64,000 nt of DNA. It comes from Sphingomonas palustris (lineage in GTDB: Bacteria; Pseudomonadota; Alphaproteobacteria; Sphingomonadales; Sphingomonadaceae). Every line of letters starts with the position of its first letter. Within the stretch, counting starts at the first letter, position 1. Shown here piece after piece: positions 1 to 64,000 of this stretch. The DNA lies in contig JAMFSI010000031.1 of the NCBI GenBank assembly GCA_026225215.1, positions 1 through 64,000 of the forward strand, written 5' to 3'. A model generated the notes under the pieces. It saw nothing but the letters and a program-made list of their open reading frames with translations. It was not told where the DNA came from and made no database searches. Both the position numbers and the translations under genes were made by a program.

Positions 1-1718
1 CCCGATAGTTCTATGCCCTTTACCCGCGCCCCCCCGGTCTGCACCACCGCATCGGGATGAAGCGGGTTGGGATCGGCGGTGGTGACGTTGCGCTCGTTGA
101 TGTCGTAGGCGGAGAGCATGACGAAATTCTTGCCGCCCTTCGGCTGGTATTTGAGGCCGACTTCCCATTGCCTCGCAGTGGTCGGCTGGAGCGGCGTACC
201 CTCGAAAGTGGTGCCGATGGTTGGTTGGAACGAGGTCGAATAGCTGGCGTAAGGCGCCAGGCCATTATCGAACAGGTAGACCACCCCGCCACGCCCGGTG
301 AATGCCTGGTCATGCTGGCTTAGGGTGATCGCATCGATCACGTCGATGGTCTGAGTATTGGCCCAGTCCTGCCGGATGCTGCCGGTAAGGACCAGATGGT
401 CGATTTTCATCTGGTCCTGCGCATAAAGGCCGGTCTGCTCGACGGTATCGTCCGTGACGTAGTCGAGGGTCAGGGTGATCGGGCCGCCATAGACCGGATG
501 GGAAATGTCGAGCGGGGCGGCATCGCCATCCGCCTCGCTCCAGAAATCATGCGAGCGTGAATAATCGATACCGAGCAGCAGCGTATGGGCGATCGGTCCG
601 GTCTGGAAATGGCCTTCGACATGGGTATCGATATCGAAATTGCTTTGGTGCGCATCCGCTTGCAGTGCGAACCGGTCCATCAGCGCCGGGTTCGTCGCGT
701 CCTGGCCATAACCGGCGACATAGCCCAATGTCGCATGCATATGGGCATAGCGCAGATTTTGCAGGATCGACCAGTCCTGGCCAAAGTGATGTTGGGCGTC
801 GTAACCGACGTCCCACTGAGTGCGGTTGGCATAATTCAGGCTTGGTTCGCCGGTGAACAGGCTGGTCGGGACGATGCCTAGCGGTGAGGGATAGATCGTC
901 CCGGCAGCGGGCAGATTCTGAAGGGCGAAGCCGTCATCCTGACGCTGAACATGGCTGAGGAAAGTGATTCGCGTGGCGGCATCCGGCGCCCAGGTCAGCG
1001 ACGGTGCGATAAAATAGTGATGGTCGCTGACATGGTCGATCTGCGTGCCGCTCCGCATCGCCAGCCCGGTCACGCGGTAAAGCAGCGTACCGTCGGCATT
1101 CAACGGTCCGGTCAGATCCGCGCGTCCTTCGATGCGGCCATAGCTGCCGGTCTGCACCGAAACCTCACCCGCCGCCTGATCCTCGGGCCGCTTGCTGACC
1201 AGGCTGATCAGGCCGCCGGGCACGTTCTGCCCATACAGCACCGAGGACGGTCCGCGCAGCACTTCGATTTGCTGCAGGCCGTAAGGATCGACCTTGGGGG
1301 CGAGCAGCGTGTAGCGGCTGTTGCTGTTCAGCCCGTCGATATACGGTATGGAATTGGCGAAGCCGCGGATCATGTACCAGTCGATCCGTTGATCGAGCCC
1401 GCCATACTGCTCGGCATTGACCCCGCTGACATAGCGCAGCGCCTCGCCCAGCGTCTGCGCCCCCTGCGCATCGATCTGGCCGGCTGAAACCACCGAGATC
1501 GACTGCGGTATCTCGAGCAGCGGGGTGTCGGTCTTGGTCCCGGCACTGCTGCTTTGGACGGGGCGCAATCCGGTCACGACGATCTGGCCGTTGTCGCTGG
1601 CTGTATCGTCACGCTCGTTGGCGGAGATGACGCGGTCGCCAGCTGCGGTTGCAGCCATGGCAGGGCTCGACAGCGCCAGGATCGAGACCCCGGCCGCCCA
1701 CATCATGCCTTTTTTCAT
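1..1718 (-). CDS. TonB-dependent siderophore receptor (3' end truncated by window edge)
   Basis: Minus-strand translation from ATG at 1716-1718: MKKGMMWAAGVSILALSSPAMA signal peptide, then ...LLEIPQSISVVSAGQIDAQGAQTLGEALRYVSGVNAEQYGG..., plug IEVLRGPSSVLYGQNVPGGLISLVSKRP and beta-barrel repeats; open to the window edge, so absent from the ORF track. Confidence 0.93.
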   Translation of the reverse strand, partial: MKKGMMWAAGVSILALSSPAMAATAAGDRVISANERDDTASDNGQIVVTGLRPVQSSSAGTKTDTPLLEIPQSISVVSAGQIDAQGAQTLGEALRYVSGVNAEQYGGLDQRIDWYMIRGFANSIPYIDGLNSNSRYTLLAPKVDPYGLQQIEVLRGPSSVLYGQNVPGGLISLVSKRPEDQAAGEVSVQTGSYGRIEGRADLTGPLNADGTLLYRVTGLAMRSGTQIDHVSDHHYFIAPSLTWAPDAATRITFLSHVQRQDDGFALQNLPAAGTIYPSPLGIVPTSLFTGEPSLNYANRTQWDVGYDAQHHFGQDWSILQNLRYAHMHATLGYVAGYGQDATNPALMDRFALQADAHQSNFDIDTHVEGHFQTGPIAHTLLLGIDYSRSHDFWSEADGDAAPLDISHPVYGGPITLTLDYVTDDTVEQTGLYAQDQMKIDHLVLTGSIRQDWANTQTIDVIDAITLSQHDQAFTGRGGVVYLFDNGLAPYASYSTSFQPTIGTTFEGTPLQPTTARQWEVGLKYQPKGGKNFVMLSAYDINERNVTTADPNPLHPDAVVQTGGARVKGIELS

Positions 1719-1766
1719 TGGTTTCCCCTCAAGCTCTGGTGTCATCGCCAGGGGCCTGCTAACAAT

Positions 1767-1791
1767 AATGCAAATGACTCGCAAGAGCATT
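1767..1791. promoter_or_regulatory. Putative Fur-box-like operator between divergent iron-uptake genes
   Basis: aatgcaaatgactcgcaagagcatt, with aatgc/gcatt inverted ends; resembles alphaproteobacterial Fur sites and lies between the siderophore receptor and the PepSY gene. Confidence 0.4.
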
Positions 1792-1820
1792 GCGTAGATA
1801 AATGATTATGGAACAACCGC

Positions 1821-2966
1821 ATGACACAAGCTGCTATCCGACGCTGGTATCTCGTCCACAAATGGACCAGCCTGATTGCCACGCTCTTCCTGCTGTTGCT
1901 GTGCGCCACGGGCCTGCCGCTGATCTTCATGGACGAGATCGACGGCTGGCTCACCCCGCCGCTGCCCGCCGTGCCGGCAGGGGCGCGGACACCGACCATC
2001 GACGACATCGTCGCTAGTGCGCGGCGGGCCCATCCGAGCGAGGTGCCGATGTTTCTCAATCGCGACGAGGATGAGCCAGTTTACTTCATCTCCACCGCTA
2101 CCCGCCCTGATGAGACCGACGATACGCGCATCCATACCGACCAGTATGACGCACGCTCGGGCGTCCGCCTGGATCGCCCGGCGATCAACCACAGCGTGAT
2201 GTTCACTATCCTGCGGCTGCACCAAGGACTGCTGCTCGGCCTGCCGGGCACGCTGTTCCTCGGCATGATGGGAGTGCTTTTGCTCGCCTCGCTGGTCTCC
2301 GGCGCGGTGGTCTACGCACCCTTCATGCGCAAGCTGGCGTTCGGCACGGTCCGTAAGCACCGCAGCCGCCGCATCCGCTGGCTCGACAGCCATAACATGA
2401 TCGGGATGACCACGATGGCGTGGTTGACGGTGGTCGGTGCGACGGGTGTCATCAACACACTGGCCGCGCCGGTCGAAACGCTATGGCAGAACGGGCAGTT
2501 GGCGCAGATGACCGCGGCCTATCGCCACGTGCCGCCGCCTACCCGCCTCACATCGGTCGATGCGGCGGTCCGCACCGCGCAGGCGGCGGCGCCGGGGATG
2601 GCCGTGCGCTTCATCGCCTTTCCGGGCACGCATTTTAGTTCGCGCCATCATTACGCGATCTTCCTGCAGGGGAGCACACCGCTCACCGCACGACTGGTCA
2701 AGCCGGCGCTGGTCGACGCGGGCACGGGGCGGTTGACCGGCATCCGCGAACTGCCGCTGTATGCCAAGGCCCTGTTCCTGTCGGAGCCGCTGCATTATGG
2801 CGATTATGGCGGGCTGCCTCTGAAAATTATCTGGGCGCTTCTGGATATCGCGGCGATGGCGGTGCTGGCTTCGGGCTTGTACCTGTGGCTTGGTCGGCGG
2901 CATGTGCCGGCGCAGACACGGCTATCGGAAATCCGTCCCGCGGGGTTGCCGGAGGCGGAAGCGTGA
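1821..2966 (+). CDS. PepSY-associated TM (PiuB-like) iron-uptake membrane protein
   Basis: 381 aa; RRWYLVHKWTSLIATLFLLLLCATGLPLIF start, several TM segments, divergent from the siderophore receptor. Confidence 0.88.
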   Translation: MTQAAIRRWYLVHKWTSLIATLFLLLLCATGLPLIFMDEIDGWLTPPLPAVPAGARTPTIDDIVASARRAHPSEVPMFLNRDEDEPVYFISTATRPDETDDTRIHTDQYDARSGVRLDRPAINHSVMFTILRLHQGLLLGLPGTLFLGMMGVLLLASLVSGAVVYAPFMRKLAFGTVRKHRSRRIRWLDSHNMIGMTTMAWLTVVGATGVINTLAAPVETLWQNGQLAQMTAAYRHVPPPTRLTSVDAAVRTAQAAAPGMAVRFIAFPGTHFSSRHHYAIFLQGSTPLTARLVKPALVDAGTGRLTGIRELPLYAKALFLSEPLHYGDYGGLPLKIIWALLDIAAMAVLASGLYLWLGRRHVPAQTRLSEIRPAGLPEAEA

Positions 2967-3166
2967 ACCGACCCACACGTCTCCGTGCAAGTTCGCTCGG
3001 GCTTCGCCATATCTTTCGGTGGCCTTTGCTTATCGGATTGCTGAACGTGGCGGGCTTGGTCTCGGCCCTCGTCGGCGATGGATGGTATGACGCATTGTCA
3101 TGGCTGTTGCTCGGGGGAACGCTCATCCTGATGATCGTGCTCCTGGCCAAGAGAAGCAGCGATTAA
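2963..3166 (+). CDS. Small two-TM hypothetical protein, translationally coupled (GTGA overlap) to the PepSY gene
   Basis: GTG start at 2963 overlapping the TGA at 2964-2966; two hydrophobic stretches. Confidence 0.6.
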   Translation: MNRPTRLRASSLGLRHIFRWPLLIGLLNVAGLVSALVGDGWYDALSWLLLGGTLILMIVLLAKRSSD

Positions 3167-3652
3167 GCGTAAGCGGACAGCATCGAACGCGCATTCGGAA
3201 GACTGCAGCATGACCCATAGCTCCGGTGCCACGCGGGGATCGGCGGCGCTAGCGGTGAACCACGGCTTTTCGGACGTGACGATATTGCAACCGACGGCAG
3301 CAACGCTGCAGGCACGAACACCAGAGCCGGGACATCGATCGAATCAGCGGATTTCCCCCGCTAGAGAGCCAGCGTCATACCCCCTCTCCATCGCCCCGTG
3401 AACGAAGGGTCGCTATCAAGAGCCCCATCAGGTGACTTGAACGACCGGATTTGAGATCGACATTTAGCCTTCAGAAAGCACTGAGCCACGCCCTCGTTAG
3501 CGGTGCGGTAGCGGGTGCCGCGCTTTATACAAGACTCGGGTCTCGACGCATTGTGGCTGGCAGCCGGCGGCCGCGATCGGTTCCTTCGCTGCTTGGAAAT
3601 ACGATTAGATCAGATACTTGTGGTCAAGGGGCGCCGCGCTTGCCACGACGGC

Positions 3653-4501
3653 TCACTTGCGGGCCCGCGCGCCTGCCGCGAGTTCGACAACCTCGGCCGT
3701 CACCTCTTCCTGGCGGATACGGCGCTCCTGCGCCTGCAGCGCCGCCAGCTTGCCGTCGATGTTGGTCTTGGCTGCCGCCATCGTCGCCATTCGCGCCTCG
3801 TTTTCAGCAGCGAAGTCTTCCATCGCCGCCTCGCAGACTTGCGCGAACACATATTCCTCGCCCAATCGCTCGATCAGCTCCGCCGTAGACAGGTTGGTGA
3901 GCGGTGGTTCGGTTGCGCCGATTTCCACCGCGAACGCTTGGGGGTCAAACGGCAAAAGCGCTCGCCGAGTGACGACGACGCCGATGCCGACCGTCCAGAC
4001 CGGATAGACCATCGTGATGGCCACCGCGCCGACTTTTCCAAGATAGGCATAGATGGCGTCGACGACGTCGGTCGCGATCTGCGGAACAGCGCTCGCCCGG
4101 CTGGGGAGTTCACCATGCCAGTCGACGGCGAGGCCGCGTTCCGCGGCCAGCGCCGCCGAGCGGGAACCGACGAGAAAGACATAAGCGTCGTCAAACCCCG
4201 CCGCTGTGGCATCGAGTATCTGCTCGGCAAAAGCGCCGGCGAAGCCCTGCTCGGCGCCGAAAACGAGGAGGCCGGGCTTGCTACTTGCCTCCGACCGGAA
4301 AACCTCGGTCTTTCCGGTCGCTAGAAACCGCGCCTGCCCGATTGCGCGTGCGGCGATGTCGGCATAGGCGCGCACCGCAGGGAGCAGAGCGCGGCTCTGT
4401 TGCGCACGCGCACCGGCGATACCGCGCATCGCGTTCACGACCGCGCCGAGCTGCCGCGTGGTGTCGATGCGCTGGCTGACGTCGGCGAGCCTTTCGGTCA
4501 T
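3653..4501 (-). CDS. atpG: N-ATPase F1 subunit gamma
   Basis: 282 aa; N-term [40 protein letters not shown] and C-term [15 protein letters not shown], last gene of the operon. Confidence 0.92.
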
Positions 4502-6021
4502 TCGAGCGCCTTGGCCTGGCTCTCCACCAGGCTACGGACGGCCGCGATCAACGCAGCGCCTTGGGCATCTTCGATTGGCCTGCCGCCGTCGATTGCCGCG
4601 ACCAGATCGGGTACATGCGCGTCGAGCCAGCCCGGAAGCGCCGATCGGACAGCCGGGATCGCCGCCGCCGGACCCGCATCGAACACGCCGTCACTCAGCG
4701 CCAGCGCCAACGCAGTCTGATCGACGACGCGGAGCGGCTGGAACTGCGGCTGACAGAGTAACTCTCGTAGCCGGCGGCCACGCTCGATCTGTACTTTCAC
4801 GCGAGGATCGGGTTGCTCGCCGAAGCGAGTAAACATCTCGAGTTCGAGGAACTGGGCATATTCGAGCCGCATCGTCCCGGTAGCATCGCGGAGCGCTTTT
4901 GCCTGGGTCTTGCCGCCGACTCTGCTGACACTGGTGCCGACGTCCACCGCTGGCTTGTGGCCCTCGGCGAACAGCTTGGTATCGAGCACGATCTGGCCAT
5001 CGGTGATCGAGATCAGATTGGTCGGGATATAAGCGCTGAGGTTGCCGGCATCGGTCTCCGCAACCGGCAATGCGGTGAGCGAACCACCGCCGAGCGCCGG
5101 CGATAGCTTGGCGGCCCGCTCCAGCAGGCGGGAATGGAGGAAGAACACGTCGCCCGGATAAGCCTCGCGCCCAGGTGACTGACCGGTGAGCAAAGCGATC
5201 TCGCGGTGAGTAGCGGCATGCTTGGTAAGATCGTCAAGCACGATCAGAACATGCTGCCCTCGGTCGCGAAACCACTCCGCGATTGTGACGCCCGCGAACG
5301 GGGCGATCCATTGCAGGCCGGGCGCGGCGGCGGGGCTCGCCACCACGAAGATGCAGCGCTCGGCCGCGCCATGGCGGCGGACCTGATCGATCACCCGGGC
5401 AACGCTCGACGACTTCTGGCCAATGGCGACATAGACGCAGACGATGTCGCTCGATCGTTGGTTGATGATGGTATCGACCGCAAGCGCCGTCTTGCCCGTG
5501 GCGCGGTCACCCAGGATCAACTGACGCTGCCCACGCCCGATGGCGAACAACGCGTCGACAACGAGTGTGCCGGTCTGCACCGGCTGGATCACGAGGTCGC
5601 GATCGATAATGCCCGGAGCGGCGCGCTCGACCGGCTCATGACTGTCCGCCGCGATTTCGGCGCCGCCGTCGAGCGGCCGGCCGAGCGGATCGACGACGCG
5701 GCCGAGCAGATTTTTGCCGACGGCCACCCTGACGACTTCGCCGGTGCCGGTGACCTGGTCGCCAGCTTTCACCGCATCGCCACTGTCAAGCAGGACGCAG
5801 CCGATCCGGTCGCGTTCCAGTGTCTGGACGAACCCGGACTGGCCACCGGCAAAGCGCAGCAGTTCGTCCAGGCGCGCGTCGGGAAGCCCCGAGATCATCG
5901 CTACACCGTCACCGATCGATTCGACACGACCGACCTGGTGGAGCTGCGGCGCCAGCGGGACGGCGTTCACCCGCGCGCTGGCCCGAGCCAGCCAATCCTC
6001 AGCCGGTGCGGGCATGTGCAT
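4498..6021 (-). CDS. atpA: N-ATPase F1 subunit alpha
   Basis: 507 aa; Walker [27 protein letters not shown]. Confidence 0.96.
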
Positions 6022-6745
6022 CCTCCCGCAAGGCGTGCAAGAGGTCGTCGAGATCGGCGCGCCAGCTGTTGCGCAACACCATCTGCGGAGTCCGCAGTTC
6101 GAAGCCCGCGATCAGTTCAGGGTCCACTGCGAAGACAGGCGCGGTCAGGCCAGGCAGCGCCGCCGCCAACGCGAAACCGAACCGCGCCCGATCCTGGTCG
6201 CTGAGGGTTCCGGGGGTGATGACCTGGAGGGAGCCGGTCGCAAGCCGATCGCGCTCCTCCTTCAGCAATGTCGCAAGGCGATCTACGAGCGCCCGGAACA
6301 TGGCCTCAGTGGTGATGTCCCCGGGCAGCCGGTCGAGCAGTTTTGCGGCCATTTGCCCGGCAAGGGTGGCGGCATCCACTTCCAGTGTGGCTTGCGCCTT
6401 TTTGCGTTCCTCCCCGGCAGCGCTTTCCGCCTCCTTGTGCAGATCCGCCACCTCCTGCTTGGCTTGGTCGAGCAGGCGAGCGCGATCGGCGTCCGCGCCC
6501 GCTTGCACCTCGGCGCGTCGGCGTTCGGCGTCGGCGGCGAAGGCGTCGGTGCGCGCCTTCAGAGTTGCCTCCTGTGCTGTTGCGGCAACACGCGCGGCCT
6601 CGGCATCCGCCAGGAGTTTGTCGGCTGCCGCCTGCCGCGCGGCGATCGCAGCGAGGACAGGCGTGTAAAGGAACCGGCTCAACAGCCAGACGAGCACCAG
6701 GACGTTGATCGTCTGGAGCGCCAAGGTCCACCAATTGATGTGCAC
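5999..6745 (-). CDS. atpF: N-ATPase Fo subunit b, long form with delta-like C-terminus
   Basis: 248 aa; N-terminal TM and charged coiled coil, C-term [34 protein letters not shown] resembles the delta-subunit C-terminus. Confidence 0.88.
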
Positions 6746-6755
6746 CCCGCGACGC

Positions 6756-6998
6756 TCAGGCGAAGGGGTTGGCGAAAAGCAGCAGCAGCGCGATGACGAG
6801 GCAATAGATCGCCATCGTCTCGATCATCGCCAGCCCGACGAACAAAGTGCGCGAGACCGTGCTGGCGGCCTCGGGCTGGCGCGCGATCGCGTCCATCGCC
6901 GCCGCGACTGCTCGCCCCTGGGCAAGCGCAGGCGCGATAGCCCCGATGGAGATGGCGAATGCCGCCCCCAGGATGCTCACCAGATGGATCCAGTTCAT
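6756..6998 (-). CDS. atpE: N-ATPase Fo subunit c
   Basis: 80 aa; two hydrophobic helices, ARQPEA loop, ...ALAQG... and GLAMIETMAIYCLVIALLLLFANPF. Confidence 0.96.
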   Translation of the reverse strand: MNWIHLVSILGAAFAISIGAIAPALAQGRAVAAAMDAIARQPEAASTVSRTLFVGLAMIETMAIYCLVIALLLLFANPFA

Positions 6999-7681
6999 GT
7001 CTTTGCCTCTCGCTGGGATGCTTCGCCGATCGCGCTGCCGATGAAGACCATTGCAAGCGCACCAAAGATGTAAGCCTGGACAGCGCCCGTCAGCAGCTCC
7101 AGCGCCATCAGCGGGATGGGCACGAGCAGGCCGGCGAGGCTCAGCACGATGCCGATCATGAACACGCCGCTCATGACGTTACCGAACAGGCGGACGGTCA
7201 GCGAAAAGCTGCGGGTGAACAGCTCGACGACGTTGAGCGGCACCATGAAGAGCGATGGCTGGGCAAAAGTGAGGAGGTAATGTCCAGGGCCGACTGCGCG
7301 GACGCCGAAGAAGATCGTCGCGCCGAACACGATAAGTGCGAGCGCTGCATCCGTTTCAAGCGCGGCCGTTGGCGGTTCGACGCCGGGGATCAGCGACGAC
7401 CAGTTAGCGACCAGCACGAAAATGAAAAGCGTGCCGATCAGCGGTAGATAGGGCGCGGGCGGTGCATCCATCGTCTCGCGAATCTGACCGGAGATCATGT
7501 CGACGATCACCTCCAGCCCCGCCTGAAGACGCGAAGGACGAAGCGCCAGCCGGCGCGTCGCCGCCCATGCGCCCAGCGTCAATACGGCCATGATCGCCCA
7601 GGTGGTGACGACCGGCGTGGTGATCGGGACGGGCCCGAGGGTGAACAGCGTATGGGTGATGAGCGGCGACGCGATCTTCAT
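6995..7681 (-). CDS. atpB: N-ATPase Fo subunit a
   Basis: Start at 7679-7681; FTRSFSLTVRLFGNVMSG essential-Arg region and ELLTGAVQAYIFGALAMVFIG. Confidence 0.95.
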   Translation of the reverse strand: MKIASPLITHTLFTLGPVPITTPVVTTWAIMAVLTLGAWAATRRLALRPSRLQAGLEVIVDMISGQIRETMDAPPAPYLPLIGTLFIFVLVANWSSLIPGVEPPTAALETDAALALIVFGATIFFGVRAVGPGHYLLTFAQPSLFMVPLNVVELFTRSFSLTVRLFGNVMSGVFMIGIVLSLAGLLVPIPLMALELLTGAVQAYIFGALAMVFIGSAIGEASQREAKT

Positions 7682-7938
7682 GGCGCTGTGCCCAGCCGGC
7701 GCAGGACGAGCTGCCGCGCCACCATGAAGCCTGCGGTCGCGCCGAGCAACACGGGCCAGCCCTGCCGAGCCGCAACGACAAGAATGGCGAGGGTTAGTAG
7801 CATCCGACCCAATCGCAACGTGAATGCAACCAGAGCCGAGCCACCGTATGCCAGCAGCTTGGCATCGCGCGCGATCGCGAGGAAGTGCGCCCATCCCGTA
7901 CATGCGCCGATCAGGACGAAGAGGATGATCGGTCGCAT
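7678..7938 (-). CDS. atpR: N-ATPase accessory subunit AtpR
   Basis: Small three-TM protein with a conserved Arg in a helix (FTLRLGRML), positioned between atpQ and atpB. Confidence 0.85.
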   Translation of the reverse strand: MRPIILFVLIGACTGWAHFLAIARDAKLLAYGGSALVAFTLRLGRMLLTLAILVVAARQGWPVLLGATAGFMVARQLVLRRLGTAP

Positions 7939-7940
7939 GT

Positions 7941-8224
7941 TCACTGCCGACCAAGCCATTTCCAGGCAGACCAGCAGCCCAGGCCAATGCCGATGAACAG
8001 TAAAGGCGCTGTCCAGAAGATGCCGCTGGCCTCCCGATGATCGAGCCAGCGTCCGATCACCAGGGAGACCAGCGCCGGCACGACGATCTGCCAGCCGAGC
8101 GCGCCGATCTGGCCGAGGTTGCGCGCCAGCGATGGTCCACGCTCTGCCCGGGCCTGGCGACGCCGCGCGACGCTCACGCGCACCGCCGCGATCAAGTTAT
8201 CCTTCCCGGGGGTTGGCTGCTCGC

Positions 8225-8228
<4 letters not shown>
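7941..8228 (-). CDS. atpQ: N-ATPase accessory subunit AtpQ (AtpI/AtpZ-like)
   Basis: 95 aa; charged N-term then two TM helices, GxxxQIVVPALVSLVIGRWLD; position between atpC and atpR. Confidence 0.85.
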
Positions 8229-10119
<1,891 letters not shown>

Positions 10120-10228
10120 CTAAGCGAGTAGCCTGCTTGCCACCCCGTGTATCAGGCCCGCGCGACACACCACCCGGCGGGGGGCATTGCGTGAACAGTC
10201 GCTTCATCCCGCTCTTGTCCTCGCTGAT

Positions 10229-10393
10229 GTTCAGCAACGAGTTATCGTAAAGACAAATCTGGCCGAACGAAAGGAAATTAGTGGCGGACCAATAGGCGTA
10301 GATCATTCGAAGTTCGTCAGCGGCGAGTGCGCCGGGCATGCCGCCAATGGTATAGGGAACACGTGAGTCTCGCAGCTTGATAATGGCGTCCAT
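10229..10393 (-). pseudogene. Phosphoketolase (XFP) N-terminal remnant
   Basis: ALAADELRMIYAYWSATNFLSFGQICLYDNSLL matches the phosphoketolase N-terminus pattern (DEL..I.AYWRAANYLSVGQIYL.DNPLL); the rest of the roughly 800-aa enzyme is missing. Confidence 0.75.
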
Positions 10394-10660
10394 GGCAACT
10401 TATCCGAACGAGCGCAGGGAGGGTCGTTAGCGAGACGTGCGCGCTCGATCGCCTGCAACGATTGAACTTCCAGCCCTGAAAATACGCATCCTGGGCATTT
10501 TCCGGAGACGAGACGGCCAGCACCGCAGGTGCTGTACCGACCATCTAGACCACATCCTTGTCCTAGAGCAGGCTCGGAAACTACTCATCTTCGCCGCTGC
10601 CGGCCCTGAGCGTTTCGGATATTCCCGGCGCCGCAGTTACGAAGCTCATTCATCACCCTA

Positions 10661-10763
10661 ATACCAAGGCTCTGAGATGCTGACGCATCACGCCTTGGTT
10701 ACGCTCAAGCACCGCGCGGGCTTAACCAAAGTTCGACGAATCAAACTCGTGGAACTTTGGTAT
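10661..10763. repeat. 103-bp composite palindromic element with ATACCAA termini and two hairpins
   Basis: ataccaa (10661-10667) / ttggtat (10757-10763) termini; internal hairpins accaaggc...gccttggt with inner gatgc/gcatc, and accaaagttcgacga/tcgtggaactttggt. Confidence 0.7.
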
Positions 10764-10989
10764 AAGCCAGAACTTGGCGCCTTCGTTTGATCGAGCCACC
10801 GGCCCAGCACCTCCTTCTCGCCGTCTGCGCGGATGCCCAGCACGATGTGGATCGCCTCGTTGCGGAACCATGCCCTTGTCACGGATCTTGATCCGGAGCC
10901 CGTCGAAAAGACCAGCGGGTAAATCGCGTCGAGCGGCCGCTGCTGGCAGGTGGCGACTTCATTGAGCAGCGCATCCGTTATCGTGCTGA
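10764..10989 (-). pseudogene. IS256/Mutator-type transposase remnant with frameshifts
   Basis: Minus-strand ISTITDALLNEVATCQQRPLDAIYPLVF / DGLRIKIRDKGMV / RNEAIHIVLGIRADGEKEVLGRWLDQT / EGAKFWL spread over shifting frames; matches the central block of IS256 transposases. Confidence 0.8.
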
Positions 10990-11958
10990 TCAGGCGCGGT
11001 CTTCTTCATCGAGATTGCGGTCAACGATGAAACGTGGCCGGCGTTTGGTTTCGAAATAGATCTTGCCGATATATTCGCCGATAATGCCGATACAGAGCAA
11101 TTGCACACCACAGATAAAATAGATCGGTACCACGGTCGATGCCCATCCTGGTACCGTCGAGCGCAGAAACAGCGTGCTGACCAATGCCCATCCGGCCAGC
11201 AGGAACGAGCCGGTGGACACCACGATACCCAGCAGGGTGATCAGTCGCAGCGGGCGGATCGAAAAAGACGTCAGCCCTTCGAGGGCAAATGCGATCATCT
11301 TGCGCAAGGGATATTTCGATTTTCCGGCAAAGCGTTCCGCACGACGATATGGCACGGTGGCGACGGTAAATCCGAGTTGCGGCACCAGCGCCCGCAGGAA
11401 CAGATTGACCTCGGTATACTCGGCCAGCGCCCGCAGTGCTTCGGCGCTCATCAGGCGGTAATCCGCGTGATCGGCGACAATGGTTACCCCCATGCTCTTC
11501 ATGAACCGGTAGAAGCTACGGGCGGTCGTGCGCTTGAACCAGCTGTCGGAACCGCGATCGTTGCGAATGCCCAATACGATATCGACGCCGCCCCGATAAG
11601 CATCGACCATGCTGCCGATTACCGAAGGATCGTCCTGAAGGTCGGCATCGAGAGTGATTACGGCGTCCCGGTTCGCGGCTGCCGAGAGGCCTGCCATCAG
11701 CGCGTTCTGGTGACCCCGGTTGCGCGACAGCTTGACGCCGGAAAACCGATTGTCCTGACGATGCAGTTCCTCGATCAACGCCCAGGTGCGATCCTGCGAT
11801 CCGTCATCCACGAAATAGACCCGCGCCGATGCGATTCGGCCTTCTGCCTGCAAGCCATCCAGCAGCGACCGCAGCTGCCTTGCGGTTTCTCCTATGACGT
11901 CTTCTTCATTGTAACACGGCAGGACGAGGCCGAGGCTGGGCGCAAGACGCAAGCTCAT
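10990..11958 (-). CDS. Family 2 glycosyltransferase (GtrB / dolichol-phosphate mannosyltransferase-like)
   Basis: LVLPCYNEEDVIGETARQL, VYFVDDGSQDRTW, ITLDADLQDDPSVI, two C-terminal TM helices. Confidence 0.94.
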   Translation of the reverse strand: MSLRLAPSLGLVLPCYNEEDVIGETARQLRSLLDGLQAEGRIASARVYFVDDGSQDRTWALIEELHRQDNRFSGVKLSRNRGHQNALMAGLSAAANRDAVITLDADLQDDPSVIGSMVDAYRGGVDIVLGIRNDRGSDSWFKRTTARSFYRFMKSMGVTIVADHADYRLMSAEALRALAEYTEVNLFLRALVPQLGFTVATVPYRRAERFAGKSKYPLRKMIAFALEGLTSFSIRPLRLITLLGIVVSTGSFLLAGWALVSTLFLRSTVPGWASTVVPIYFICGVQLLCIGIIGEYIGKIYFETKRRPRFIVDRNLDEEDRA

Positions 11959-12458
11959 GATGCGATCCGGTGGCGAAATGTGAAATAGCGAGCGCCCAGA
12001 AAAGTAAGCGCGGTATAGGCTGGTACGCCCAATGCCTGAGCGATCCGGACGTCAATGCCGAGCCTATCGTGCAGACCGATCACCAGCAGCAACTGCGCTG
12101 CATATGCGCCGCCGACCACGCACAACCACGCCATGAAGCTCTTGCGCCAGTCTCCGCTGTCCGCAAATGTCCAGCTACGGTTGATGACGAAGGATACCAG
12201 GATGCCCCCCGCATAGCCGACCGCATTGGCCCCGCGATAATCGTTGCCCAACGCCATGAAAACATAGATCAGCGCCAGGCCGACCGCGCTGTTCAACACA
12301 CCTACCGCCAGAAAGCGCAGCAATTGCACGGCTATTTTCTCGCGATCATCGAATATTGACCGCCCAGCGGCAGCCAGGACAAGCTTGGTTCGAGTCCACG
12401 CAGCCGCGCCAGCACGCGGGGAAAAAACACATGGTAGCGAATTTGGGGGGATATCCAA
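11955..12458 (-). CDS. GtrA-like flippase family protein (start uncertain)
   Basis: LLRFLAVGVLNSAVGLALIYVF...VSFVINRSWTFADSG...ARYFTFRH GtrA signature; start probably downstream of 12458. Confidence 0.88.
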   Translation of the reverse strand: MDIPPNSLPCVFSPRAGAAAWTRTKLVLAAAGRSIFDDREKIAVQLLRFLAVGVLNSAVGLALIYVFMALGNDYRGANAVGYAGGILVSFVINRSWTFADSGDWRKSFMAWLCVVGGAYAAQLLLVIGLHDRLGIDVRIAQALGVPAYTALTFLGARYFTFRHRIAS

Positions 12459-13024
12459 CCGGCCGCTTTCGCCGCCCTGACCAGGCTGCTGGCGCGAATC
12501 AGCCGCGCGTTGGCATCAAACGGGCAGGTATTCACCGCGCGGACGGTTAGCGGATTAAATGGATTATGTTCGAATATCGCCAATCGACCACCGGGCGATG
12601 TGACTCGATGCAATTCAGTCAGCCAGTGAACGTGCCGATCATGCTCGATGTGATGGAAGACGCAGGCCGAGAACGCCAGATCAACACTGGCATCATCCAC
12701 CGGCACCCGCTCTTGCGCTACCTCGACGAAGCTGGCGCCGCCGGGAAAACGAGCAGCAGCAAGCTCCAGGCTGCGCGGCGAGGCATCGGCACAAATCAGT
12801 GTTGCAGCCGGAAAGTATTTCCTGAAAAATGGCATCGACGCGCCAATACCCGCTCCAAAATCGATTATGCGGTCGGTAACGATGCCGGATCTTTCCAACA
12901 CATCCCTAAGTGTCCTGACCTTATATTCCGCGAAAAATTCGGGATCTTCGCCCGTAATCGCGATATTGCCGCGATGCGCTTGTAAATATTCGTCGGCATA
13001 TTGATCAAATTCGGCAAGGCTCAT
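12332..13024 (-). CDS. SAM-dependent class I methyltransferase
   Basis: IIDFGAGIGASMPFFRKYFPAATLICADASPRSLELAAARF motif I/II; start at MSLAEFDQYADEYL. Confidence 0.88.
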   Translation of the reverse strand: MSLAEFDQYADEYLQAHRGNIAITGEDPEFFAEYKVRTLRDVLERSGIVTDRIIDFGAGIGASMPFFRKYFPAATLICADASPRSLELAAARFPGGASFVEVAQERVPVDDASVDLAFSACVFHHIEHDRHVHWLTELHRVTSPGGRLAIFEHNPFNPLTVRAVNTCPFDANARLIRASSLVRAAKAAGWISPQIRYHVFFPRVLARLRGLEPSLSWLPLGGQYSMIARK

Positions 13025-13280
13025 CAAGCCATCTCCAGCATATGCACTTGGGCAAATTGCGCTCGCATCCGCGATTTTCAGCCTGTGTATAACCAAATGT
13101 TTAGAGCAAATGGTTAATAATCTCGCCAGGTTTTTAGAGATGTAGCCAGACGGGCAAGCACGCACAATCGCGCGCGCGGGATCGGTCGCCAGCTTGGCCC
13201 ACAGTTGTAAAAGGGTTGCCTGCTCCCATACGTCCTCGTTAATGCGCGCCAAAGCCAATGAGCGCTGCGAGAGGAATCAC

Positions 13281-14153
13281 ATGAGCCAATACGACCACCT
13301 CATCGGCCGGGAACTCGCCAGCGGCACCTGGAGCTGGAATTCGGATCGGGCCTTGCTCTATGCGGTCGGGGTGGGCGCGGGGCTGGATGATGCGCAGCAG
13401 GAATTGCAGTTCACTACCGAGAACACCCCCGGCCTGCCCCAGCAGGTGATCCCCTCGTTCCTGACGCTGATGCTGCTGCCCAGCGATTGGCTCGATGTCA
13501 TCGGCTGGAAGAGCGAGGGGTTGAGCCCGGTCGGCATGGTCCATGGCGAACAGAGCGTGACGCTGGCGCGGCCGCTGCCGGTCGAAGGCAAGGCGCGTCT
13601 CTCGACGGTGCTGCGCGGGATCTATGACAAGGGTTCGGGCGCGCTGGTGGTCAAGGATACCACGATCACGCTGAGCGATAGCGGTGAGTTGCTGGGCTCC
13701 GCCACCATGCGGTTGTTTGCGCAAGGCAGGGGCGGCTTTGGCGGTCCGCGCAATCCTGACGGCGATCCGCTGTGGACCCGACCCGAGCGCCAGCCAGATG
13801 CGGTGATTTCCTTGCCGGTCGGGGTCAATCAGTCGCTGATTTACCGCCTCTCGGGCGACCGCCATCCGCATGGCACCGAACCGGGGCGAGCCCGCGCCGA
13901 TGGTTTCGAACGGCCGATCTTCTACGGCCAGGGCTCCTTCGGGGTCGCATGCCGCGCTTTGGTCAGGGGCCTTTGCGAGGGCGATGTCGCTCGGTTCGGC
14001 CATATGGAGGGGCGTTTTTCCAAGCCGGTATTTCCCGGTGATCGGCTCGATACGCTGATCTGGCGTACCGATGATGGGGCGCAATTCCAGATGGTCGCCA
14101 ATGGCGAAAGGCTGGTGCTCGATCGCGGGTTTTTCCGCTTCAGCCAAGCTTAG
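13281..14153 (+). CDS. MaoC / hydratase-2-family protein with atypical active-site motif
   Basis: YAVGVGAGLDDAQQELQFTTENTPGLPQQVIPSF; C-term MEGRFSKPVFPGDRLDTLIWR typical of 2-enoyl-CoA hydratase 2. Confidence 0.88.
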   Translation: MSQYDHLIGRELASGTWSWNSDRALLYAVGVGAGLDDAQQELQFTTENTPGLPQQVIPSFLTLMLLPSDWLDVIGWKSEGLSPVGMVHGEQSVTLARPLPVEGKARLSTVLRGIYDKGSGALVVKDTTITLSDSGELLGSATMRLFAQGRGGFGGPRNPDGDPLWTRPERQPDAVISLPVGVNQSLIYRLSGDRHPHGTEPGRARADGFERPIFYGQGSFGVACRALVRGLCEGDVARFGHMEGRFSKPVFPGDRLDTLIWRTDDGAQFQMVANGERLVLDRGFFRFSQA

Positions 14154-14196
14154 ATGTGATACGCGGTTGCACTCGTCGCAATCCGAGCCCCCTTCT

Positions 14197-14288
14197 CCGT
14201 CCGTGCTGAGCTTGTCGAAGGACTGTCCCTCTTTTCTTGGGCTTACCCGAAGAATAAGGCAGTGCTTCGACAAGCTCAGCACGGACGG
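14197..14288. repeat. Family A inverted repeat (GAGCTTGTCGAAG type), copy 1
   Basis: 29-nt arms 14197-14225 and 14260-14288 match at 28/29 positions as inverted repeats. Confidence 0.92.
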
Positions 14289-14304
14289 AACGTGGGCGGT
14301 CATT

Positions 14305-14917
14305 GCACCTGAATATCGGTTCACCGATTGCACCTGGCCGCCATCGATCCGGTAATTCGCGCCATTGACGAAATCCGATAGCGCTGGCGATGAACGTCAC
14401 CAATGTGCCGATATCCTGCGGCCGACCGTAGCGCGTGGACGAACCGGGAAGCAGGCCGAACTCCATGAACCGCGCCTCGCGCTGATCGAGGTCGTCGGGC
14501 CAGTTCTGCGCATCGCCCATCGTCGTCAGCGTGCGCTCGAGCATTTCGGTGCGGGTGCAGCCGGGGCTCACGGCGTTGACCGTGAGCCCGTTCCCAATCC
14601 GCTTGCTCGATATCCGCGAGCGGGTTGCGACCGATGTTGCACACGGCATTGTTGACCGCGCAGTCGAGGCCGCCGAAACTGTCCACCGCGGTCTTGACCA
14701 TGCGCTGGACATCGGTGGATTTGCCGACGTCCGCCGCCACGAAGATCGCTTCGCCGCCGCTATCGCGAATGGCTTTGGCGGTCGCCTCGCCGTCTTCAGG
14801 GTTGAGATCGGCTATCACCACTTTCGCGCCTTCGCGGGCGAAAATATGCGCGCAGGCGGCACCGAGACCGCACCCCGCGCCCGTGACCAGCGCGACTTTG
14901 CCGGATAGATATCCCAT
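14305..14917 (-). pseudogene. SDR-family oxidoreductase pseudogene (internal deletion and frameshift)
   Basis: N-term MGYLSGKVALVTGAGCGLGAACAHIFAREGAKVVIADLNPEDG...; middle jumps from ...IEQADWE to NGLTVNAVSPGCTRTEML in another frame; C-term SDFVNGANYRIDGGQVQSV in a third frame; Ser/Tyr-x3-Lys region absent. Confidence 0.88.
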
Positions 14918-15056
14918 CAGTGCTCCTTCCCTTGCCGGTCATCGGCCGGTTCCTTGTGGTTTGTATCCGTATGCAAAGCTGGCAAACACCCGATAATCGC
15001 GCGTGACTGAGCAACTGCTCCATGACATAGTCGACGAAAGATCCCCGGAGAACACC

Positions 15057-17144
15057 ATGGCCAGCGCGCCCGCAGACGTTCAGAGCAGTTCCATTGCCAA
15101 GCCCGCCCGCAAGGCTGAAACCATTACCAAGCGTAGTTACTGCAAAATCTGCACGAACCAATGCGGCGTCGTCGTTGAGGTCGCAGGCAATGAGATCGTC
15201 CGGGTAAAGGGTGATTTCGAGCATCCGCTCAGCAAGGGCTATACTTGCCCCAAGGGTCGCGCCATCGGCCGCTCGCATCATAACCCCGCTGCGATCACTC
15301 AACCGATGATGCGCAAAGACGGCGAGTTGGTTGCAGCCAGTTGGGACGAATGTCTCGATGACCTGGCCGCGCGTTTGCGCGCCGTGGTCGATGAGCATGG
15401 CCCCAATTCCGTCGGTTTCTACTTCGGTAGCGGGTTGGGCATGGACGCCTCGGGTTTCCGCATGGGTGAGGCTTTCTATAACGCGCTCGGCGCTCCGCCG
15501 AAATTCTCGCCATTGACCATCGATGGCACCGCCAAGGTGCTGGTCGCCTGCATGGTCGGCGGCTTTCCGGGGCTCGGCCCCAAAACCGATAACGATAATG
15601 TCGAAATGCTGCTTTACGTCGGCAGCAACCCAATGGTCAGCCATGGCCACAATACCGGCATGTTCAACCCTGCCGGACCGATCCGCGCCGCTGCCGAGCG
15701 CGGCGATGTCTGGACGATCGATCCGCTGTTGACCGAAACCGCAAAGTTCTCGACCGGTCACATCGCGCCTTATCCCGGCAAGGATTACGCGATCCTGGCG
15801 TGGCTGGTGCGCGAGATACTGGATGGCGGGCCGATCGACCTGGCGCAGCCGGTCATCGGCATGGAGGAATTGCGCAACGCGCTGGCCGGCTTCGATCGCG
15901 CTACTGCCGCCGCGATCGCCGGGGTGACGGAAGCGGAACTGGACGCCCTGCTGGCGGCAATCCGGCGCCACGGGCATGTCGTCGTCGAAACCGGCACCGG
16001 CGTCACCATGTCGGTCAGCGCCAATGTTACCCAGTGGCTGGCCTGGGTGCTGACGATCCTGACCGGAAAAATGAACCGCAAGGGTGGCACCTGGTTCCAC
16101 CCCGGCTTTATCACCCAATACGACAGCTTCGAACTGCCGTTGATGGAAGACCCGTTCACCCCCGGCGCGCCGACCATGCCCGATGTGTCGGGGCTGATCG
16201 GCGACTGGCCTTGCGCCGCGCTTCCCGGAGAGATCGAAGCCGGCAATATTCGCGCTCTGGTCAATCTAGGTGGCAGTCTGATCCGCTCGTTTCCCGATGC
16301 CAATCTGCTCGCTCCCGCGCTGGCGAAACTGGTGGTCAATGTCGATCTCGAGATCGTCGAGAATGAAACCACTGCACTGTCGACGCATGTCCTGCCGACG
16401 AAGGATCAGGTCGAGCGGCCCGATTTGTCGCTGTGGGATACGCTCAGCGGCAGTCTGTCGATGATGTACACCGCCGCGCCGCTCGCGCCGATGGGCGAGC
16501 GGCGCTCGGCATGGTGGATCATTTCGCAGATCATGCGGCGGATGGATCTGCCGGTGGCCGAGCATGTGCCGGCGGACGATCGTCTGGAGGGCGCCGACGA
16601 TGCCATGCTGGCAACGCTGATGGCCGGCGCGCGCTGCACATTCGAGGAATTGGCGGCGGCAGGTACGGTCAGCCTGCCGATGGAATTTCCCGCAAACTGG
16701 CTCGACGCGCATATCGAGCGGATCGGTGGCTGGCGGCTCGCGCCGGCCAAACTGGTGGATCTGTGGCAGGAGCTGCGCGTCGCCGATGAGGCTGCGTTGA
16801 GCAGCGGCCCGCGCCCACTATGCTTCATCTCCCGCCGTCAGCGGCGCAAGCTCAACGCTTCGCTCAGCTTTCTCGGTAGCCCGGCCGACATCATTCTCCA
16901 TCCCGAGGATGCAGCGGCACACGGCATCGTCACCGGTGGCAAGGTGCGGGTCCATACCGCGCGCGGCGAGATTTTTCTCACGGCTCTAGTCAGCGACACC
17001 ATCCGCCCCGGCGTGGCCTCGATCCCGCATGGCCATGAAACCGCGAACGTCAATCTGCTGACCAACGTCAATGATATCGACGCAATGACCGGGATGGTGC
17101 TGTACACCGGCGTGCCGATCGGGGTTGAAGCGGTCGCGGCATAA
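15057..17144 (+). CDS. Molybdopterin-dependent oxidoreductase (DMSO reductase / formate dehydrogenase superfamily)
   Basis: YCKICTNQCGVVVEVAGNEIVRVKGDFEHPLSKGYTCPKGRA [4Fe-4S] motif; molybdopterin dinucleotide binding C-term domain; in-frame ORF extends from 15003. Confidence 0.92.
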   Translation: MASAPADVQSSSIAKPARKAETITKRSYCKICTNQCGVVVEVAGNEIVRVKGDFEHPLSKGYTCPKGRAIGRSHHNPAAITQPMMRKDGELVAASWDECLDDLAARLRAVVDEHGPNSVGFYFGSGLGMDASGFRMGEAFYNALGAPPKFSPLTIDGTAKVLVACMVGGFPGLGPKTDNDNVEMLLYVGSNPMVSHGHNTGMFNPAGPIRAAAERGDVWTIDPLLTETAKFSTGHIAPYPGKDYAILAWLVREILDGGPIDLAQPVIGMEELRNALAGFDRATAAAIAGVTEAELDALLAAIRRHGHVVVETGTGVTMSVSANVTQWLAWVLTILTGKMNRKGGTWFHPGFITQYDSFELPLMEDPFTPGAPTMPDVSGLIGDWPCAALPGEIEAGNIRALVNLGGSLIRSFPDANLLAPALAKLVVNVDLEIVENETTALSTHVLPTKDQVERPDLSLWDTLSGSLSMMYTAAPLAPMGERRSAWWIISQIMRRMDLPVAEHVPADDRLEGADDAMLATLMAGARCTFEELAAAGTVSLPMEFPANWLDAHIERIGGWRLAPAKLVDLWQELRVADEAALSSGPRPLCFISRRQRRKLNASLSFLGSPADIILHPEDAAAHGIVTGGKVRVHTARGEIFLTALVSDTIRPGVASIPHGHETANVNLLTNVNDIDAMTGMVLYTGVPIGVEAVAA

Positions 17145-17161
17145 TAAAAGATAGCGGGAGA

Positions 17162-17971
17162 ATGAGCATGTCTTTGAAGGAGCGCTACGGTCCGTGGGCC
17201 TTGCTGGTCGGCGGCTCGGAAGGGATTGGCGAACATATCGCGCGTAAGCTGGCCAAGGATGGGATCAACATCATCCTGGTCGCCCGCAAGCCCGAAGCAC
17301 TGGCGGCGACAGCGCAGATCCTGCGCGACGAAAGCGGCGTGGAAGTTCGCACAATCCAGCTCGACATCAGCCGCGATGATATGCTGGAGCGCATCCAGGA
17401 GGTCACCGACGGGCTCGAAGTGGGTCTGCTGCTCCACAATGTCGGGGGCGCCAAGGGCTTCGGCCCATTCGTCGATTGCAAGCTCGATCACGTCATGGCG
17501 GCAGTGCGCAACAACCCGATCGCGCTGACCAAGCTCGCGCATCATTTTGGCGGCGCGATGGCGAAGCGCGGGCGCGGCGGCATTCTGATGATCGGCTCGA
17601 TCGCGGGGAACGCCGGCGGCTATTATCTGGCCAGCTATTCCGCCGCCAAGGCCTGGAATCAGATCCTGATGGAAGCGCTATGGGCCGAAATGCAACCGCG
17701 GGGCGTCGATGTGCTCGCCATACCGATCGGCGCGGCGAATACGCCGGCGCGGATACGCAGTGGCACGATCGACGATGACCAGATGAACGTGGTCAGCCCG
17801 GAGGAGGTCGCGCAGCAGGCGCTCGACCAATTGCCGCACGGGCCGGTTTATGTGCTGCCCGAGCATCGTGATTTCTTCGACTCGCTGAATACGCCGCAGC
17901 GTCGCGAATCTGCTGAAGCGCAACGTGACCTACTATTGAAAATGCTGCCTTCGGCTCAGGCCAAGGTTTAG
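17162..17971 (+). CDS. SDR-family NAD(P)-dependent oxidoreductase
   Basis: LLVGGSEGIGEHIARKLAKDG, YLASYSAAKAW (YxxxK). Confidence 0.9.
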   Translation: MSMSLKERYGPWALLVGGSEGIGEHIARKLAKDGINIILVARKPEALAATAQILRDESGVEVRTIQLDISRDDMLERIQEVTDGLEVGLLLHNVGGAKGFGPFVDCKLDHVMAAVRNNPIALTKLAHHFGGAMAKRGRGGILMIGSIAGNAGGYYLASYSAAKAWNQILMEALWAEMQPRGVDVLAIPIGAANTPARIRSGTIDDDQMNVVSPEEVAQQALDQLPHGPVYVLPEHRDFFDSLNTPQRRESAEAQRDLLLKMLPSAQAKV

Positions 17972-17990
17972 AATATCACGCCCCCTTAAA

Positions 17991-18126
17991 TCCTCCCCCT
18001 TTGGGGAGGTGGCAGCCCGCAGCGCTGACGGAGGGGGCGGATTGGCGCTAATCTCGTCACGGAGAGGCATCTGCTAGCTACCCCCTCCGTCTCGCTGCGC
18101 GAGCTACCTCCCCCAGTGGGGGAGGA
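17991..18126. repeat. Family B inverted repeat (CCTCCCC...GGGGAGGTGGCA), copy 1
   Basis: tcctccccctttggggaggtggcagcccgcagcgctgacggagggggcgg and an inverted unit at 18081-18126; located between convergent gene ends. Confidence 0.88.
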
Positions 18127-18136
18127 TTTTGGTGCC

Positions 18137-19573
18137 TTACGCTACCCGCATCTTGAACGACACGTTCTTGACGACAGTATAGGACTGCAAGCCCTCTACC
18201 CCGCCTTCGCGACCATAGCCGCTGTCCTTGACCCCGCCGAACGGGGTTTCGGCCAGCGATGCCACGAAGTGATTGATCGACAGGTTCCCGCATTCGAGCC
18301 CGTCCATCAGCCTATCGGCGTTGCTGGCGCTATCGGTGAAGGCATAGGCGGCCAGCCCGAACGGCAGCGAATTGGCCATGGCGATGGCTTCATCGAGATC
18401 GCTGAAGCGCTGGATCAACAACAGCGGACCGAAGGGCTCTTCATGCAGTACGCGGCAGTCTGAAGGCATGTCGGCGAGAACGGTGATGGGATAGAAGAAA
18501 CCATCGCCTTCGGGCCGATTGCCACCCGCCGCGATCGCCGCGCCTTTGCTCCGCGCATCTTCGACCAGGGCTGCAATCGCCTCGACCCGGCGCGGATTGG
18601 CGAGCGGGCCGACGTCGGTATCACCGTCGATCCCGCTGCCCATCCGCAATTCGGCGGCGCGCTTGGCGGCGGTTTCGACGAAGCTATCGTAGATGCTGTC
18701 GTGGACGATCCAGCGCGTCGGCGCGACGCAGACTTGCCCGGCGTTGCGGGTCTTGATCGCCACCGAGGCCAGCGCGGTTGCCACGGGATCGGCATCGGCG
18801 CAGACAATCACCGGGCCATGGCCGCCCAGTTCCATGATCGCGGGCTTCATATGCTGCCCGGCGAGCGCAGCGAGATGCTTGCCGACCGGCACCGAACCGG
18901 TGAAATGCACCAGCCGGATCGAGGGATGTGGGATCAGCGCCTCGGAGATTTCCGAAGGCGTGCCGTAAAGCAGATTGAACACCCCCGGCGGCAAACCAGC
19001 ATCGATCAGCGCCTGGGCCAATTGCATCGAGCCTGCCGGGGTTTCCTCCGAAGCCTTGAGGATGATCGCGCAACCCGATGCGAGCGCGCCGGCGATCTTG
19101 CGCGAGGGCGAACTGACCGGGTAATTCCAGGGCGAAAAGCCGGCGACGATGCCGATCGGCTCGCGCAGCACGATGTGGCGCATCCCCTGCTCGCCGGGAA
19201 TGACGCGTCCATAGAGCCGCAAGGCCTCATTAGCGTCCCACTCGAGGATACTGCAGGCCCGCAGCACTTCCAGCTTCGATTGCGCCAACGGCTTGCCCTG
19301 CTCGAGGGTCGAGACATAAGCGATCTCATCCGCCCGCTCGCGGATCAGTTGTGCGGCGCGCAGGATGATCTTCGCCCGCTCGCCCGGAGCGACCCGACGC
19401 CACTTGGCGAAACCCCGCTCGGCTGCGGCGATGGCGTCGGCGATATCGTCCGGGCCGGCACAGGGCAGCATGCCGAGCACGCTCTGGTCTGCCGGGTTGA
19501 GCACTGGAATGCGCCTTGCCGGGCGGCGCCATTCGCCATCGATCAGGAGCGCCAGTTCGGGATAGGCCGTCAT
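18137..19573 (-). CDS. NAD-dependent aldehyde dehydrogenase (succinate-semialdehyde dehydrogenase-like)
   Basis: 478 aa; FSPWNYP, MELGGHGPVIVCADAD, NAGQVCVAPTR catalytic Cys, HEEPFGPLL. Confidence 0.95.
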   Translation of the reverse strand: MTAYPELALLIDGEWRRPARRIPVLNPADQSVLGMLPCAGPDDIADAIAAAERGFAKWRRVAPGERAKIILRAAQLIRERADEIAYVSTLEQGKPLAQSKLEVLRACSILEWDANEALRLYGRVIPGEQGMRHIVLREPIGIVAGFSPWNYPVSSPSRKIAGALASGCAIILKASEETPAGSMQLAQALIDAGLPPGVFNLLYGTPSEISEALIPHPSIRLVHFTGSVPVGKHLAALAGQHMKPAIMELGGHGPVIVCADADPVATALASVAIKTRNAGQVCVAPTRWIVHDSIYDSFVETAAKRAAELRMGSGIDGDTDVGPLANPRRVEAIAALVEDARSKGAAIAAGGNRPEGDGFFYPITVLADMPSDCRVLHEEPFGPLLLIQRFSDLDEAIAMANSLPFGLAAYAFTDSASNADRLMDGLECGNLSINHFVASLAETPFGGVKDSGYGREGGVEGLQSYTVVKNVSFKMRVA

Positions 19574-19789
19574 CGTGTTTCCATTATTCCTGTCGCGGCA
19601 AGATGGTCCGCTGCGTCGCCGCCCTTTGCGTCAAACCGGCGTCGGCAGGCAAGGAAAATGATCCGTTTACGCGCGGCAATACGAACGGCGCGCGTAGCCT
19701 GATCCGCTCCGCGCCCCGTAACGATCCCGGCAATTCATTTGCATTTGCTGCGCGCCGCCAAAGTGCGGTGCGCAGCAAATGGATGACAA

Positions 19790-22363
19790 TCAGCTCCCGA
19801 AATAAGCCTTCACGCGGAAGCCGAACATGCGTGGCAGATTGGGATGGCCACCTTCTGCGCCGATCGTGCCGAAAGCCCCATCCGGGAAGAGCAGATGGTG
19901 TTCGTTCGTGACGTTGGTCATGAAGAATGACAGATCGAATGGATGACCGAAGACGCCCTTCCAGTCGGCGTTGACATTGAGGTCATTGGTGGCCGGGATT
20001 TCATACAGATAGGGCGACGCATCGGGAGAAAGCGCGCGGTTTGCATCGGTATGGGTAAATGTTGCGGCGATCGATACCCGACCGACGCTGCTGTCTACCG
20101 GCAGCAGATACGTTCCGGTCAGCGTTACTTTGTTCTTCGGCGAAAGCTCGAGCGGCCCACCGACCTGCGCCGCCGTAGTCAGACTGGAAAAATATTGGGG
20201 GACCGTGGGCGGGGCGAATGAGATCAACTTGGTGTTGAGATAGGCGTAGCTGACGTCCACTTTGAAGGAGGAAATCGGCGTGATTGAAGCGTCGGCCTCG
20301 ATGCCCCAAATCCGCGACTTGCCGGCGTTTACAATCAGTTGCTGCGGAGGCACTTCGTTTACGTAAGCCGGTGCGATGATCGCGTTCACTGAAAGCTGTT
20401 GATTGCGGAAGTCGTTGTAAAACGCTGCCAAGTCGAAGAAACCGTGCAAGGCACCGCCAAAGGTGGTCTTGGCGCCCACCTCATAAGTATCGACTTTTTC
20501 CGGTCCCCATGTCGGGAAACCGAGGTTGTTGGGGTTGATCCCGCCCTGCCGGTAACCGCGCGACCATTTAGCGTAGACATTGGCATCCGTGTTCAGCTTA
20601 TACTGGAGATCGACCAGCCAGGTCGGCTTGCTCGACTTGATTTTCGTCACCAGATAGCATCGAGGGTCAATCGGGCTATTGACGGCTTTTGGTATCGCAG
20701 TGACAACTGGGCCGCTCGGAGTCTGAGTGGTGACAGTTCCATCGTTGAACGCAAGAATGTTCTGACAGGTATAAGCAGGCGCCCCACCCGGTATCGGACT
20801 CAGGTTGGTGTCGACATTGATATCGTCGTCGGTCATCTTATCGCTGGTGTACCGGGCACCCGCCGTAAAGATAAGATTGTCGGTTATTTTGTAGTCAGCT
20901 TGGGCATAAATGCCCTTGTTATTGAAATAATCTTTTATGCTATAGTTCGACACTGTACCGAAACCGGTCGGATTTGCGCATTGCGCGGCGGCGGCATAGG
21001 TGCAATTGGAGAAAATAGCTGCCGCACCAGAGCTGTAGCCAAGCGGATTACTGAGTTCCAGATAGAGCCCGCCTTGGTACGTTAGGCGGTCATCGCTGGA
21101 ACGGCCCTGAATCTGAAACTCCTCGGTAAAGGTCGATTGCGCAGCATTGTAACCCGATCCGCCGGGATCAAGTTGGATCGTCGGAAATGTGAAGGCAGGT
21201 TGTCCCACGTAGAGCAGGTTCGGTGGAGCTTGAAAATTGGTGCCCCATAGACTGAATGATGAGGCTTCACGATATTCGGTATAGGAGATGATGTTCTTGA
21301 TGGTCAGCGTGTCGGTGGCTTTCCAAGTCGTGGTATTGATCACTCCCCATTGGCGAATACGCTCATAGGGATGCGTATCCGTGCTTTGCACCGTGTAAAA
21401 ATTGCCGCCGTTAGCTTTTTGCTGGGCAATCTGATTACACGCTAGCCCCGCCGTCAAATATGTTAGGCCCGAAAGCGGGTAACCGGGGGTATTTCCTTGA
21501 TTGCAAACTGTGAGGTTCGGCACCACGCCATTGTCGCTTGAATTGCTATAGCTGGCGATCGTGTAGTTTTCGAGGTCGGGCGTCAAATCACCGACGAGGC
21601 TGATCCGGCCGGCAAAATAGTTGGTATTGCCGAATTTGGTTGGTCCGATGCCCGAGACATTGTTGAGATAGCCATCGCGCTGATTCCAATCGAAGGCGCC
21701 GCGCACCCGGAAAGTATCGCTTAGCGGCGCGTTCAACATGCCCTGAACCCGGTGCATGTTATAGTCGCCGACCGACCCTTCTACCGACCCTTCCAGCTTG
21801 TCGGTCGGCTTGGCGGGGACCAGCAGAATTGCACCACCAGTTGTGTTACGACCGAACAGTGTTCCTTGTGGACCCTTGAGTACCTGGATATTCTGGAGGT
21901 CAAAAAAGCTGCCGGGGCCTGCGCCATTGCCCGAGGTGGTACCGGCGTTGGCACGCGGCGCGACAACGTCGGCGAAATAAACCGCGACCGAGGGCGAAGT
22001 CTTGCCCTCCTGAGTAAAGCCCCGGATCGAAAAACTGCTCTTGGTCGGACCGAAATTGGCATTCGACGACAGCGACGGCACATAAATGGCAAGATCGCCG
22101 GCGTTATAAATATTGCGCTTGGTGATCGCGTCCTGACTCAGCACGGTAATCGAGATCGGGACGTCCTGCAGGCGCTCTTCGGTGCGTCGAGCCGTTACGA
22201 TGATGTCGCTACTGGCCGAAGCATCATCGCTATGGGTGTTGGAAGTAGCAGGCGCCGTGGTCGGCACGCTGGCGGCATTCTGCGCCCAGGCGGGCATGGC
22301 ACTCGTCGTGCCAATGGCGGCAACACCTAATAACAGACTCGTCCGGATTGCGTGCGTGATCAT
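19790..22363 (-). CDS. TonB-dependent receptor
   Basis: SDIIVTARRTEERLQDVPISITVLSQDAI plug, VLKGPQGTLFGRNTTGGAILL, C-term barrel ending in aromatic-rich strand. Confidence 0.95.
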   Translation of the reverse strand: MITHAIRTSLLLGVAAIGTTSAMPAWAQNAASVPTTAPATSNTHSDDASASSDIIVTARRTEERLQDVPISITVLSQDAITKRNIYNAGDLAIYVPSLSSNANFGPTKSSFSIRGFTQEGKTSPSVAVYFADVVAPRANAGTTSGNGAGPGSFFDLQNIQVLKGPQGTLFGRNTTGGAILLVPAKPTDKLEGSVEGSVGDYNMHRVQGMLNAPLSDTFRVRGAFDWNQRDGYLNNVSGIGPTKFGNTNYFAGRISLVGDLTPDLENYTIASYSNSSDNGVVPNLTVCNQGNTPGYPLSGLTYLTAGLACNQIAQQKANGGNFYTVQSTDTHPYERIRQWGVINTTTWKATDTLTIKNIISYTEYREASSFSLWGTNFQAPPNLLYVGQPAFTFPTIQLDPGGSGYNAAQSTFTEEFQIQGRSSDDRLTYQGGLYLELSNPLGYSSGAAAIFSNCTYAAAAQCANPTGFGTVSNYSIKDYFNNKGIYAQADYKITDNLIFTAGARYTSDKMTDDDINVDTNLSPIPGGAPAYTCQNILAFNDGTVTTQTPSGPVVTAIPKAVNSPIDPRCYLVTKIKSSKPTWLVDLQYKLNTDANVYAKWSRGYRQGGINPNNLGFPTWGPEKVDTYEVGAKTTFGGALHGFFDLAAFYNDFRNQQLSVNAIIAPAYVNEVPPQQLIVNAGKSRIWGIEADASITPISSFKVDVSYAYLNTKLISFAPPTVPQYFSSLTTAAQVGGPLELSPKNKVTLTGTYLLPVDSSVGRVSIAATFTHTDANRALSPDASPYLYEIPATNDLNVNADWKGVFGHPFDLSFFMTNVTNEHHLLFPDGAFGTIGAEGGHPNLPRMFGFRVKAYFGS

Positions 22364-22752
22364 GTCACTCCTCCCCATTTAGTCAAACTCCGCGGCTTGA
22401 CTTGAGTCGAAGCTCACAGATTTTTGCGATCGATGCAATATAAATTACCATCTGATTTTAAAGCTAAAGGAGGTTAGCAATGCGCGAACGGGATTGCGCA
22501 CAGGAATTGTTATGGCGAGCCAAACAATTGAAAGAGAGGTAATTCCCATAAATGGGTGGCTTCATGGGAAGCTGAATTTTTTGCACTGCAATATTGGGGT
22601 GCTCGTAACTGGCCCTGTCTTGCAAACGAAGAGTCGCGAGCTTTGCAGCCTGAGATCAACGCGGTGGCGTTTCTGGACAATATTGCGAAGTCGGGGCTGG
22701 AGTTTGGCGGGCCCAGCATGATAGTGACGCCTCAAAGCGTGGAGAGCGAATG

Positions 22753-23586
22753 ATGGATTGGCACCAGGAACAGGGCCTGCGCTGGCGCCCATTGCGCCCT
22801 TTTGGCGTGGAGATCGATCATGATCTTAGCGCGCCACTGCCAGCCGCGGCTGCCGCACGCTTTGTCACCCTGTTCAGCGAGCATGGCCTGATCGTCGCGC
22901 GAGGACAGTCGCTCGATCGCGATCAGCACAATGCCCTGGTCGCTCTGCTGGGGCCGATCGTGGCGCATCGCGATGGCGAAGCGGGCTATATCCAGAGCAA
23001 CGGAGCGGATGGCGCGGAGGGCTCGGAACTCGCTTTCCATGCCGATGCCGCTTATACCGAGACGCCGTTCGAGGCCTTGTCGCTTCATGCTGTCGATGTC
23101 GTCGATGGAGCATCCTCAACGCGCTTCATCGATGCCCAGGATGGCTTGACGCGCCTGCCCGAGGAATGGCGCGCGGTCTTGGCGGCGCATGACGCCGAGA
23201 TGGTGTCGGGCGCGCTCGATCGGCTCGGCGGGCGCAGCTGCGATGTCCCGGAACTCAAGGCTGCCCCTCAGCGCCGCGAATTGCCGGCGATCCGGGTCAA
23301 TCGCCGCAATGGTCGGCTTTATGTCGCGGTCAGCGCGATGCATACCGCCGGGCTCGCGGGATTGAACTGGGCGGAAGGCAACGCGGTCTTGAATGCTGTG
23401 TTCGACGAGATTTATGCGCCCGATCGAATCTATGAGCATATCTGGCACAATGGTGATCTGGTGATCTGGGACAATGTCGCTTGCCAGCATGCGCGCGGCA
23501 ATCTGACCGGCGCCGGGCGCCGCATTCTGCAACGGGTGATCGTCGGCCCGCACGCGCATGCCACGCCGCACGTCAAGGCGGCGTGA
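22753..23586 (+). CDS. TauD/TfdA-family Fe(II)/2-oxoglutarate dioxygenase
   Basis: FHADAAYTETPFEALSLHAVDVVDG (HxD) and LVIWDNVACQHARGN distal His; Arg IVGP. Confidence 0.9.
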   Translation: MDWHQEQGLRWRPLRPFGVEIDHDLSAPLPAAAAARFVTLFSEHGLIVARGQSLDRDQHNALVALLGPIVAHRDGEAGYIQSNGADGAEGSELAFHADAAYTETPFEALSLHAVDVVDGASSTRFIDAQDGLTRLPEEWRAVLAAHDAEMVSGALDRLGGRSCDVPELKAAPQRRELPAIRVNRRNGRLYVAVSAMHTAGLAGLNWAEGNAVLNAVFDEIYAPDRIYEHIWHNGDLVIWDNVACQHARGNLTGAGRRILQRVIVGPHAHATPHVKAA

Positions 23587-23698
23587 AGGCAGCAGCCGGC
23601 GCAGGAAATCTGGCATCGGCGCTGATTGCTGCCGGACCCATTGCCGAGCCGGCACGTTACAATAGGATCACGCACCGAAGCGGGGGGCAGCACGCAAT

Positions 23699-24283
23699 AT
23701 GGCGCTGGAAACGATGGCTGGCTGGATCGCGCCGATCGCGACCATGGTTGCGGCAATGATGACCGCCGCCAATTACAACGCGCGGGTCACCGGTTGGGGC
23801 TTTGTCGTCTTCACCGCAGGCGCGATCTGTTGGGCGATCGTCGGCAGCATGACGGGGCAGACCAACCTCTTGGCAACCAACGGCTTTCTGGCGTTCGTCG
23901 ATCTGGTTGGCGTATGGCGCTGGCTGGGCAAACAGCAAACATATGAAAAGGGCGGCAAGTCGGCTGAAGTCAGAAGCCGCCGTTCGTCCTCGCCAACGCT
24001 GTTTACTGCCACCAGTATTGCCGGGATGCCGGTAAGAGACCAGCACGGCAAACCCTATGGCAAGGCCGTGGAAGCGCTGGTCGAATGCGAGACGGGTCGG
24101 ATCAGCTATATCGTCATCGCCACCGGCGGGGTTGCCGGGATCGAGGAACAGTTGCGCGCTGTCCCCCGCGATGAAATGGTGTTCGGCTGCGATTATCTGA
24201 CGCTGGGCCTCAGTTCGGCGCGATACGAAGCCTTGCCCGTGCTGGCGAAGGGCGCATGGCCCGATGAAGACGATTTGAGCTAA
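23699..24283 (+). CDS. PRC-barrel domain membrane protein
   Basis: N-terminal TM segments and C-term LFTATSIAGMPVRDQHGKPYGKAVEALVECETGRISYIVIATGG. Confidence 0.75.
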   Translation: MALETMAGWIAPIATMVAAMMTAANYNARVTGWGFVVFTAGAICWAIVGSMTGQTNLLATNGFLAFVDLVGVWRWLGKQQTYEKGGKSAEVRSRRSSSPTLFTATSIAGMPVRDQHGKPYGKAVEALVECETGRISYIVIATGGVAGIEEQLRAVPRDEMVFGCDYLTLGLSSARYEALPVLAKGAWPDEDDLS

Positions 24284-24879
24284 CCGGCTCGGCTCTGCCT
24301 TCCCCCCGCGTCCGAAAAGCTGCGGAAGGTGATCGAGTGGCGTGCTTCGCTCACTTCGGCGATGCTGTGTTCCCAGTCATGACGCACCTCGCCGGAGAGA
24401 CGATAAATGCCGCGCGACCCAAGCGGCACGGTGGCGCGCTGCCATTGCTCCTTCTGCCCCTGCCCCTGACCACGTCGCCGTCGAAACCGCATCGCTGCTG
24501 GCGCGCCCAGTGAAATCCCGACGACATCCTCGTAAATCGGCCGATCGCGATGCCAACCGATTCCTGCCCCGGCGTCGTAGCGGGTCACCAGCGCCTGGAT
24601 CATCTCTTCCGGCGCCAGACCGGCGAAACTCGCCGCCCGGTCGCGAAGGTCGAGGAGCCAATCCGGTAGCGGTTCGGCCCGGCTGAGTGCCCCGCTCTGG
24701 AAATCATAGCTCCAGCCAAAGCCCCGCGTCAGTCGCTTGCCGGTCCATTGGTGAAAGCGGAACGGGCTTAAATCGAGCGTGTCGATCGCGGCGATCAGCA
24801 CTCTCTCCTCGGCGGCGTCGAGAAAATCGCCTGTCGTTGCCAGACCCGGAATGAGAGGAATATCGAACAGGTCAATCAT
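24280..24879 (-). CDS. AlkB-like 2OG-Fe(II) oxygenase
   Basis: IGWHRDRPIYEDVVGISLGAPAAMRFRRR; C-term HDWEHSI. Confidence 0.9.
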   Translation of the reverse strand: MIDLFDIPLIPGLATTGDFLDAAEERVLIAAIDTLDLSPFRFHQWTGKRLTRGFGWSYDFQSGALSRAEPLPDWLLDLRDRAASFAGLAPEEMIQALVTRYDAGAGIGWHRDRPIYEDVVGISLGAPAAMRFRRRRGQGQGQKEQWQRATVPLGSRGIYRLSGEVRHDWEHSIAEVSEARHSITFRSFSDAGGRQSRAG

Positions 24880-25038
24880 GGTCCCGGGACTTCGCGCTCG
24901 CCACTTATGTTCTTTATATGTTCCGATTTAAGCGCGATGTAAAGAGGCGATATGAGACAGGGGTTGCCATATCGTCCGCCATGACCGAAACTCCAGGTGG
25001 GTCAGCGGGCGCTGGCTGACAGGGAAAAGAGCTTATCC

Positions 25039-25833
25039 ATGAGTACATATCTGGCTTTGTTCCGGGAAAATTATCACGGGCTTCTGTCGCTTTACGCCGG
25101 TCTCGGGATCATTGCGGCGAATGGCATCGCCTGGCTGCTGGCGTCGCTGGTGCCGACGCTCAAGGCGGCGCGGCAGATCAATACCGCAACCTTCCGCGAA
25201 AAGATGCAGCGCCCCAATTATGCGGCCAACCAGGCCTGGAACAACAAATGGGCGCTGCTGCATCTGGGGGTGATCTTCGGCCTGATCCTGCCGTTTTGCC
25301 TGACGACGGCCGCGCAGCCATGGTGGCGGATGCCGCTCGATATCGTCGTGATCCTGATGTTCTACGATTTCTTCTATTATTTGACGCATCGCTTTCTGTT
25401 TCACGACAGTGGTTCGCTGAAGGGCCCGCTGATGTGGATGCATGCGGTGCATCATCGCCAGCATAATCCCTGCCGCAAGGATTCGAGCTATATCCATCCG
25501 CTGGAAGTGGCGATCGGCCTGGGCCTCTATATCGCCAGCATCTTCGTGTTGTCGCGGTTGATGGGGCCCTTCCCGGTGCTGACGATCGTGATCACCTGGT
25601 TTGCCTTCACCGAGATCAATCTGCACAATCACGATCTGTGGGAAGCCGATCGCTTTCCCTTCCGCTATCTCAACACCATGTCGAAAATGCATCATCACCA
25701 TCACGCCAAATTCACCGGCGGAAATTACGCAACGATCTCGCTGCTCTATGACTGGATGTTCGGCACGCTCGACCATGGCGAACCGCGCCGGACGGCGGCA
25801 AGGGCGCAGGCGGAAACCCAATCGGCGATGTAG
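25039..25833 (+). CDS. Sterol desaturase / fatty-acid hydroxylase superfamily protein
   Basis: Histidine boxes YLTHRFLFH, MHAVHHRQHN, HNHDLW, MHHHHHAKF. Confidence 0.92.
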   Translation: MSTYLALFRENYHGLLSLYAGLGIIAANGIAWLLASLVPTLKAARQINTATFREKMQRPNYAANQAWNNKWALLHLGVIFGLILPFCLTTAAQPWWRMPLDIVVILMFYDFFYYLTHRFLFHDSGSLKGPLMWMHAVHHRQHNPCRKDSSYIHPLEVAIGLGLYIASIFVLSRLMGPFPVLTIVITWFAFTEINLHNHDLWEADRFPFRYLNTMSKMHHHHHAKFTGGNYATISLLYDWMFGTLDHGEPRRTAARAQAETQSAM

Positions 25834-25838
25834 CCCCA

Positions 25839-26363
25839 GTGATTATCCGTGCCGCTCACGCTCAGGATGCCGAGGCAATCGCCGCCATTTACGCCCACCA
25901 TGTGCGGCACGGCACCGCAACCTTCGACACCGCGCCGCGCACGCTGCCACAGACCAGCGCGCTTATCGCCGAATGCACGGCGCGGGGCTGGCCATTTCTG
26001 GTCGCGGAGAACGACGGGTTCACGCTGGGCTACGCTTATACCGCGCAATACCGCGATCGCGCGGGCTATGCCTTCGCCTGCGAGGATTCGATCTACCTCC
26101 ACCCCGACCATCTCGGCCAGGGCATCGGCAAAGCCTTGCTCGCCGCCTTGCTTCCCGCCGCTGCCGCTGCCGGCTTCCGTCAGATGATCGCGGTGATCGG
26201 GGGCGATGAAGCAGCATCGGTTGCGCTCCATGCGCGCCAAGGCTTTCGCCATGCCGGCAAGATGCAATCGCTGGGGCGCAAATTCGGGCGCTGGATCGAC
26301 GTGATCACCATGCAGGTCGCGCTGGGAACCGGCGACAGCGAGGCGCCGCTGCGCGAGCCCTGA
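25839..26363 (+). CDS. GNAT-family N-acetyltransferase (phosphinothricin acetyltransferase-like)
   Basis: IIRAAHAQDAEAIAAIYAHHV...DSIYLHPDHLGQGIGKALLAALL; GTG start. Confidence 0.9.
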   Translation: MIIRAAHAQDAEAIAAIYAHHVRHGTATFDTAPRTLPQTSALIAECTARGWPFLVAENDGFTLGYAYTAQYRDRAGYAFACEDSIYLHPDHLGQGIGKALLAALLPAAAAAGFRQMIAVIGGDEAASVALHARQGFRHAGKMQSLGRKFGRWIDVITMQVALGTGDSEAPLREP

Positions 26364-26381
26364 TACCGAGACGCGCTAACC

Positions 26382-26840
26382 TTATCGCACGCTCGGATAA
26401 GGAACGGCCTCGCCCTTGCCGGACACGATCAGCAGGCTGCACGGTAAATTGTTGAGCAGGCCAATGCCGACCGATCCTTCGAACCAGCGCGCGATCACAC
26501 CCTTACCTCTATGGCCAACGATGATCAGATCGGGAGCGGTCGTCCGAACATAAGCGATGATCTCGGCAGCCGGATCGCCTTCGCGAATGGCGTACAACGC
26601 GTTTATTCCCTGCGCCTGTAATTCATGGACGATGGCATCAAGATCGGGCTGCAGCCGGTTGCGGACCATCCCCCAGACATCGGCGCCAAACCCCTCGGCC
26701 AGCGCGCTGAACCCGGTGGTCACGACTACACCGAGCAAGTGCAATTCGGCATTGCTCAAACGGGCAAGGTCGGCGCCTTGCCGCAAGGCGACGGCGCCGG
26801 CGGTCGAACCGTCATAGGCCAGCAGGATTTTCTTGAACAC
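26382..26840 (-). CDS. Universal stress protein (UspA family)
   Basis: KKILLAYDGSTAGAVALRQGADLA...IIVGHRGKGVIARWFEGSVGIGLLNNLPCSLLIV (G2xG9xG ATP motif). Confidence 0.92.
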   Translation of the reverse strand: MFKKILLAYDGSTAGAVALRQGADLARLSNAELHLLGVVVTTGFSALAEGFGADVWGMVRNRLQPDLDAIVHELQAQGINALYAIREGDPAAEIIAYVRTTAPDLIIVGHRGKGVIARWFEGSVGIGLLNNLPCSLLIVSGKGEAVPYPSVR

Positions 26841-26963
26841 GCGCGCTCCTTTTCCGGGGATTCAGCCCTTCGATCCTGAGCCGCCTCAACGATGCCACAA
26901 GCGCTCCACTAAAATTCGGCGCCCGGTTCGGCTTCCCATGAGCAAAAGTTACCGCTTGTCCCG

Positions 26964-29369
26964 TTAAAACTTGGTGCCGATTTTCACGCCGAATTCCTGT
27001 GGCTTGATGGGATAATCGCGCGCAAAATTGCCGCAAATCGAGGGCACACAGACCGTGTTGATGCTTAAAATACCGCGTTCATCAAACGCATTTTGCACGA
27101 ACGCCTCGAATGTATAGGTTCCTAAACGCCCCCCCACCGCGAAATCCACCGTGGAAAAGCCGGCTGTGTTCGGTAGCAAAGGGAGCCCGTTCGACCCGTT
27201 GGTCAGATATGCGCGCGTGCCTGACTGGTGATTGACCGTCGCCTGCACATAGGCATTCACTCTGGCCACTGGAAATTCGTAGCGCGCGGTGATGTTGCCC
27301 TTGAAGCGTGGTTGGGTCGGCAATGGCGTGCCCGCAGGCGCCGCGAGACCATTCACGCAATCGGGGTTGCCACTAGAGTTGAAGTTGCAGAATGGCGTGA
27401 CCAACTTGGCATCGATATAGCTGGCCGAGCCCGACAAGGTAAACGGCGCCACGCGCAGGTTGAAATCGCCTTCCAGGCCTTTGATCCGGGCGTTACCGGC
27501 GTTATAGGTAGCTAATACACCCACTTGTCCTGGCGGCGCGAGGCCGAATTGCACCCCATGCCAGTTTTCCAAGAAGGCGGCGAAATTCAGCGTCAGCTTG
27601 CGATCGAAAAACTGGCTCTTGGCGCCAATCTCGAAATTATCGAGCGTGTCCGACGTATATGGAGCCACGCCGACGATCCGGTTAATACCGCCCGGACGAA
27701 AGCCGGTGGAATAGGTGAAATACACCATGGCATCGCGTCGAATCTTATAGCTGAGGTTAACCTTGTGCGTTTCGCCGGTCTGTTTTGTCGTGTTGTTGAA
27801 CAGCAGGCAAGTGTTCGGCTGGCAAGAAGGGGAGGTCGAGCCCGCCAGTCCGGAAAAGCCCGCGAGCGAATTGCGCGTAATAAAATAGCGCACCCCGGCG
27901 TCGATCGTCAGTTTGTCGAGAATATCATAAGAGGCATCGATGAACCCCGCATAATCGCGATCGACGCGATAGACTCGGGTGCAGAAAACGTCGTCGCCGC
28001 AACCCGGAACACTGGGCTCATAGCTGACCCCCGGGACATAAAGCGAACCTGACAAGCCGGGGATGATATAATCGGCATGGATCGCGTCGGTCTGCCGTTC
28101 CTGAAACAAGCCGGCGGTGACATGCCATCTCTGGCCGGCGGGCGAACTGATCCGTAATTCGTTGGAAAGTTTGGAGTAATGGTCGATGCCGGTGTAGGTT
28201 TGCGTCGGATCGAGATTGGTTCCATTCTGATTGAAGAACGTCACATAGGCAGGATTTTCGGCATCGTAAGCCACCGTATAAGCGGAATAGTCCTGGGTGA
28301 AATCGGTGGTCCGTTCGAAATAGCCACCGGCATAGGTCAGTTCCCAATTGCTGATCTTACCATGAATCGTCATCGCCGCCTGATACCATTCGTCCGAGCC
28401 ATGATCGGGGGCGTAATCCTGTACCTGCAGATCACCGACCGCCGGATCGAACAGATAGGTGCCGTGCGTCTTCTGGTGCTGATAGATGACCGAGGGAGTT
28501 ACGGTCCAATTATCATCGAGATCGATGCCCAGCGCTGCGCGGCCACCGGCGGTTTCGGTATCGTTGAAGTTCTTCTTGACGAAAGCTGCATTGTTGACAG
28601 TGTAGGGTACCGTATTACCGGCTTCGTTCAGCACTTGATACGTGCGCGTACCCGGCACATTGCTGACGAAGCCGCCGTCACGTTCGTAAAAGGCATTGGC
28701 GCGGAACGCTATATTGTTGCTCAAGGGAATATTGATGAATCCGTCGATGGTGCCACCCGAGGAATTGGCGCCCCTGCCGAAAGTAGTCCCGGTAAGGTCG
28801 ATCCCGGCTTCGAATTTGTTGGGGTTTGGTTTGTTGGTGATGAGGCGCAGCGTACCCGACAGCGAACTGGAGCCGAACAGCGTCCCTTGAGGGCCCGAGA
28901 GTGCCTCCACGCGTTCCATGTCGTAAATATGAAGATCCGGCGCGCCCCCGATCGTCGTGAGCGGCACCTCGTCGACATAGAGCGCGCTGGTTGGTTGCGG
29001 GCCGCTGTGACTGCCGTTCGCGTCCGCACCGCTGGAGACACCGCGAAAATAGATTTGTGACTGTCCCGGGCCATAGGACTGATAACTGACGCTCGGCAGC
29101 AGCTTGGCGTAATCGTCAAAACTGGTGACGTCATGCTCTTCGAGTTTTTTTGCGTTCAGCGCCTGGATGCTGATCGGGACATTCTCGATATTTTGCTCGC
29201 GCTTTTGCGCGGTCACGACGATCTCTCCACTATCGGCTGCCGGCGCGGTCGGCGGCGGAGTTGTGTCAGCCAGCGCCGGGCTGGCAGCAAGAACCGTCCC
29301 ACTGAGCAGCACCGCCATCGCTGTGCACTTCGGTTTGCATGATGCCCGGCTCGCGAATTGCCCCCGCAT
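26964..29369 (-). CDS. TonB-dependent receptor
   Basis: SGEIVVTAQKREQNIENVPISIQALNAKKLEEHDV plug, EALSGPQGTLFGSSSLSGTLRLITN, barrel. Confidence 0.95.
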   Translation of the reverse strand: MRGQFASRASCKPKCTAMAVLLSGTVLAASPALADTTPPPTAPAADSGEIVVTAQKREQNIENVPISIQALNAKKLEEHDVTSFDDYAKLLPSVSYQSYGPGQSQIYFRGVSSGADANGSHSGPQPTSALYVDEVPLTTIGGAPDLHIYDMERVEALSGPQGTLFGSSSLSGTLRLITNKPNPNKFEAGIDLTGTTFGRGANSSGGTIDGFINIPLSNNIAFRANAFYERDGGFVSNVPGTRTYQVLNEAGNTVPYTVNNAAFVKKNFNDTETAGGRAALGIDLDDNWTVTPSVIYQHQKTHGTYLFDPAVGDLQVQDYAPDHGSDEWYQAAMTIHGKISNWELTYAGGYFERTTDFTQDYSAYTVAYDAENPAYVTFFNQNGTNLDPTQTYTGIDHYSKLSNELRISSPAGQRWHVTAGLFQERQTDAIHADYIIPGLSGSLYVPGVSYEPSVPGCGDDVFCTRVYRVDRDYAGFIDASYDILDKLTIDAGVRYFITRNSLAGFSGLAGSTSPSCQPNTCLLFNNTTKQTGETHKVNLSYKIRRDAMVYFTYSTGFRPGGINRIVGVAPYTSDTLDNFEIGAKSQFFDRKLTLNFAAFLENWHGVQFGLAPPGQVGVLATYNAGNARIKGLEGDFNLRVAPFTLSGSASYIDAKLVTPFCNFNSSGNPDCVNGLAAPAGTPLPTQPRFKGNITARYEFPVARVNAYVQATVNHQSGTRAYLTNGSNGLPLLPNTAGFSTVDFAVGGRLGTYTFEAFVQNAFDERGILSINTVCVPSICGNFARDYPIKPQEFGVKIGTKF

Positions 29370-29541
29370 GGATTTGTTACCCCTGTTATGAATTATGACA
29401 TGTCGGCGACATGCTGTTACCAAGCGTATCGGAAAGCAAGCGCCGTGGTGCATTGCAGCATCGCAGAGGCGCAAAGCAGGAACACACTGTTACCATAAAG
29501 CCGCAGTGGTGTCGGCCGACGGCATTCGTTAGGAACGCGCC

Positions 29542-31107
29542 ATGCCCAGTACCGCCATCAACAACCAGCTATCGGCCGCCGCCCGCGATCCACATTTGTT
29601 GCAGGCGGCGCTGGCTCTCCATCAGAACCGATTGGGCGACGCCGAGCCGCTGTTGCGGCAGCATCTTAAGGCCAACCCCTGCGACGTTGCCGCGATCCGC
29701 ATGCTGGCCGAACTGGCCGCGCGCATTGGTCGGACGCAGGATGCCGAGACCTTGCTGCGCCGCGCGCTGGAGCTTGCTCCCGATTTCGGCGCGGCGCGGG
29801 TCCATCTGGCCACCGTGCTTTATCACAGGAACCAGCCGATCGAGGCGCTGGCGCAGCTCGATCGGCTGGAGTTGGGGCGCGACGACGATAATCCCAACTT
29901 GCGCGCCGCAGTATTCAACCGGTTGGGCGAGTTCGAACAGGCCCTCGCGCTTTACGAAGCGACTCTGGCCAAGCATCCCCGTAGCGCCAAGGTTTGGCTA
30001 TCCTACGGCCATGTCCTGAAAACAGTGGGTCGTCTGGAAGACGGCGTTGCCGCCTATCGCTGCACGCTGGAGCTCGAACCAGGCCATGGCGAGGCTTGGT
30101 GGTCGATGGCCAATCTGAAGACGGTCGCCTTCACCGAGGCCGACCGCGCTGCGATGGCGCAAGCGTTGGCCAGCAGCGATCTCCCCGCCGAAGATCGCTT
30201 TCACCTCGAATTCGCGCTGGGCAAGGCCTGGGAAGATGCGGGCGATCCGGTCCGGGCCTTTGCCTGCTACGCCGATGGCAATGCCCACCGCCGCGCGCTG
30301 ATCCACTATGATGCCGATGAAACCACCCGCCGCGTGGACCGCATGATCACCGCTTTCGATAAGGGTTATTATGCCACGCAACAGGGTTCGGGCTTCGCCG
30401 CCTCCGATCCGATCTTTATCGTTGGTCTGCCCCGCTCGGGATCGACGCTGATCGAGCAGATACTGGCTAGCCACAGCCAGATCGAGGCGATCGCCGAGCT
30501 ACCGGATATTCCAGAATTATGGACAAAGCTAGGCGAGAGCGGCATCGCTGCGCTGGGTGACGGGCAACGGGGCGGCCTCGGCAAGGAATATCTGCAAAGG
30601 GTGGCCCCGCAGCGCAAGACCGCCCGCCCTTATTTCATCGACAAGCTACCGAACAACTGGCTTTATGTCGGCTTTATCAAGGCGATCCTGCCCAAGGCCC
30701 GCATTATAGATGCCCGGCGCCATCCCCTATCTGCTGGATTTGCCAATTTCCGTCAGCATTTCGCCCGCGGCCAGCATTTCACTTACGACCTGACCGATAT
30801 CGGCCGATATTACCGCGATTATCTGCGGTTGATGGATCATTTCGACGCCACCCTGCCGGGTGCGATTCACCGCGTCGAATACGAACGCATGGTCGAAGAC
30901 AGCGAGCGCGAAATCCGCAGCCTGCTCGCTGCGCTCGACTTGCCCTTCGAAGAATCCTGCCTGCAGTTCTACGCCAACGACCGCCCTGTCCGCACCCCCT
31001 CCGCGCAACAAGTCCGTTCCGCCATCTATCGCCAGGGGACCGAAAATTGGCAGCCCTTTGCGCAATGGCTGGGCCCGTTGCGTGAGGCGCTGGGCGAGCC
31101 GACTTAA
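29542..31107 (+). CDS. Tetratricopeptide-repeat sulfotransferase
   Basis: TPR N-term half; FIVGLPRSGSTLIEQILASHSQIEAIAELPDIPEL PAPS loop. Confidence 0.93.
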   Translation: MPSTAINNQLSAAARDPHLLQAALALHQNRLGDAEPLLRQHLKANPCDVAAIRMLAELAARIGRTQDAETLLRRALELAPDFGAARVHLATVLYHRNQPIEALAQLDRLELGRDDDNPNLRAAVFNRLGEFEQALALYEATLAKHPRSAKVWLSYGHVLKTVGRLEDGVAAYRCTLELEPGHGEAWWSMANLKTVAFTEADRAAMAQALASSDLPAEDRFHLEFALGKAWEDAGDPVRAFACYADGNAHRRALIHYDADETTRRVDRMITAFDKGYYATQQGSGFAASDPIFIVGLPRSGSTLIEQILASHSQIEAIAELPDIPELWTKLGESGIAALGDGQRGGLGKEYLQRVAPQRKTARPYFIDKLPNNWLYVGFIKAILPKARIIDARRHPLSAGFANFRQHFARGQHFTYDLTDIGRYYRDYLRLMDHFDATLPGAIHRVEYERMVEDSEREIRSLLAALDLPFEESCLQFYANDRPVRTPSAQQVRSAIYRQGTENWQPFAQWLGPLREALGEPT

Positions 31108-31232
31108 GCAACTACCGGGTGACCCGCATATCGGGGCGGGAAATGCCGGGATGATCCCAAATGGGAATAGCCTTGCTGGCGTTCCTGTGGTGTCGTCGCG
31201 GCTACACCAGAATAGCAAGGGATAGGCAGAGC

Positions 31233-32039
31233 ATGGATTTGGCACTCAAGGGCAGGCGCGTGCTCGTCACCGGCAGCAGCAGCGGCATTGGCGAAGCCAT
31301 CGTCCATATGCTGGCCGACGAAGGCGCCGCGGTGGTTGTCCATGGCCGCAACCGTGAGCGGGCAGAGAAGGTCGCCAAGGAGATCAACGCAGTCGGTGTA
31401 GCGATCGGCGAGCTGGCCACCGATGAACTGGTGGCCTCGGTGCATGCCGAAGCGACGGCGGCTTTGAGTGGCAACATCGAGATTCTGATCAACAATGCCG
31501 GCGGCAACGCGGCGGGAAATACCTCGAAATCGCCTGCCGACATCAGCATCGACGATTTCATAGCCAATTATCGCGCCAATACGCTTGGTGCGGTGCGGCT
31601 GTGTCAGCTTTGCGTGCCGGATATGGTCGCCGCCAAATTCGGGCGGATCATCAATGTCTCCAGCGCGGTCGCGGTTCAGCCCAACAATATGGGCGCCGAT
31701 TATTCGGCAGCCAAGGCGGCGCTGAACAATTTTACCGTCAGTCTGGCAGGATCGCTCAAGGGCGTGGGTGTCACCGCCAACATCCTGTCCCCCGGCATTA
31801 TCATGGTCGACGGCCTGCTGCGCAGTGGCCGGCAGCGGTTCGGCGATCCCGATATGAGTTTCCAGGAAGTCAGCGACCGTTTCGCCTCCGAAAAAGTATT
31901 CGACATGCCACCGGTGGGCCGGGTCGGCATGCCACGCGAACTGGCGATGGTCGCCTGCATGCTCGCCAGCCCGTTGCAGGGCTTTATCACCGGCGCCAAT
32001 TATCGCGTCGATGGCGGGCAAGTCCGCAGCCTGAACTAA
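31233..32039 (+). CDS. SDR-family oxidoreductase
   Basis: VLVTGSSSGIGEAIVHMLADEGA, NNAGG, DYSAAKAAL. Confidence 0.93.
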   Translation: MDLALKGRRVLVTGSSSGIGEAIVHMLADEGAAVVVHGRNRERAEKVAKEINAVGVAIGELATDELVASVHAEATAALSGNIEILINNAGGNAAGNTSKSPADISIDDFIANYRANTLGAVRLCQLCVPDMVAAKFGRIINVSSAVAVQPNNMGADYSAAKAALNNFTVSLAGSLKGVGVTANILSPGIIMVDGLLRSGRQRFGDPDMSFQEVSDRFASEKVFDMPPVGRVGMPRELAMVACMLASPLQGFITGANYRVDGGQVRSLN

Positions 32040-32084
32040 ACAACATAAGGGCATCAGCCCGCCATATTGGGAAGAGGCATCATC

Positions 32085-33137
32085 ATGTCGAAAGAGAAAT
32101 ATCGCGTCATCCAGTGGGCCACCGGCACCGTCGGCAGCGCCGCGCTCAAATATTTCATCGAAAACCCGGTGACCGAACTGGTCGGGCTCTACGTCACCAA
32201 TCCTGATAAAGTCGGCAAGGATGCCGGCGATCTGGTCGGGCTGGCCAAGACCGGGGTAATGGCGACCGATGACGTCGAGGTGCTGCTGGCGATCGATGCC
32301 GATTGCGTGCTGTTTTCTCCCGCCCAGGCACCCGGAAATCTCGATATCATCTGCCGTATGCTCGCTGCGGGCACGAATGTCGTCTCGCCGGCGGGCCCGT
32401 TCCTGCCCAATAAATGGTATCCGGACGAAACCGCGAAGATCGAAGCGGCCTGCGCCGAAGGAAAGAGCTCCTTTCATGGCTGCGGCGTACACCCCGGCTT
32501 TTCCGGCGACATCCTGCCGATCACCTTGTCGCGATTGATGAACCGCGTCGATTGCATCGAGGTGTCCGAGATCATCGACAAGGTTCGCAACCCGATGATC
32601 TATACCGAGATGATGGGCTTCGGGCTCGATCCCGAGGAACTGCTCGCCAATCCACGGCGCTCGCCTGAGACGTACAAAGCTTTCTATTCGTCGATGGCGA
32701 TGATCGCCGAGAGCCTGGGCAAGGAGATCGAGAAGGTCACGGTCCGGTTCGAGGTCTCGAAGGCGAAGAAGGACATCAAGCACCTCTACGGCGAAGTGAA
32801 GGCTGGGACTGTCGGCGGCCAGCATTATGAATGGACCGCCTGGTCCGAAGGCGCCCCGTTGATCGTCTATCACTTCTATTGGCAGCTCGGCGAAGACCTC
32901 GACCCACTATGGCAGGAAGGCGAAGCGCGCTACCGCGTCGTCATCAAGGGCGATCCACCACTCGAATGCAATCTGATGGGCGGCAAGGATGCCGATGGCC
33001 GCCATCCGTTCCTCGGGCTGCCCTGGACCGGGCTGGTCGGCTGCACCGTCGTCCCACAGATATGCGATGCCGCGCCGGGGATCATCAGCCATCTCGATCT
33101 GGGTGTGGTTCAGCCGAGGGGGTTGGTGCGCAGGTAA
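32085..33137 (+). CDS. Dihydrodipicolinate reductase-like NAD(P)-binding protein
   Basis: YRVIQWATGTVGSAALKYFIENPVTELVGLYVTNPDKVGKDAGDLVG. Confidence 0.85.
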   Translation: MSKEKYRVIQWATGTVGSAALKYFIENPVTELVGLYVTNPDKVGKDAGDLVGLAKTGVMATDDVEVLLAIDADCVLFSPAQAPGNLDIICRMLAAGTNVVSPAGPFLPNKWYPDETAKIEAACAEGKSSFHGCGVHPGFSGDILPITLSRLMNRVDCIEVSEIIDKVRNPMIYTEMMGFGLDPEELLANPRRSPETYKAFYSSMAMIAESLGKEIEKVTVRFEVSKAKKDIKHLYGEVKAGTVGGQHYEWTAWSEGAPLIVYHFYWQLGEDLDPLWQEGEARYRVVIKGDPPLECNLMGGKDADGRHPFLGLPWTGLVGCTVVPQICDAAPGIISHLDLGVVQPRGLVRR

Positions 33138-33214
33138 GCGGGCGATCTCTCAAGCGGGCAGCGTAATATGTGAATCACGCGCCCGCTCTCAGTTTCTGTT
33201 GCCGCATCGTTTGT

Positions 33215-33252
33215 CGTCAAAAACCGGTACCCACTTTTTGGCGCGATGCGCT
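33215..33252. repeat. Possible dispersed alphaproteobacterial intergenic repeat (aaaaccggtacccactttttggcgcgatgc)
   Basis: Motif recognised from memory as a widespread alphaproteobacterial intergenic sequence; one copy noticed here, in a convergent gap. Confidence 0.4.
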
Positions 33253-34000
33253 AGCTGTTGGTACCCACCGTCCAGGTGGCGCTGATTATGCCGGCGTGCC
33301 GCGCCAGATGATCGGCAATAAGGTCGAGATCGACCGGATTGGCGCTGCTGGGCACAAGCTCGGCGGCCAGTTCTACCGTGGTTTCGCTCTCCGATAATGT
33401 TTCGATATCGCGGATCGGGTAATGCAGCCGCTCCAGCTCTTCGAACAATTGATCGCGGGCCAGCGAAACCAGTTCGGGCGGGCAGATCACATGAACGCGG
33501 TAGACCGCCTCGGTGCCCTCGGGTGAAATCGGGCTGCGATTGACGAAATGGACCAGTGGCCGCAGCAGCGTATTGCCGGCGAGGATGAAGGCGGCGACCA
33601 GTACCGCTTCGGCCAGCCGCCGACCGCCGGCAAATGACCCTACCGCCGCTGACGCCCAGAGCGTTGCCGCAGTATTGAGCCCACGGACCTGCGCGCCCTC
33701 CTTCATGATCACCCCTGCGCCCAGAAAACCGATGCCCGAGACGATGTAGGAAATCACGCGGACACCGCCGTCGGCACCGCCCGTGCGCAGGCCGAGATCC
33801 ACGAAAGCCGCAGCCCCCACCGCCACCAGGACATTGGTCCTGAGCCCGGCGGTGCGCTGGCGCCACTGCCGCTCCAGGCCGATCGCGGCGCCCAGCACAA
33901 AGGCGGTCGAAAGACAGATGAAACTGACGAGGAGCGCGCCGGGGTCGAAGGTGAATGTCGAGGTGTCCACGCAATCATCTCCCAGCTTCGCGGCACGCAC
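33251..34000 (-). CDS. MgtC/SapB-family membrane protein (start may be GTG near 33970)
   Basis: LSTAFVLGAAIGLERQWRQRTAGLRTNVLVAVGAAAFV...GIGFLGAGVIMKEGAQVRGLNTAATLWASAAVG. Confidence 0.93.
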   Translation of the reverse strand: MRAAKLGDDCVDTSTFTFDPGALLVSFICLSTAFVLGAAIGLERQWRQRTAGLRTNVLVAVGAAAFVDLGLRTGGADGGVRVISYIVSGIGFLGAGVIMKEGAQVRGLNTAATLWASAAVGSFAGGRRLAEAVLVAAFILAGNTLLRPLVHFVNRSPISPEGTEAVYRVHVICPPELVSLARDQLFEELERLHYPIRDIETLSESETTVELAAELVPSSANPVDLDLIADHLARHAGIISATWTVGTNS

Positions 34001-34130
34001 CTATCCCCTGTTGGCTGGCCCCTGTCAAAGTCGCAAATCGGCAAAGGACGGCTTGTAATAAGCGGCGAAAAGCCTCACTCCATCATCAAGTTCTGGGCAT
34101 GAATCCCGCGAGCAAAAGAGCATCGTCGTC

Positions 34131-34970
34131 ATGGTCCTAGCCCCGTCCCGCGCCGCGCTCCGCCATCTCGGGCAACCCGATGTCATGCCGCTGGGCACGC
34201 TCCATGAAGAGGGCCCGATCGTGGTGCGGGCGCGGGTGCTCGGCGCGCGGATCGATACCCATGCGCTGATCGACAATGGCGCCATCGGTGATCTCGCCCG
34301 CGCCGCCGGGCTCAGCTTCGTGTTCCGCTATGGCGCCGTCGTCACCTTTGGCGCAGCGCAAGCCGGCATCGACGAATTCGATGCGGCGCTGTTGCCGCAT
34401 GTGGTCGAGCCGGTGTCGGGCGGGGATGTCGAGTCGGCCGATGTCGCCTTCCACCGGCAGGCGAGCGACAAGATCGGCACCGATGGCCAGATCCTGCTCG
34501 CCGACACCAGCGAAGCGCGATTGCTGCTCGTGGCGATCGTCCTCGCACGCAGTGTCGGCCTGTCGCGCGATGAGGATCTGGTGTCCGAAGCCTTCGATCA
34601 GATCGCCCCGCTGGTCACCGAATTGCGCCAGACCGGCAATATCAGTTTCCCGATCCGGCAGGCGATGCGGATGGTCGGCGAAGTGCTCGGTGCGCGGCAT
34701 CGGGTGATGGGCACGGTGCAGGCCGATGAACGCCCTGACGTGCTCTGGGACAATCCCGAACTCGACCGGCTCTACGCCCGGCTTGAGGCCGAATATGAAC
34801 TCGACGACCGCGCCGAGGTACTCGAGCATAAATTCGTTGCGCTGGGCGATTTCGCTGAGGTGCTGCTCGACATCGTTCAGGTCAAGCGTGCTTTCCGGCT
34901 GGAACTCGCGGTGATCGCGCTGATCGCTTTTGAAATCCTGCTGGCGCTCGTCAGCATGGCGCATCGTTAA
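34131..34970 (+). CDS. RMD1/DUF155-family protein
   Basis: FVFRYGAVVTFG...LVTELRQTGNISFPIRQAMRMVGEVLGARHRVMG...DRPDVLWDNPELDRLYARLEAEYELDDRAEVLEHKF, C-terminal TM. Confidence 0.85.
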   Translation: MVLAPSRAALRHLGQPDVMPLGTLHEEGPIVVRARVLGARIDTHALIDNGAIGDLARAAGLSFVFRYGAVVTFGAAQAGIDEFDAALLPHVVEPVSGGDVESADVAFHRQASDKIGTDGQILLADTSEARLLLVAIVLARSVGLSRDEDLVSEAFDQIAPLVTELRQTGNISFPIRQAMRMVGEVLGARHRVMGTVQADERPDVLWDNPELDRLYARLEAEYELDDRAEVLEHKFVALGDFAEVLLDIVQVKRAFRLELAVIALIAFEILLALVSMAHR

Positions 34971-34988
34971 GACCAGAATAGCGCAGCT

Positions 34989-35600
34989 TCAGCCTCCGCC
35001 TGGCCTGACAGCAAACAACGGCAATTCGGCTAAGGCGGGGCCTAGCTCGCGGCTATGCTGCGGCCCGCCGGGAATATCGGCGGCATCGACCGCCATCGCT
35101 GCACAATAGCTGGAATCAAAGCCATCGCGTAGTTCGACCGGCTCCTGGAAGCCGACGCGCTGGATGGGAACGCCGGTCTGCCTGGCCCAGCGATTGAGGG
35201 CTGCCTCGGCCTCGCTGGCGATGATGAAGCAGGTGCGATGCCCGGCAAGGTCGCTGGCGTGCTGAAACGGCGCGTCGGTGCGCACCAGCAAAACTTGCCG
35301 GCTGACCACGACCGGTTGCCCAGCTTGCAACTTTGCCGCCGGCGAGACGACGGCGAGTTCGGCGGAACTCAGCACCGCCAGCCTATCGTTATGGGCATCG
35401 CGCAGATCATCGATGCGGCGGTAGGGACGAAAGGCAATCCCGCCTCTCTCCTTGTCTGCAGCTTGGCGGCACAAATCGACCGCCACGCCGCGCCATACGC
35501 CGTCATCACCCCGCTCGGCGATGCCCGGCCGCTCGACTGCACCGCAGCGCAGCGGTGCCGGTGCCGCTGCCGACGCTAACGCCAGCAATACCGCGATCAT
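34989..35600 (-). CDS. Periplasmic substrate-binding-like protein (SBP family 3)
   Basis: LRCGAVERPGIAERGDDGVWRGVAVDLCRQAADKERGGIAFRPYRR...ADEAEAALNRWARQ. Confidence 0.7.
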   Translation of the reverse strand: MIAVLLALASAAAPAPLRCGAVERPGIAERGDDGVWRGVAVDLCRQAADKERGGIAFRPYRRIDDLRDAHNDRLAVLSSAELAVVSPAAKLQAGQPVVVSRQVLLVRTDAPFQHASDLAGHRTCFIIASEAEAALNRWARQTGVPIQRVGFQEPVELRDGFDSSYCAAMAVDAADIPGGPQHSRELGPALAELPLFAVRPGGG

Positions 35601-37729
35601 GGCGCCGGGCTGTTATAGTCGGGCAGCGTGCCTGGCAACGAGTTGAAATGTGCAGGCGGGGCGGAACGTCGGCCCAGGCGCAAATCCTCCGGCGTCACAC
35701 CGATCGCTGCGCAGCCCTTGCCGTCGTAATGCGGGAGCGCCGTCAGCAATTGATCAGGGATCGTCGCGTAAGCGCCGGGCAGCGGCGGAGCGCTGCCCGC
35801 CAGTCGCGCCGGATCAAAGCCGGAGATCAGGCTGTCGGTGATCGGCGAATTGATGTCGCGCGGTCCGAGATGCGTCTGATGAAAGCCGGCGGGGCCGAAT
35901 TTGTTGAACTCGGGGCTATCACCCTTGATCAGCGCATCCTTTTCCTCGGGCAGGCTGGCGAGCGCGGGCAGGCCGAACACATCCTCGATCGTCTCGATCA
36001 CCGCATTGTGGTCGCCCTCGGCGTGCGACACCGCATGCGCGCGGGCATAAGGCGAAATCAGCAGCAGCGGCACGCGTATCCCACGCGACAGCGGCAAGCC
36101 GTCGGGTCCGTAGGACAGGATGCGCGGTGGGACATGATCGTAAAAGCCGTCCGATTCATCGTAAGTGATGACCACCGCGCTTTGCGCCCACAGCGCCGGA
36201 TTGGCGGCGATGGCATTGATTACCCGAGCAGCCATCGCCTCGCTGATCTGGTGATCGGCATAGGCAGGATGATCATCATCGCCGCTTTTGACGACATGGA
36301 TTGCGTTGATGTCGCGATCGGTCAGTTCTGCGGGGAAATGCGGGTTCTGGATCGGGGTCTGCAAATTGGCGATATTGCCGAAGCCACCGCGAATATAGAT
36401 GATGCCACCCTCAGCGGGCAGCTTGCCGGCGGCGATATCATCGAAGAAATCGCCCTCGCCGCGCAAGGATTCTTTGGTTTTGTCGTTGTCGGCGAGATAG
36501 CCGAAATATTGCGGCCCCTCGTGATGCGCGACGAAATTGTCATGCGTGGCGAGGCCCGGCGGATCGCTCGGCTCGTGGTCATAGCCGTTCTGGTACCAGC
36601 GCCAGGCGACAGGGGCATTGCCGGTAGCGGCGATCGTGGGGATATCGCGCTGGATATCGGCCTCGTTGGTGGCGGCATGGCGATCCCCAGCGAGCATCGC
36701 GCTGATACCCGTACCCATCGCGGTGAGCGGCACCGTGGCAAAGGTCAGATTGGTCGAAATATTATAGCCCTTGCCATTCTTATTGGCGGCGTAGCTTTCC
36801 TTGGGTGACGTCGGATCGCGATCGGCATCGGCATTGGGATCGAATTGCGAGCCCCAATAGGGATTGGGGTCGCCAGTCAGCGGCACACCCTGCGTCGTGC
36901 CGCTGCCGGTATAAGGATCATACTGAACCTTGCCTGCCATCGCCTTGGTTTCGCCGGTGGCGCCATGCTTCACCCATTGGGTTTCGCCGGCCTGCCCCGC
37001 GATCATGGCGATGGCGTTAGGCGTGGACGGCGTGTCCTCGGTGGCGAAGATATTGTCGAACAGGGTGAAGCGGCTGGCGTAGCGCCAGAAGAACGGGATG
37101 GTGTCGCAATCGATGTAGGACATCACAAGATTGGCGCGCTGGCGCCCGGCGGCGATATCGTCGGGAGTCTTGACCGGCCCGGTGTGGCCGTCGAATTCGG
37201 TCTGGGCAAAGCCGTCCATGCGCGCGGTGCCGTCGATCACGTTGATCTTGCGCGCCAGCGACTCATGTCCGTGATCGGCGCTGTCGATCACCGTGGCGTT
37301 CTGCTCAGGACCGAGCCGGAACGGATGTACGGTGATCTTTGCGCCACTGGCGCTGTCGGTATAGCTTTGTTCGAAACCCGGCGTGGCATTCGCGTCGCGC
37401 GACTGGCCGTTGGCGGAGAACAAGCCGTTGGCACCGGGGAAGGTGCCATATTCGTGATCGAAGCTCTCGTTTTCGTTGAAGATCACGAAGACATATTTGA
37501 TCCGTTTGCGCAGCAGCGCGATCATTTCGGCGCGCGGCAACGGCTTGGTGGCGGAAGGATCGCTCGCATAAGGCGCGATCTCGGGGTCCTGCGCGGGCGG
37601 TTGCGCGGAAACCGGCGGGGCGGGAACAGGCTCGCCACCATGAGGCGCGGCGGCGGCTCCGCTGGCACCGGCCAGCAGTGAAACGAACAGGGATGAGGTG
37701 GCGATAGTTGTCAGGAGAATCAGGCGCAT
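35597..37729 (-). CDS. Phosphoesterase / phospholipase C-like (alkaline phosphatase superfamily)
   Basis: VFVIFNENESFDHEYGTFPGANGLF and DESDGFYDHVPP; start at MRLILLTTIATSS. Confidence 0.9.
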   Translation of the reverse strand: MRLILLTTIATSSLFVSLLAGASGAAAAPHGGEPVPAPPVSAQPPAQDPEIAPYASDPSATKPLPRAEMIALLRKRIKYVFVIFNENESFDHEYGTFPGANGLFSANGQSRDANATPGFEQSYTDSASGAKITVHPFRLGPEQNATVIDSADHGHESLARKINVIDGTARMDGFAQTEFDGHTGPVKTPDDIAAGRQRANLVMSYIDCDTIPFFWRYASRFTLFDNIFATEDTPSTPNAIAMIAGQAGETQWVKHGATGETKAMAGKVQYDPYTGSGTTQGVPLTGDPNPYWGSQFDPNADADRDPTSPKESYAANKNGKGYNISTNLTFATVPLTAMGTGISAMLAGDRHAATNEADIQRDIPTIAATGNAPVAWRWYQNGYDHEPSDPPGLATHDNFVAHHEGPQYFGYLADNDKTKESLRGEGDFFDDIAAGKLPAEGGIIYIRGGFGNIANLQTPIQNPHFPAELTDRDINAIHVVKSGDDDHPAYADHQISEAMAARVINAIAANPALWAQSAVVITYDESDGFYDHVPPRILSYGPDGLPLSRGIRVPLLLISPYARAHAVSHAEGDHNAVIETIEDVFGLPALASLPEEKDALIKGDSPEFNKFGPAGFHQTHLGPRDINSPITDSLISGFDPARLAGSAPPLPGAYATIPDQLLTALPHYDGKGCAAIGVTPEDLRLGRRSAPPAHFNSLPGTLPDYNSPAP

Positions 37730-37908
37730 GGGATTTCCTAGCAATGAACCATGACACTTATTGGTAAGTGTGTCGGCGATCGATAGATCGATTTCCACAT
37801 CCGCTGCAAAGCGATTTCGATAGAACAGGAATCACAGACCGGGATATGGTGAAAACAGCGCGGGCGCAGGCAAGCGACAACGCGATCTGGGAAAGAGGGA
37901 ACATAGTC

Positions 37909-38343
37909 ATGCCAGGCACCGTAAATTCGGTCAGCATTTTCGTGCCGATGCTGGTCGTCATCGCGCTGACATTCGTCGCTTTCGTCCGCATGGCGATGAT
38001 GCGGCAATTCGCGGTCAAAGCCGGCCAGGACCCCAATTATTATAAGGCCCAGCTCGGCACGCCCGAACCTGAGGCGACGGTTGCTGCCGTGCGCCACTAC
38101 AGCAACCTGCTTGAACTCCCGACGATCTTCTACGCCGCTTGTGTAACGGCTTTCGTGCTGCAGGCGGTGACCGGCTGGACATTGGCCTTGGCCTGGGTCT
38201 TCGTCGCTGCGCGTTTGCTGCAGAGCTTTGTGCATCTTTCCTACAACAACCCCGCGCATCGCGGGCTGGGTTTCGTGCTGGGTGTGCTCAGCCTTTTAGC
38301 CTTGTGGGTGAACCTCGCGCTGGCCATATTCGCCCGGCTATGA
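37909..38343 (+). CDS. MAPEG-family membrane protein
   Basis: IFVPMLVVIALTFVAFVRMAMMR...HYSNLLELPTIFYAACVTAFVL...ARLLQSFVHLSYNNPAHRG. Confidence 0.88.
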   Translation: MPGTVNSVSIFVPMLVVIALTFVAFVRMAMMRQFAVKAGQDPNYYKAQLGTPEPEATVAAVRHYSNLLELPTIFYAACVTAFVLQAVTGWTLALAWVFVAARLLQSFVHLSYNNPAHRGLGFVLGVLSLLALWVNLALAIFARL

Positions 38344-38484
38344 GCCTGGCTCTCAAGCCGGAGAAAACCCGTAGGGGACACCGTTTCTGCGTAGCCAGTC
38401 ATTGGCAACCTGCCGAACCGGCTTATTCTGCTGGCCAGGAAACCCGCATGGCGCGAACCGGCGCCAGCGACAGAAGGAGCAATT

Positions 38485-39732
38485 GTGGCCCGCATATTGA
38501 TCGCCAATGCCACGATATTCGATGCGACCGGCGCCGCGCCTTTTGCCGGCGATGTACTGGTCGATGGCAACCGCATCGCCACGGTAACGGCTGCCGGATC
38601 GGGTCCGGCGCCGACTGCCGATCGGGTGATCGACGCCGCCGGCAAATTCCTGATACCGGGTATGACCGAGGGCCATGCTCATCTCTCCTTCGAGAACGTC
38701 ACCGCGACCGAAAACCTGATCACCCCGACCGCCGCCGCGCAGGCTTTTGCCACCGCGCGGGGTGCCAAGGCGCTGATCGATGCCGGCTTCACCAGCGCTT
38801 ATGGTGCGTCCGAAGCCAAGATGGGGCTGGGCGTTGCGGTACGCGATGAAGTCAATGCCGGGCGCTTGCCCGGGCCACGTATCCGCGCCGCCGGCCTGGA
38901 AATTTCGGTGACCGGGGCGATGGGCGATGAAAGCCGCGATCATAATCCGCGCATCGGTCCGTCGCTGATTATCGATGGCCCGCAGGAAATGCGCAAGGCC
39001 GTGCGGCTATGCGCGCGCGAGGGCTGCGACAATATCAAGCTCGATGTCTCGGGCGATCCCTTTTATCCCGGCACGCCCGCGGTATCGACGCCGATGGGCT
39101 TCGACGAGATCAAGATGGCGGCGGATACCGCGCATGCCTATGGCAAGAAGATCAATGCTCATACCCGCTCGATCGAGGGCTCCAAGGCTTGCATCCGTGC
39201 CGGGGTCGATGGCCTGTTCCACTGCGAATATGCCGACGAAGAACTGTTCGACCTGATGGAGGAAGCGCGCGGCCGCATCTTTGTCGTGCCCACGGTCGAT
39301 CTGTTTCATCAGATGGTCGGCGGTGGGGCATCGGCCTGGGGCATCAGTCCGGAAGTTGCCGGCTATATGGGCATTCCCGCCTTGCTCGAGGCCTCGATCG
39401 CCACCCATAGCGAATTGCGCAAGCGCGGCGTACGCCATCTGATCGGCGGCGATTACGGCTTCGCTTGGAGCGCGCATGGCCTGCAGGCGCGGGACTTGCG
39501 CTATTTCATCGATTACTATGGTTACAGCCCGGCGGAAGCCCTGATCTGCGCCACTCGCAACGGCGGTCTGGCCATGCGCGAGGAAGGCGATCTCGGCACG
39601 CTGGAAGCAGGCAAGCTTGCCGATCTGGTGCTGGTCGATGGTGACGTTCTCGCCAATGTCGATCTGCTGACCGATCCCGCCCGGATCAGCCTCGTCATGA
39701 AAGACGGCGCGATTCACTCGGAAAATTTCTAG
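38485..39732 (+). CDS. Metal-dependent amidohydrolase (imidazolonepropionase-like)
   Basis: GTG start; FLIPGMTEGHAHLSFEN, KINAHTRSIEGSKACIRAGVDGLFHCEYADEEL, EEGDLGTLEAGKLADLVLVDGD. Confidence 0.93.
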   Translation: MARILIANATIFDATGAAPFAGDVLVDGNRIATVTAAGSGPAPTADRVIDAAGKFLIPGMTEGHAHLSFENVTATENLITPTAAAQAFATARGAKALIDAGFTSAYGASEAKMGLGVAVRDEVNAGRLPGPRIRAAGLEISVTGAMGDESRDHNPRIGPSLIIDGPQEMRKAVRLCAREGCDNIKLDVSGDPFYPGTPAVSTPMGFDEIKMAADTAHAYGKKINAHTRSIEGSKACIRAGVDGLFHCEYADEELFDLMEEARGRIFVVPTVDLFHQMVGGGASAWGISPEVAGYMGIPALLEASIATHSELRKRGVRHLIGGDYGFAWSAHGLQARDLRYFIDYYGYSPAEALICATRNGGLAMREEGDLGTLEAGKLADLVLVDGDVLANVDLLTDPARISLVMKDGAIHSENF

Positions 39733-39761
39733 ACATACCGCTTCAAGGAAAGGTTCACGCC

Positions 39762-41198
39762 ATGAACGTCGAAACCGGCAAGCTGGGCACTCCCAAACTC
39801 GGTGAAGCCCGCCACCCCGCGATCAGCACGCAGGCGATCATCGCCCAGGACAAGGTCAAGGCGCCGGGCTGGGTCGCCAGCGAATCCTATGCTTTCCTCG
39901 GCGACGAGGACATCGACACGCATCGCTACACCTCGGCCGAATATCAGGCCCGCGAGTTCGAGCGGCTGTGGACGCGCACCTGGCAATTCGCTTGCCGTGA
40001 GGAGCATATTCCCGAAGTCGGCGATTACCATGTCTACGACATCGGCACCTCCAGCTTCATCATCACGCGCGTCGCCGACAACGATATCCGCGCTTATTAC
40101 AACGCCTGCCTGCATCGCGGCACCAAGCTGCGCGCCTCGGGCACCGAGGGCAGCGCCACCCAGTTCAAATGCATGTTTCATGGCTGGAGCTGGAACATCG
40201 ACGGCACCAACAAGGACATCCCCTGCCCCTGGGATTTCCCGCATATCGATGCCGCCAAGATGTCGCTACCCGAAGCCAGCGTCGAACTGCTCGGCGGCTT
40301 CGTGTGGATCAATATGGATTACGACGCGCCGACCTTGCGCGAATATCTCGGCCCCGAGGCGCTGGCCCACATAGAAGCCTGGCGTCTCGAAGACCGCTAC
40401 ATTGCCTGCCATGTCTCGAAGCCGATCCCCGCCAATTGGAAGCTCAACATGGAGGCCTTCATGGAAGCCTACCATGTCCCTGACACGCATCCGCAAGTCT
40501 CGCCGACCAACGCCGACCAGAACTCGCAATATGACGTTTATGGCGCGCACGTCGATCGCTTCATCTCGACGCTGGGCGTGGTGAGTCCGACCAAGGAAGG
40601 CCTGTATTCCGAGCAGGACGTGCTCGACCAGTTCACCGTCGGCGACGCCTCGATCGTTACCGACAAGCCGATCGTGCCCGAGGGCGAACGCGCTCGCCAG
40701 GTGATGGCCGATATGTTCCGCACCGGCTTCGAAAAGGCCGCCAATGCGGATCTGTCGAACATCTCCGACTCTGAAATCCTCGATTGTTTTTCCTATACGA
40801 TCTTCCCGAACACCTTCCTGTTTCCGGGAATTTCGCTGCCGATGGTCTATCGCTTCCGGCCCAACCCGCGCGACCACCGCGAGAGCATTTACGAAGTGCT
40901 GTTCATGCGGCCCAAGCCCAACGACGGCTCGGCCTATGTCACCGCCGAAGCGGTCCACCTCACTGCCGATCAGTCATTCAAGGAAGCCGCTGGCATGGAT
41001 GCCGGATTTGGCGGCATCCTCGACCAGGATACCGACAATCTGCGGATGCAGCAGGAGGGCATCGAAGCCAGCGCCAAGCACGGGTTGACCCTGGCCAATT
41101 ACCAGGAAATCCGCGTTCGCCACTTCGAGCAAACTGTGGATCGCTATATGTCGTTGGACGCCAAAGTGCCGGATTGGAAGAACATGCCGCGGCGGTGA
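39762..41198 (+). CDS. Rieske non-haem iron ring-hydroxylating oxygenase, alpha subunit
   Basis: CLHRGTKLRASGTEGSATQFKCMFHGWSWNIDG Rieske motif; NWKLNMEAFMEAYHVPDTHP iron site. Confidence 0.95.
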   Translation: MNVETGKLGTPKLGEARHPAISTQAIIAQDKVKAPGWVASESYAFLGDEDIDTHRYTSAEYQAREFERLWTRTWQFACREEHIPEVGDYHVYDIGTSSFIITRVADNDIRAYYNACLHRGTKLRASGTEGSATQFKCMFHGWSWNIDGTNKDIPCPWDFPHIDAAKMSLPEASVELLGGFVWINMDYDAPTLREYLGPEALAHIEAWRLEDRYIACHVSKPIPANWKLNMEAFMEAYHVPDTHPQVSPTNADQNSQYDVYGAHVDRFISTLGVVSPTKEGLYSEQDVLDQFTVGDASIVTDKPIVPEGERARQVMADMFRTGFEKAANADLSNISDSEILDCFSYTIFPNTFLFPGISLPMVYRFRPNPRDHRESIYEVLFMRPKPNDGSAYVTAEAVHLTADQSFKEAAGMDAGFGGILDQDTDNLRMQQEGIEASAKHGLTLANYQEIRVRHFEQTVDRYMSLDAKVPDWKNMPRR

Positions 41199-41251
41199 AG
41201 CCTCGGGTATTTAACAAGCCAAGCAAACTCTGGTAACGTATTTGTTCTTCC

Positions 41252-41342
41252 CCGTCCGTCCTGAGCTTGTCGAAGGACTGCCTTTTCTTTTAATCGTTTG
41301 CTAAGAAGAAGGACAGTGCTTCGACAAGCTCAGCACGGACGG
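41252..41342. repeat. Family A inverted repeat, copy 2
   Basis: Arms 41252-41280 and 41314-41342, 27/29 complementary; near-identical to the copy at 14197-14288. Confidence 0.92.
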
Positions 41343-41369
41343 GAGGTTTTTTAGCGAGCTTTGGTATTA

Positions 41370-42281
41370 TTAATTTCGTTTGCGCCGTTGGGTTCTCGTC
41401 TTCGACGACACAGCCGGCGGATTGCGCAAAGCCACGAAGCTCGGCAGATCATCGACCAGCCCGGTCATGCCATCGAACCGCGTCCCCATCGCGCTATCCA
41501 GACGCACGATCCGGTCGCTGGCGCTGGGATGGGTCGCGTACATCAGCGCAAAGGCGCCATCGGTGGGCGCGGCGCTGAGCGTTTGCAGCACCCCGACCAG
41601 GCCATAAGGCGAATAGCCCGAGCGCGTCGCGATCACCACGCCCATGCGGTCCGCTTCATATTCGTCTTCCTTGTCGAGACCGCGAATAAACAGCTCCCGG
41701 CCGTTGTTGATCAGTTTGCTGGTCAGCTGACCGGAGAGGCCCCCCTGATTGCTGGCGAAGGATTGGCCGATGTCCCCCAGCACCGAGTTGCCCAGGCTGT
41801 GTTGCAAGGCCTTCAAATGATGCTTGCGCACGACATGCGAAATCTCATGCGCCAGGACCCCGGCCAATTCGGATTCATTGCGCATACGATCGAACAGACC
41901 CTGGGTGATCAACACGTAGCCGCCGGGGGTCGAAAAGGCGTTGACATCGCTGCTGTCGATCACGCCGAATTTCCAGGGCAGGTCCGGTCGTTCACAATGC
42001 AGCGAAAGCCACCGCCCTACCCGATTGACATAATGCTGCTCGGCCGGGTTGTTGACCAGCGGCGCCGCGCCCAGAATCAATCCCGCGAGATTCCCGCCAA
42101 TCTCGATCTCTTCCGGCTCACCAATCGAGCGCAGGGCGTCATGCGCGTTCTTCACGGTCTTGAACTTGCCCATCATGCCGTCCAAGCCGGGGAACTGCGC
42201 ATTCGCGGGTGTGGTTCCGATCGCCCCGAACGCGATGACGGCGAGGGCGATGGTGAAACGGAGGCGAGCGAGGTGGGCCAT
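41370..42281 (-). CDS. M48-family Zn metalloprotease (periplasmic/lipoprotein BepA/LoiP-like)
   Basis: LAGVLAHEISHVVRKHHLKAL (HExxH), DEYEADRMGV third ligand; signal peptide at MAHLARLRFTIALAVIAFGAIG. Confidence 0.92.
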   Translation of the reverse strand: MAHLARLRFTIALAVIAFGAIGTTPANAQFPGLDGMMGKFKTVKNAHDALRSIGEPEEIEIGGNLAGLILGAAPLVNNPAEQHYVNRVGRWLSLHCERPDLPWKFGVIDSSDVNAFSTPGGYVLITQGLFDRMRNESELAGVLAHEISHVVRKHHLKALQHSLGNSVLGDIGQSFASNQGGLSGQLTSKLINNGRELFIRGLDKEDEYEADRMGVVIATRSGYSPYGLVGVLQTLSAAPTDGAFALMYATHPSASDRIVRLDSAMGTRFDGMTGLVDDLPSFVALRNPPAVSSKTRTQRRKRN

Positions 42282-42283
42282 GA

Positions 42284-42799
42284 TCAGTTCTTCCCTCCCT
42301 TCGTCAGATAGTCGGCCTGCGTCTCCTTCAATCCGGACCTTTTCGCATTCGCGGTCGCTTCTGCCGGATCGACCGCGAGGGTGGAGAGTTTGGCAAGTTC
42401 GGCGGTATTGACCGTCGCATTGCGCAGATTTTCTTCGCCCAGACCCTTGACCCCGGTGGTCACGGTCTTGCCGGAACTGCCGGTCCTTAGCAGCGAAGCC
42501 GAAGTCAACAGATTGCCGGAATGCGCGGCGCTGCCAGCAGTATCGGCCCCGGCCAGGCGAACGTTGAGCATGCGGATCCAGCCGGTCTTGCCCGCAGCGG
42601 TCACTTCCATCCACCCGCCCTTGCGATCGATGACGGTGACGGGTTCATTGGCGGTCACGGTGGTTGCCGAGGCGGCATCGATAAATGGCTGGACCTTGAT
42701 ATCACCGGCGCGAAGGACAACGCCTCGCTCGGCAGCACTGGCGGCGGTCGTGGAGACAGTAACCGAAATTAAAAAAGCAAAGGTGCAGGTTCGCAACAT
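42284..42799 (-). CDS. SH3-like domain periplasmic protein
   Basis: Signal peptide MLRTCTFAFLISVTVSTTAASAA; VVLRAGDIKVQPFIDAASATTVTANEPVTVIDRKGGWMEVTAAGKTGWIRMLNVRL. Confidence 0.8.
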   Translation of the reverse strand: MLRTCTFAFLISVTVSTTAASAAERGVVLRAGDIKVQPFIDAASATTVTANEPVTVIDRKGGWMEVTAAGKTGWIRMLNVRLAGADTAGSAAHSGNLLTSASLLRTGSSGKTVTTGVKGLGEENLRNATVNTAELAKLSTLAVDPAEATANAKRSGLKETQADYLTKGGKN

Positions 42800-42800
42800 T

Positions 42801-44666
42801 TCAGTGCACTCCACCATTTTCCGAAGAATTAGCATTTTCTTGAGCCGGTTCATAGAGGTGAACCAATGTTTCACGGCCCTTTACCTGATGCATCCCGCGA
42901 TCTTCCCAAATGCGGGTACCGCCGATGGCATCGCGGGTCGCTTCCGACACCAGAATCCGGGCAATGCCTTTGGTAAGTCCTTCGATACGGCTGGCCAGAT
43001 TCACGGTGTCGCCGATGACGGTATAATCGAGGCGGTCATTCGAGCCGATGAAGCCCACCACGGCATTGCCGGTGTGGATGCCGATACCGATGTCGAGGCC
43101 TGCGCCCAACTCGCCCAGATCGTTGCGCAGACCTTCCAGCACGGCGGACATTTCGATGGCCGCCGCTACCGCCCGCTCCGCATGATCCGGATGGGCGGTT
43201 GGGGCCCCCCAGAAGGCCATGATGCAATCGCCGATAAACTTGTCGAGCGTGCCGCCGTGGCGAAAGATGACTTCGACTTGCCGGGAGAAATAGAGGTTGA
43301 GCAAAGCAACGACATCTTCCGGGCGCGCCTCCTCGGATAGCGCCGTGAAGCCGCGGATGTCCGAAAACAGGATCGTCAGTTCGCGGGTTTCGGCGTTCGC
43401 CTTATAGTCGATCTCGCCGCGCTCGATCAGGTCGGTCACGACGCGCGGATCGAGGAAGCGTTTGAACATCACCGAAGTACGCAAGCGCTGGGTTCGCTCC
43501 TGCAAATAGGCCGCGCCCGTGCAGCATAGGTAATTGGCCCAGCCAAAAGCCAGGGCGCCAAATACCGGCCAGAACGTCCCTTGTAGCAGCGCGATCCAGG
43601 CTGTCACCACGATCATAACGGTCACGCCGAGCATCGCATAACCGACCCTTGCGGCACTTACGCCGAGGGCGAAGCTACCGGCCGCAAATCCGCACAACAC
43701 CAAGGCGAGCAAGGCCATCGGCGCACGCGGTTCTTCGCGCAACCAATCGCCACGGTCGAGATTATCGATAGCCGTCGCCAGGATTTCGACCCCCGGATAA
43801 GTGCTCCCCAGCGGGGTGAGCCGCAAATCCTGCAATCCGGGCGCCGATGTTCCGATTACGACGATCTTGCCGCGAAATTCGTGAGGGTCGCGCAAGGGGT
43901 GCTCGCGTAGCCCATCGAGGTAGATGTCGGCATAGGAGACATGCCGCCAATGGCTGCGCCAGTTCAGCAGGATGGTCTGCTGCCGTGGCAGGCTGCGCCC
44001 CACCGCAGCCATGATGCGCGCCGGCAGCGATGCGAAGCGCCATCCCGCCCGGTCCAGATAAAGCTGATGATGGCGCCCGACCCGATCGCCATCGACCTGG
44101 AAATTGATCAATCCGCCGCGCATCGCCTCGGGATGGCGCAGCATGACCAGCGGCAACATCAATGGTACCCGCGCGTCTCGGGGCGGATCGGTCAGCGGCG
44201 TGGCGCCGATGGCGGCGGGCATGTCGTGAATCCAGGCGCCCTGCCCATCGGCGTTCAGCGTCATGGCGAGCAGGACATTCGGATAGCGCGCCACGGCATC
44301 GGCAAAAGCACTGTCCTGTTCGGGGCGATAGACATCCAGTTCATTGAACAACACATCAAAGGCGATGGCGCGCGGCTGCTGGCGCGCGATTTGATCGATC
44401 AATTCGCCATGGACCGATCGCGGCCAGGGCCAACTGCCCGCCTGATCGTTCATCGCTTCGAGCGAGCGTTGATCGATGTCGACGATAACGACGCGGTCGG
44501 ATTGCGGGCGCTGGGCCGCGTGCATGGTCAGCAGGATGTCGCCGGCGCGCTGATCGATAATCCTTGCCGCGCCCAACCATGCATAGTCCGCCAGCACCAG
44601 AACAGAAAAAAGCGCCGCTATCGCGAACCATTTGTTCACCAGCAGCAAGCGCGCTTGCCCGATCAT
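42801..44666 (-). CDS. CHASE2-domain class III adenylate/guanylate cyclase
   Basis: CHASE2 N-term ...[49 protein letters not shown]; cyclase [52 protein letters not shown]. Confidence 0.95.
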
Positions 44667-44910
44667 CTTAGGCCAGCATCTCGCATCATCGACAATCCCT
44701 GGGTCAATCCTATTTTTATCGGCGATGGTTGGATCGCTATACGGTTAGTTAGAAGATTGGCCGTCGATCGCAACATATAATCAGGCGATTTTCCCGCCTC
44801 GATAATTTCTTTCAGCGCCTGTTTTGGGACGAGACGTGCCTATTCGTGTGACTGTGTTGAAAAAATAGCGGGGCATGGGTTGCCGATTAGGCGCGCCCTT
44901 TTCTTATTCT

Positions 44911-45108
44911 TCAAAACATTGCCCGCATTCCATCCACGAGAAAAGTCAGCAGAGCATCCTGATGCAGATCTGCAGGAAGTCGATCGAGCATTTCAATCAA
45001 TTGCCTGGCCAAAGTCTCGTCGGGGTCAATCGCCAACATGTCATGGCATAAAGCTCGAAGCTCGGATGCCGAGCGCGATGGGCGCTGGCCGTATTCGAGT
45101 ACCTTCAT
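44911..45108 (-). CDS. Small hypothetical protein
   Basis: MKVLEYGQRPSRSASELRALCHDMLAIDPDETLARQLIEMLDRLPADLHQDALLTFLVDGMRAMF; protein-like composition, no overlapping better gene. Confidence 0.4.
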   Translation of the reverse strand: MKVLEYGQRPSRSASELRALCHDMLAIDPDETLARQLIEMLDRLPADLHQDALLTFLVDGMRAMF

Positions 45109-45230
45109 TTCGCTGATGATGAGCAGAAGATCGGAATAACAGGACGTTACGATCACGAGGCATACATTTGCTGTCAGCAAAACCAGATTTATAACATGCG
45201 TTTCGTTTAGGTACGGTATTTCGTAAATCT

Positions 45231-45428
45231 CTACTGGTTCTCGTAGACCTTCAACACCCGCTCGTTTTCAACTATTTTGCGCTCCAGATCCATAATCTGG
45301 GCTTCCGTGCCGTAACCGCTGTTTTGCATATCCGCCTTGGGCATCTTGTTGCTCTTCAGAGCAGCCAATAATCCCCTATCGCGCTGAAGTTGCGCCTTAA
45401 TGACGACAGTAATGTCCGTGGCTGCCAT
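45231..45428 (-). CDS. Small hypothetical protein
   Basis: MAATDITVVIKAQLQRDRGLLAALKSNKMPKADMQNSGYGTEAQIMDLERKIVENERVLKVYENQ; coiled-coil-like. Confidence 0.4.
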   Translation of the reverse strand: MAATDITVVIKAQLQRDRGLLAALKSNKMPKADMQNSGYGTEAQIMDLERKIVENERVLKVYENQ

Positions 45429-45786
45429 ACTGGCCTCCATACCGTATAATAGGCATACAGTATCAGCTCCTAAATAGCGATGGGGTATAAGATAAAATTG
45501 TAAAATGTTGTAGTGATGCTCAACAACCTTCCGTTCCATGCGGAAAATCCGTTTGAAGAGCGAATTCCGTGCGGTGTCAGCACCGAATTTCCAAACGGAC
45601 TCCGGGAGCTTGGGCCCAGCAGAAACTTAGTCCCAGAACTGCCGTTCCTGTTCGGCGCCGAGGCGATCTGGCGCCATCAATCGATAGAATGGCGCTCGCG
45701 TCCTTTACGGCAGCGTCCGACCTGCGGCATGCAGACGACAAGCTGAGCGACATTACGCTGCCAAAAGCCGTGCCTGGGAGACATTC

Positions 45787-46752
45787 ATGACCGACGCCGT
45801 TCGTCCATCGCCGGAGGAGATCGTCCTTTATGAAAAGGACATCAAAACCAAGATCGCGACGATCACGCTCAATCGCCCCGATGCGCTCAACGCGCCGACC
45901 ATCGCGGCGCGGCTGCGGTTTGCCGATCTCGTCCATCGCGCCAATATCGATGACGACGTCAAGGTGCTGGTGATCAAGGGCGCCGGGCGCCATCTCGGCT
46001 CGGGTGCGGATTTGCCCGAGCAATCGGAGATGCTCTCGCCTGACAGCAATGTGTCGCTGCTGAAGGAGTTCAAGATACCCGACGACGGCAGCGTCAAATA
46101 TCCGCCCAATGGCAGCTTCCGCTATCTCGCCGGGGTCACCAATCTTTACGCCAATAGCGATTACGGCTGTCGCAGCCTGCAGAATTTCAAGAAGATCAGC
46201 ATCCTGGAATGCAAGGGCTATGTCTATGGCTGGCACTTCTACCTCGCCGCCGATGCCGACATCGTCGTGACCTCGGAAGAGGCGTTGTTCGGCCATGCTG
46301 CGTTTCGTTATGTCGGCTGGGGGCCGCGCTTGTGGCAATGGGCCGAGACCATGGGCATCCGCAAATTCGCCGAAATGCTGTTCACCGGACGGCCATTCAC
46401 CGCCCAGGAAATGTACGACTGCAACTTCGTCAATGTGGTGGTGCCGCGCGATCAGCTCGAGGCCGAAACCGCGAAATATGCCCATGCCTGCTCGATCACC
46501 CGGCCCAATGACGTAGTCTGTGTGCAGAAGACCTTCATGGAACTCTACAAGCAATATCGCGGCGAATATTTCGGCTCGGTGCTGACGGGATTCATCGAGG
46601 GCTCGCTGCCACTGATCACCAATGACTCCGTCGACGACCTCACGCTGGGCGACGATACCTTCGAAAAGGGTCTGAACAACGCGGTGAAAGATAACGACAT
46701 GCAATTCCCTGCCGACTGGCGGCTGAGCTACGGCGGGCGCAAAAAGGCCTGA
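45787..46752 (+). CDS. Enoyl-CoA hydratase/isomerase family protein
   Basis: IATITLNRPDALNAPT, KGAGRHLGSGADL, YVYGWHFYLAADADIVVTSEEALFGHAAF. Confidence 0.9.
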   Translation: MTDAVRPSPEEIVLYEKDIKTKIATITLNRPDALNAPTIAARLRFADLVHRANIDDDVKVLVIKGAGRHLGSGADLPEQSEMLSPDSNVSLLKEFKIPDDGSVKYPPNGSFRYLAGVTNLYANSDYGCRSLQNFKKISILECKGYVYGWHFYLAADADIVVTSEEALFGHAAFRYVGWGPRLWQWAETMGIRKFAEMLFTGRPFTAQEMYDCNFVNVVVPRDQLEAETAKYAHACSITRPNDVVCVQKTFMELYKQYRGEYFGSVLTGFIEGSLPLITNDSVDDLTLGDDTFEKGLNNAVKDNDMQFPADWRLSYGGRKKA

Positions 46753-46756
46753 GGCG

Positions 46757-47791
46757 ATGGAATATGTGCGCCTCGGCGATACCGGGCTGATCGTTTCACG
46801 CCTGGCGTTCGGCGCCTTGACCTTCACGCTGGGCAACAAACGGCTCGGCGCCTTTGCCAAGGTCGGCGCCGATCTGGCCGATGAGTTGGTCGGCATCGCC
46901 CGCGACGCCGGGGTCAATTTCTTCGATACGGCCGATGTCTATGCCGGTGGTGAGTCCGAGAAGTTGCTGGGGCTTGCGCTTAAGCCGCATCGCCAGAAAG
47001 TGATCATCGCCAGCAAGGTCGGAAACCGGTTCAGTGGGCGCGAGTTGCTGAGCAACGGCCTGTCGCGCCGGCACATTCTCAATTCGGTGGACGCCAGCCT
47101 GAAACGGCTCGGAACCGATTATCTCGATCTTTATATTGCGCACAAGACCGACCCATTTACCCCGTTGGATGAGCAGCTTGAGGCCTTCGATGCGGTCGTG
47201 AAGGCAGGCAAGGTGCGCTATATCGGTTATTCCAACTGGCCCGCCTGGGAAGCCGCGACGGCGATGGCGCTGCAGAAGGAACGCGGCCTCGCCCGTTTCA
47301 GCCATGGCCAGATGTATTATTCGCTGCTCGGCCGCGATGTCGAACGCGATACCGTGCCAATGCTGCAGCATCACGGTGCCGGGATGACGGTATGGAGTCC
47401 GCTTGCTTATGGCTTCCTTGCGGGCGGCTATACAAGCGAGGCGATGACGCAGGACGATAACCGCTTCGCCCATTTCGATTGGCTGAAATTCGACCGCGAC
47501 CAAGGCTTCGCGCTGCTCGATGTGATGCGTGACATCGCTGCGGCGGCGGAGTGCAGCATGGCCCAGCTCGCTATTGCCTGGCTATTGCGCAAACCCGGCG
47601 TCAGCAGCGTGCTGGTCGGCGCGACCAAGCCCGAACAATTGCGCGATAATCTCGGCACGGCGCAAGTCTCGCTGAGCGACGACATTGTGGCCCGCCTCGA
47701 TGCCGCCACCGCCATCGCGCCGCTTTACCCAAGCTCCGACTGGGTGGAGATCGACGCTATCACCACGGCTGCTCTGGCCGCTGAATCATGA
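46757..47791 (+). CDS. Aldo/keto reductase
   Basis: MEYVRLGDTGLIVSRLAFGALTF; NFFDTADVYAGGESEKLLG; YIGYSNWPAWEAA. Confidence 0.94.
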   Translation: MEYVRLGDTGLIVSRLAFGALTFTLGNKRLGAFAKVGADLADELVGIARDAGVNFFDTADVYAGGESEKLLGLALKPHRQKVIIASKVGNRFSGRELLSNGLSRRHILNSVDASLKRLGTDYLDLYIAHKTDPFTPLDEQLEAFDAVVKAGKVRYIGYSNWPAWEAATAMALQKERGLARFSHGQMYYSLLGRDVERDTVPMLQHHGAGMTVWSPLAYGFLAGGYTSEAMTQDDNRFAHFDWLKFDRDQGFALLDVMRDIAAAAECSMAQLAIAWLLRKPGVSSVLVGATKPEQLRDNLGTAQVSLSDDIVARLDAATAIAPLYPSSDWVEIDAITTAALAAES

Positions 47792-50262
47792 GTACAGACA
47801 CGCCTGGCGCGCTGGCCGGTATCCTCATCATCGAAACCGCCGAACGTCCGGCGGGTGAATATACCGCGCGACTGCTCGCCGATTTCGGTGCGCAGGTGAT
47901 CAAGGTCGAGCGGCCCGGTGGCAGCCGCACCCGCACCATGGGGCCCTTTGCTCAAGGCCAGAGCACGCTGTTTGCCTATCTCAATACCAATAAGCGCACG
48001 ATCGTACTCGATCTCGCCAAGCCGGAAGATCGTGCCGCCCTCGATCACATGCTGGCCAGCGCCCATGCCCTGATCGACGATCACGGGGATGCCTGGACCG
48101 AAGCGCATGGCCTCGCACCCGCCGCCATCGCCGCCGCGCATCCGCATCTGGTCCATTGCCTTATAACCCCGTTCGGCCAAGGTGCTCCGCGCGAATGGCA
48201 GAATGCCCAGCCGATCAACGTCATGAATGCCGGCGGCTGGGCCTGGCATTCGCCCAGCGAGGCCAGCCCGGACATGCCGCCGCTGAAAGGCGCAGGCCGG
48301 TTCATGCCCGATTACGACGCCGGGCTCGATGCTGCGCTGGCCACCCTCGCCTCGCTGCACCGCCAGCGCCATCGCGGTGCAGGCCAATTCATCGACATCT
48401 CCGAGCAACAGGTCCAGATCAACCGCGTCGATTGCGTGCTCGATCGCATGCTCGCCGGCGAGGAGGAACCGAACCACGAACGCACCCGCTATGATATGGG
48501 CGGCCCGGCGACCTCGTTCGCCGCCAAGGACGGCTACATCTATCTGTTCATGACCACCAAGGCGCATTGGCTGGGGCTATGCAAATTGATGGGCGATCCC
48601 GAATGGGCTCGTGCCTTTCCCGAGGATTGGCTGGAGTTCCATTGTACGCGCGACCGCGTGCTCGATTTCCGCGCGAAATTTGCAGCCTGGTCCGTCGGGC
48701 AAGACAAGCACGCTATCGCCGAAGCCGGACAAAAGCTGGGCGTGGCCATCGTCCCGGTCAATTCCGCCGCCGATCTGCCGCATAATGAACAATTCATCCA
48801 TCGCGGCTTCTTCCAGACCTTACCCGAAGCCGGCTTCGGCGAGGCGCCCTGGCCTACGGTCCCGTACAAACTCAGCGCCACCCCGGTCCGCCTGACCTCC
48901 CCGCCGCCCACGCTGAGCTCATTCGATCCTCCCCCGCTGGGGGAGGTGGCAGTCGCACTTGCGACTGACGGAGGGGGCGCCACCCCGATCCACACCCCCT
49001 CCCCGGCCCTGCGGGCGGCACCTCCCCCAGCGGGGGAGGGTTTCAGGCGCCACCCTGCGAAGACCGATCGCGGTGGCCCACTCGCGGGCGTGCGCGTGCT
49101 TGAGCTGACCAAGGTATGGGCAGGCCCTTATACCGGCAAGCTGCTGGCGCACCTCGGCGCCGAAGTGATCAAGCTGGAAAGCCGCACGAACCTCGATGAA
49201 ATGCGCGCCTATGGCGGCGTCGATATCGATTCTGCCCCCTATTTCCTCGCCATCAATCAGGAAATCCTCTCGGCCCAGGTCAATATGAAGACGCCCGAGG
49301 GTATCGATCTGGTGCGCCAATTGGTGGCGCAAAGCGATATCGTCATCGATAATATCCGCCCCGGCGCGATGGCCCGCGCGGGGCTGGGCTATGAGCAACT
49401 CAAGGCAATTAAACCCGACATCATCCAGGTGTCGATCAAGATGTGGGGAGAGGATGGCCCGCTGGGTTATCAGACCGGCTATGCGCCGTGCTTCGCTGCG
49501 CTCTCGGGCCTCTACTATCTGGTCGGATATGAAGGCGAGACGCCGCGTGGCATGAACATCCGTTATGGCGATTCCACCGCCGGGGCTTGTGCCGCGCTCG
49601 CCGCGATCGCCGCGCTGCACCACCGCGACGCCACCGGCGAGGGCCAGTTCATCGATGTGTCGGCGGTGGAGGCGCTGTCGAGCATGGCCGGTGACAGCTT
49701 GCTCGCCTATGCCCTGACCGGTGCGGTGCCGCAATCGGATGGCAATGCCCATCCCGAGATGGCCCCACATGGCGCCTATCCTTGCCATGAAGCGGAATGG
49801 ATCAGCATCGCGGTGACCGATGACGCGGAATGGCGGGGGCTGTGTATGGTGCTGTCGGCGCCCGCATTGGCCACCGATCCGCGCTTCGCGACGCTGGCCG
49901 CGCGGCTTGCCAACCGCCATGCCTTGGATGAAGTGCTGGGTGCCCTCACCCGGTCGCACGGCTCGGCGGAATTGGCCGAACGCTTGCGTGCTGCGGGCAT
50001 CGCTGCATTCCGCAGCGCCAGTTCGCTCGATCTGGCGTCGGATGGCTATCTCTGGGAGCGTGGCGGTTATCGCATGGTGTCGGATCACCGGCACGGCTCG
50101 CGCCCGATCATCGGCCCGAGTTGGCGGATGACCCCCGATGAAGCCGCAATCGAGACCGGCGCCCCGCTGCTGGGCGAGCATAACGATTACGTCTATCGCG
50201 ATATTCTCGGCCTGTCGGCGGAGCGCCTCGACGAATTGATCGCCGGGAAGATTGTCGATTAA
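47788..50262 (+). CDS. Tandem two-domain CaiB/BaiF class III CoA-transferase
   Basis: Two CaiB domains: ILIIETAERPAGEYTARLLADFGAQVIKVE and VRVLELTKVWAGPYTGKLLAHLGAEVIKLE; RYGDSTAG catalytic Asp region; ATGA overlap with AKR gene. Confidence 0.94.
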   Translation: MSTDTPGALAGILIIETAERPAGEYTARLLADFGAQVIKVERPGGSRTRTMGPFAQGQSTLFAYLNTNKRTIVLDLAKPEDRAALDHMLASAHALIDDHGDAWTEAHGLAPAAIAAAHPHLVHCLITPFGQGAPREWQNAQPINVMNAGGWAWHSPSEASPDMPPLKGAGRFMPDYDAGLDAALATLASLHRQRHRGAGQFIDISEQQVQINRVDCVLDRMLAGEEEPNHERTRYDMGGPATSFAAKDGYIYLFMTTKAHWLGLCKLMGDPEWARAFPEDWLEFHCTRDRVLDFRAKFAAWSVGQDKHAIAEAGQKLGVAIVPVNSAADLPHNEQFIHRGFFQTLPEAGFGEAPWPTVPYKLSATPVRLTSPPPTLSSFDPPPLGEVAVALATDGGGATPIHTPSPALRAAPPPAGEGFRRHPAKTDRGGPLAGVRVLELTKVWAGPYTGKLLAHLGAEVIKLESRTNLDEMRAYGGVDIDSAPYFLAINQEILSAQVNMKTPEGIDLVRQLVAQSDIVIDNIRPGAMARAGLGYEQLKAIKPDIIQVSIKMWGEDGPLGYQTGYAPCFAALSGLYYLVGYEGETPRGMNIRYGDSTAGACAALAAIAALHHRDATGEGQFIDVSAVEALSSMAGDSLLAYALTGAVPQSDGNAHPEMAPHGAYPCHEAEWISIAVTDDAEWRGLCMVLSAPALATDPRFATLAARLANRHALDEVLGALTRSHGSAELAERLRAAGIAAFRSASSLDLASDGYLWERGGYRMVSDHRHGSRPIIGPSWRMTPDEAAIETGAPLLGEHNDYVYRDILGLSAERLDELIAGKIVD
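48926..49040. repeat. Family B inverted repeat, copy 2, in frame within the CoA-transferase ORF
   Basis: atcctcccccgctgggggaggtggcagtcgcacttgcgactgacggagggggcg ... ccccctccccggccctgcgggcggcacctcccccagcgggggaggg. Confidence 0.9.
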
Positions 50263-50326
50263 GATAAATCGAGGCAGATTACCCGACACGAGCCCGAACC
50301 GGGCCGCTGACTTGGGGGATGCCGCC

Positions 50327-51247
50327 GTGAAATTGTCGTTTTCGATGCCTAACATGGTCCGCCTGAAAGCGATGGGTCAGCCCTGGGAGCGCGATGTCAC
50401 TGGCGCCGATCAGCAGCGACTGGCGCGCTGGGCGGAAAAGCTGGGTTTCGAGATGATCTCGGTGCCCGAGCATCACATCATCCCGCGCAATCATGTGGAG
50501 CTGTCCGGCGCGCATTATTTCGCCGCTTATCCCGGCATGGCCTTCTTCGCCGGCGCCACCAGCACCATTCGCGTCAATAGCTGCATCGCCATCCTGCCGG
50601 TGCAGCATCCGATCATCACCGCCAAGGCGCTGGCCACGATCGACTGGATGAGCGGCGGCCGCGTCACCATCACCTTCGCTGTGGGCTGGCTCAAGGAGGA
50701 ATTCGATCTGCTGGGCGTGCCGTTTCATGAACGCGGCGCGCGGGCCGAGGAATATATCCAGGCGATTATCGCGCTATGGACTCAGGAGACCCCCGAATTC
50801 GAGGGCAAATATGTTTCGTTCCGCGATGTCGCTTTCGAGCCCAAGCCGGTCCAGCGTCCGCATTTGCCGGTCTGGTTCGGCGGCGATGCCGATGCCGTGC
50901 TGAAGCGCGTCGGGCGCTACGCCTCCGGCTGGTGGCCGTTCCTGACCAAGCCGGAGAATATCCCGGCCCGCATCGATTTCATCAAATCGCAGCCCGATTA
51001 CAATGGCCAGCTCGAGCATGTATTCTACGGTCTTGCCACCGGGCGCGTGGGCGAAGGCCATGTCGTGCTGGATGATCCGGATGCGCGTCCGGGGATGACT
51101 GCGCAGGAAATCATCGATCGGCTAGGGTGGTTCAAGTCGCTCGGGGTGACGATGAGCGGCCTGCCGATCCCACCGCTGGCCAGCGCCGAGGCCTATTTCG
51201 ATTACACGCAATGGGTCGCGGAAGAGATCATGCCCGCGATTGCGTGA
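50327..51247 (+). CDS. LLM-class flavin-dependent oxidoreductase (TIGR03619-like)
   Basis: GTG start; KLSFSMPNMVRLKAMG...LGFEMISVPEHHIIPRNHVELSG...RPHLPVWFGGDADAVLKRVGRYASGWWPF. Confidence 0.88.
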   Translation: MKLSFSMPNMVRLKAMGQPWERDVTGADQQRLARWAEKLGFEMISVPEHHIIPRNHVELSGAHYFAAYPGMAFFAGATSTIRVNSCIAILPVQHPIITAKALATIDWMSGGRVTITFAVGWLKEEFDLLGVPFHERGARAEEYIQAIIALWTQETPEFEGKYVSFRDVAFEPKPVQRPHLPVWFGGDADAVLKRVGRYASGWWPFLTKPENIPARIDFIKSQPDYNGQLEHVFYGLATGRVGEGHVVLDDPDARPGMTAQEIIDRLGWFKSLGVTMSGLPIPPLASAEAYFDYTQWVAEEIMPAIA

Positions 51248-51274
51248 CTCCATCCCTCGCCTCAACCCCGCCTA

Positions 51275-51356
51275 TGCTAAGCTTGTCGAAGCACTGCATT
51301 TCTAATTAACTTATTAAAAATAAAGTAAATTCTTTGACAAGCTCAGGACAAACGGG
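51275..51356. repeat. Family A inverted repeat, degenerate copy 3
   Basis: tgctaagcttgtcgaagcactg ... tctttgacaagctcaggacaaacggg. Confidence 0.8.
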
Positions 51357-51374
51357 AAAGAGGACGTAGAAAAC

Positions 51375-52088
51375 ATGGCAATTTTCGTGCTGGTCCACGG
51401 CGGCGGCCACGGCGGCTGGTGTTATCAAAAATTGGCGCGCTTGCTGCGCGCCGCCGGCCACGAGGTTCATACCCCGACGCTGACCGGGCTCGGCGATCGC
51501 CGCCACCTGCTCGCCCCCGGCATCGATCTCGACAGCCATATCGACGATGTCGTCAGCCTGCTGTTCCATGAGGATCTGCGCGACGTCTATATCGCCGGCC
51601 ATTCCTATGGCGGCATGGTCATCACCGGGGTCGCCGATCGGGCGCTCGACCGGGTCAAACATTTGATCTTCCTCGATGCGGCGCACCCGCGCGACGGTGA
51701 AGCGCTATCGACGATCGCGGCCGCGCAGATGGGCATGGCCAGCACTTTTCTGACCGAGGTAAACGGCGTCGAATGCTATCATTTGCCGGAAGACAGGGCC
51801 GCACACGCTTACGGCGTCAGCGATCCCGAGGTGGTGGCCTGGATGAAACCGCGCCTGGCGCCGCACCCCTGGGCCTGCATGACCCAGCCGCTGCGCCTGG
51901 ACCACGAGGACCAAGTCATGGCGCTCCCGCGCACCTCGATCAATTGCACGCCGACACTGGCGGTTCGTCCGAAGGAATATCTCCATCGCACCTTCGAAGC
52001 CGATCATCTGTTCGAGATCGATACCGGGCATGATCTGATGATCAGCGAACCGGAGAAGGTGGCGGAGATGCTGCTGAGTATCGTTTGA
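51375..52088 (+). CDS. Alpha/beta hydrolase (EstC / plant methylesterase-like)
   Basis: IFVLVHGGGHGGWCYQKLARLLRAAGHEVHTPTLTGLGDRRHLL; VYIAGHSYGGMVITGVA; DTGHDLMISEPEKVAEML. Confidence 0.93.
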   Translation: MAIFVLVHGGGHGGWCYQKLARLLRAAGHEVHTPTLTGLGDRRHLLAPGIDLDSHIDDVVSLLFHEDLRDVYIAGHSYGGMVITGVADRALDRVKHLIFLDAAHPRDGEALSTIAAAQMGMASTFLTEVNGVECYHLPEDRAAHAYGVSDPEVVAWMKPRLAPHPWACMTQPLRLDHEDQVMALPRTSINCTPTLAVRPKEYLHRTFEADHLFEIDTGHDLMISEPEKVAEMLLSIV

Positions 52089-52092
52089 AGAC

Positions 52093-52234
52093 GCCCCTTC
52101 TCCCCGCCCGCTTGCGAGAGGGGGTGCTCAGAGGCACGTGACTCTGAGCACGGATAGGCATTCAACGCGCAGATTCTAGACGATTTAAGCAAGAAAGTGC
52201 CCACCCCTAACCCCTCCCGCAAGCGGGCGGGGAA
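52093..52234. repeat. Family C inverted repeat (ccctcccgcaagcgggaggg + taggggtgggc), copy 1
   Basis: ccccttctccccgcccgcttgcgagagggggtg and gcccacccctaacccctcccgcaagcgggcgggga between convergent genes. Confidence 0.82.
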
Positions 52235-52244
52235 CAGGTCGCCG

Positions 52245-53159
52245 CTACCCCCAGATCGCTTCCGCCGCCGCCAATGCCTGTTCTCCACGTCCCCCCAATT
52301 CCGAGGTCAGCGCTTTCAGGCGATAGGTCCACAAATGCAATGGATGCTCCAGGGTCATCCCCATCGCGCCGAGGAACTGGTGAAAATCATACGTCACCCG
52401 CTTCGCCGCCTCCTGAGCGTGGAGCGCGGCCAGCGCGGCATCGCCGGCATCGCCCGATGACGCCGCTTTCAAAGCCAGCCAATAGACACCATTGGTCAGC
52501 ACTTGCGCCTCGGCCATGCGATGACGCAACGCCTGGAATGTCGCCAGTGGGCGGCCAAACTGCTTGCGCTCGGAAATATAAGTGACCGTGCTGGCCAGAG
52601 CCCCAGCCAGCAGGCCCGCTGCCTCAGCGGCCAGCCCCACTCGCCACGCCGCGCGCACGACATCGGCGCTGACATCATGGCTGCGCATTTCGCTCGGAAG
52701 CACGGTCAGGTAAGCCATCGGATAAGCAAACAACACTTCGTCGCCGGCATTGCGGATATGCTCGGCGCCTGCCGTAAAGCTGCGCACACCGCCGTCGCCG
52801 ACCACGACCACCGTCGCGCCGGGTTTGAGGAAGCGCAGCGGCGCCCGCCAACTGCCTTCCTCGATCAGGCACAAGGGACGCGGCAATTCCGGATCGAGCA
52901 AAGGCCGGACCAATGCCGTCGCCGCCGCTTCCAGCGCGAAAGGCAGTCGGGCCAGGCGCTCGACCACCAAGACCGCCGTCGCTGCACCCAGTTCCATCGC
53001 CATGACGTCGAGGAAGCCATTCTCGGCCAGTTCGGCGTCGAGCGCATCACTGACCAGCGCAAAGCCGGTATCGTGCAGCGGCACGGCAGCATAAGGCTTG
53101 GCCAGGCTGTCGATGGCGTCGAGAATCTGACGCTGGTCTTCGCTGATTGCCAAATCCAT
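52245..53159 (-). CDS. Acyl-CoA dehydrogenase, small-type partner subunit
   Basis: TYISERKQFGRPLATFQALRHRMAEAQV, FHQFLGAMGMTLEHPLHLWTYRLK. Confidence 0.88.
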   Translation of the reverse strand: MDLAISEDQRQILDAIDSLAKPYAAVPLHDTGFALVSDALDAELAENGFLDVMAMELGAATAVLVVERLARLPFALEAAATALVRPLLDPELPRPLCLIEEGSWRAPLRFLKPGATVVVVGDGGVRSFTAGAEHIRNAGDEVLFAYPMAYLTVLPSEMRSHDVSADVVRAAWRVGLAAEAAGLLAGALASTVTYISERKQFGRPLATFQALRHRMAEAQVLTNGVYWLALKAASSGDAGDAALAALHAQEAAKRVTYDFHQFLGAMGMTLEHPLHLWTYRLKALTSELGGRGEQALAAAEAIWG

Positions 53160-54304
53160 CAGCGAGGCTCCCGTGGCAGTTCCAGCACGTGGCTGGCGAT
53201 AATGTTGAGTTGGATTTCAGCAGCGCCGGCGGCGATCCCGGCGACGATACCGCGCTGGTGGTGCATCTGCAGGAAGGCCGAACCACCCGCCAACGCCTCG
53301 GGCAGGAATTCGACCACGAATTCACCGACAGCACGCTCGCACATCACCGTGGCATAGCGTGCCGAACTCGATTCGGCGCCGATCTTCAGCCCATCGACCC
53401 GCTTCTGGACAATGGCATAGCTGGCGTTGCGCGCCGCCTCGCATAATGCTGCGCAGCGTGCCGCCTCGATCCGCACCGCCTCGCGCGAGAACTGGCCGCG
53501 CGCCTGCAGCATGGCCACCGCGCGGTCGAGCGCGGCGCGCGCGAGGTGGAAGCGCGGAATTCCGAGCCGTTCATTGGTCAGCGAAAAGCCGATAATTTCC
53601 CAGGCCTGTCCCTCTTCACCCAGCCGCTGTCCGATGGGGACGACGACATCGTCGAAAAACACCTCATGGATGTCACCCTCACCGATCAGGCTGGGAATCT
53701 GGCGCACGGTGATGCCCGGCGTGTCCATGGGCACCAGCAGGATGGTGATGCCGCGCTTCTTGTCGTCGCTGGTCCGCGTCAGCAAAAAGCAAGTATCGGC
53801 GAGGCCCGCGTAGGAGGTCCAGATCTTCTGGCCGTTGACGCGATACACATCACCGTCCCGCACCGCCCTGGTGCGCAGCGAGGCGAGATCGGAGCCGGAG
53901 TCGGGCTCGGAAAAGCCCTGGCACCACAGCGCTTTTCCGCTGGTGATCGGCGGCAGATACGTCGCTTTTTGCGCCTCCGAACCATAGCGCTCCATCGTCG
54001 GCCCGATCCAATTGACGTTCATATATTGACCGCCGCGTGGCTCGCCCGCTTCCCACATCACTTCGGCCAGGATCTGCTGGTGCCACGGCCCCAGCCCCTG
54101 CCCGCCCATCGCTACGGGCCAATGCGGGAATAGCATGCCGTTTTCAGCGAGCTTGCCGCAGAACCCACGCGCGAATTCGGTCAGCGCCGGGGACGCCGGG
54201 CCGTGTTTGGAAAATTCTTCCCAATCGTCAGGCAAGGTTTCGTCGAGAAATGCCTGCAGGCCATCGCGAAATGCGCGCTGCTCCTCGTCCCATTCAAAAT
54301 CCAT
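53159..54304 (-). CDS. Acyl-CoA dehydrogenase, large-type partner subunit
   Basis: LWCQGFSEPDSGSDLASLRTRAVRDGDVYRVNGQKIWTSYAGLADTCFLLTRT. Confidence 0.93.
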   Translation of the reverse strand: MDFEWDEEQRAFRDGLQAFLDETLPDDWEEFSKHGPASPALTEFARGFCGKLAENGMLFPHWPVAMGGQGLGPWHQQILAEVMWEAGEPRGGQYMNVNWIGPTMERYGSEAQKATYLPPITSGKALWCQGFSEPDSGSDLASLRTRAVRDGDVYRVNGQKIWTSYAGLADTCFLLTRTSDDKKRGITILLVPMDTPGITVRQIPSLIGEGDIHEVFFDDVVVPIGQRLGEEGQAWEIIGFSLTNERLGIPRFHLARAALDRAVAMLQARGQFSREAVRIEAARCAALCEAARNASYAIVQKRVDGLKIGAESSSARYATVMCERAVGEFVVEFLPEALAGGSAFLQMHHQRGIVAGIAAGAAEIQLNIIASHVLELPREPR

Positions 54305-54436
54305 CGCGCGCCGCCTTTCCCCACTCCGTTAGACTAGCCCGAGCCGTTGCGCCAAGACCCTTGCGGCATTTCCCGCAGGACAACGCCGTGGGGATGGGCC
54401 AAATTGAGATGAACGCGACTCAGCCAGGACATCATC

Positions 54437-55312
54437 ATGAAAATCGGCGTCATTTATCCGCAGAACGAAACCGGGGGCGATCCGCTGGCGGTGTCGCGGA
54501 TCGGCCTTGCCACCGAGCAACTCGGCTTCGATCATCTCGTGGTCTATGATCACGTGCTGGGCGCCACGCATGACCGCGAGCCGAAATTGACCGGGCCTTA
54601 TACCGAAAAAGACCCGTTCCATGATCCCTTCGTAATGTTCGGCTATCTCGCTGGCATCACTCAGCGCATCGAGCTTGTCACCGGCATCCTGATCCTACCC
54701 CAGCGCCAGACGGTGCTCGTCGCCCGCCAGGCGGCCGATGTCGATCTGCTCTCGCACGGTCGTTTGCGGCTTGGCGTGGGCACGGGCTGGAATTATGTCG
54801 AATATGACGCGCTCGGCCAGGCTTTCGCTACGCGCGGCACGCGGATGAGCGAGCAAGTCAAGCTGCTCCGCCAGCTCTGGTCCGGCGATCTCGTAACCTT
54901 TACCGGCGAATTCGACAAGATCGACCGTGCCGCGCTCAATCCTCGACCCACGCGCCAGATCCCGATCTGGGTGGGCGGCTTTGCCGATGTCGCGCTGCGC
55001 CGGGCTGCACGCATCGCCGATGGCTTCATCTTCGCGCATGGCGCCGCCGATGCGTTTGCGACCATGCCCCGCTTGAAGGAACTGCTGGCCGAACAGGGCC
55101 GCTCATCGGATGAATTTGGCCTGCAATGCAATATGATGTCGGCCAAAGGCGCGGACGCGGTGGTCGAGACCGCCGCGCGTTGGCAGGAGATCGGTGGCAC
55201 CCATGCGTCGATCAACACCATGGGTCAGGGCTTCACCACGATTGATCAGCACCTCGATTACATCACCCAGGTTCGCGATGCTTTGGCCAAGGCCGGACTT
55301 CTGGCCGGATGA
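54437..55312 (+). CDS. LLM-class flavin-dependent oxidoreductase
   Basis: MKIGVIYPQNETGGDPLAVSRIGLATEQLGFDHLVVYDHVLGATHD...RQIPIWVGGFADVALRRAARIADGFIF. Confidence 0.92.
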   Translation: MKIGVIYPQNETGGDPLAVSRIGLATEQLGFDHLVVYDHVLGATHDREPKLTGPYTEKDPFHDPFVMFGYLAGITQRIELVTGILILPQRQTVLVARQAADVDLLSHGRLRLGVGTGWNYVEYDALGQAFATRGTRMSEQVKLLRQLWSGDLVTFTGEFDKIDRAALNPRPTRQIPIWVGGFADVALRRAARIADGFIFAHGAADAFATMPRLKELLAEQGRSSDEFGLQCNMMSAKGADAVVETAARWQEIGGTHASINTMGQGFTTIDQHLDYITQVRDALAKAGLLAG

Positions 55313-56089
55313 TCAGGCGGTGCGCTGTGCCGTGAGCGCTACCGGATCGACATAGCGCGTCGAGGATATGCCGCCATCGACCGCTATCGTCTGACCGTTG
55401 ACGAAACCGGCCTGATCCGAACACAGAAACGCCGCCATATTGGCGACGTCTTCCACCGTGCAATCGCCCGGCAGCGGGGTCAGCTCATGATTGCTGCGTT
55501 GGAAGAAGTCGAGGTCCCAGAAAGCATCGGTCATCTCGGTGCGCACCACCGTCGGCGCGATGTAATTGCTGCGGATGCCGCGACGGCCATATTCCGCCGC
55601 CAGGGTCTGCATCAATCCAATCAGCCCCGATTTGACCACACTATAAGCGCCGCCGCCCGCCGTGCCGTAAATTCCCCAGGTCGAGCCGATGAAGAGAATG
55701 CTCGATTCCTGGCCGAGATGCGGCAAAGCCTCACGGCATAGCCGAAACGGCGCCCGCATCGAGATCGCCAACACCTCGTCGAGCATGGCGTCGCTGGTCT
55801 GATCCACCGGGCCGAAGTTGAACGATCCGGCATTGTTGACCAAAATATCCAGGCCGCCAAACTGGGCGATCGCGTGCTCAACCAGCGCCTGGGGCGCATC
55901 GGCATCGGTGATATCCACCGCGATCGTCGAAAGCGCCATGCTATCGCCGATGTCATCGGCAAAGTGCTTGAGCTTGTCGGCATTGCGTCCGGTGGCCACG
56001 ACCTTGACCCCAGCCGCGCCCAGACGGCGCACGATCGCCGCGCCGATACCACCACCGCCACCGGTTACGATTGCTACCTTGCCTTGCAT
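55313..56089 (-). CDS. SDR-family oxidoreductase
   Basis: VAIVTGGGGGIGAAIVRRLGAAGVKVVATGRNADKL, NNAG, AYSVVKSGL, GQTIAVDGGISSTRYV. Confidence 0.94.
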   Translation of the reverse strand: MQGKVAIVTGGGGGIGAAIVRRLGAAGVKVVATGRNADKLKHFADDIGDSMALSTIAVDITDADAPQALVEHAIAQFGGLDILVNNAGSFNFGPVDQTSDAMLDEVLAISMRAPFRLCREALPHLGQESSILFIGSTWGIYGTAGGGAYSVVKSGLIGLMQTLAAEYGRRGIRSNYIAPTVVRTEMTDAFWDLDFFQRSNHELTPLPGDCTVEDVANMAAFLCSDQAGFVNGQTIAVDGGISSTRYVDPVALTAQRTA

Positions 56090-56140
56090 CGGTTTTCCCT
56101 TTCAGGTGAAACATTTAACTGGTGGAGCGCGGCTTGACTC

Positions 56141-56240
56141 CGCTCCCGCTTGCGGGAGGGGCGGGGGGGTGGGCATTCCCACCCGCAACTCGGCGCCAGA
56201 ACTTGCCCACCCCTAACCCCTCCCGCAAGCGGGAGGGGAA
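56141..56240. repeat. Family C inverted repeat, copy 2
   Basis: cgctcccgcttgcgggaggggcgggggggtgggca and gcccacccctaacccctcccgcaagcgggagggga. Confidence 0.88.
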
Positions 56241-56251
56241 CATCTTTCCCC

Positions 56252-57967
56252 TCAGCCCCGTTGATTCCCCGACCGCTCGGCGATATCGTTCGCCGCGACA
56301 TAAGCGAAGGTCATAGCCGGGCCGATTGTAGCGCCGGCGCCGGGGTAGCAATCGCCAAAAGGATTGCCCGAGCAATTGCCTGCCGCATAGAGCCCGGGGA
56401 TCGGATTGCCTTGGGTGTCCAATACCCGCGCCCGGGCATCGCAGCGCAAGCCGCCCTTGGTGCCAAGATCGCCGTTGTTGATCGGCACCGCGTACTATGG
56501 GGCGGTATCGATCGGGCCGAGATTGGGGTTCGGCGATACGGTGGGGTCGCCGAAGAACTGGTCGTAGATGTTCATGCCGCGCCCGAATTCGGGATCGACG
56601 CCGGTTTTGGCGTAGGCGTTGATATTGCCGATGGTCTGCTGAAGCGCGGGCCAGGGCAGTCTGATCTTGTTCGCCAGCGCTTCGAGCGTATCGGCGCGGA
56701 ACACATAGTGGTCCCACCAGTCATCGGGGATCTTGCGATCGGGGGTATGGACCGTGGGCATCAGCCCGCCGGCGCTGAATTTTGCCCGAAACTTGGCGTC
56801 GAAGACCAGCCAGCACGGGCAATTGGCGCCGGTCTTGAGATGATCCTCGACCATCGCCTTGCCGAAGCTGTCATAGCCGATCGCCTCATCGACGAAGCGA
56901 TCGCCGTTGCGATTGACGCAAACACTCCAGGGACGTCCGACATCGAAGGCGGCCTGGTGAATCTCGTGGAAATTCGAGGCATTGACCATCGGCAAGGTCA
57001 TCGTCGGAATCCACCAGCCCGCGCCGGTGTGCTCGACATCGGCGCCGATCGCTTCCGCCGCGATCAACGCTTCGCCGCGATTGGCGTCCTCGGGGGTGGA
57101 GGAATGGCGGGCAAGGCCCGGCACTGGGTAAAACCGATCGCGCAGCGCCTGATTCCATTCGAAGCCGCCCGCGCTCAGCATCACCCCATGGCGGGCATCG
57201 ATCGTATAGGACCGACCGAACTGGCTGACCGTAACCCCGGTGACCCGGCCGGCGCCATCGGCGTTCACGCTTTCGAGCTTGGTTTCGAGGCGCAGTTCGA
57301 CACCTTTGTCGAACACCGCCTTGTACACCGCGCCCATCAGCGCCGCACCCTGGGTAAAGCGCCGGTCGCGGTGTGACACCTTGCGCGTCGAGCGATCGGC
57401 CCAATAGCGGGTGATCATCTTGGCCACGGTCATGCGCCAGCCCTTTTGCTGCATCATCAGCGAAAAGGTCTCGACCAGATCCATCGAATAGCGGCCGAAC
57501 AGCTTGAAGCGATTATATTGCTCGCGCATCAGTGGGTAGCGCTTATCGCCCAACTGGCGGCCATCGAAGGTCGGCACGATCACCGAGCGGTCGGCGCGCG
57601 CACCCGGCTTGTCGGGGAAATAATCGGGCCAGGCGGCGGCCATCACCTGCACGCCGGATTTCTTCAGATAGCGCACCATCTCAGGCGCCTGATCGACATA
57701 GGCATCGATCCGCTCCTGGTTCAACGGACCGCTGGTGATGCTGGCGAGATATTCCATGACCTGGGCGCGGCTATCGCCCTTATCCCCATCGAGCTGATGA
57801 TTGGGTATCCACAGCACCCCGCCCGACGTGGCCGAAGTCCCGCCGAATTTATGCGCCTTTTCGATGATCAGCACCTTCAGGCCATGCTCGGCCGATCGCA
57901 GGGCGGTCATTGCCCCCGCCGCACCCGAGCCGACTACCACTACGTCGAAGGTTTCGTTGTTGTTCAC
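56252..57967 (-). pseudogene. FAD-dependent oxidoreductase (3-oxosteroid 1-dehydrogenase / fumarate reductase flavoprotein-like) interrupted by an in-frame TAG
   Basis: VVVVGSGAAGAMTALRSAEHGLKVLIIEKAHKFGGTSATSGG...GPIDTAP[TAG][72 protein letters not shown]; both parts in the same frame, stop at 56495-56497. Confidence 0.9.
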
Positions 57968-58157
57968 GCATACTCTCCCTTATGCGCGTTTAACGCGCCG
58001 GCCTTCGCTTGGCGATGCACGACGTAATGACCGCGAAGGTAGAGCTTCTTGCTCGAAGCTGTGTTTCGCCGCGCGCGGGCGATATCGAACCCGCAGCATC
58101 GAGTGGACCAAAGCAAAAGGGCTTTCACTTGCTCGGCAACATCGGCAAGAGGCGCGA

Positions 58158-59354
58158 ATGACCGATCAGACTACACTCGACGCCCTCAGAACCGAGGTCC
58201 GTATCTGGCTGGCCGCCAATGCTCCCAAAGGCTGGCGCCAAGCCGAACAAACCCACGAGCAATTTGCCGCGGCGCAGCGCGACTGGTTCCTGAAACTGGT
58301 CGAGGGCGGTTATGCGATCCCGCATTGGCCCGCCGAATGGCCGGGCGGCGGTCGCAGCCTTGCTGAGCAGAAGATCATCTATGAGGAGCTGGCCAAGGCC
58401 GACACGCCGCGCCTGCTGCTCTCCTTCGTATCGACCTTTCATGCCGCCTCCACTTTGATGGAATGCGCCAGCGAAGAACAGCGTGCGCGTTATCTGCCCG
58501 GCATTCTCAAGGGCGAAACCTGGTGCCAGGGCTTCTCCGAGCCCGGCGCCGGCTCCGATCTCGCCGCGCTGAAATGCCGCGCGGTGCGCGAGACGCGCGC
58601 CGATGGCGATGTCTACGTCGTCTCGGGCCAGAAAATCTGGTCGACCATGGCGCAATATGCCGACAAATGCCTGCTGCTGGTCCGCACCAACAGCGATGGC
58701 GTCAAGCAGGCCGGGATCACCTTCCTGCTGATGGACATGAAGGCCAAGGGGGTCACCGTCCGCCCGATCCAGCAAATCCAGGGCGATGAAGAGTTCTGCG
58801 AGATTTTTCTCGATGATGTCGAGGTTTCCGTCGCCGACCGGGTCGGCGAGGAAAACAAAGGCTGGGCGGTGGCCCAGGCAACGCTGTCGTCCGAGCGTGG
58901 GCTGACCTTGATGGAGCTGTCCTATCGGATGCGCGGGGCCTTGTCGTATGTGGCCGAGCTGATCCGCCGACACGGACGCGAAGCGGATACCGAGGTGCTA
59001 CGGCAATTCGGGGTGCTGTCGGCGCGCGTCGATTCGGCCTGCGCGATTGCCGATCAGTTTCTCGAAAACCGGATGAATGGCATTGAAGGTCTCGGCGATG
59101 CCTCGATCGTCAAGCTCACCTATAGCCGGGTGCTGCGCGAATATGCCCTGCTTGGCCTCAAGATCGGCGGGCTCGACGAGCAATATCGCGCGCCGATCAC
59201 TTTCGGCGATCTCAATACCGGCAATTGGATGGCGGACTATATGAACAGCTACGCCTGGACCATCGCCGGCGGCAGCGACGAAGTGCAGCGCAATATCATC
59301 GCCGAACGCATGCTCGACATGCCGCGCGAACCGAAGAACTGGGTGGTGGCATGA
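58158..59354 (+). CDS. Acyl-CoA dehydrogenase, large-type partner subunit
   Basis: TWCQGFSEPGAGSDLAALKCRAVRETRADGDVYVVSGQKIWSTMAQYADKCLLLVRT; C-term GGSDEVQRNIIAERMLDMPREPK. Confidence 0.94.
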   Translation: MTDQTTLDALRTEVRIWLAANAPKGWRQAEQTHEQFAAAQRDWFLKLVEGGYAIPHWPAEWPGGGRSLAEQKIIYEELAKADTPRLLLSFVSTFHAASTLMECASEEQRARYLPGILKGETWCQGFSEPGAGSDLAALKCRAVRETRADGDVYVVSGQKIWSTMAQYADKCLLLVRTNSDGVKQAGITFLLMDMKAKGVTVRPIQQIQGDEEFCEIFLDDVEVSVADRVGEENKGWAVAQATLSSERGLTLMELSYRMRGALSYVAELIRRHGREADTEVLRQFGVLSARVDSACAIADQFLENRMNGIEGLGDASIVKLTYSRVLREYALLGLKIGGLDEQYRAPITFGDLNTGNWMADYMNSYAWTIAGGSDEVQRNIIAERMLDMPREPKNWVVA

Positions 59355-60364
59355 CGATCGAATTATCCGAACTGCGCGACGCAGCGCAAAAGGCGTTTCC
59401 CGCCGATGGCCTGCGCCCGGCGCGTGATGCCAGCTGGAAATTGATCGCCGAAATGGGCTGGTTGATGATGCCGCTGTCGGAAGAAGCGGGCGGTCTGGGT
59501 CTCGGGCGCGATGCCGTGGCGACGATCCATTTCGAAATGGGCCGGGTGCTGTCGCGCGCGCCGCTGATCCCAGCGCTGTTGGCTTTGCAGGCGTTGGAAA
59601 AAGGCGCTGGACTGGCAGACCAGGCGGGCTGGCTGGAGCGCGTCGCGAGCGGTGAATATGTCGCCGTCAGCCTGGAGCCCAAGAATACAATCGTGGCTAG
59701 TGGCGAGGTGCTGACTGGCACGCTGCGAGCGGTGGCCGATGCCGATATGGCGGGCCATCTCCTGGTTTGCGCTCCTGGACTGGTTGCGCTGGTGCCGAGC
59801 AATGGCGCGGGCGTGACCGTGACCGAGCGGCCGCTCTGGGATGAAAGCCGCCGCTTGTTCGATGTGACTTTCGACGGCCATAAAGTCGCACCCGAGTTGA
59901 TTGTGGCGCGCGACAATGCTGCCGACGGTATAGCCGCAAGCCTGCGCGCGGAACTGCTGGTGGCGCTGGCTGCCGATGCGCTGGGCGCGGCCAATGCCAC
60001 GCTCGATATGACGGTGGAATATCTCAAGACCCGCAAGCAGTTCGACCGCCCGATTGCGATGTTTCAGGCGCTGAAGCACCGTTGCGCCGATCTGAAAACG
60101 CGCATTGTTTCCGCGGAAGCCTTGCTGTGGGCTCGGGCTGGCGATCCGGAAGCCTCCGAAGTGCAACTCGGCGCGCTCAAGGCGCTCGCTTGCGAGGTGT
60201 TTCGCTTTACCGCCGAGGAAGCGATCCAACTGCACGGTGGGATCGGGTTGACCGAAGAACACCACTGCCATCTATATATGAAGCGCGCGGAATTGAATCG
60301 TTGGCTGGGTGGTAGCGCCGATGATTTGAATGAGGCGGCGGGGCGGGCGGCGCTGGCGGCTTAG
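59351..60364 (+). CDS. Acyl-CoA dehydrogenase, small-type partner subunit
   Basis: ATGA overlap with upstream gene; VEYLKTRKQFDRPIAMFQALKHRCADLK, AIQLHGGIGLTEEHHCHLYMKRAELNRWLGG. Confidence 0.92.
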   Translation: MTIELSELRDAAQKAFPADGLRPARDASWKLIAEMGWLMMPLSEEAGGLGLGRDAVATIHFEMGRVLSRAPLIPALLALQALEKGAGLADQAGWLERVASGEYVAVSLEPKNTIVASGEVLTGTLRAVADADMAGHLLVCAPGLVALVPSNGAGVTVTERPLWDESRRLFDVTFDGHKVAPELIVARDNAADGIAASLRAELLVALAADALGAANATLDMTVEYLKTRKQFDRPIAMFQALKHRCADLKTRIVSAEALLWARAGDPEASEVQLGALKALACEVFRFTAEEAIQLHGGIGLTEEHHCHLYMKRAELNRWLGGSADDLNEAAGRAALAA

Positions 60365-60375
60365 CGCTACAAGTT

Positions 60376-60483
60376 CCCCTCCCACTTGCGGGAGGGGTTA
60401 GGGGTGGGCACTTTCTTCGTAAACGAGCCCACTGTTTCGCGTAAACCTGCCCACCCCCGGCCCCTCCCGCAAGCGGGAGGGGA
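60376..60483. repeat. Family C inverted repeat, copy 3
   Basis: cccctcccacttgcgggaggggttaggggtgggca and tgcccacccccggcccctcccgcaagcgggagggga; convergent gap. Confidence 0.9.
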
Positions 60484-60497
60484 GAAGAGGCAGCAAC

Positions 60498-61514
60498 TTA
60501 ACCCAAAATACCCTTCGCCGCGGCCACGACATCAGCCGACTGCACCAGATACGCATCTTCCAGCACCTTAGCGAAAGGCACCGCGCAATAGGGCCCGCCG
60601 AGACGCCGCACCGGAGCCTTGAGCTTGCCGAACAAGGTTTCCTGGATGGTTGCGGCGATTTCGGCGCTCGGGCCGAAGTAGCGGCCCGCCTCGGTCACCA
60701 CGACCGCGCGGCCGGTCTTTTCAACCGAAGCCAGTACCGCGTCCTTATCCCACGGCGAAACCGTGCGCAGATCGATCACTTCGGCCGAAATGCCCGCCTT
60801 GGCCAGTTCAGCGGCGGCGGCGGTGGTGTTTGCGACCATCCCCGAATAGGTGATCAGGGTGATGTCCTTGCCTTCCTGCACGAGCCGCGCCTTGCCCAGC
60901 GGGATCGGGCCCTGGTTAGCGGCGATTTCGCCGGGGACGAACATCGTCTGGCTGTTTTCGATGAACAGCACCGGATCGGGATCCTGGATCGCTGAGAGCA
61001 ACAGCCCCTTGTAGTCTGCGGGACAGCTAGGCGCGACCACCTTGATCCCGGCGGTATGGGCAAACCAGCCCTCGTAATGGTCGGAATGCTGCCCGGCGGT
61101 CTGCCAACCAGCACCGGTCAGGGTGCGGATCACCAGCGGCACCTGGCTTTGGCCACCCGACATGAAGCGCAGCTTCGCGGCATGATTGACGATCATGTCC
61201 ATGGCCACAGTGATGAAGTTCATCAGCATGATCTCGGCCACCGGCTTGTAACCGGCCATGGCGGCGCCGATCGCCGCGCCCATGATCGACTGCTCGGCGA
61301 TCGGGGTCGAACGCACGCGCAGATCGCCGAACTTGGTCGACAGTCCTTTGGTGGTACCCATCACGCCGCCGCCTTCGCGGTCGGCAACGTCCTCGCCGAA
61401 CACCAAGACCTTGGGATCTTCTTCCATGGCCTGGAACAGCGCAGCGGAGACCGCCTGCTGGCCGGTCATCTTCAGCATTTCGACAGTGTCGAGCGTGGGT
61501 GTATCGGTGCTCAT
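60498..61514 (-). CDS. TPP-dependent 2-oxoacid (acetoin/pyruvate) dehydrogenase E1 beta subunit
   Basis: VLVFGEDVADREGGGVMGTTKGLSTKFGDLRVRSTPIAEQSIMGAAIGAAMAGYKPVAEIMLMNF; C-term transketolase domain. Confidence 0.95.
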   Translation of the reverse strand: MSTDTPTLDTVEMLKMTGQQAVSAALFQAMEEDPKVLVFGEDVADREGGGVMGTTKGLSTKFGDLRVRSTPIAEQSIMGAAIGAAMAGYKPVAEIMLMNFITVAMDMIVNHAAKLRFMSGGQSQVPLVIRTLTGAGWQTAGQHSDHYEGWFAHTAGIKVVAPSCPADYKGLLLSAIQDPDPVLFIENSQTMFVPGEIAANQGPIPLGKARLVQEGKDITLITYSGMVANTTAAAAELAKAGISAEVIDLRTVSPWDKDAVLASVEKTGRAVVVTEAGRYFGPSAEIAATIQETLFGKLKAPVRRLGGPYCAVPFAKVLEDAYLVQSADVVAAAKGILG

Positions 61515-62515
61515 GCCGGAATCTCCTCGGCAAAGACGTCGCGGCGCAATTCGGCGACATCGGGGTAATCACAAGCGAAGGCGAAATCGATCGCATCTTG
61601 CACTTCTGCTTCCAGCTTGACCTGCAGTTCGGCCAACTGCGCCTCGGTGGCAATGCCGGTGTCGATCAGTTTCTGGCGGAAGGCGGGCAGCGGATCGGCG
61701 GCGATCGCGGCCTCCTTTTCTTCCTTGGTCATGTAACCGTCAGCATCACCGAAGACGTGGCCCATGAAGCGGAAGGTCTTGCATTCGAGCAGGGTCGGCC
61801 CCTCACCGGCGCGAGCGCGCTCGATGGCGGCGTGGGCATGGGCGTACATATCGAAGGGATCGTTACCATCGACGGTAAAGCCCGGCATGCCATAGCCGAT
61901 CGCACGCTTGGCGATGAAGTCTACCGAGGTGCCGTTTTCATAGCGGGTGTGTTCGGCAAAGCCATTGTTGGCGCAGACGAAGATTACCGGCAGCTTCCAC
62001 ACCGAAGCCAGGTTCAGGGCTTCGTGGAAGGCGCCGATGTTGCTGGCGCCGTCGCCGAAATAGGCGATGGTCACATTCTTGTCGCCGTTCAGCAGCGAAG
62101 CCCAGCCAAAGCCATTGGCGATCGGCATCGAGGAGCCGACGATGCCGGTGGTGACCATCACCCCGGTTTCCGGATGGGTAAGGTGCATCGGGCCACCCTT
62201 GCCCTTGCAAGTGCCGTCGACGCGGCCGCAGATTTCGGCCCACAGCGGGCGCAGCGGCATGTCCTTGGCGACCATGTCGTGAATGCCGCGATAGATCGTG
62301 CAGATCTTGTCGTCATTGGTCAGCAGGTTCGACAGCGTCGACGGAATGACTTCCTGGCCGCGCGCGGAATAATAGGGGGCGGTGATCCGGCCGCGGCGGA
62401 TTTGCGCGCGAGTGGCATCGTCATTGCGCTCGATCCGCAGCATTCGGCGGAAGATATCGAGCTGGGCGGCGGAATCAGGAGTTGCCGCGTTACCGGCCTG
62501 GTTGCTCTGGCTCAT
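61511..62515 (-). CDS. TPP-dependent 2-oxoacid (acetoin/pyruvate) dehydrogenase E1 alpha subunit
   Basis: TPP motif GDGASNIGAFHEALNLASVWKLPVIFVCANN; start MSQSNQAGNAATPDSA; ATGA overlap with E1 beta. Confidence 0.95.
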   Translation of the reverse strand: MSQSNQAGNAATPDSAAQLDIFRRMLRIERNDDATRAQIRRGRITAPYYSARGQEVIPSTLSNLLTNDDKICTIYRGIHDMVAKDMPLRPLWAEICGRVDGTCKGKGGPMHLTHPETGVMVTTGIVGSSMPIANGFGWASLLNGDKNVTIAYFGDGASNIGAFHEALNLASVWKLPVIFVCANNGFAEHTRYENGTSVDFIAKRAIGYGMPGFTVDGNDPFDMYAHAHAAIERARAGEGPTLLECKTFRFMGHVFGDADGYMTKEEKEAAIAADPLPAFRQKLIDTGIATEAQLAELQVKLEAEVQDAIDFAFACDYPDVAELRRDVFAEEIPA

Positions 62516-62736
62516 ATTGCCTCTCTGGAAAACGCCTTGTTCAGGCATTGCCTCGCTGTTTAGCTGCATTGCCGGCTCTCGCAAGAGCGAGCGCCGCTCG
62601 ATTTGCCAGCCACTGACCCGGCTATCACTAATCGCGCCCCAGCGATATGGCGCAACGCTTGATCGGGAACCTCCGAATATGACTGGCGGCCCCCGCTCAT
62701 CACACCCTACCCTCGACGGTAACCAGGAGAGCAGGC

Positions 62737-63735
62737 ATGATGAAGGTGGCACGGGTTCGTGGCGGCAAGGGAATAGAGGCGATTACCGTCACCCAGGAGG
62801 CGATTCCCGAGGCTGGCGCCGGCGAAGCACTGGTGCGCCTGACCGCCGCCACGCTCAATTTCCGCGACTTGATCATGGCCAAGGGGCTGATTCCCGGCAT
62901 CTGGAAGGAGCCGGAGCTGATCCCGCTTTCCTGTAGCGCGGGCGAAGTGGTCGCGGTCAGTAGCGGGGTGACGCGCGTCAAGCCCGGCGACCGGGTGGTG
63001 CCGATCTTTGCGCAGGGCTGGCTATCGGGGACACAATCCACTCCGACCATGCTGGGTGGCTCGGTCGATGGCGTCGCTCGCCAATATGCCAGCTTCGAAG
63101 CGGAAAGCCTGGCGCTGCTGCCCGACGAATTGGGCGATTTCGATGGTGCTACCCTGAGCTGCGCAGCGCTGACGGCGTGGTCGGCGCTGACGCAATACCG
63201 CCCGATCCAGCCCGGCGAATGGGTGCTGGCGCATGGCACCGGCGGGGTATCGATCGCCGCGCTGCAATTGGCCAAGGCGATGGGCGCCCAGGTCGCGCTG
63301 ACCTCCAGTTCCGACGCCAAGCTGCACCGCGCCCGCGCGCTCGGCGCCGATGTCACGATCAATTATCGCAGCCGGCCCGATTGGGCTGTTGCTTTGCGCG
63401 AGGCACTCGGCAGCGCACGGATCGCCAATGTCATCGACACCGTGGGCGAAGTCCAATTCGACGATAACGCCTCCTTGCTACTGGCCGACGGACAGATTTC
63501 GGCGATCGGCATGCTCGGGTCGGGTTTCAGCTGGACGCGACAGCAGCCGGGGGTCAGCCTCGCTCCGATCAGCGTCGGCAATCGCGACCAACATGAGGCG
63601 ATGACCGCTTTCATGGTCCGCCATCACATCCGTCCGGTGGTCGACGTGGTCTATGATCTCGATCGCATCCAGGATGCTTATCGCCATCTCGAAAGCGGAA
63701 AATTCTTCGGCAAGGTCGGGATCAGCCTGATTTAG
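62737..63735 (+). CDS. Zinc-type / MDR alcohol dehydrogenase-like NAD(P)-dependent oxidoreductase
   Basis: MKVARVRGGKGIEAITVTQEAIPEAGAGEALVRLTAATLNFRDLIMAKG...GEWVLAHGTGGVSIAALQLAKAMGAQVALTSSSDAKL. Confidence 0.93.
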   Translation: MMKVARVRGGKGIEAITVTQEAIPEAGAGEALVRLTAATLNFRDLIMAKGLIPGIWKEPELIPLSCSAGEVVAVSSGVTRVKPGDRVVPIFAQGWLSGTQSTPTMLGGSVDGVARQYASFEAESLALLPDELGDFDGATLSCAALTAWSALTQYRPIQPGEWVLAHGTGGVSIAALQLAKAMGAQVALTSSSDAKLHRARALGADVTINYRSRPDWAVALREALGSARIANVIDTVGEVQFDDNASLLLADGQISAIGMLGSGFSWTRQQPGVSLAPISVGNRDQHEAMTAFMVRHHIRPVVDVVYDLDRIQDAYRHLESGKFFGKVGISLI

Positions 63736-64000
63736 CCGCGCTGTCGCGCAACCGCGCGAGTTTGGCCTGGTCGAGGATCGAGAAGATGCCGTCGGCGGTG
63801 CCGATGATGCGTTCGCCCGAACGAAATAGCCCGCGCACGAATACCAGCTGCGATGTCTTGCGCACCAGTTCGGGGCGGCAGGTGATAAAACTGCCGATGG
63901 TGGCCGCTCCGGTGAAATGGAAGCTCAGTTGGGAGGTCGCGCAGAGCGGCGCGCCGATCGCCTCGGTAACGCGCACGCCCAATGCGATATCGGCAAAACT
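63722..64000 (-). CDS. PaaI-like hotdog-fold thioesterase (N-terminus beyond window edge)
   Basis: SFADIALGVRVTEAIGAPLCATSQLSFHFTGAATIGSFITCRPELVRKTSQLVFVRGLFRSGERIIGTADGIFSIL; open to the right edge. Confidence 0.7.
   Translation of the reverse strand, partial: SFADIALGVRVTEAIGAPLCATSQLSFHFTGAATIGSFITCRPELVRKTSQLVFVRGLFRSGERIIGTADGIFSILDQAKLARLRDSAAKSG

Follow-up and report, generated by a model that had tools for sequence, protein, structure and literature searches.

A gene triad of CHASE2 cyclase, SH3 protein and M48 protease as a candidate envelope signalling module

Gene products of the locus

The window, the whole stretch of DNA analysed here (64,000 nucleotides of Sphingomonas palustris contig JAMFSI010000031.1), includes three consecutive genes on the minus strand. 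These genes, together with one motif in the second of them, are located as follows:

42801..44666, minus strand: CHASE2 sensor with a predicted class IIIb adenylyl cyclase domain (ATG 44666, stop 42801; 621 aa)
42284..42799, minus strand: exported SH3_3 protein with a conserved C-terminal tail (ATG 42799, stop 42284; 171 aa)
42440..42457, minus strand: codons of the TGVKGL motif, residues 115-120 of the SH3 protein, placed by alignment where that protein is best conserved
41370..42281, minus strand: exported single-domain M48 zinc metalloprotease with HEISH, DEYEAD and HPx4R motifs (ATG 42281, stop 41370; 303 aa)

The cyclase and SH3 genes are separated by one base (42800) and the SH3 and M48 genes by two bases (42283-42282). 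The initial annotation had described three minus-strand genes with gaps of 1-2 nt, and its coordinates and gaps proved exact. The tight gaps suggest translational coupling. Started at an upstream GTG, the M48 frame reads as one of 414 aa (41370-42614); the ATG at 42281 agrees with the signal peptide and with the relatives of the protein. A promoter and terminator scan gave nothing usefully above shuffled controls. Upstream of the cyclase, an 89-aa frame (44911-45180, minus strand) without a Pfam or NCBIfam match may be a small gene. Paired inverted CTTCGACAAGCTCAG repeats, which are REP/REPIN-like, occur at window positions 41261-41333, 14206-14279 and 51277-51346 (six matches versus zero expected), and the pair at 41261-41333 sits just downstream of the M48 gene. 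No FecR-like protein was found beside the triad (by eye, with the adjoining genes examined using Pfam), and the locus is therefore not classed as a FecR-CHASE2 module.

The cyclase matches the Pfam models CHASE2 (PF05226; 6.6e-51) and Guanylate_cyc (5.9e-27), both above the curated cut-offs. The protein is composed of a transmembrane helix, a periplasmic CHASE2 region (approximately residues 32-314), three transmembrane helices and a cyclase domain (approximately residues 426-606). Its AlphaFold model (pLDDT 92), which like all of our predicted structures is of a single chain, places helices at residues 2-31, 315-333, 338-361 and 369-402; with the topology assumed, the model has the architecture of a CHASE2 receptor, the CHASE2 domain lying outside with one transmembrane helix before it and three after it. 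Fold matches of the cyclase domain or the whole model in the PDB are P. aeruginosa CyaB (3r5g), Cya2 and S. platensis CyaC (1wc1). Residues D436, K476, D480, N556 and R560 are invariant in the 45 triad cyclases aligned, and position T549 is occupied by threonine in 44 of these and by serine in one. In the CyaC register, which we take to hold for this family, D436 and D480 are the metal aspartates, K476 and T549 the adenine pair, and N556 and R560 the transition-state pair. Judged by these residues, the window protein is a class IIIb adenylyl cyclase. Given that lysine and threonine at the base-reading positions favor ATP, cAMP is the expected product; of the cAMP/cGMP signalling put forward at first, the cAMP part is retained and the cGMP part is not. 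A Pfam search found no cNMP-binding domain in the receptor cyclase. The same genome encodes two cNMP-binding proteins that are candidate cAMP receptors, as well as two other class III cyclases, so the cAMP output would be shared.

The protease (Pfam: Peptidase_M48, 4.6e-31) has a signal peptide that we judge by eye to be cleaved at ANA|QFPG. The zinc-site residues H145, E146, H149 and E207 and residues H251 and R257 of the HPx4R plug are invariant in all 45 aligned proteins, and the window sequence contains the HExxH motif, the third-ligand glutamate and the plug residues H251, P252 and R257 by which M48 peptidases are recognized (PMC7950410). H251 aligns with the His-switch residue H246 of BepA (PMC7950410). 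Based on the invariant zinc site and plug and on this alignment, the enzyme looks intact and of a kind that is normally held in check; the earlier statement that the catalytic residues are intact is borne out for the cyclase and the protease alike. The nearest solved structures are 3c37 and BepA (6ait/6sar). However, the protein is not assigned to BepA (104.7 bits against a curated cut-off of 570; 303 aa with no C-terminal TPR domain) or to LoiP (58.1 bits against a curated cut-off of 365; no lipobox cysteine at the cleavage site), although some of its relatives do carry a cysteine at the cleavage site. We rejected 3c37 as a triad member, given that the Geobacter homolog tested (L167) has no neighboring SH3 or cyclase gene.

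The SH3 protein (Pfam: SH3_3, 3e-7) has a signal peptide judged by eye to end at ASA|AERG. In its AlphaFold model an SH3 fold (residues 24-82, pLDDT >95) is followed by a low-confidence linker leading into TGVKGL (115-120) and by helices spanning 122-154. The best conserved stretch in clade A, one of the three triad-bearing cyclase clades discussed below, is residues 105-121, with a mean conservation of 0.70 compared with 0.54 for the SH3 domain. Across 46 sequences G119 is invariant and position 118 is always lysine or arginine. The tail can be described as a [KR]-G-[LF] motif followed by a helical mini-domain, and this tail family is unnamed in Pfam. A fold search with the protein returned SH3 domains only and no match to the tail; the Foldseek and sequence matches include cell-wall enzymes that carry bacterial SH3 domains.

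Distribution and co-inheritance of the triad

The cyclase scan covered a collection of 84,980 species, from which the best 80 cyclase loci were taken. Among these, each of the 28 clade-A loci whose downstream DNA is long enough has the SH3 and M48 genes directly after the cyclase, and a further 19, more distant loci have SH3 and M48 genes as well, one of them (L053) more loosely, with other genes intervening. The hosts include Chitinibacter, Chitiniphilus, Undibacterium, Azonexus, Comamonas, Solimonas, Neptuniibacter and Pseudomonas, and the more distant triads extend to Spirochaetota, Nitrospirota, Myxococcota, Thermodesulfobacteriota and Krumholzibacteriota (MAGs). Many of the loci compared are from MAGs. 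With the Pseudomonadota sample described below included, we count approximately 60 distinct triads. The three triad-bearing cyclase clades (A, B and C) are mutually divergent and span Pseudomonadota and five other phyla. CHASE2 cyclases also occur on contigs binned as archaeal (L073, L079 and L086; Nanoarchaeota, Woesearchaeota and Thermoplasmatota), reflecting either transfer or misbinning.

The initial annotation would have been refuted by a lack of joint conservation of the three genes in relatives, and this is not what is seen: the set is kept in about 60 genomes of several phyla. Its accompanying suggestion that the neighborhood may be common in sphingomonads did not hold: SH3 homologs are present in two of 151 genomes of the family (the window genome and one other), and a close M48 ortholog in three of 59 other genomes of the genus, with one additional fragment at a contig end. 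Four sphingomonad relatives have the cyclase, SH3 and M48 genes side by side in unchanged order, between unrelated flanks. In two sphingomonads a second, different CHASE2 cyclase is encoded directly after the M48 gene (L017:8733-10970 and L023:9175-11412), in L017 near a FecR-like protein (by eye). The sphingomonad triads form one group among beta- and gammaproteobacterial triads in all three protein trees, and this placement suggests that the triad was acquired as a unit. The G+C content of the triad genes (60-62%) equals that of the window (62%), so by composition they are not recent foreign DNA.

Our phylogenetic analyses, which are quick trees with one support measure, indicate that the three genes have traveled together. 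When 83 CHASE2 cyclases are placed in one tree, four changes account for which of them are in triads, compared with a mean of 22 for shuffled labels. Clades A, B and C come out as separate groups in each of the three protein trees (cyclase, SH3 and M48), with two changes, the minimum. The tree distances of the three proteins are correlated (Spearman 0.86-0.90 overall and 0.64-0.70 within clade A; 0/999 permutations as high). Among 29 clade-A loci no unrelated neighbor recurs in more than eight, larger clusters being frames that overlap the triad genes. Given that approximately 60 other genomes keep the set while no unrelated flank recurs beyond eight of 29 loci, the triad is not a chance association, and the genetic coupling of the three genes is strongly supported by these comparisons. 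Gene order does vary while the set is kept: the cyclase leads in most loci and comes last in L081, L085 and L135. In L135 it is a member of a different clade that is mostly free of SH3-M48, and the association of CHASE2 cyclases with SH3-M48 therefore seems to have arisen more than once, in trees that cannot separate gains from losses.

The SH3-M48 pair with and without a cyclase

A profile of the SH3 protein, built from triads, gave 30 full-length matches in 29 of 399 Pseudomonadota genomes. The M48 gene is directly downstream in all 30 loci, the window locus included; this adjacency was not used to select the matches, although the profile itself derives from M48-linked proteins. A cyclase is encoded in front of the pair in 13 loci and behind it in one (L135), a CHASE2 protein lacking a cyclase domain is present in one (L140), and 15 have neither, proportions that are biased given that the profile was made from triads. 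By this gene arrangement, SH3 and M48 together are the indivisible core of the module. In one bacterial family, Mariprofundaceae to judge by the identity of L160 with L069, the cyclase-free SH3-M48 pair is located between genes identified by eye as dxs and tlyA. In L140 (3152-4867) approximately 200 residues that match no Pfam model take the place of the cyclase domain in the CHASE2 protein; such a neighbor of SH3-M48 is in keeping with a connection to the CHASE2 portion.

CHASE2 proteins are encoded in all 15 genomes with cyclase-free SH3-M48 but also in 228 of the 399 genomes overall, and the 13 placeable CHASE2 cyclases elsewhere in those 15 genomes are all outside clades A-C. The co-occurrence is thus weak evidence, and we reject the idea that cyclase-free SH3-M48 pairs act in trans on a triad-type cyclase. 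Together with the 15 loci that have no adjoining cyclase, the placement of these 13 proteins also argues that SH3-M48 must additionally have a function that does not involve a dedicated cyclase. Conversely, CHASE2 cyclases without SH3-M48 are common, one being encoded in the same genome as the window, which means that the cyclase fold is not dependent on SH3-M48. In that genome a CHASE2 cyclase follows a large CHAT-like protein (L021:2036-7242, C6) and a CHASE2 histidine kinase follows a LysM-FecR-like protein (L022:2951-6696, C174), both by eye.

The [KR]G[LM] motif and helical region are kept in all 15 SH3 proteins that lack an adjoining cyclase. This retention of the tail alongside M48 argues for a role as protease partner, and M48 is more likely than CHASE2 to be what the tail binds; on the same comparisons, the SH3 protein is probably first and foremost a partner of M48. 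The cell-wall sensing that had been ascribed to it is left without specific support; its distinctive part is the tail, which stays with M48 even where no cyclase adjoins.

Proposed signalling, alternatives and relation to known systems

In our judgment it is highly probable that the products of the three genes act in one pathway. We hypothesize that the pathway is an envelope signalling module in which the SH3 protein is a dedicated protease partner, the inner-membrane CHASE2 cyclase reads the protease unit and cAMP is the output; resting on gene conservation and analogy, this reading has about an even chance of being correct, and the direction from protease to cyclase is equally finely balanced. 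The SH3 protein would dock on M48 via the [KR]G[LF] motif and the helices of its tail and, by analogy with JspA/LppA, would direct or license the protease. The target of the protease unit would be a CHASE2-bound ligand in the periplasm, the SH3 protein itself or the CHASE2 domain, and cyclase output would be set by this action. Direct cleavage of CHASE2, or of an SH3 protein bound to it, is a version that we regard as possible though rather unlikely. Through cytoplasmic cAMP, CRP-type receptors would then be informed of how heavily loaded or how active envelope proteolysis is, a logic like that of JspA/LppA-ExoR-ExoS with a cyclase replacing the kinase.

The three genes could instead merely be transcribed together, SH3-M48 being a quality-control protease of the LoiP/BepA type and the CHASE2 cyclase sensing something else. 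This would account for the 15 of 30 SH3-M48 loci with no adjoining cyclase, such as those between dxs and tlyA, and for the similarity of the M48 domain to 3c37 and BepA; however, the association recurs in cyclase clades separate from one another and with the genes in more than one order, the trees match while the flanks differ, and the gaps suggest translational coupling, and we consider co-regulation alone unlikely. A signal might also run from inside to outside, with the cyclase domain or its cAMP shifting the state of CHASE2 and so holding or releasing the periplasmic SH3-M48 pair. LapD controls LapG through c-di-GMP (PMC4359373), a precedent for such an arrangement, and both the L140 CHASE2 protein without a cyclase and the leading position of the cyclase in most operons agree with it. 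The catalytic residues intact in all 45 aligned cyclases fit an output rather than a receptor, and the receptor has no cNMP-binding domain, which together make this direction improbable.

The SH3 protein itself may be the sensor, binding peptidoglycan or another envelope ligand and activating CHASE2, with M48 only removing it as a reset. Bacterial SH3 domains are able to bind wall peptides, and the matches to cell-wall enzymes are in keeping with such a role. The tail motif, however, is better conserved in clade A than the SH3 domain that would do the sensing and is kept where no cyclase adjoins, and we think this scheme very improbable.

The preferred reading, from protease unit to cyclase, resembles systems whose descriptions we take from the cited papers for E. 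coli and the rhizobia. In S. meliloti, JspA (M48) and the small lipoprotein LppA jointly reduce the level of ExoR, which inhibits the kinase ExoS from the periplasm, in the JspA/LppA-ExoR-ExoS-ChvI pathway (PMC10659215). There, as we propose here, a periplasmic regulator of a sensor in the inner membrane is adjusted by an M48 protease together with a small exported partner. In contrast, the genes are apart in that system and its sensor is a histidine kinase, whereas here a single cluster has an adenylyl cyclase output and its partner protein is of the SH3 type and bears a new tail. The window proteins are not JspA and LppA, given that JspA is an M48 and LysM lipoprotein while the window M48 lacks LysM, and that the SH3 protein is not a lipoprotein. 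The S. meliloti proteins CyaD1, CyaD2 and CyaK, with NsrA and Clr, likewise combine CHASE2 adenylyl/guanylyl cyclases, an upstream envelope protein and cAMP acting on a CRP-type regulator, but NsrA is an outer-membrane barrel and no M48 or SH3 partner is mentioned in the excerpt of that report (PMC13001267). The E. coli proteases BepA, LoiP and YcaL are periplasmic and have the zinc site, the HPx4R plug and the residues of the His-switch in common with the window M48, which differs in lacking the TPR domain of BepA and a lipobox and in being linked to an SH3 protein; the His-switch and edge-strand of BepA count as further precedents (PMC7950410, PMC8423444). In magnetotactic bacteria the exported protein MtxA is encoded beside a CHASE2 cyclase, but it is described as neither an SH3 protein nor a protease and its gene set is unrelated (PMC4439547). 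We noticed no SH3-M48 or SH3-CHASE2 fusion among the loci read and found no description of the triad in the open literature, although a description that we have not seen may exist.

Within that literature, the input of CHASE2 is known only for the plant-signal case of S. meliloti. The conserved SH3 and M48 set constitutes a defined and reconstitutable candidate input, a protease with an adaptor, and cultured hosts of the triad are available in Chitinibacter, Azonexus and Undibacterium. Independently of the cyclase, the SH3 tail family is a second lead, as a candidate adaptor class for M48 proteases. We tentatively suggest that the triad represents a widespread and undescribed kind of signalling, in which an M48 protease with an obligate SH3 adaptor plugs into CHASE2, with envelope proteolysis as the stimulus and cAMP as the report. 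If this is true, cAMP would join sigma factors and histidine kinases as an output of regulated envelope proteolysis.
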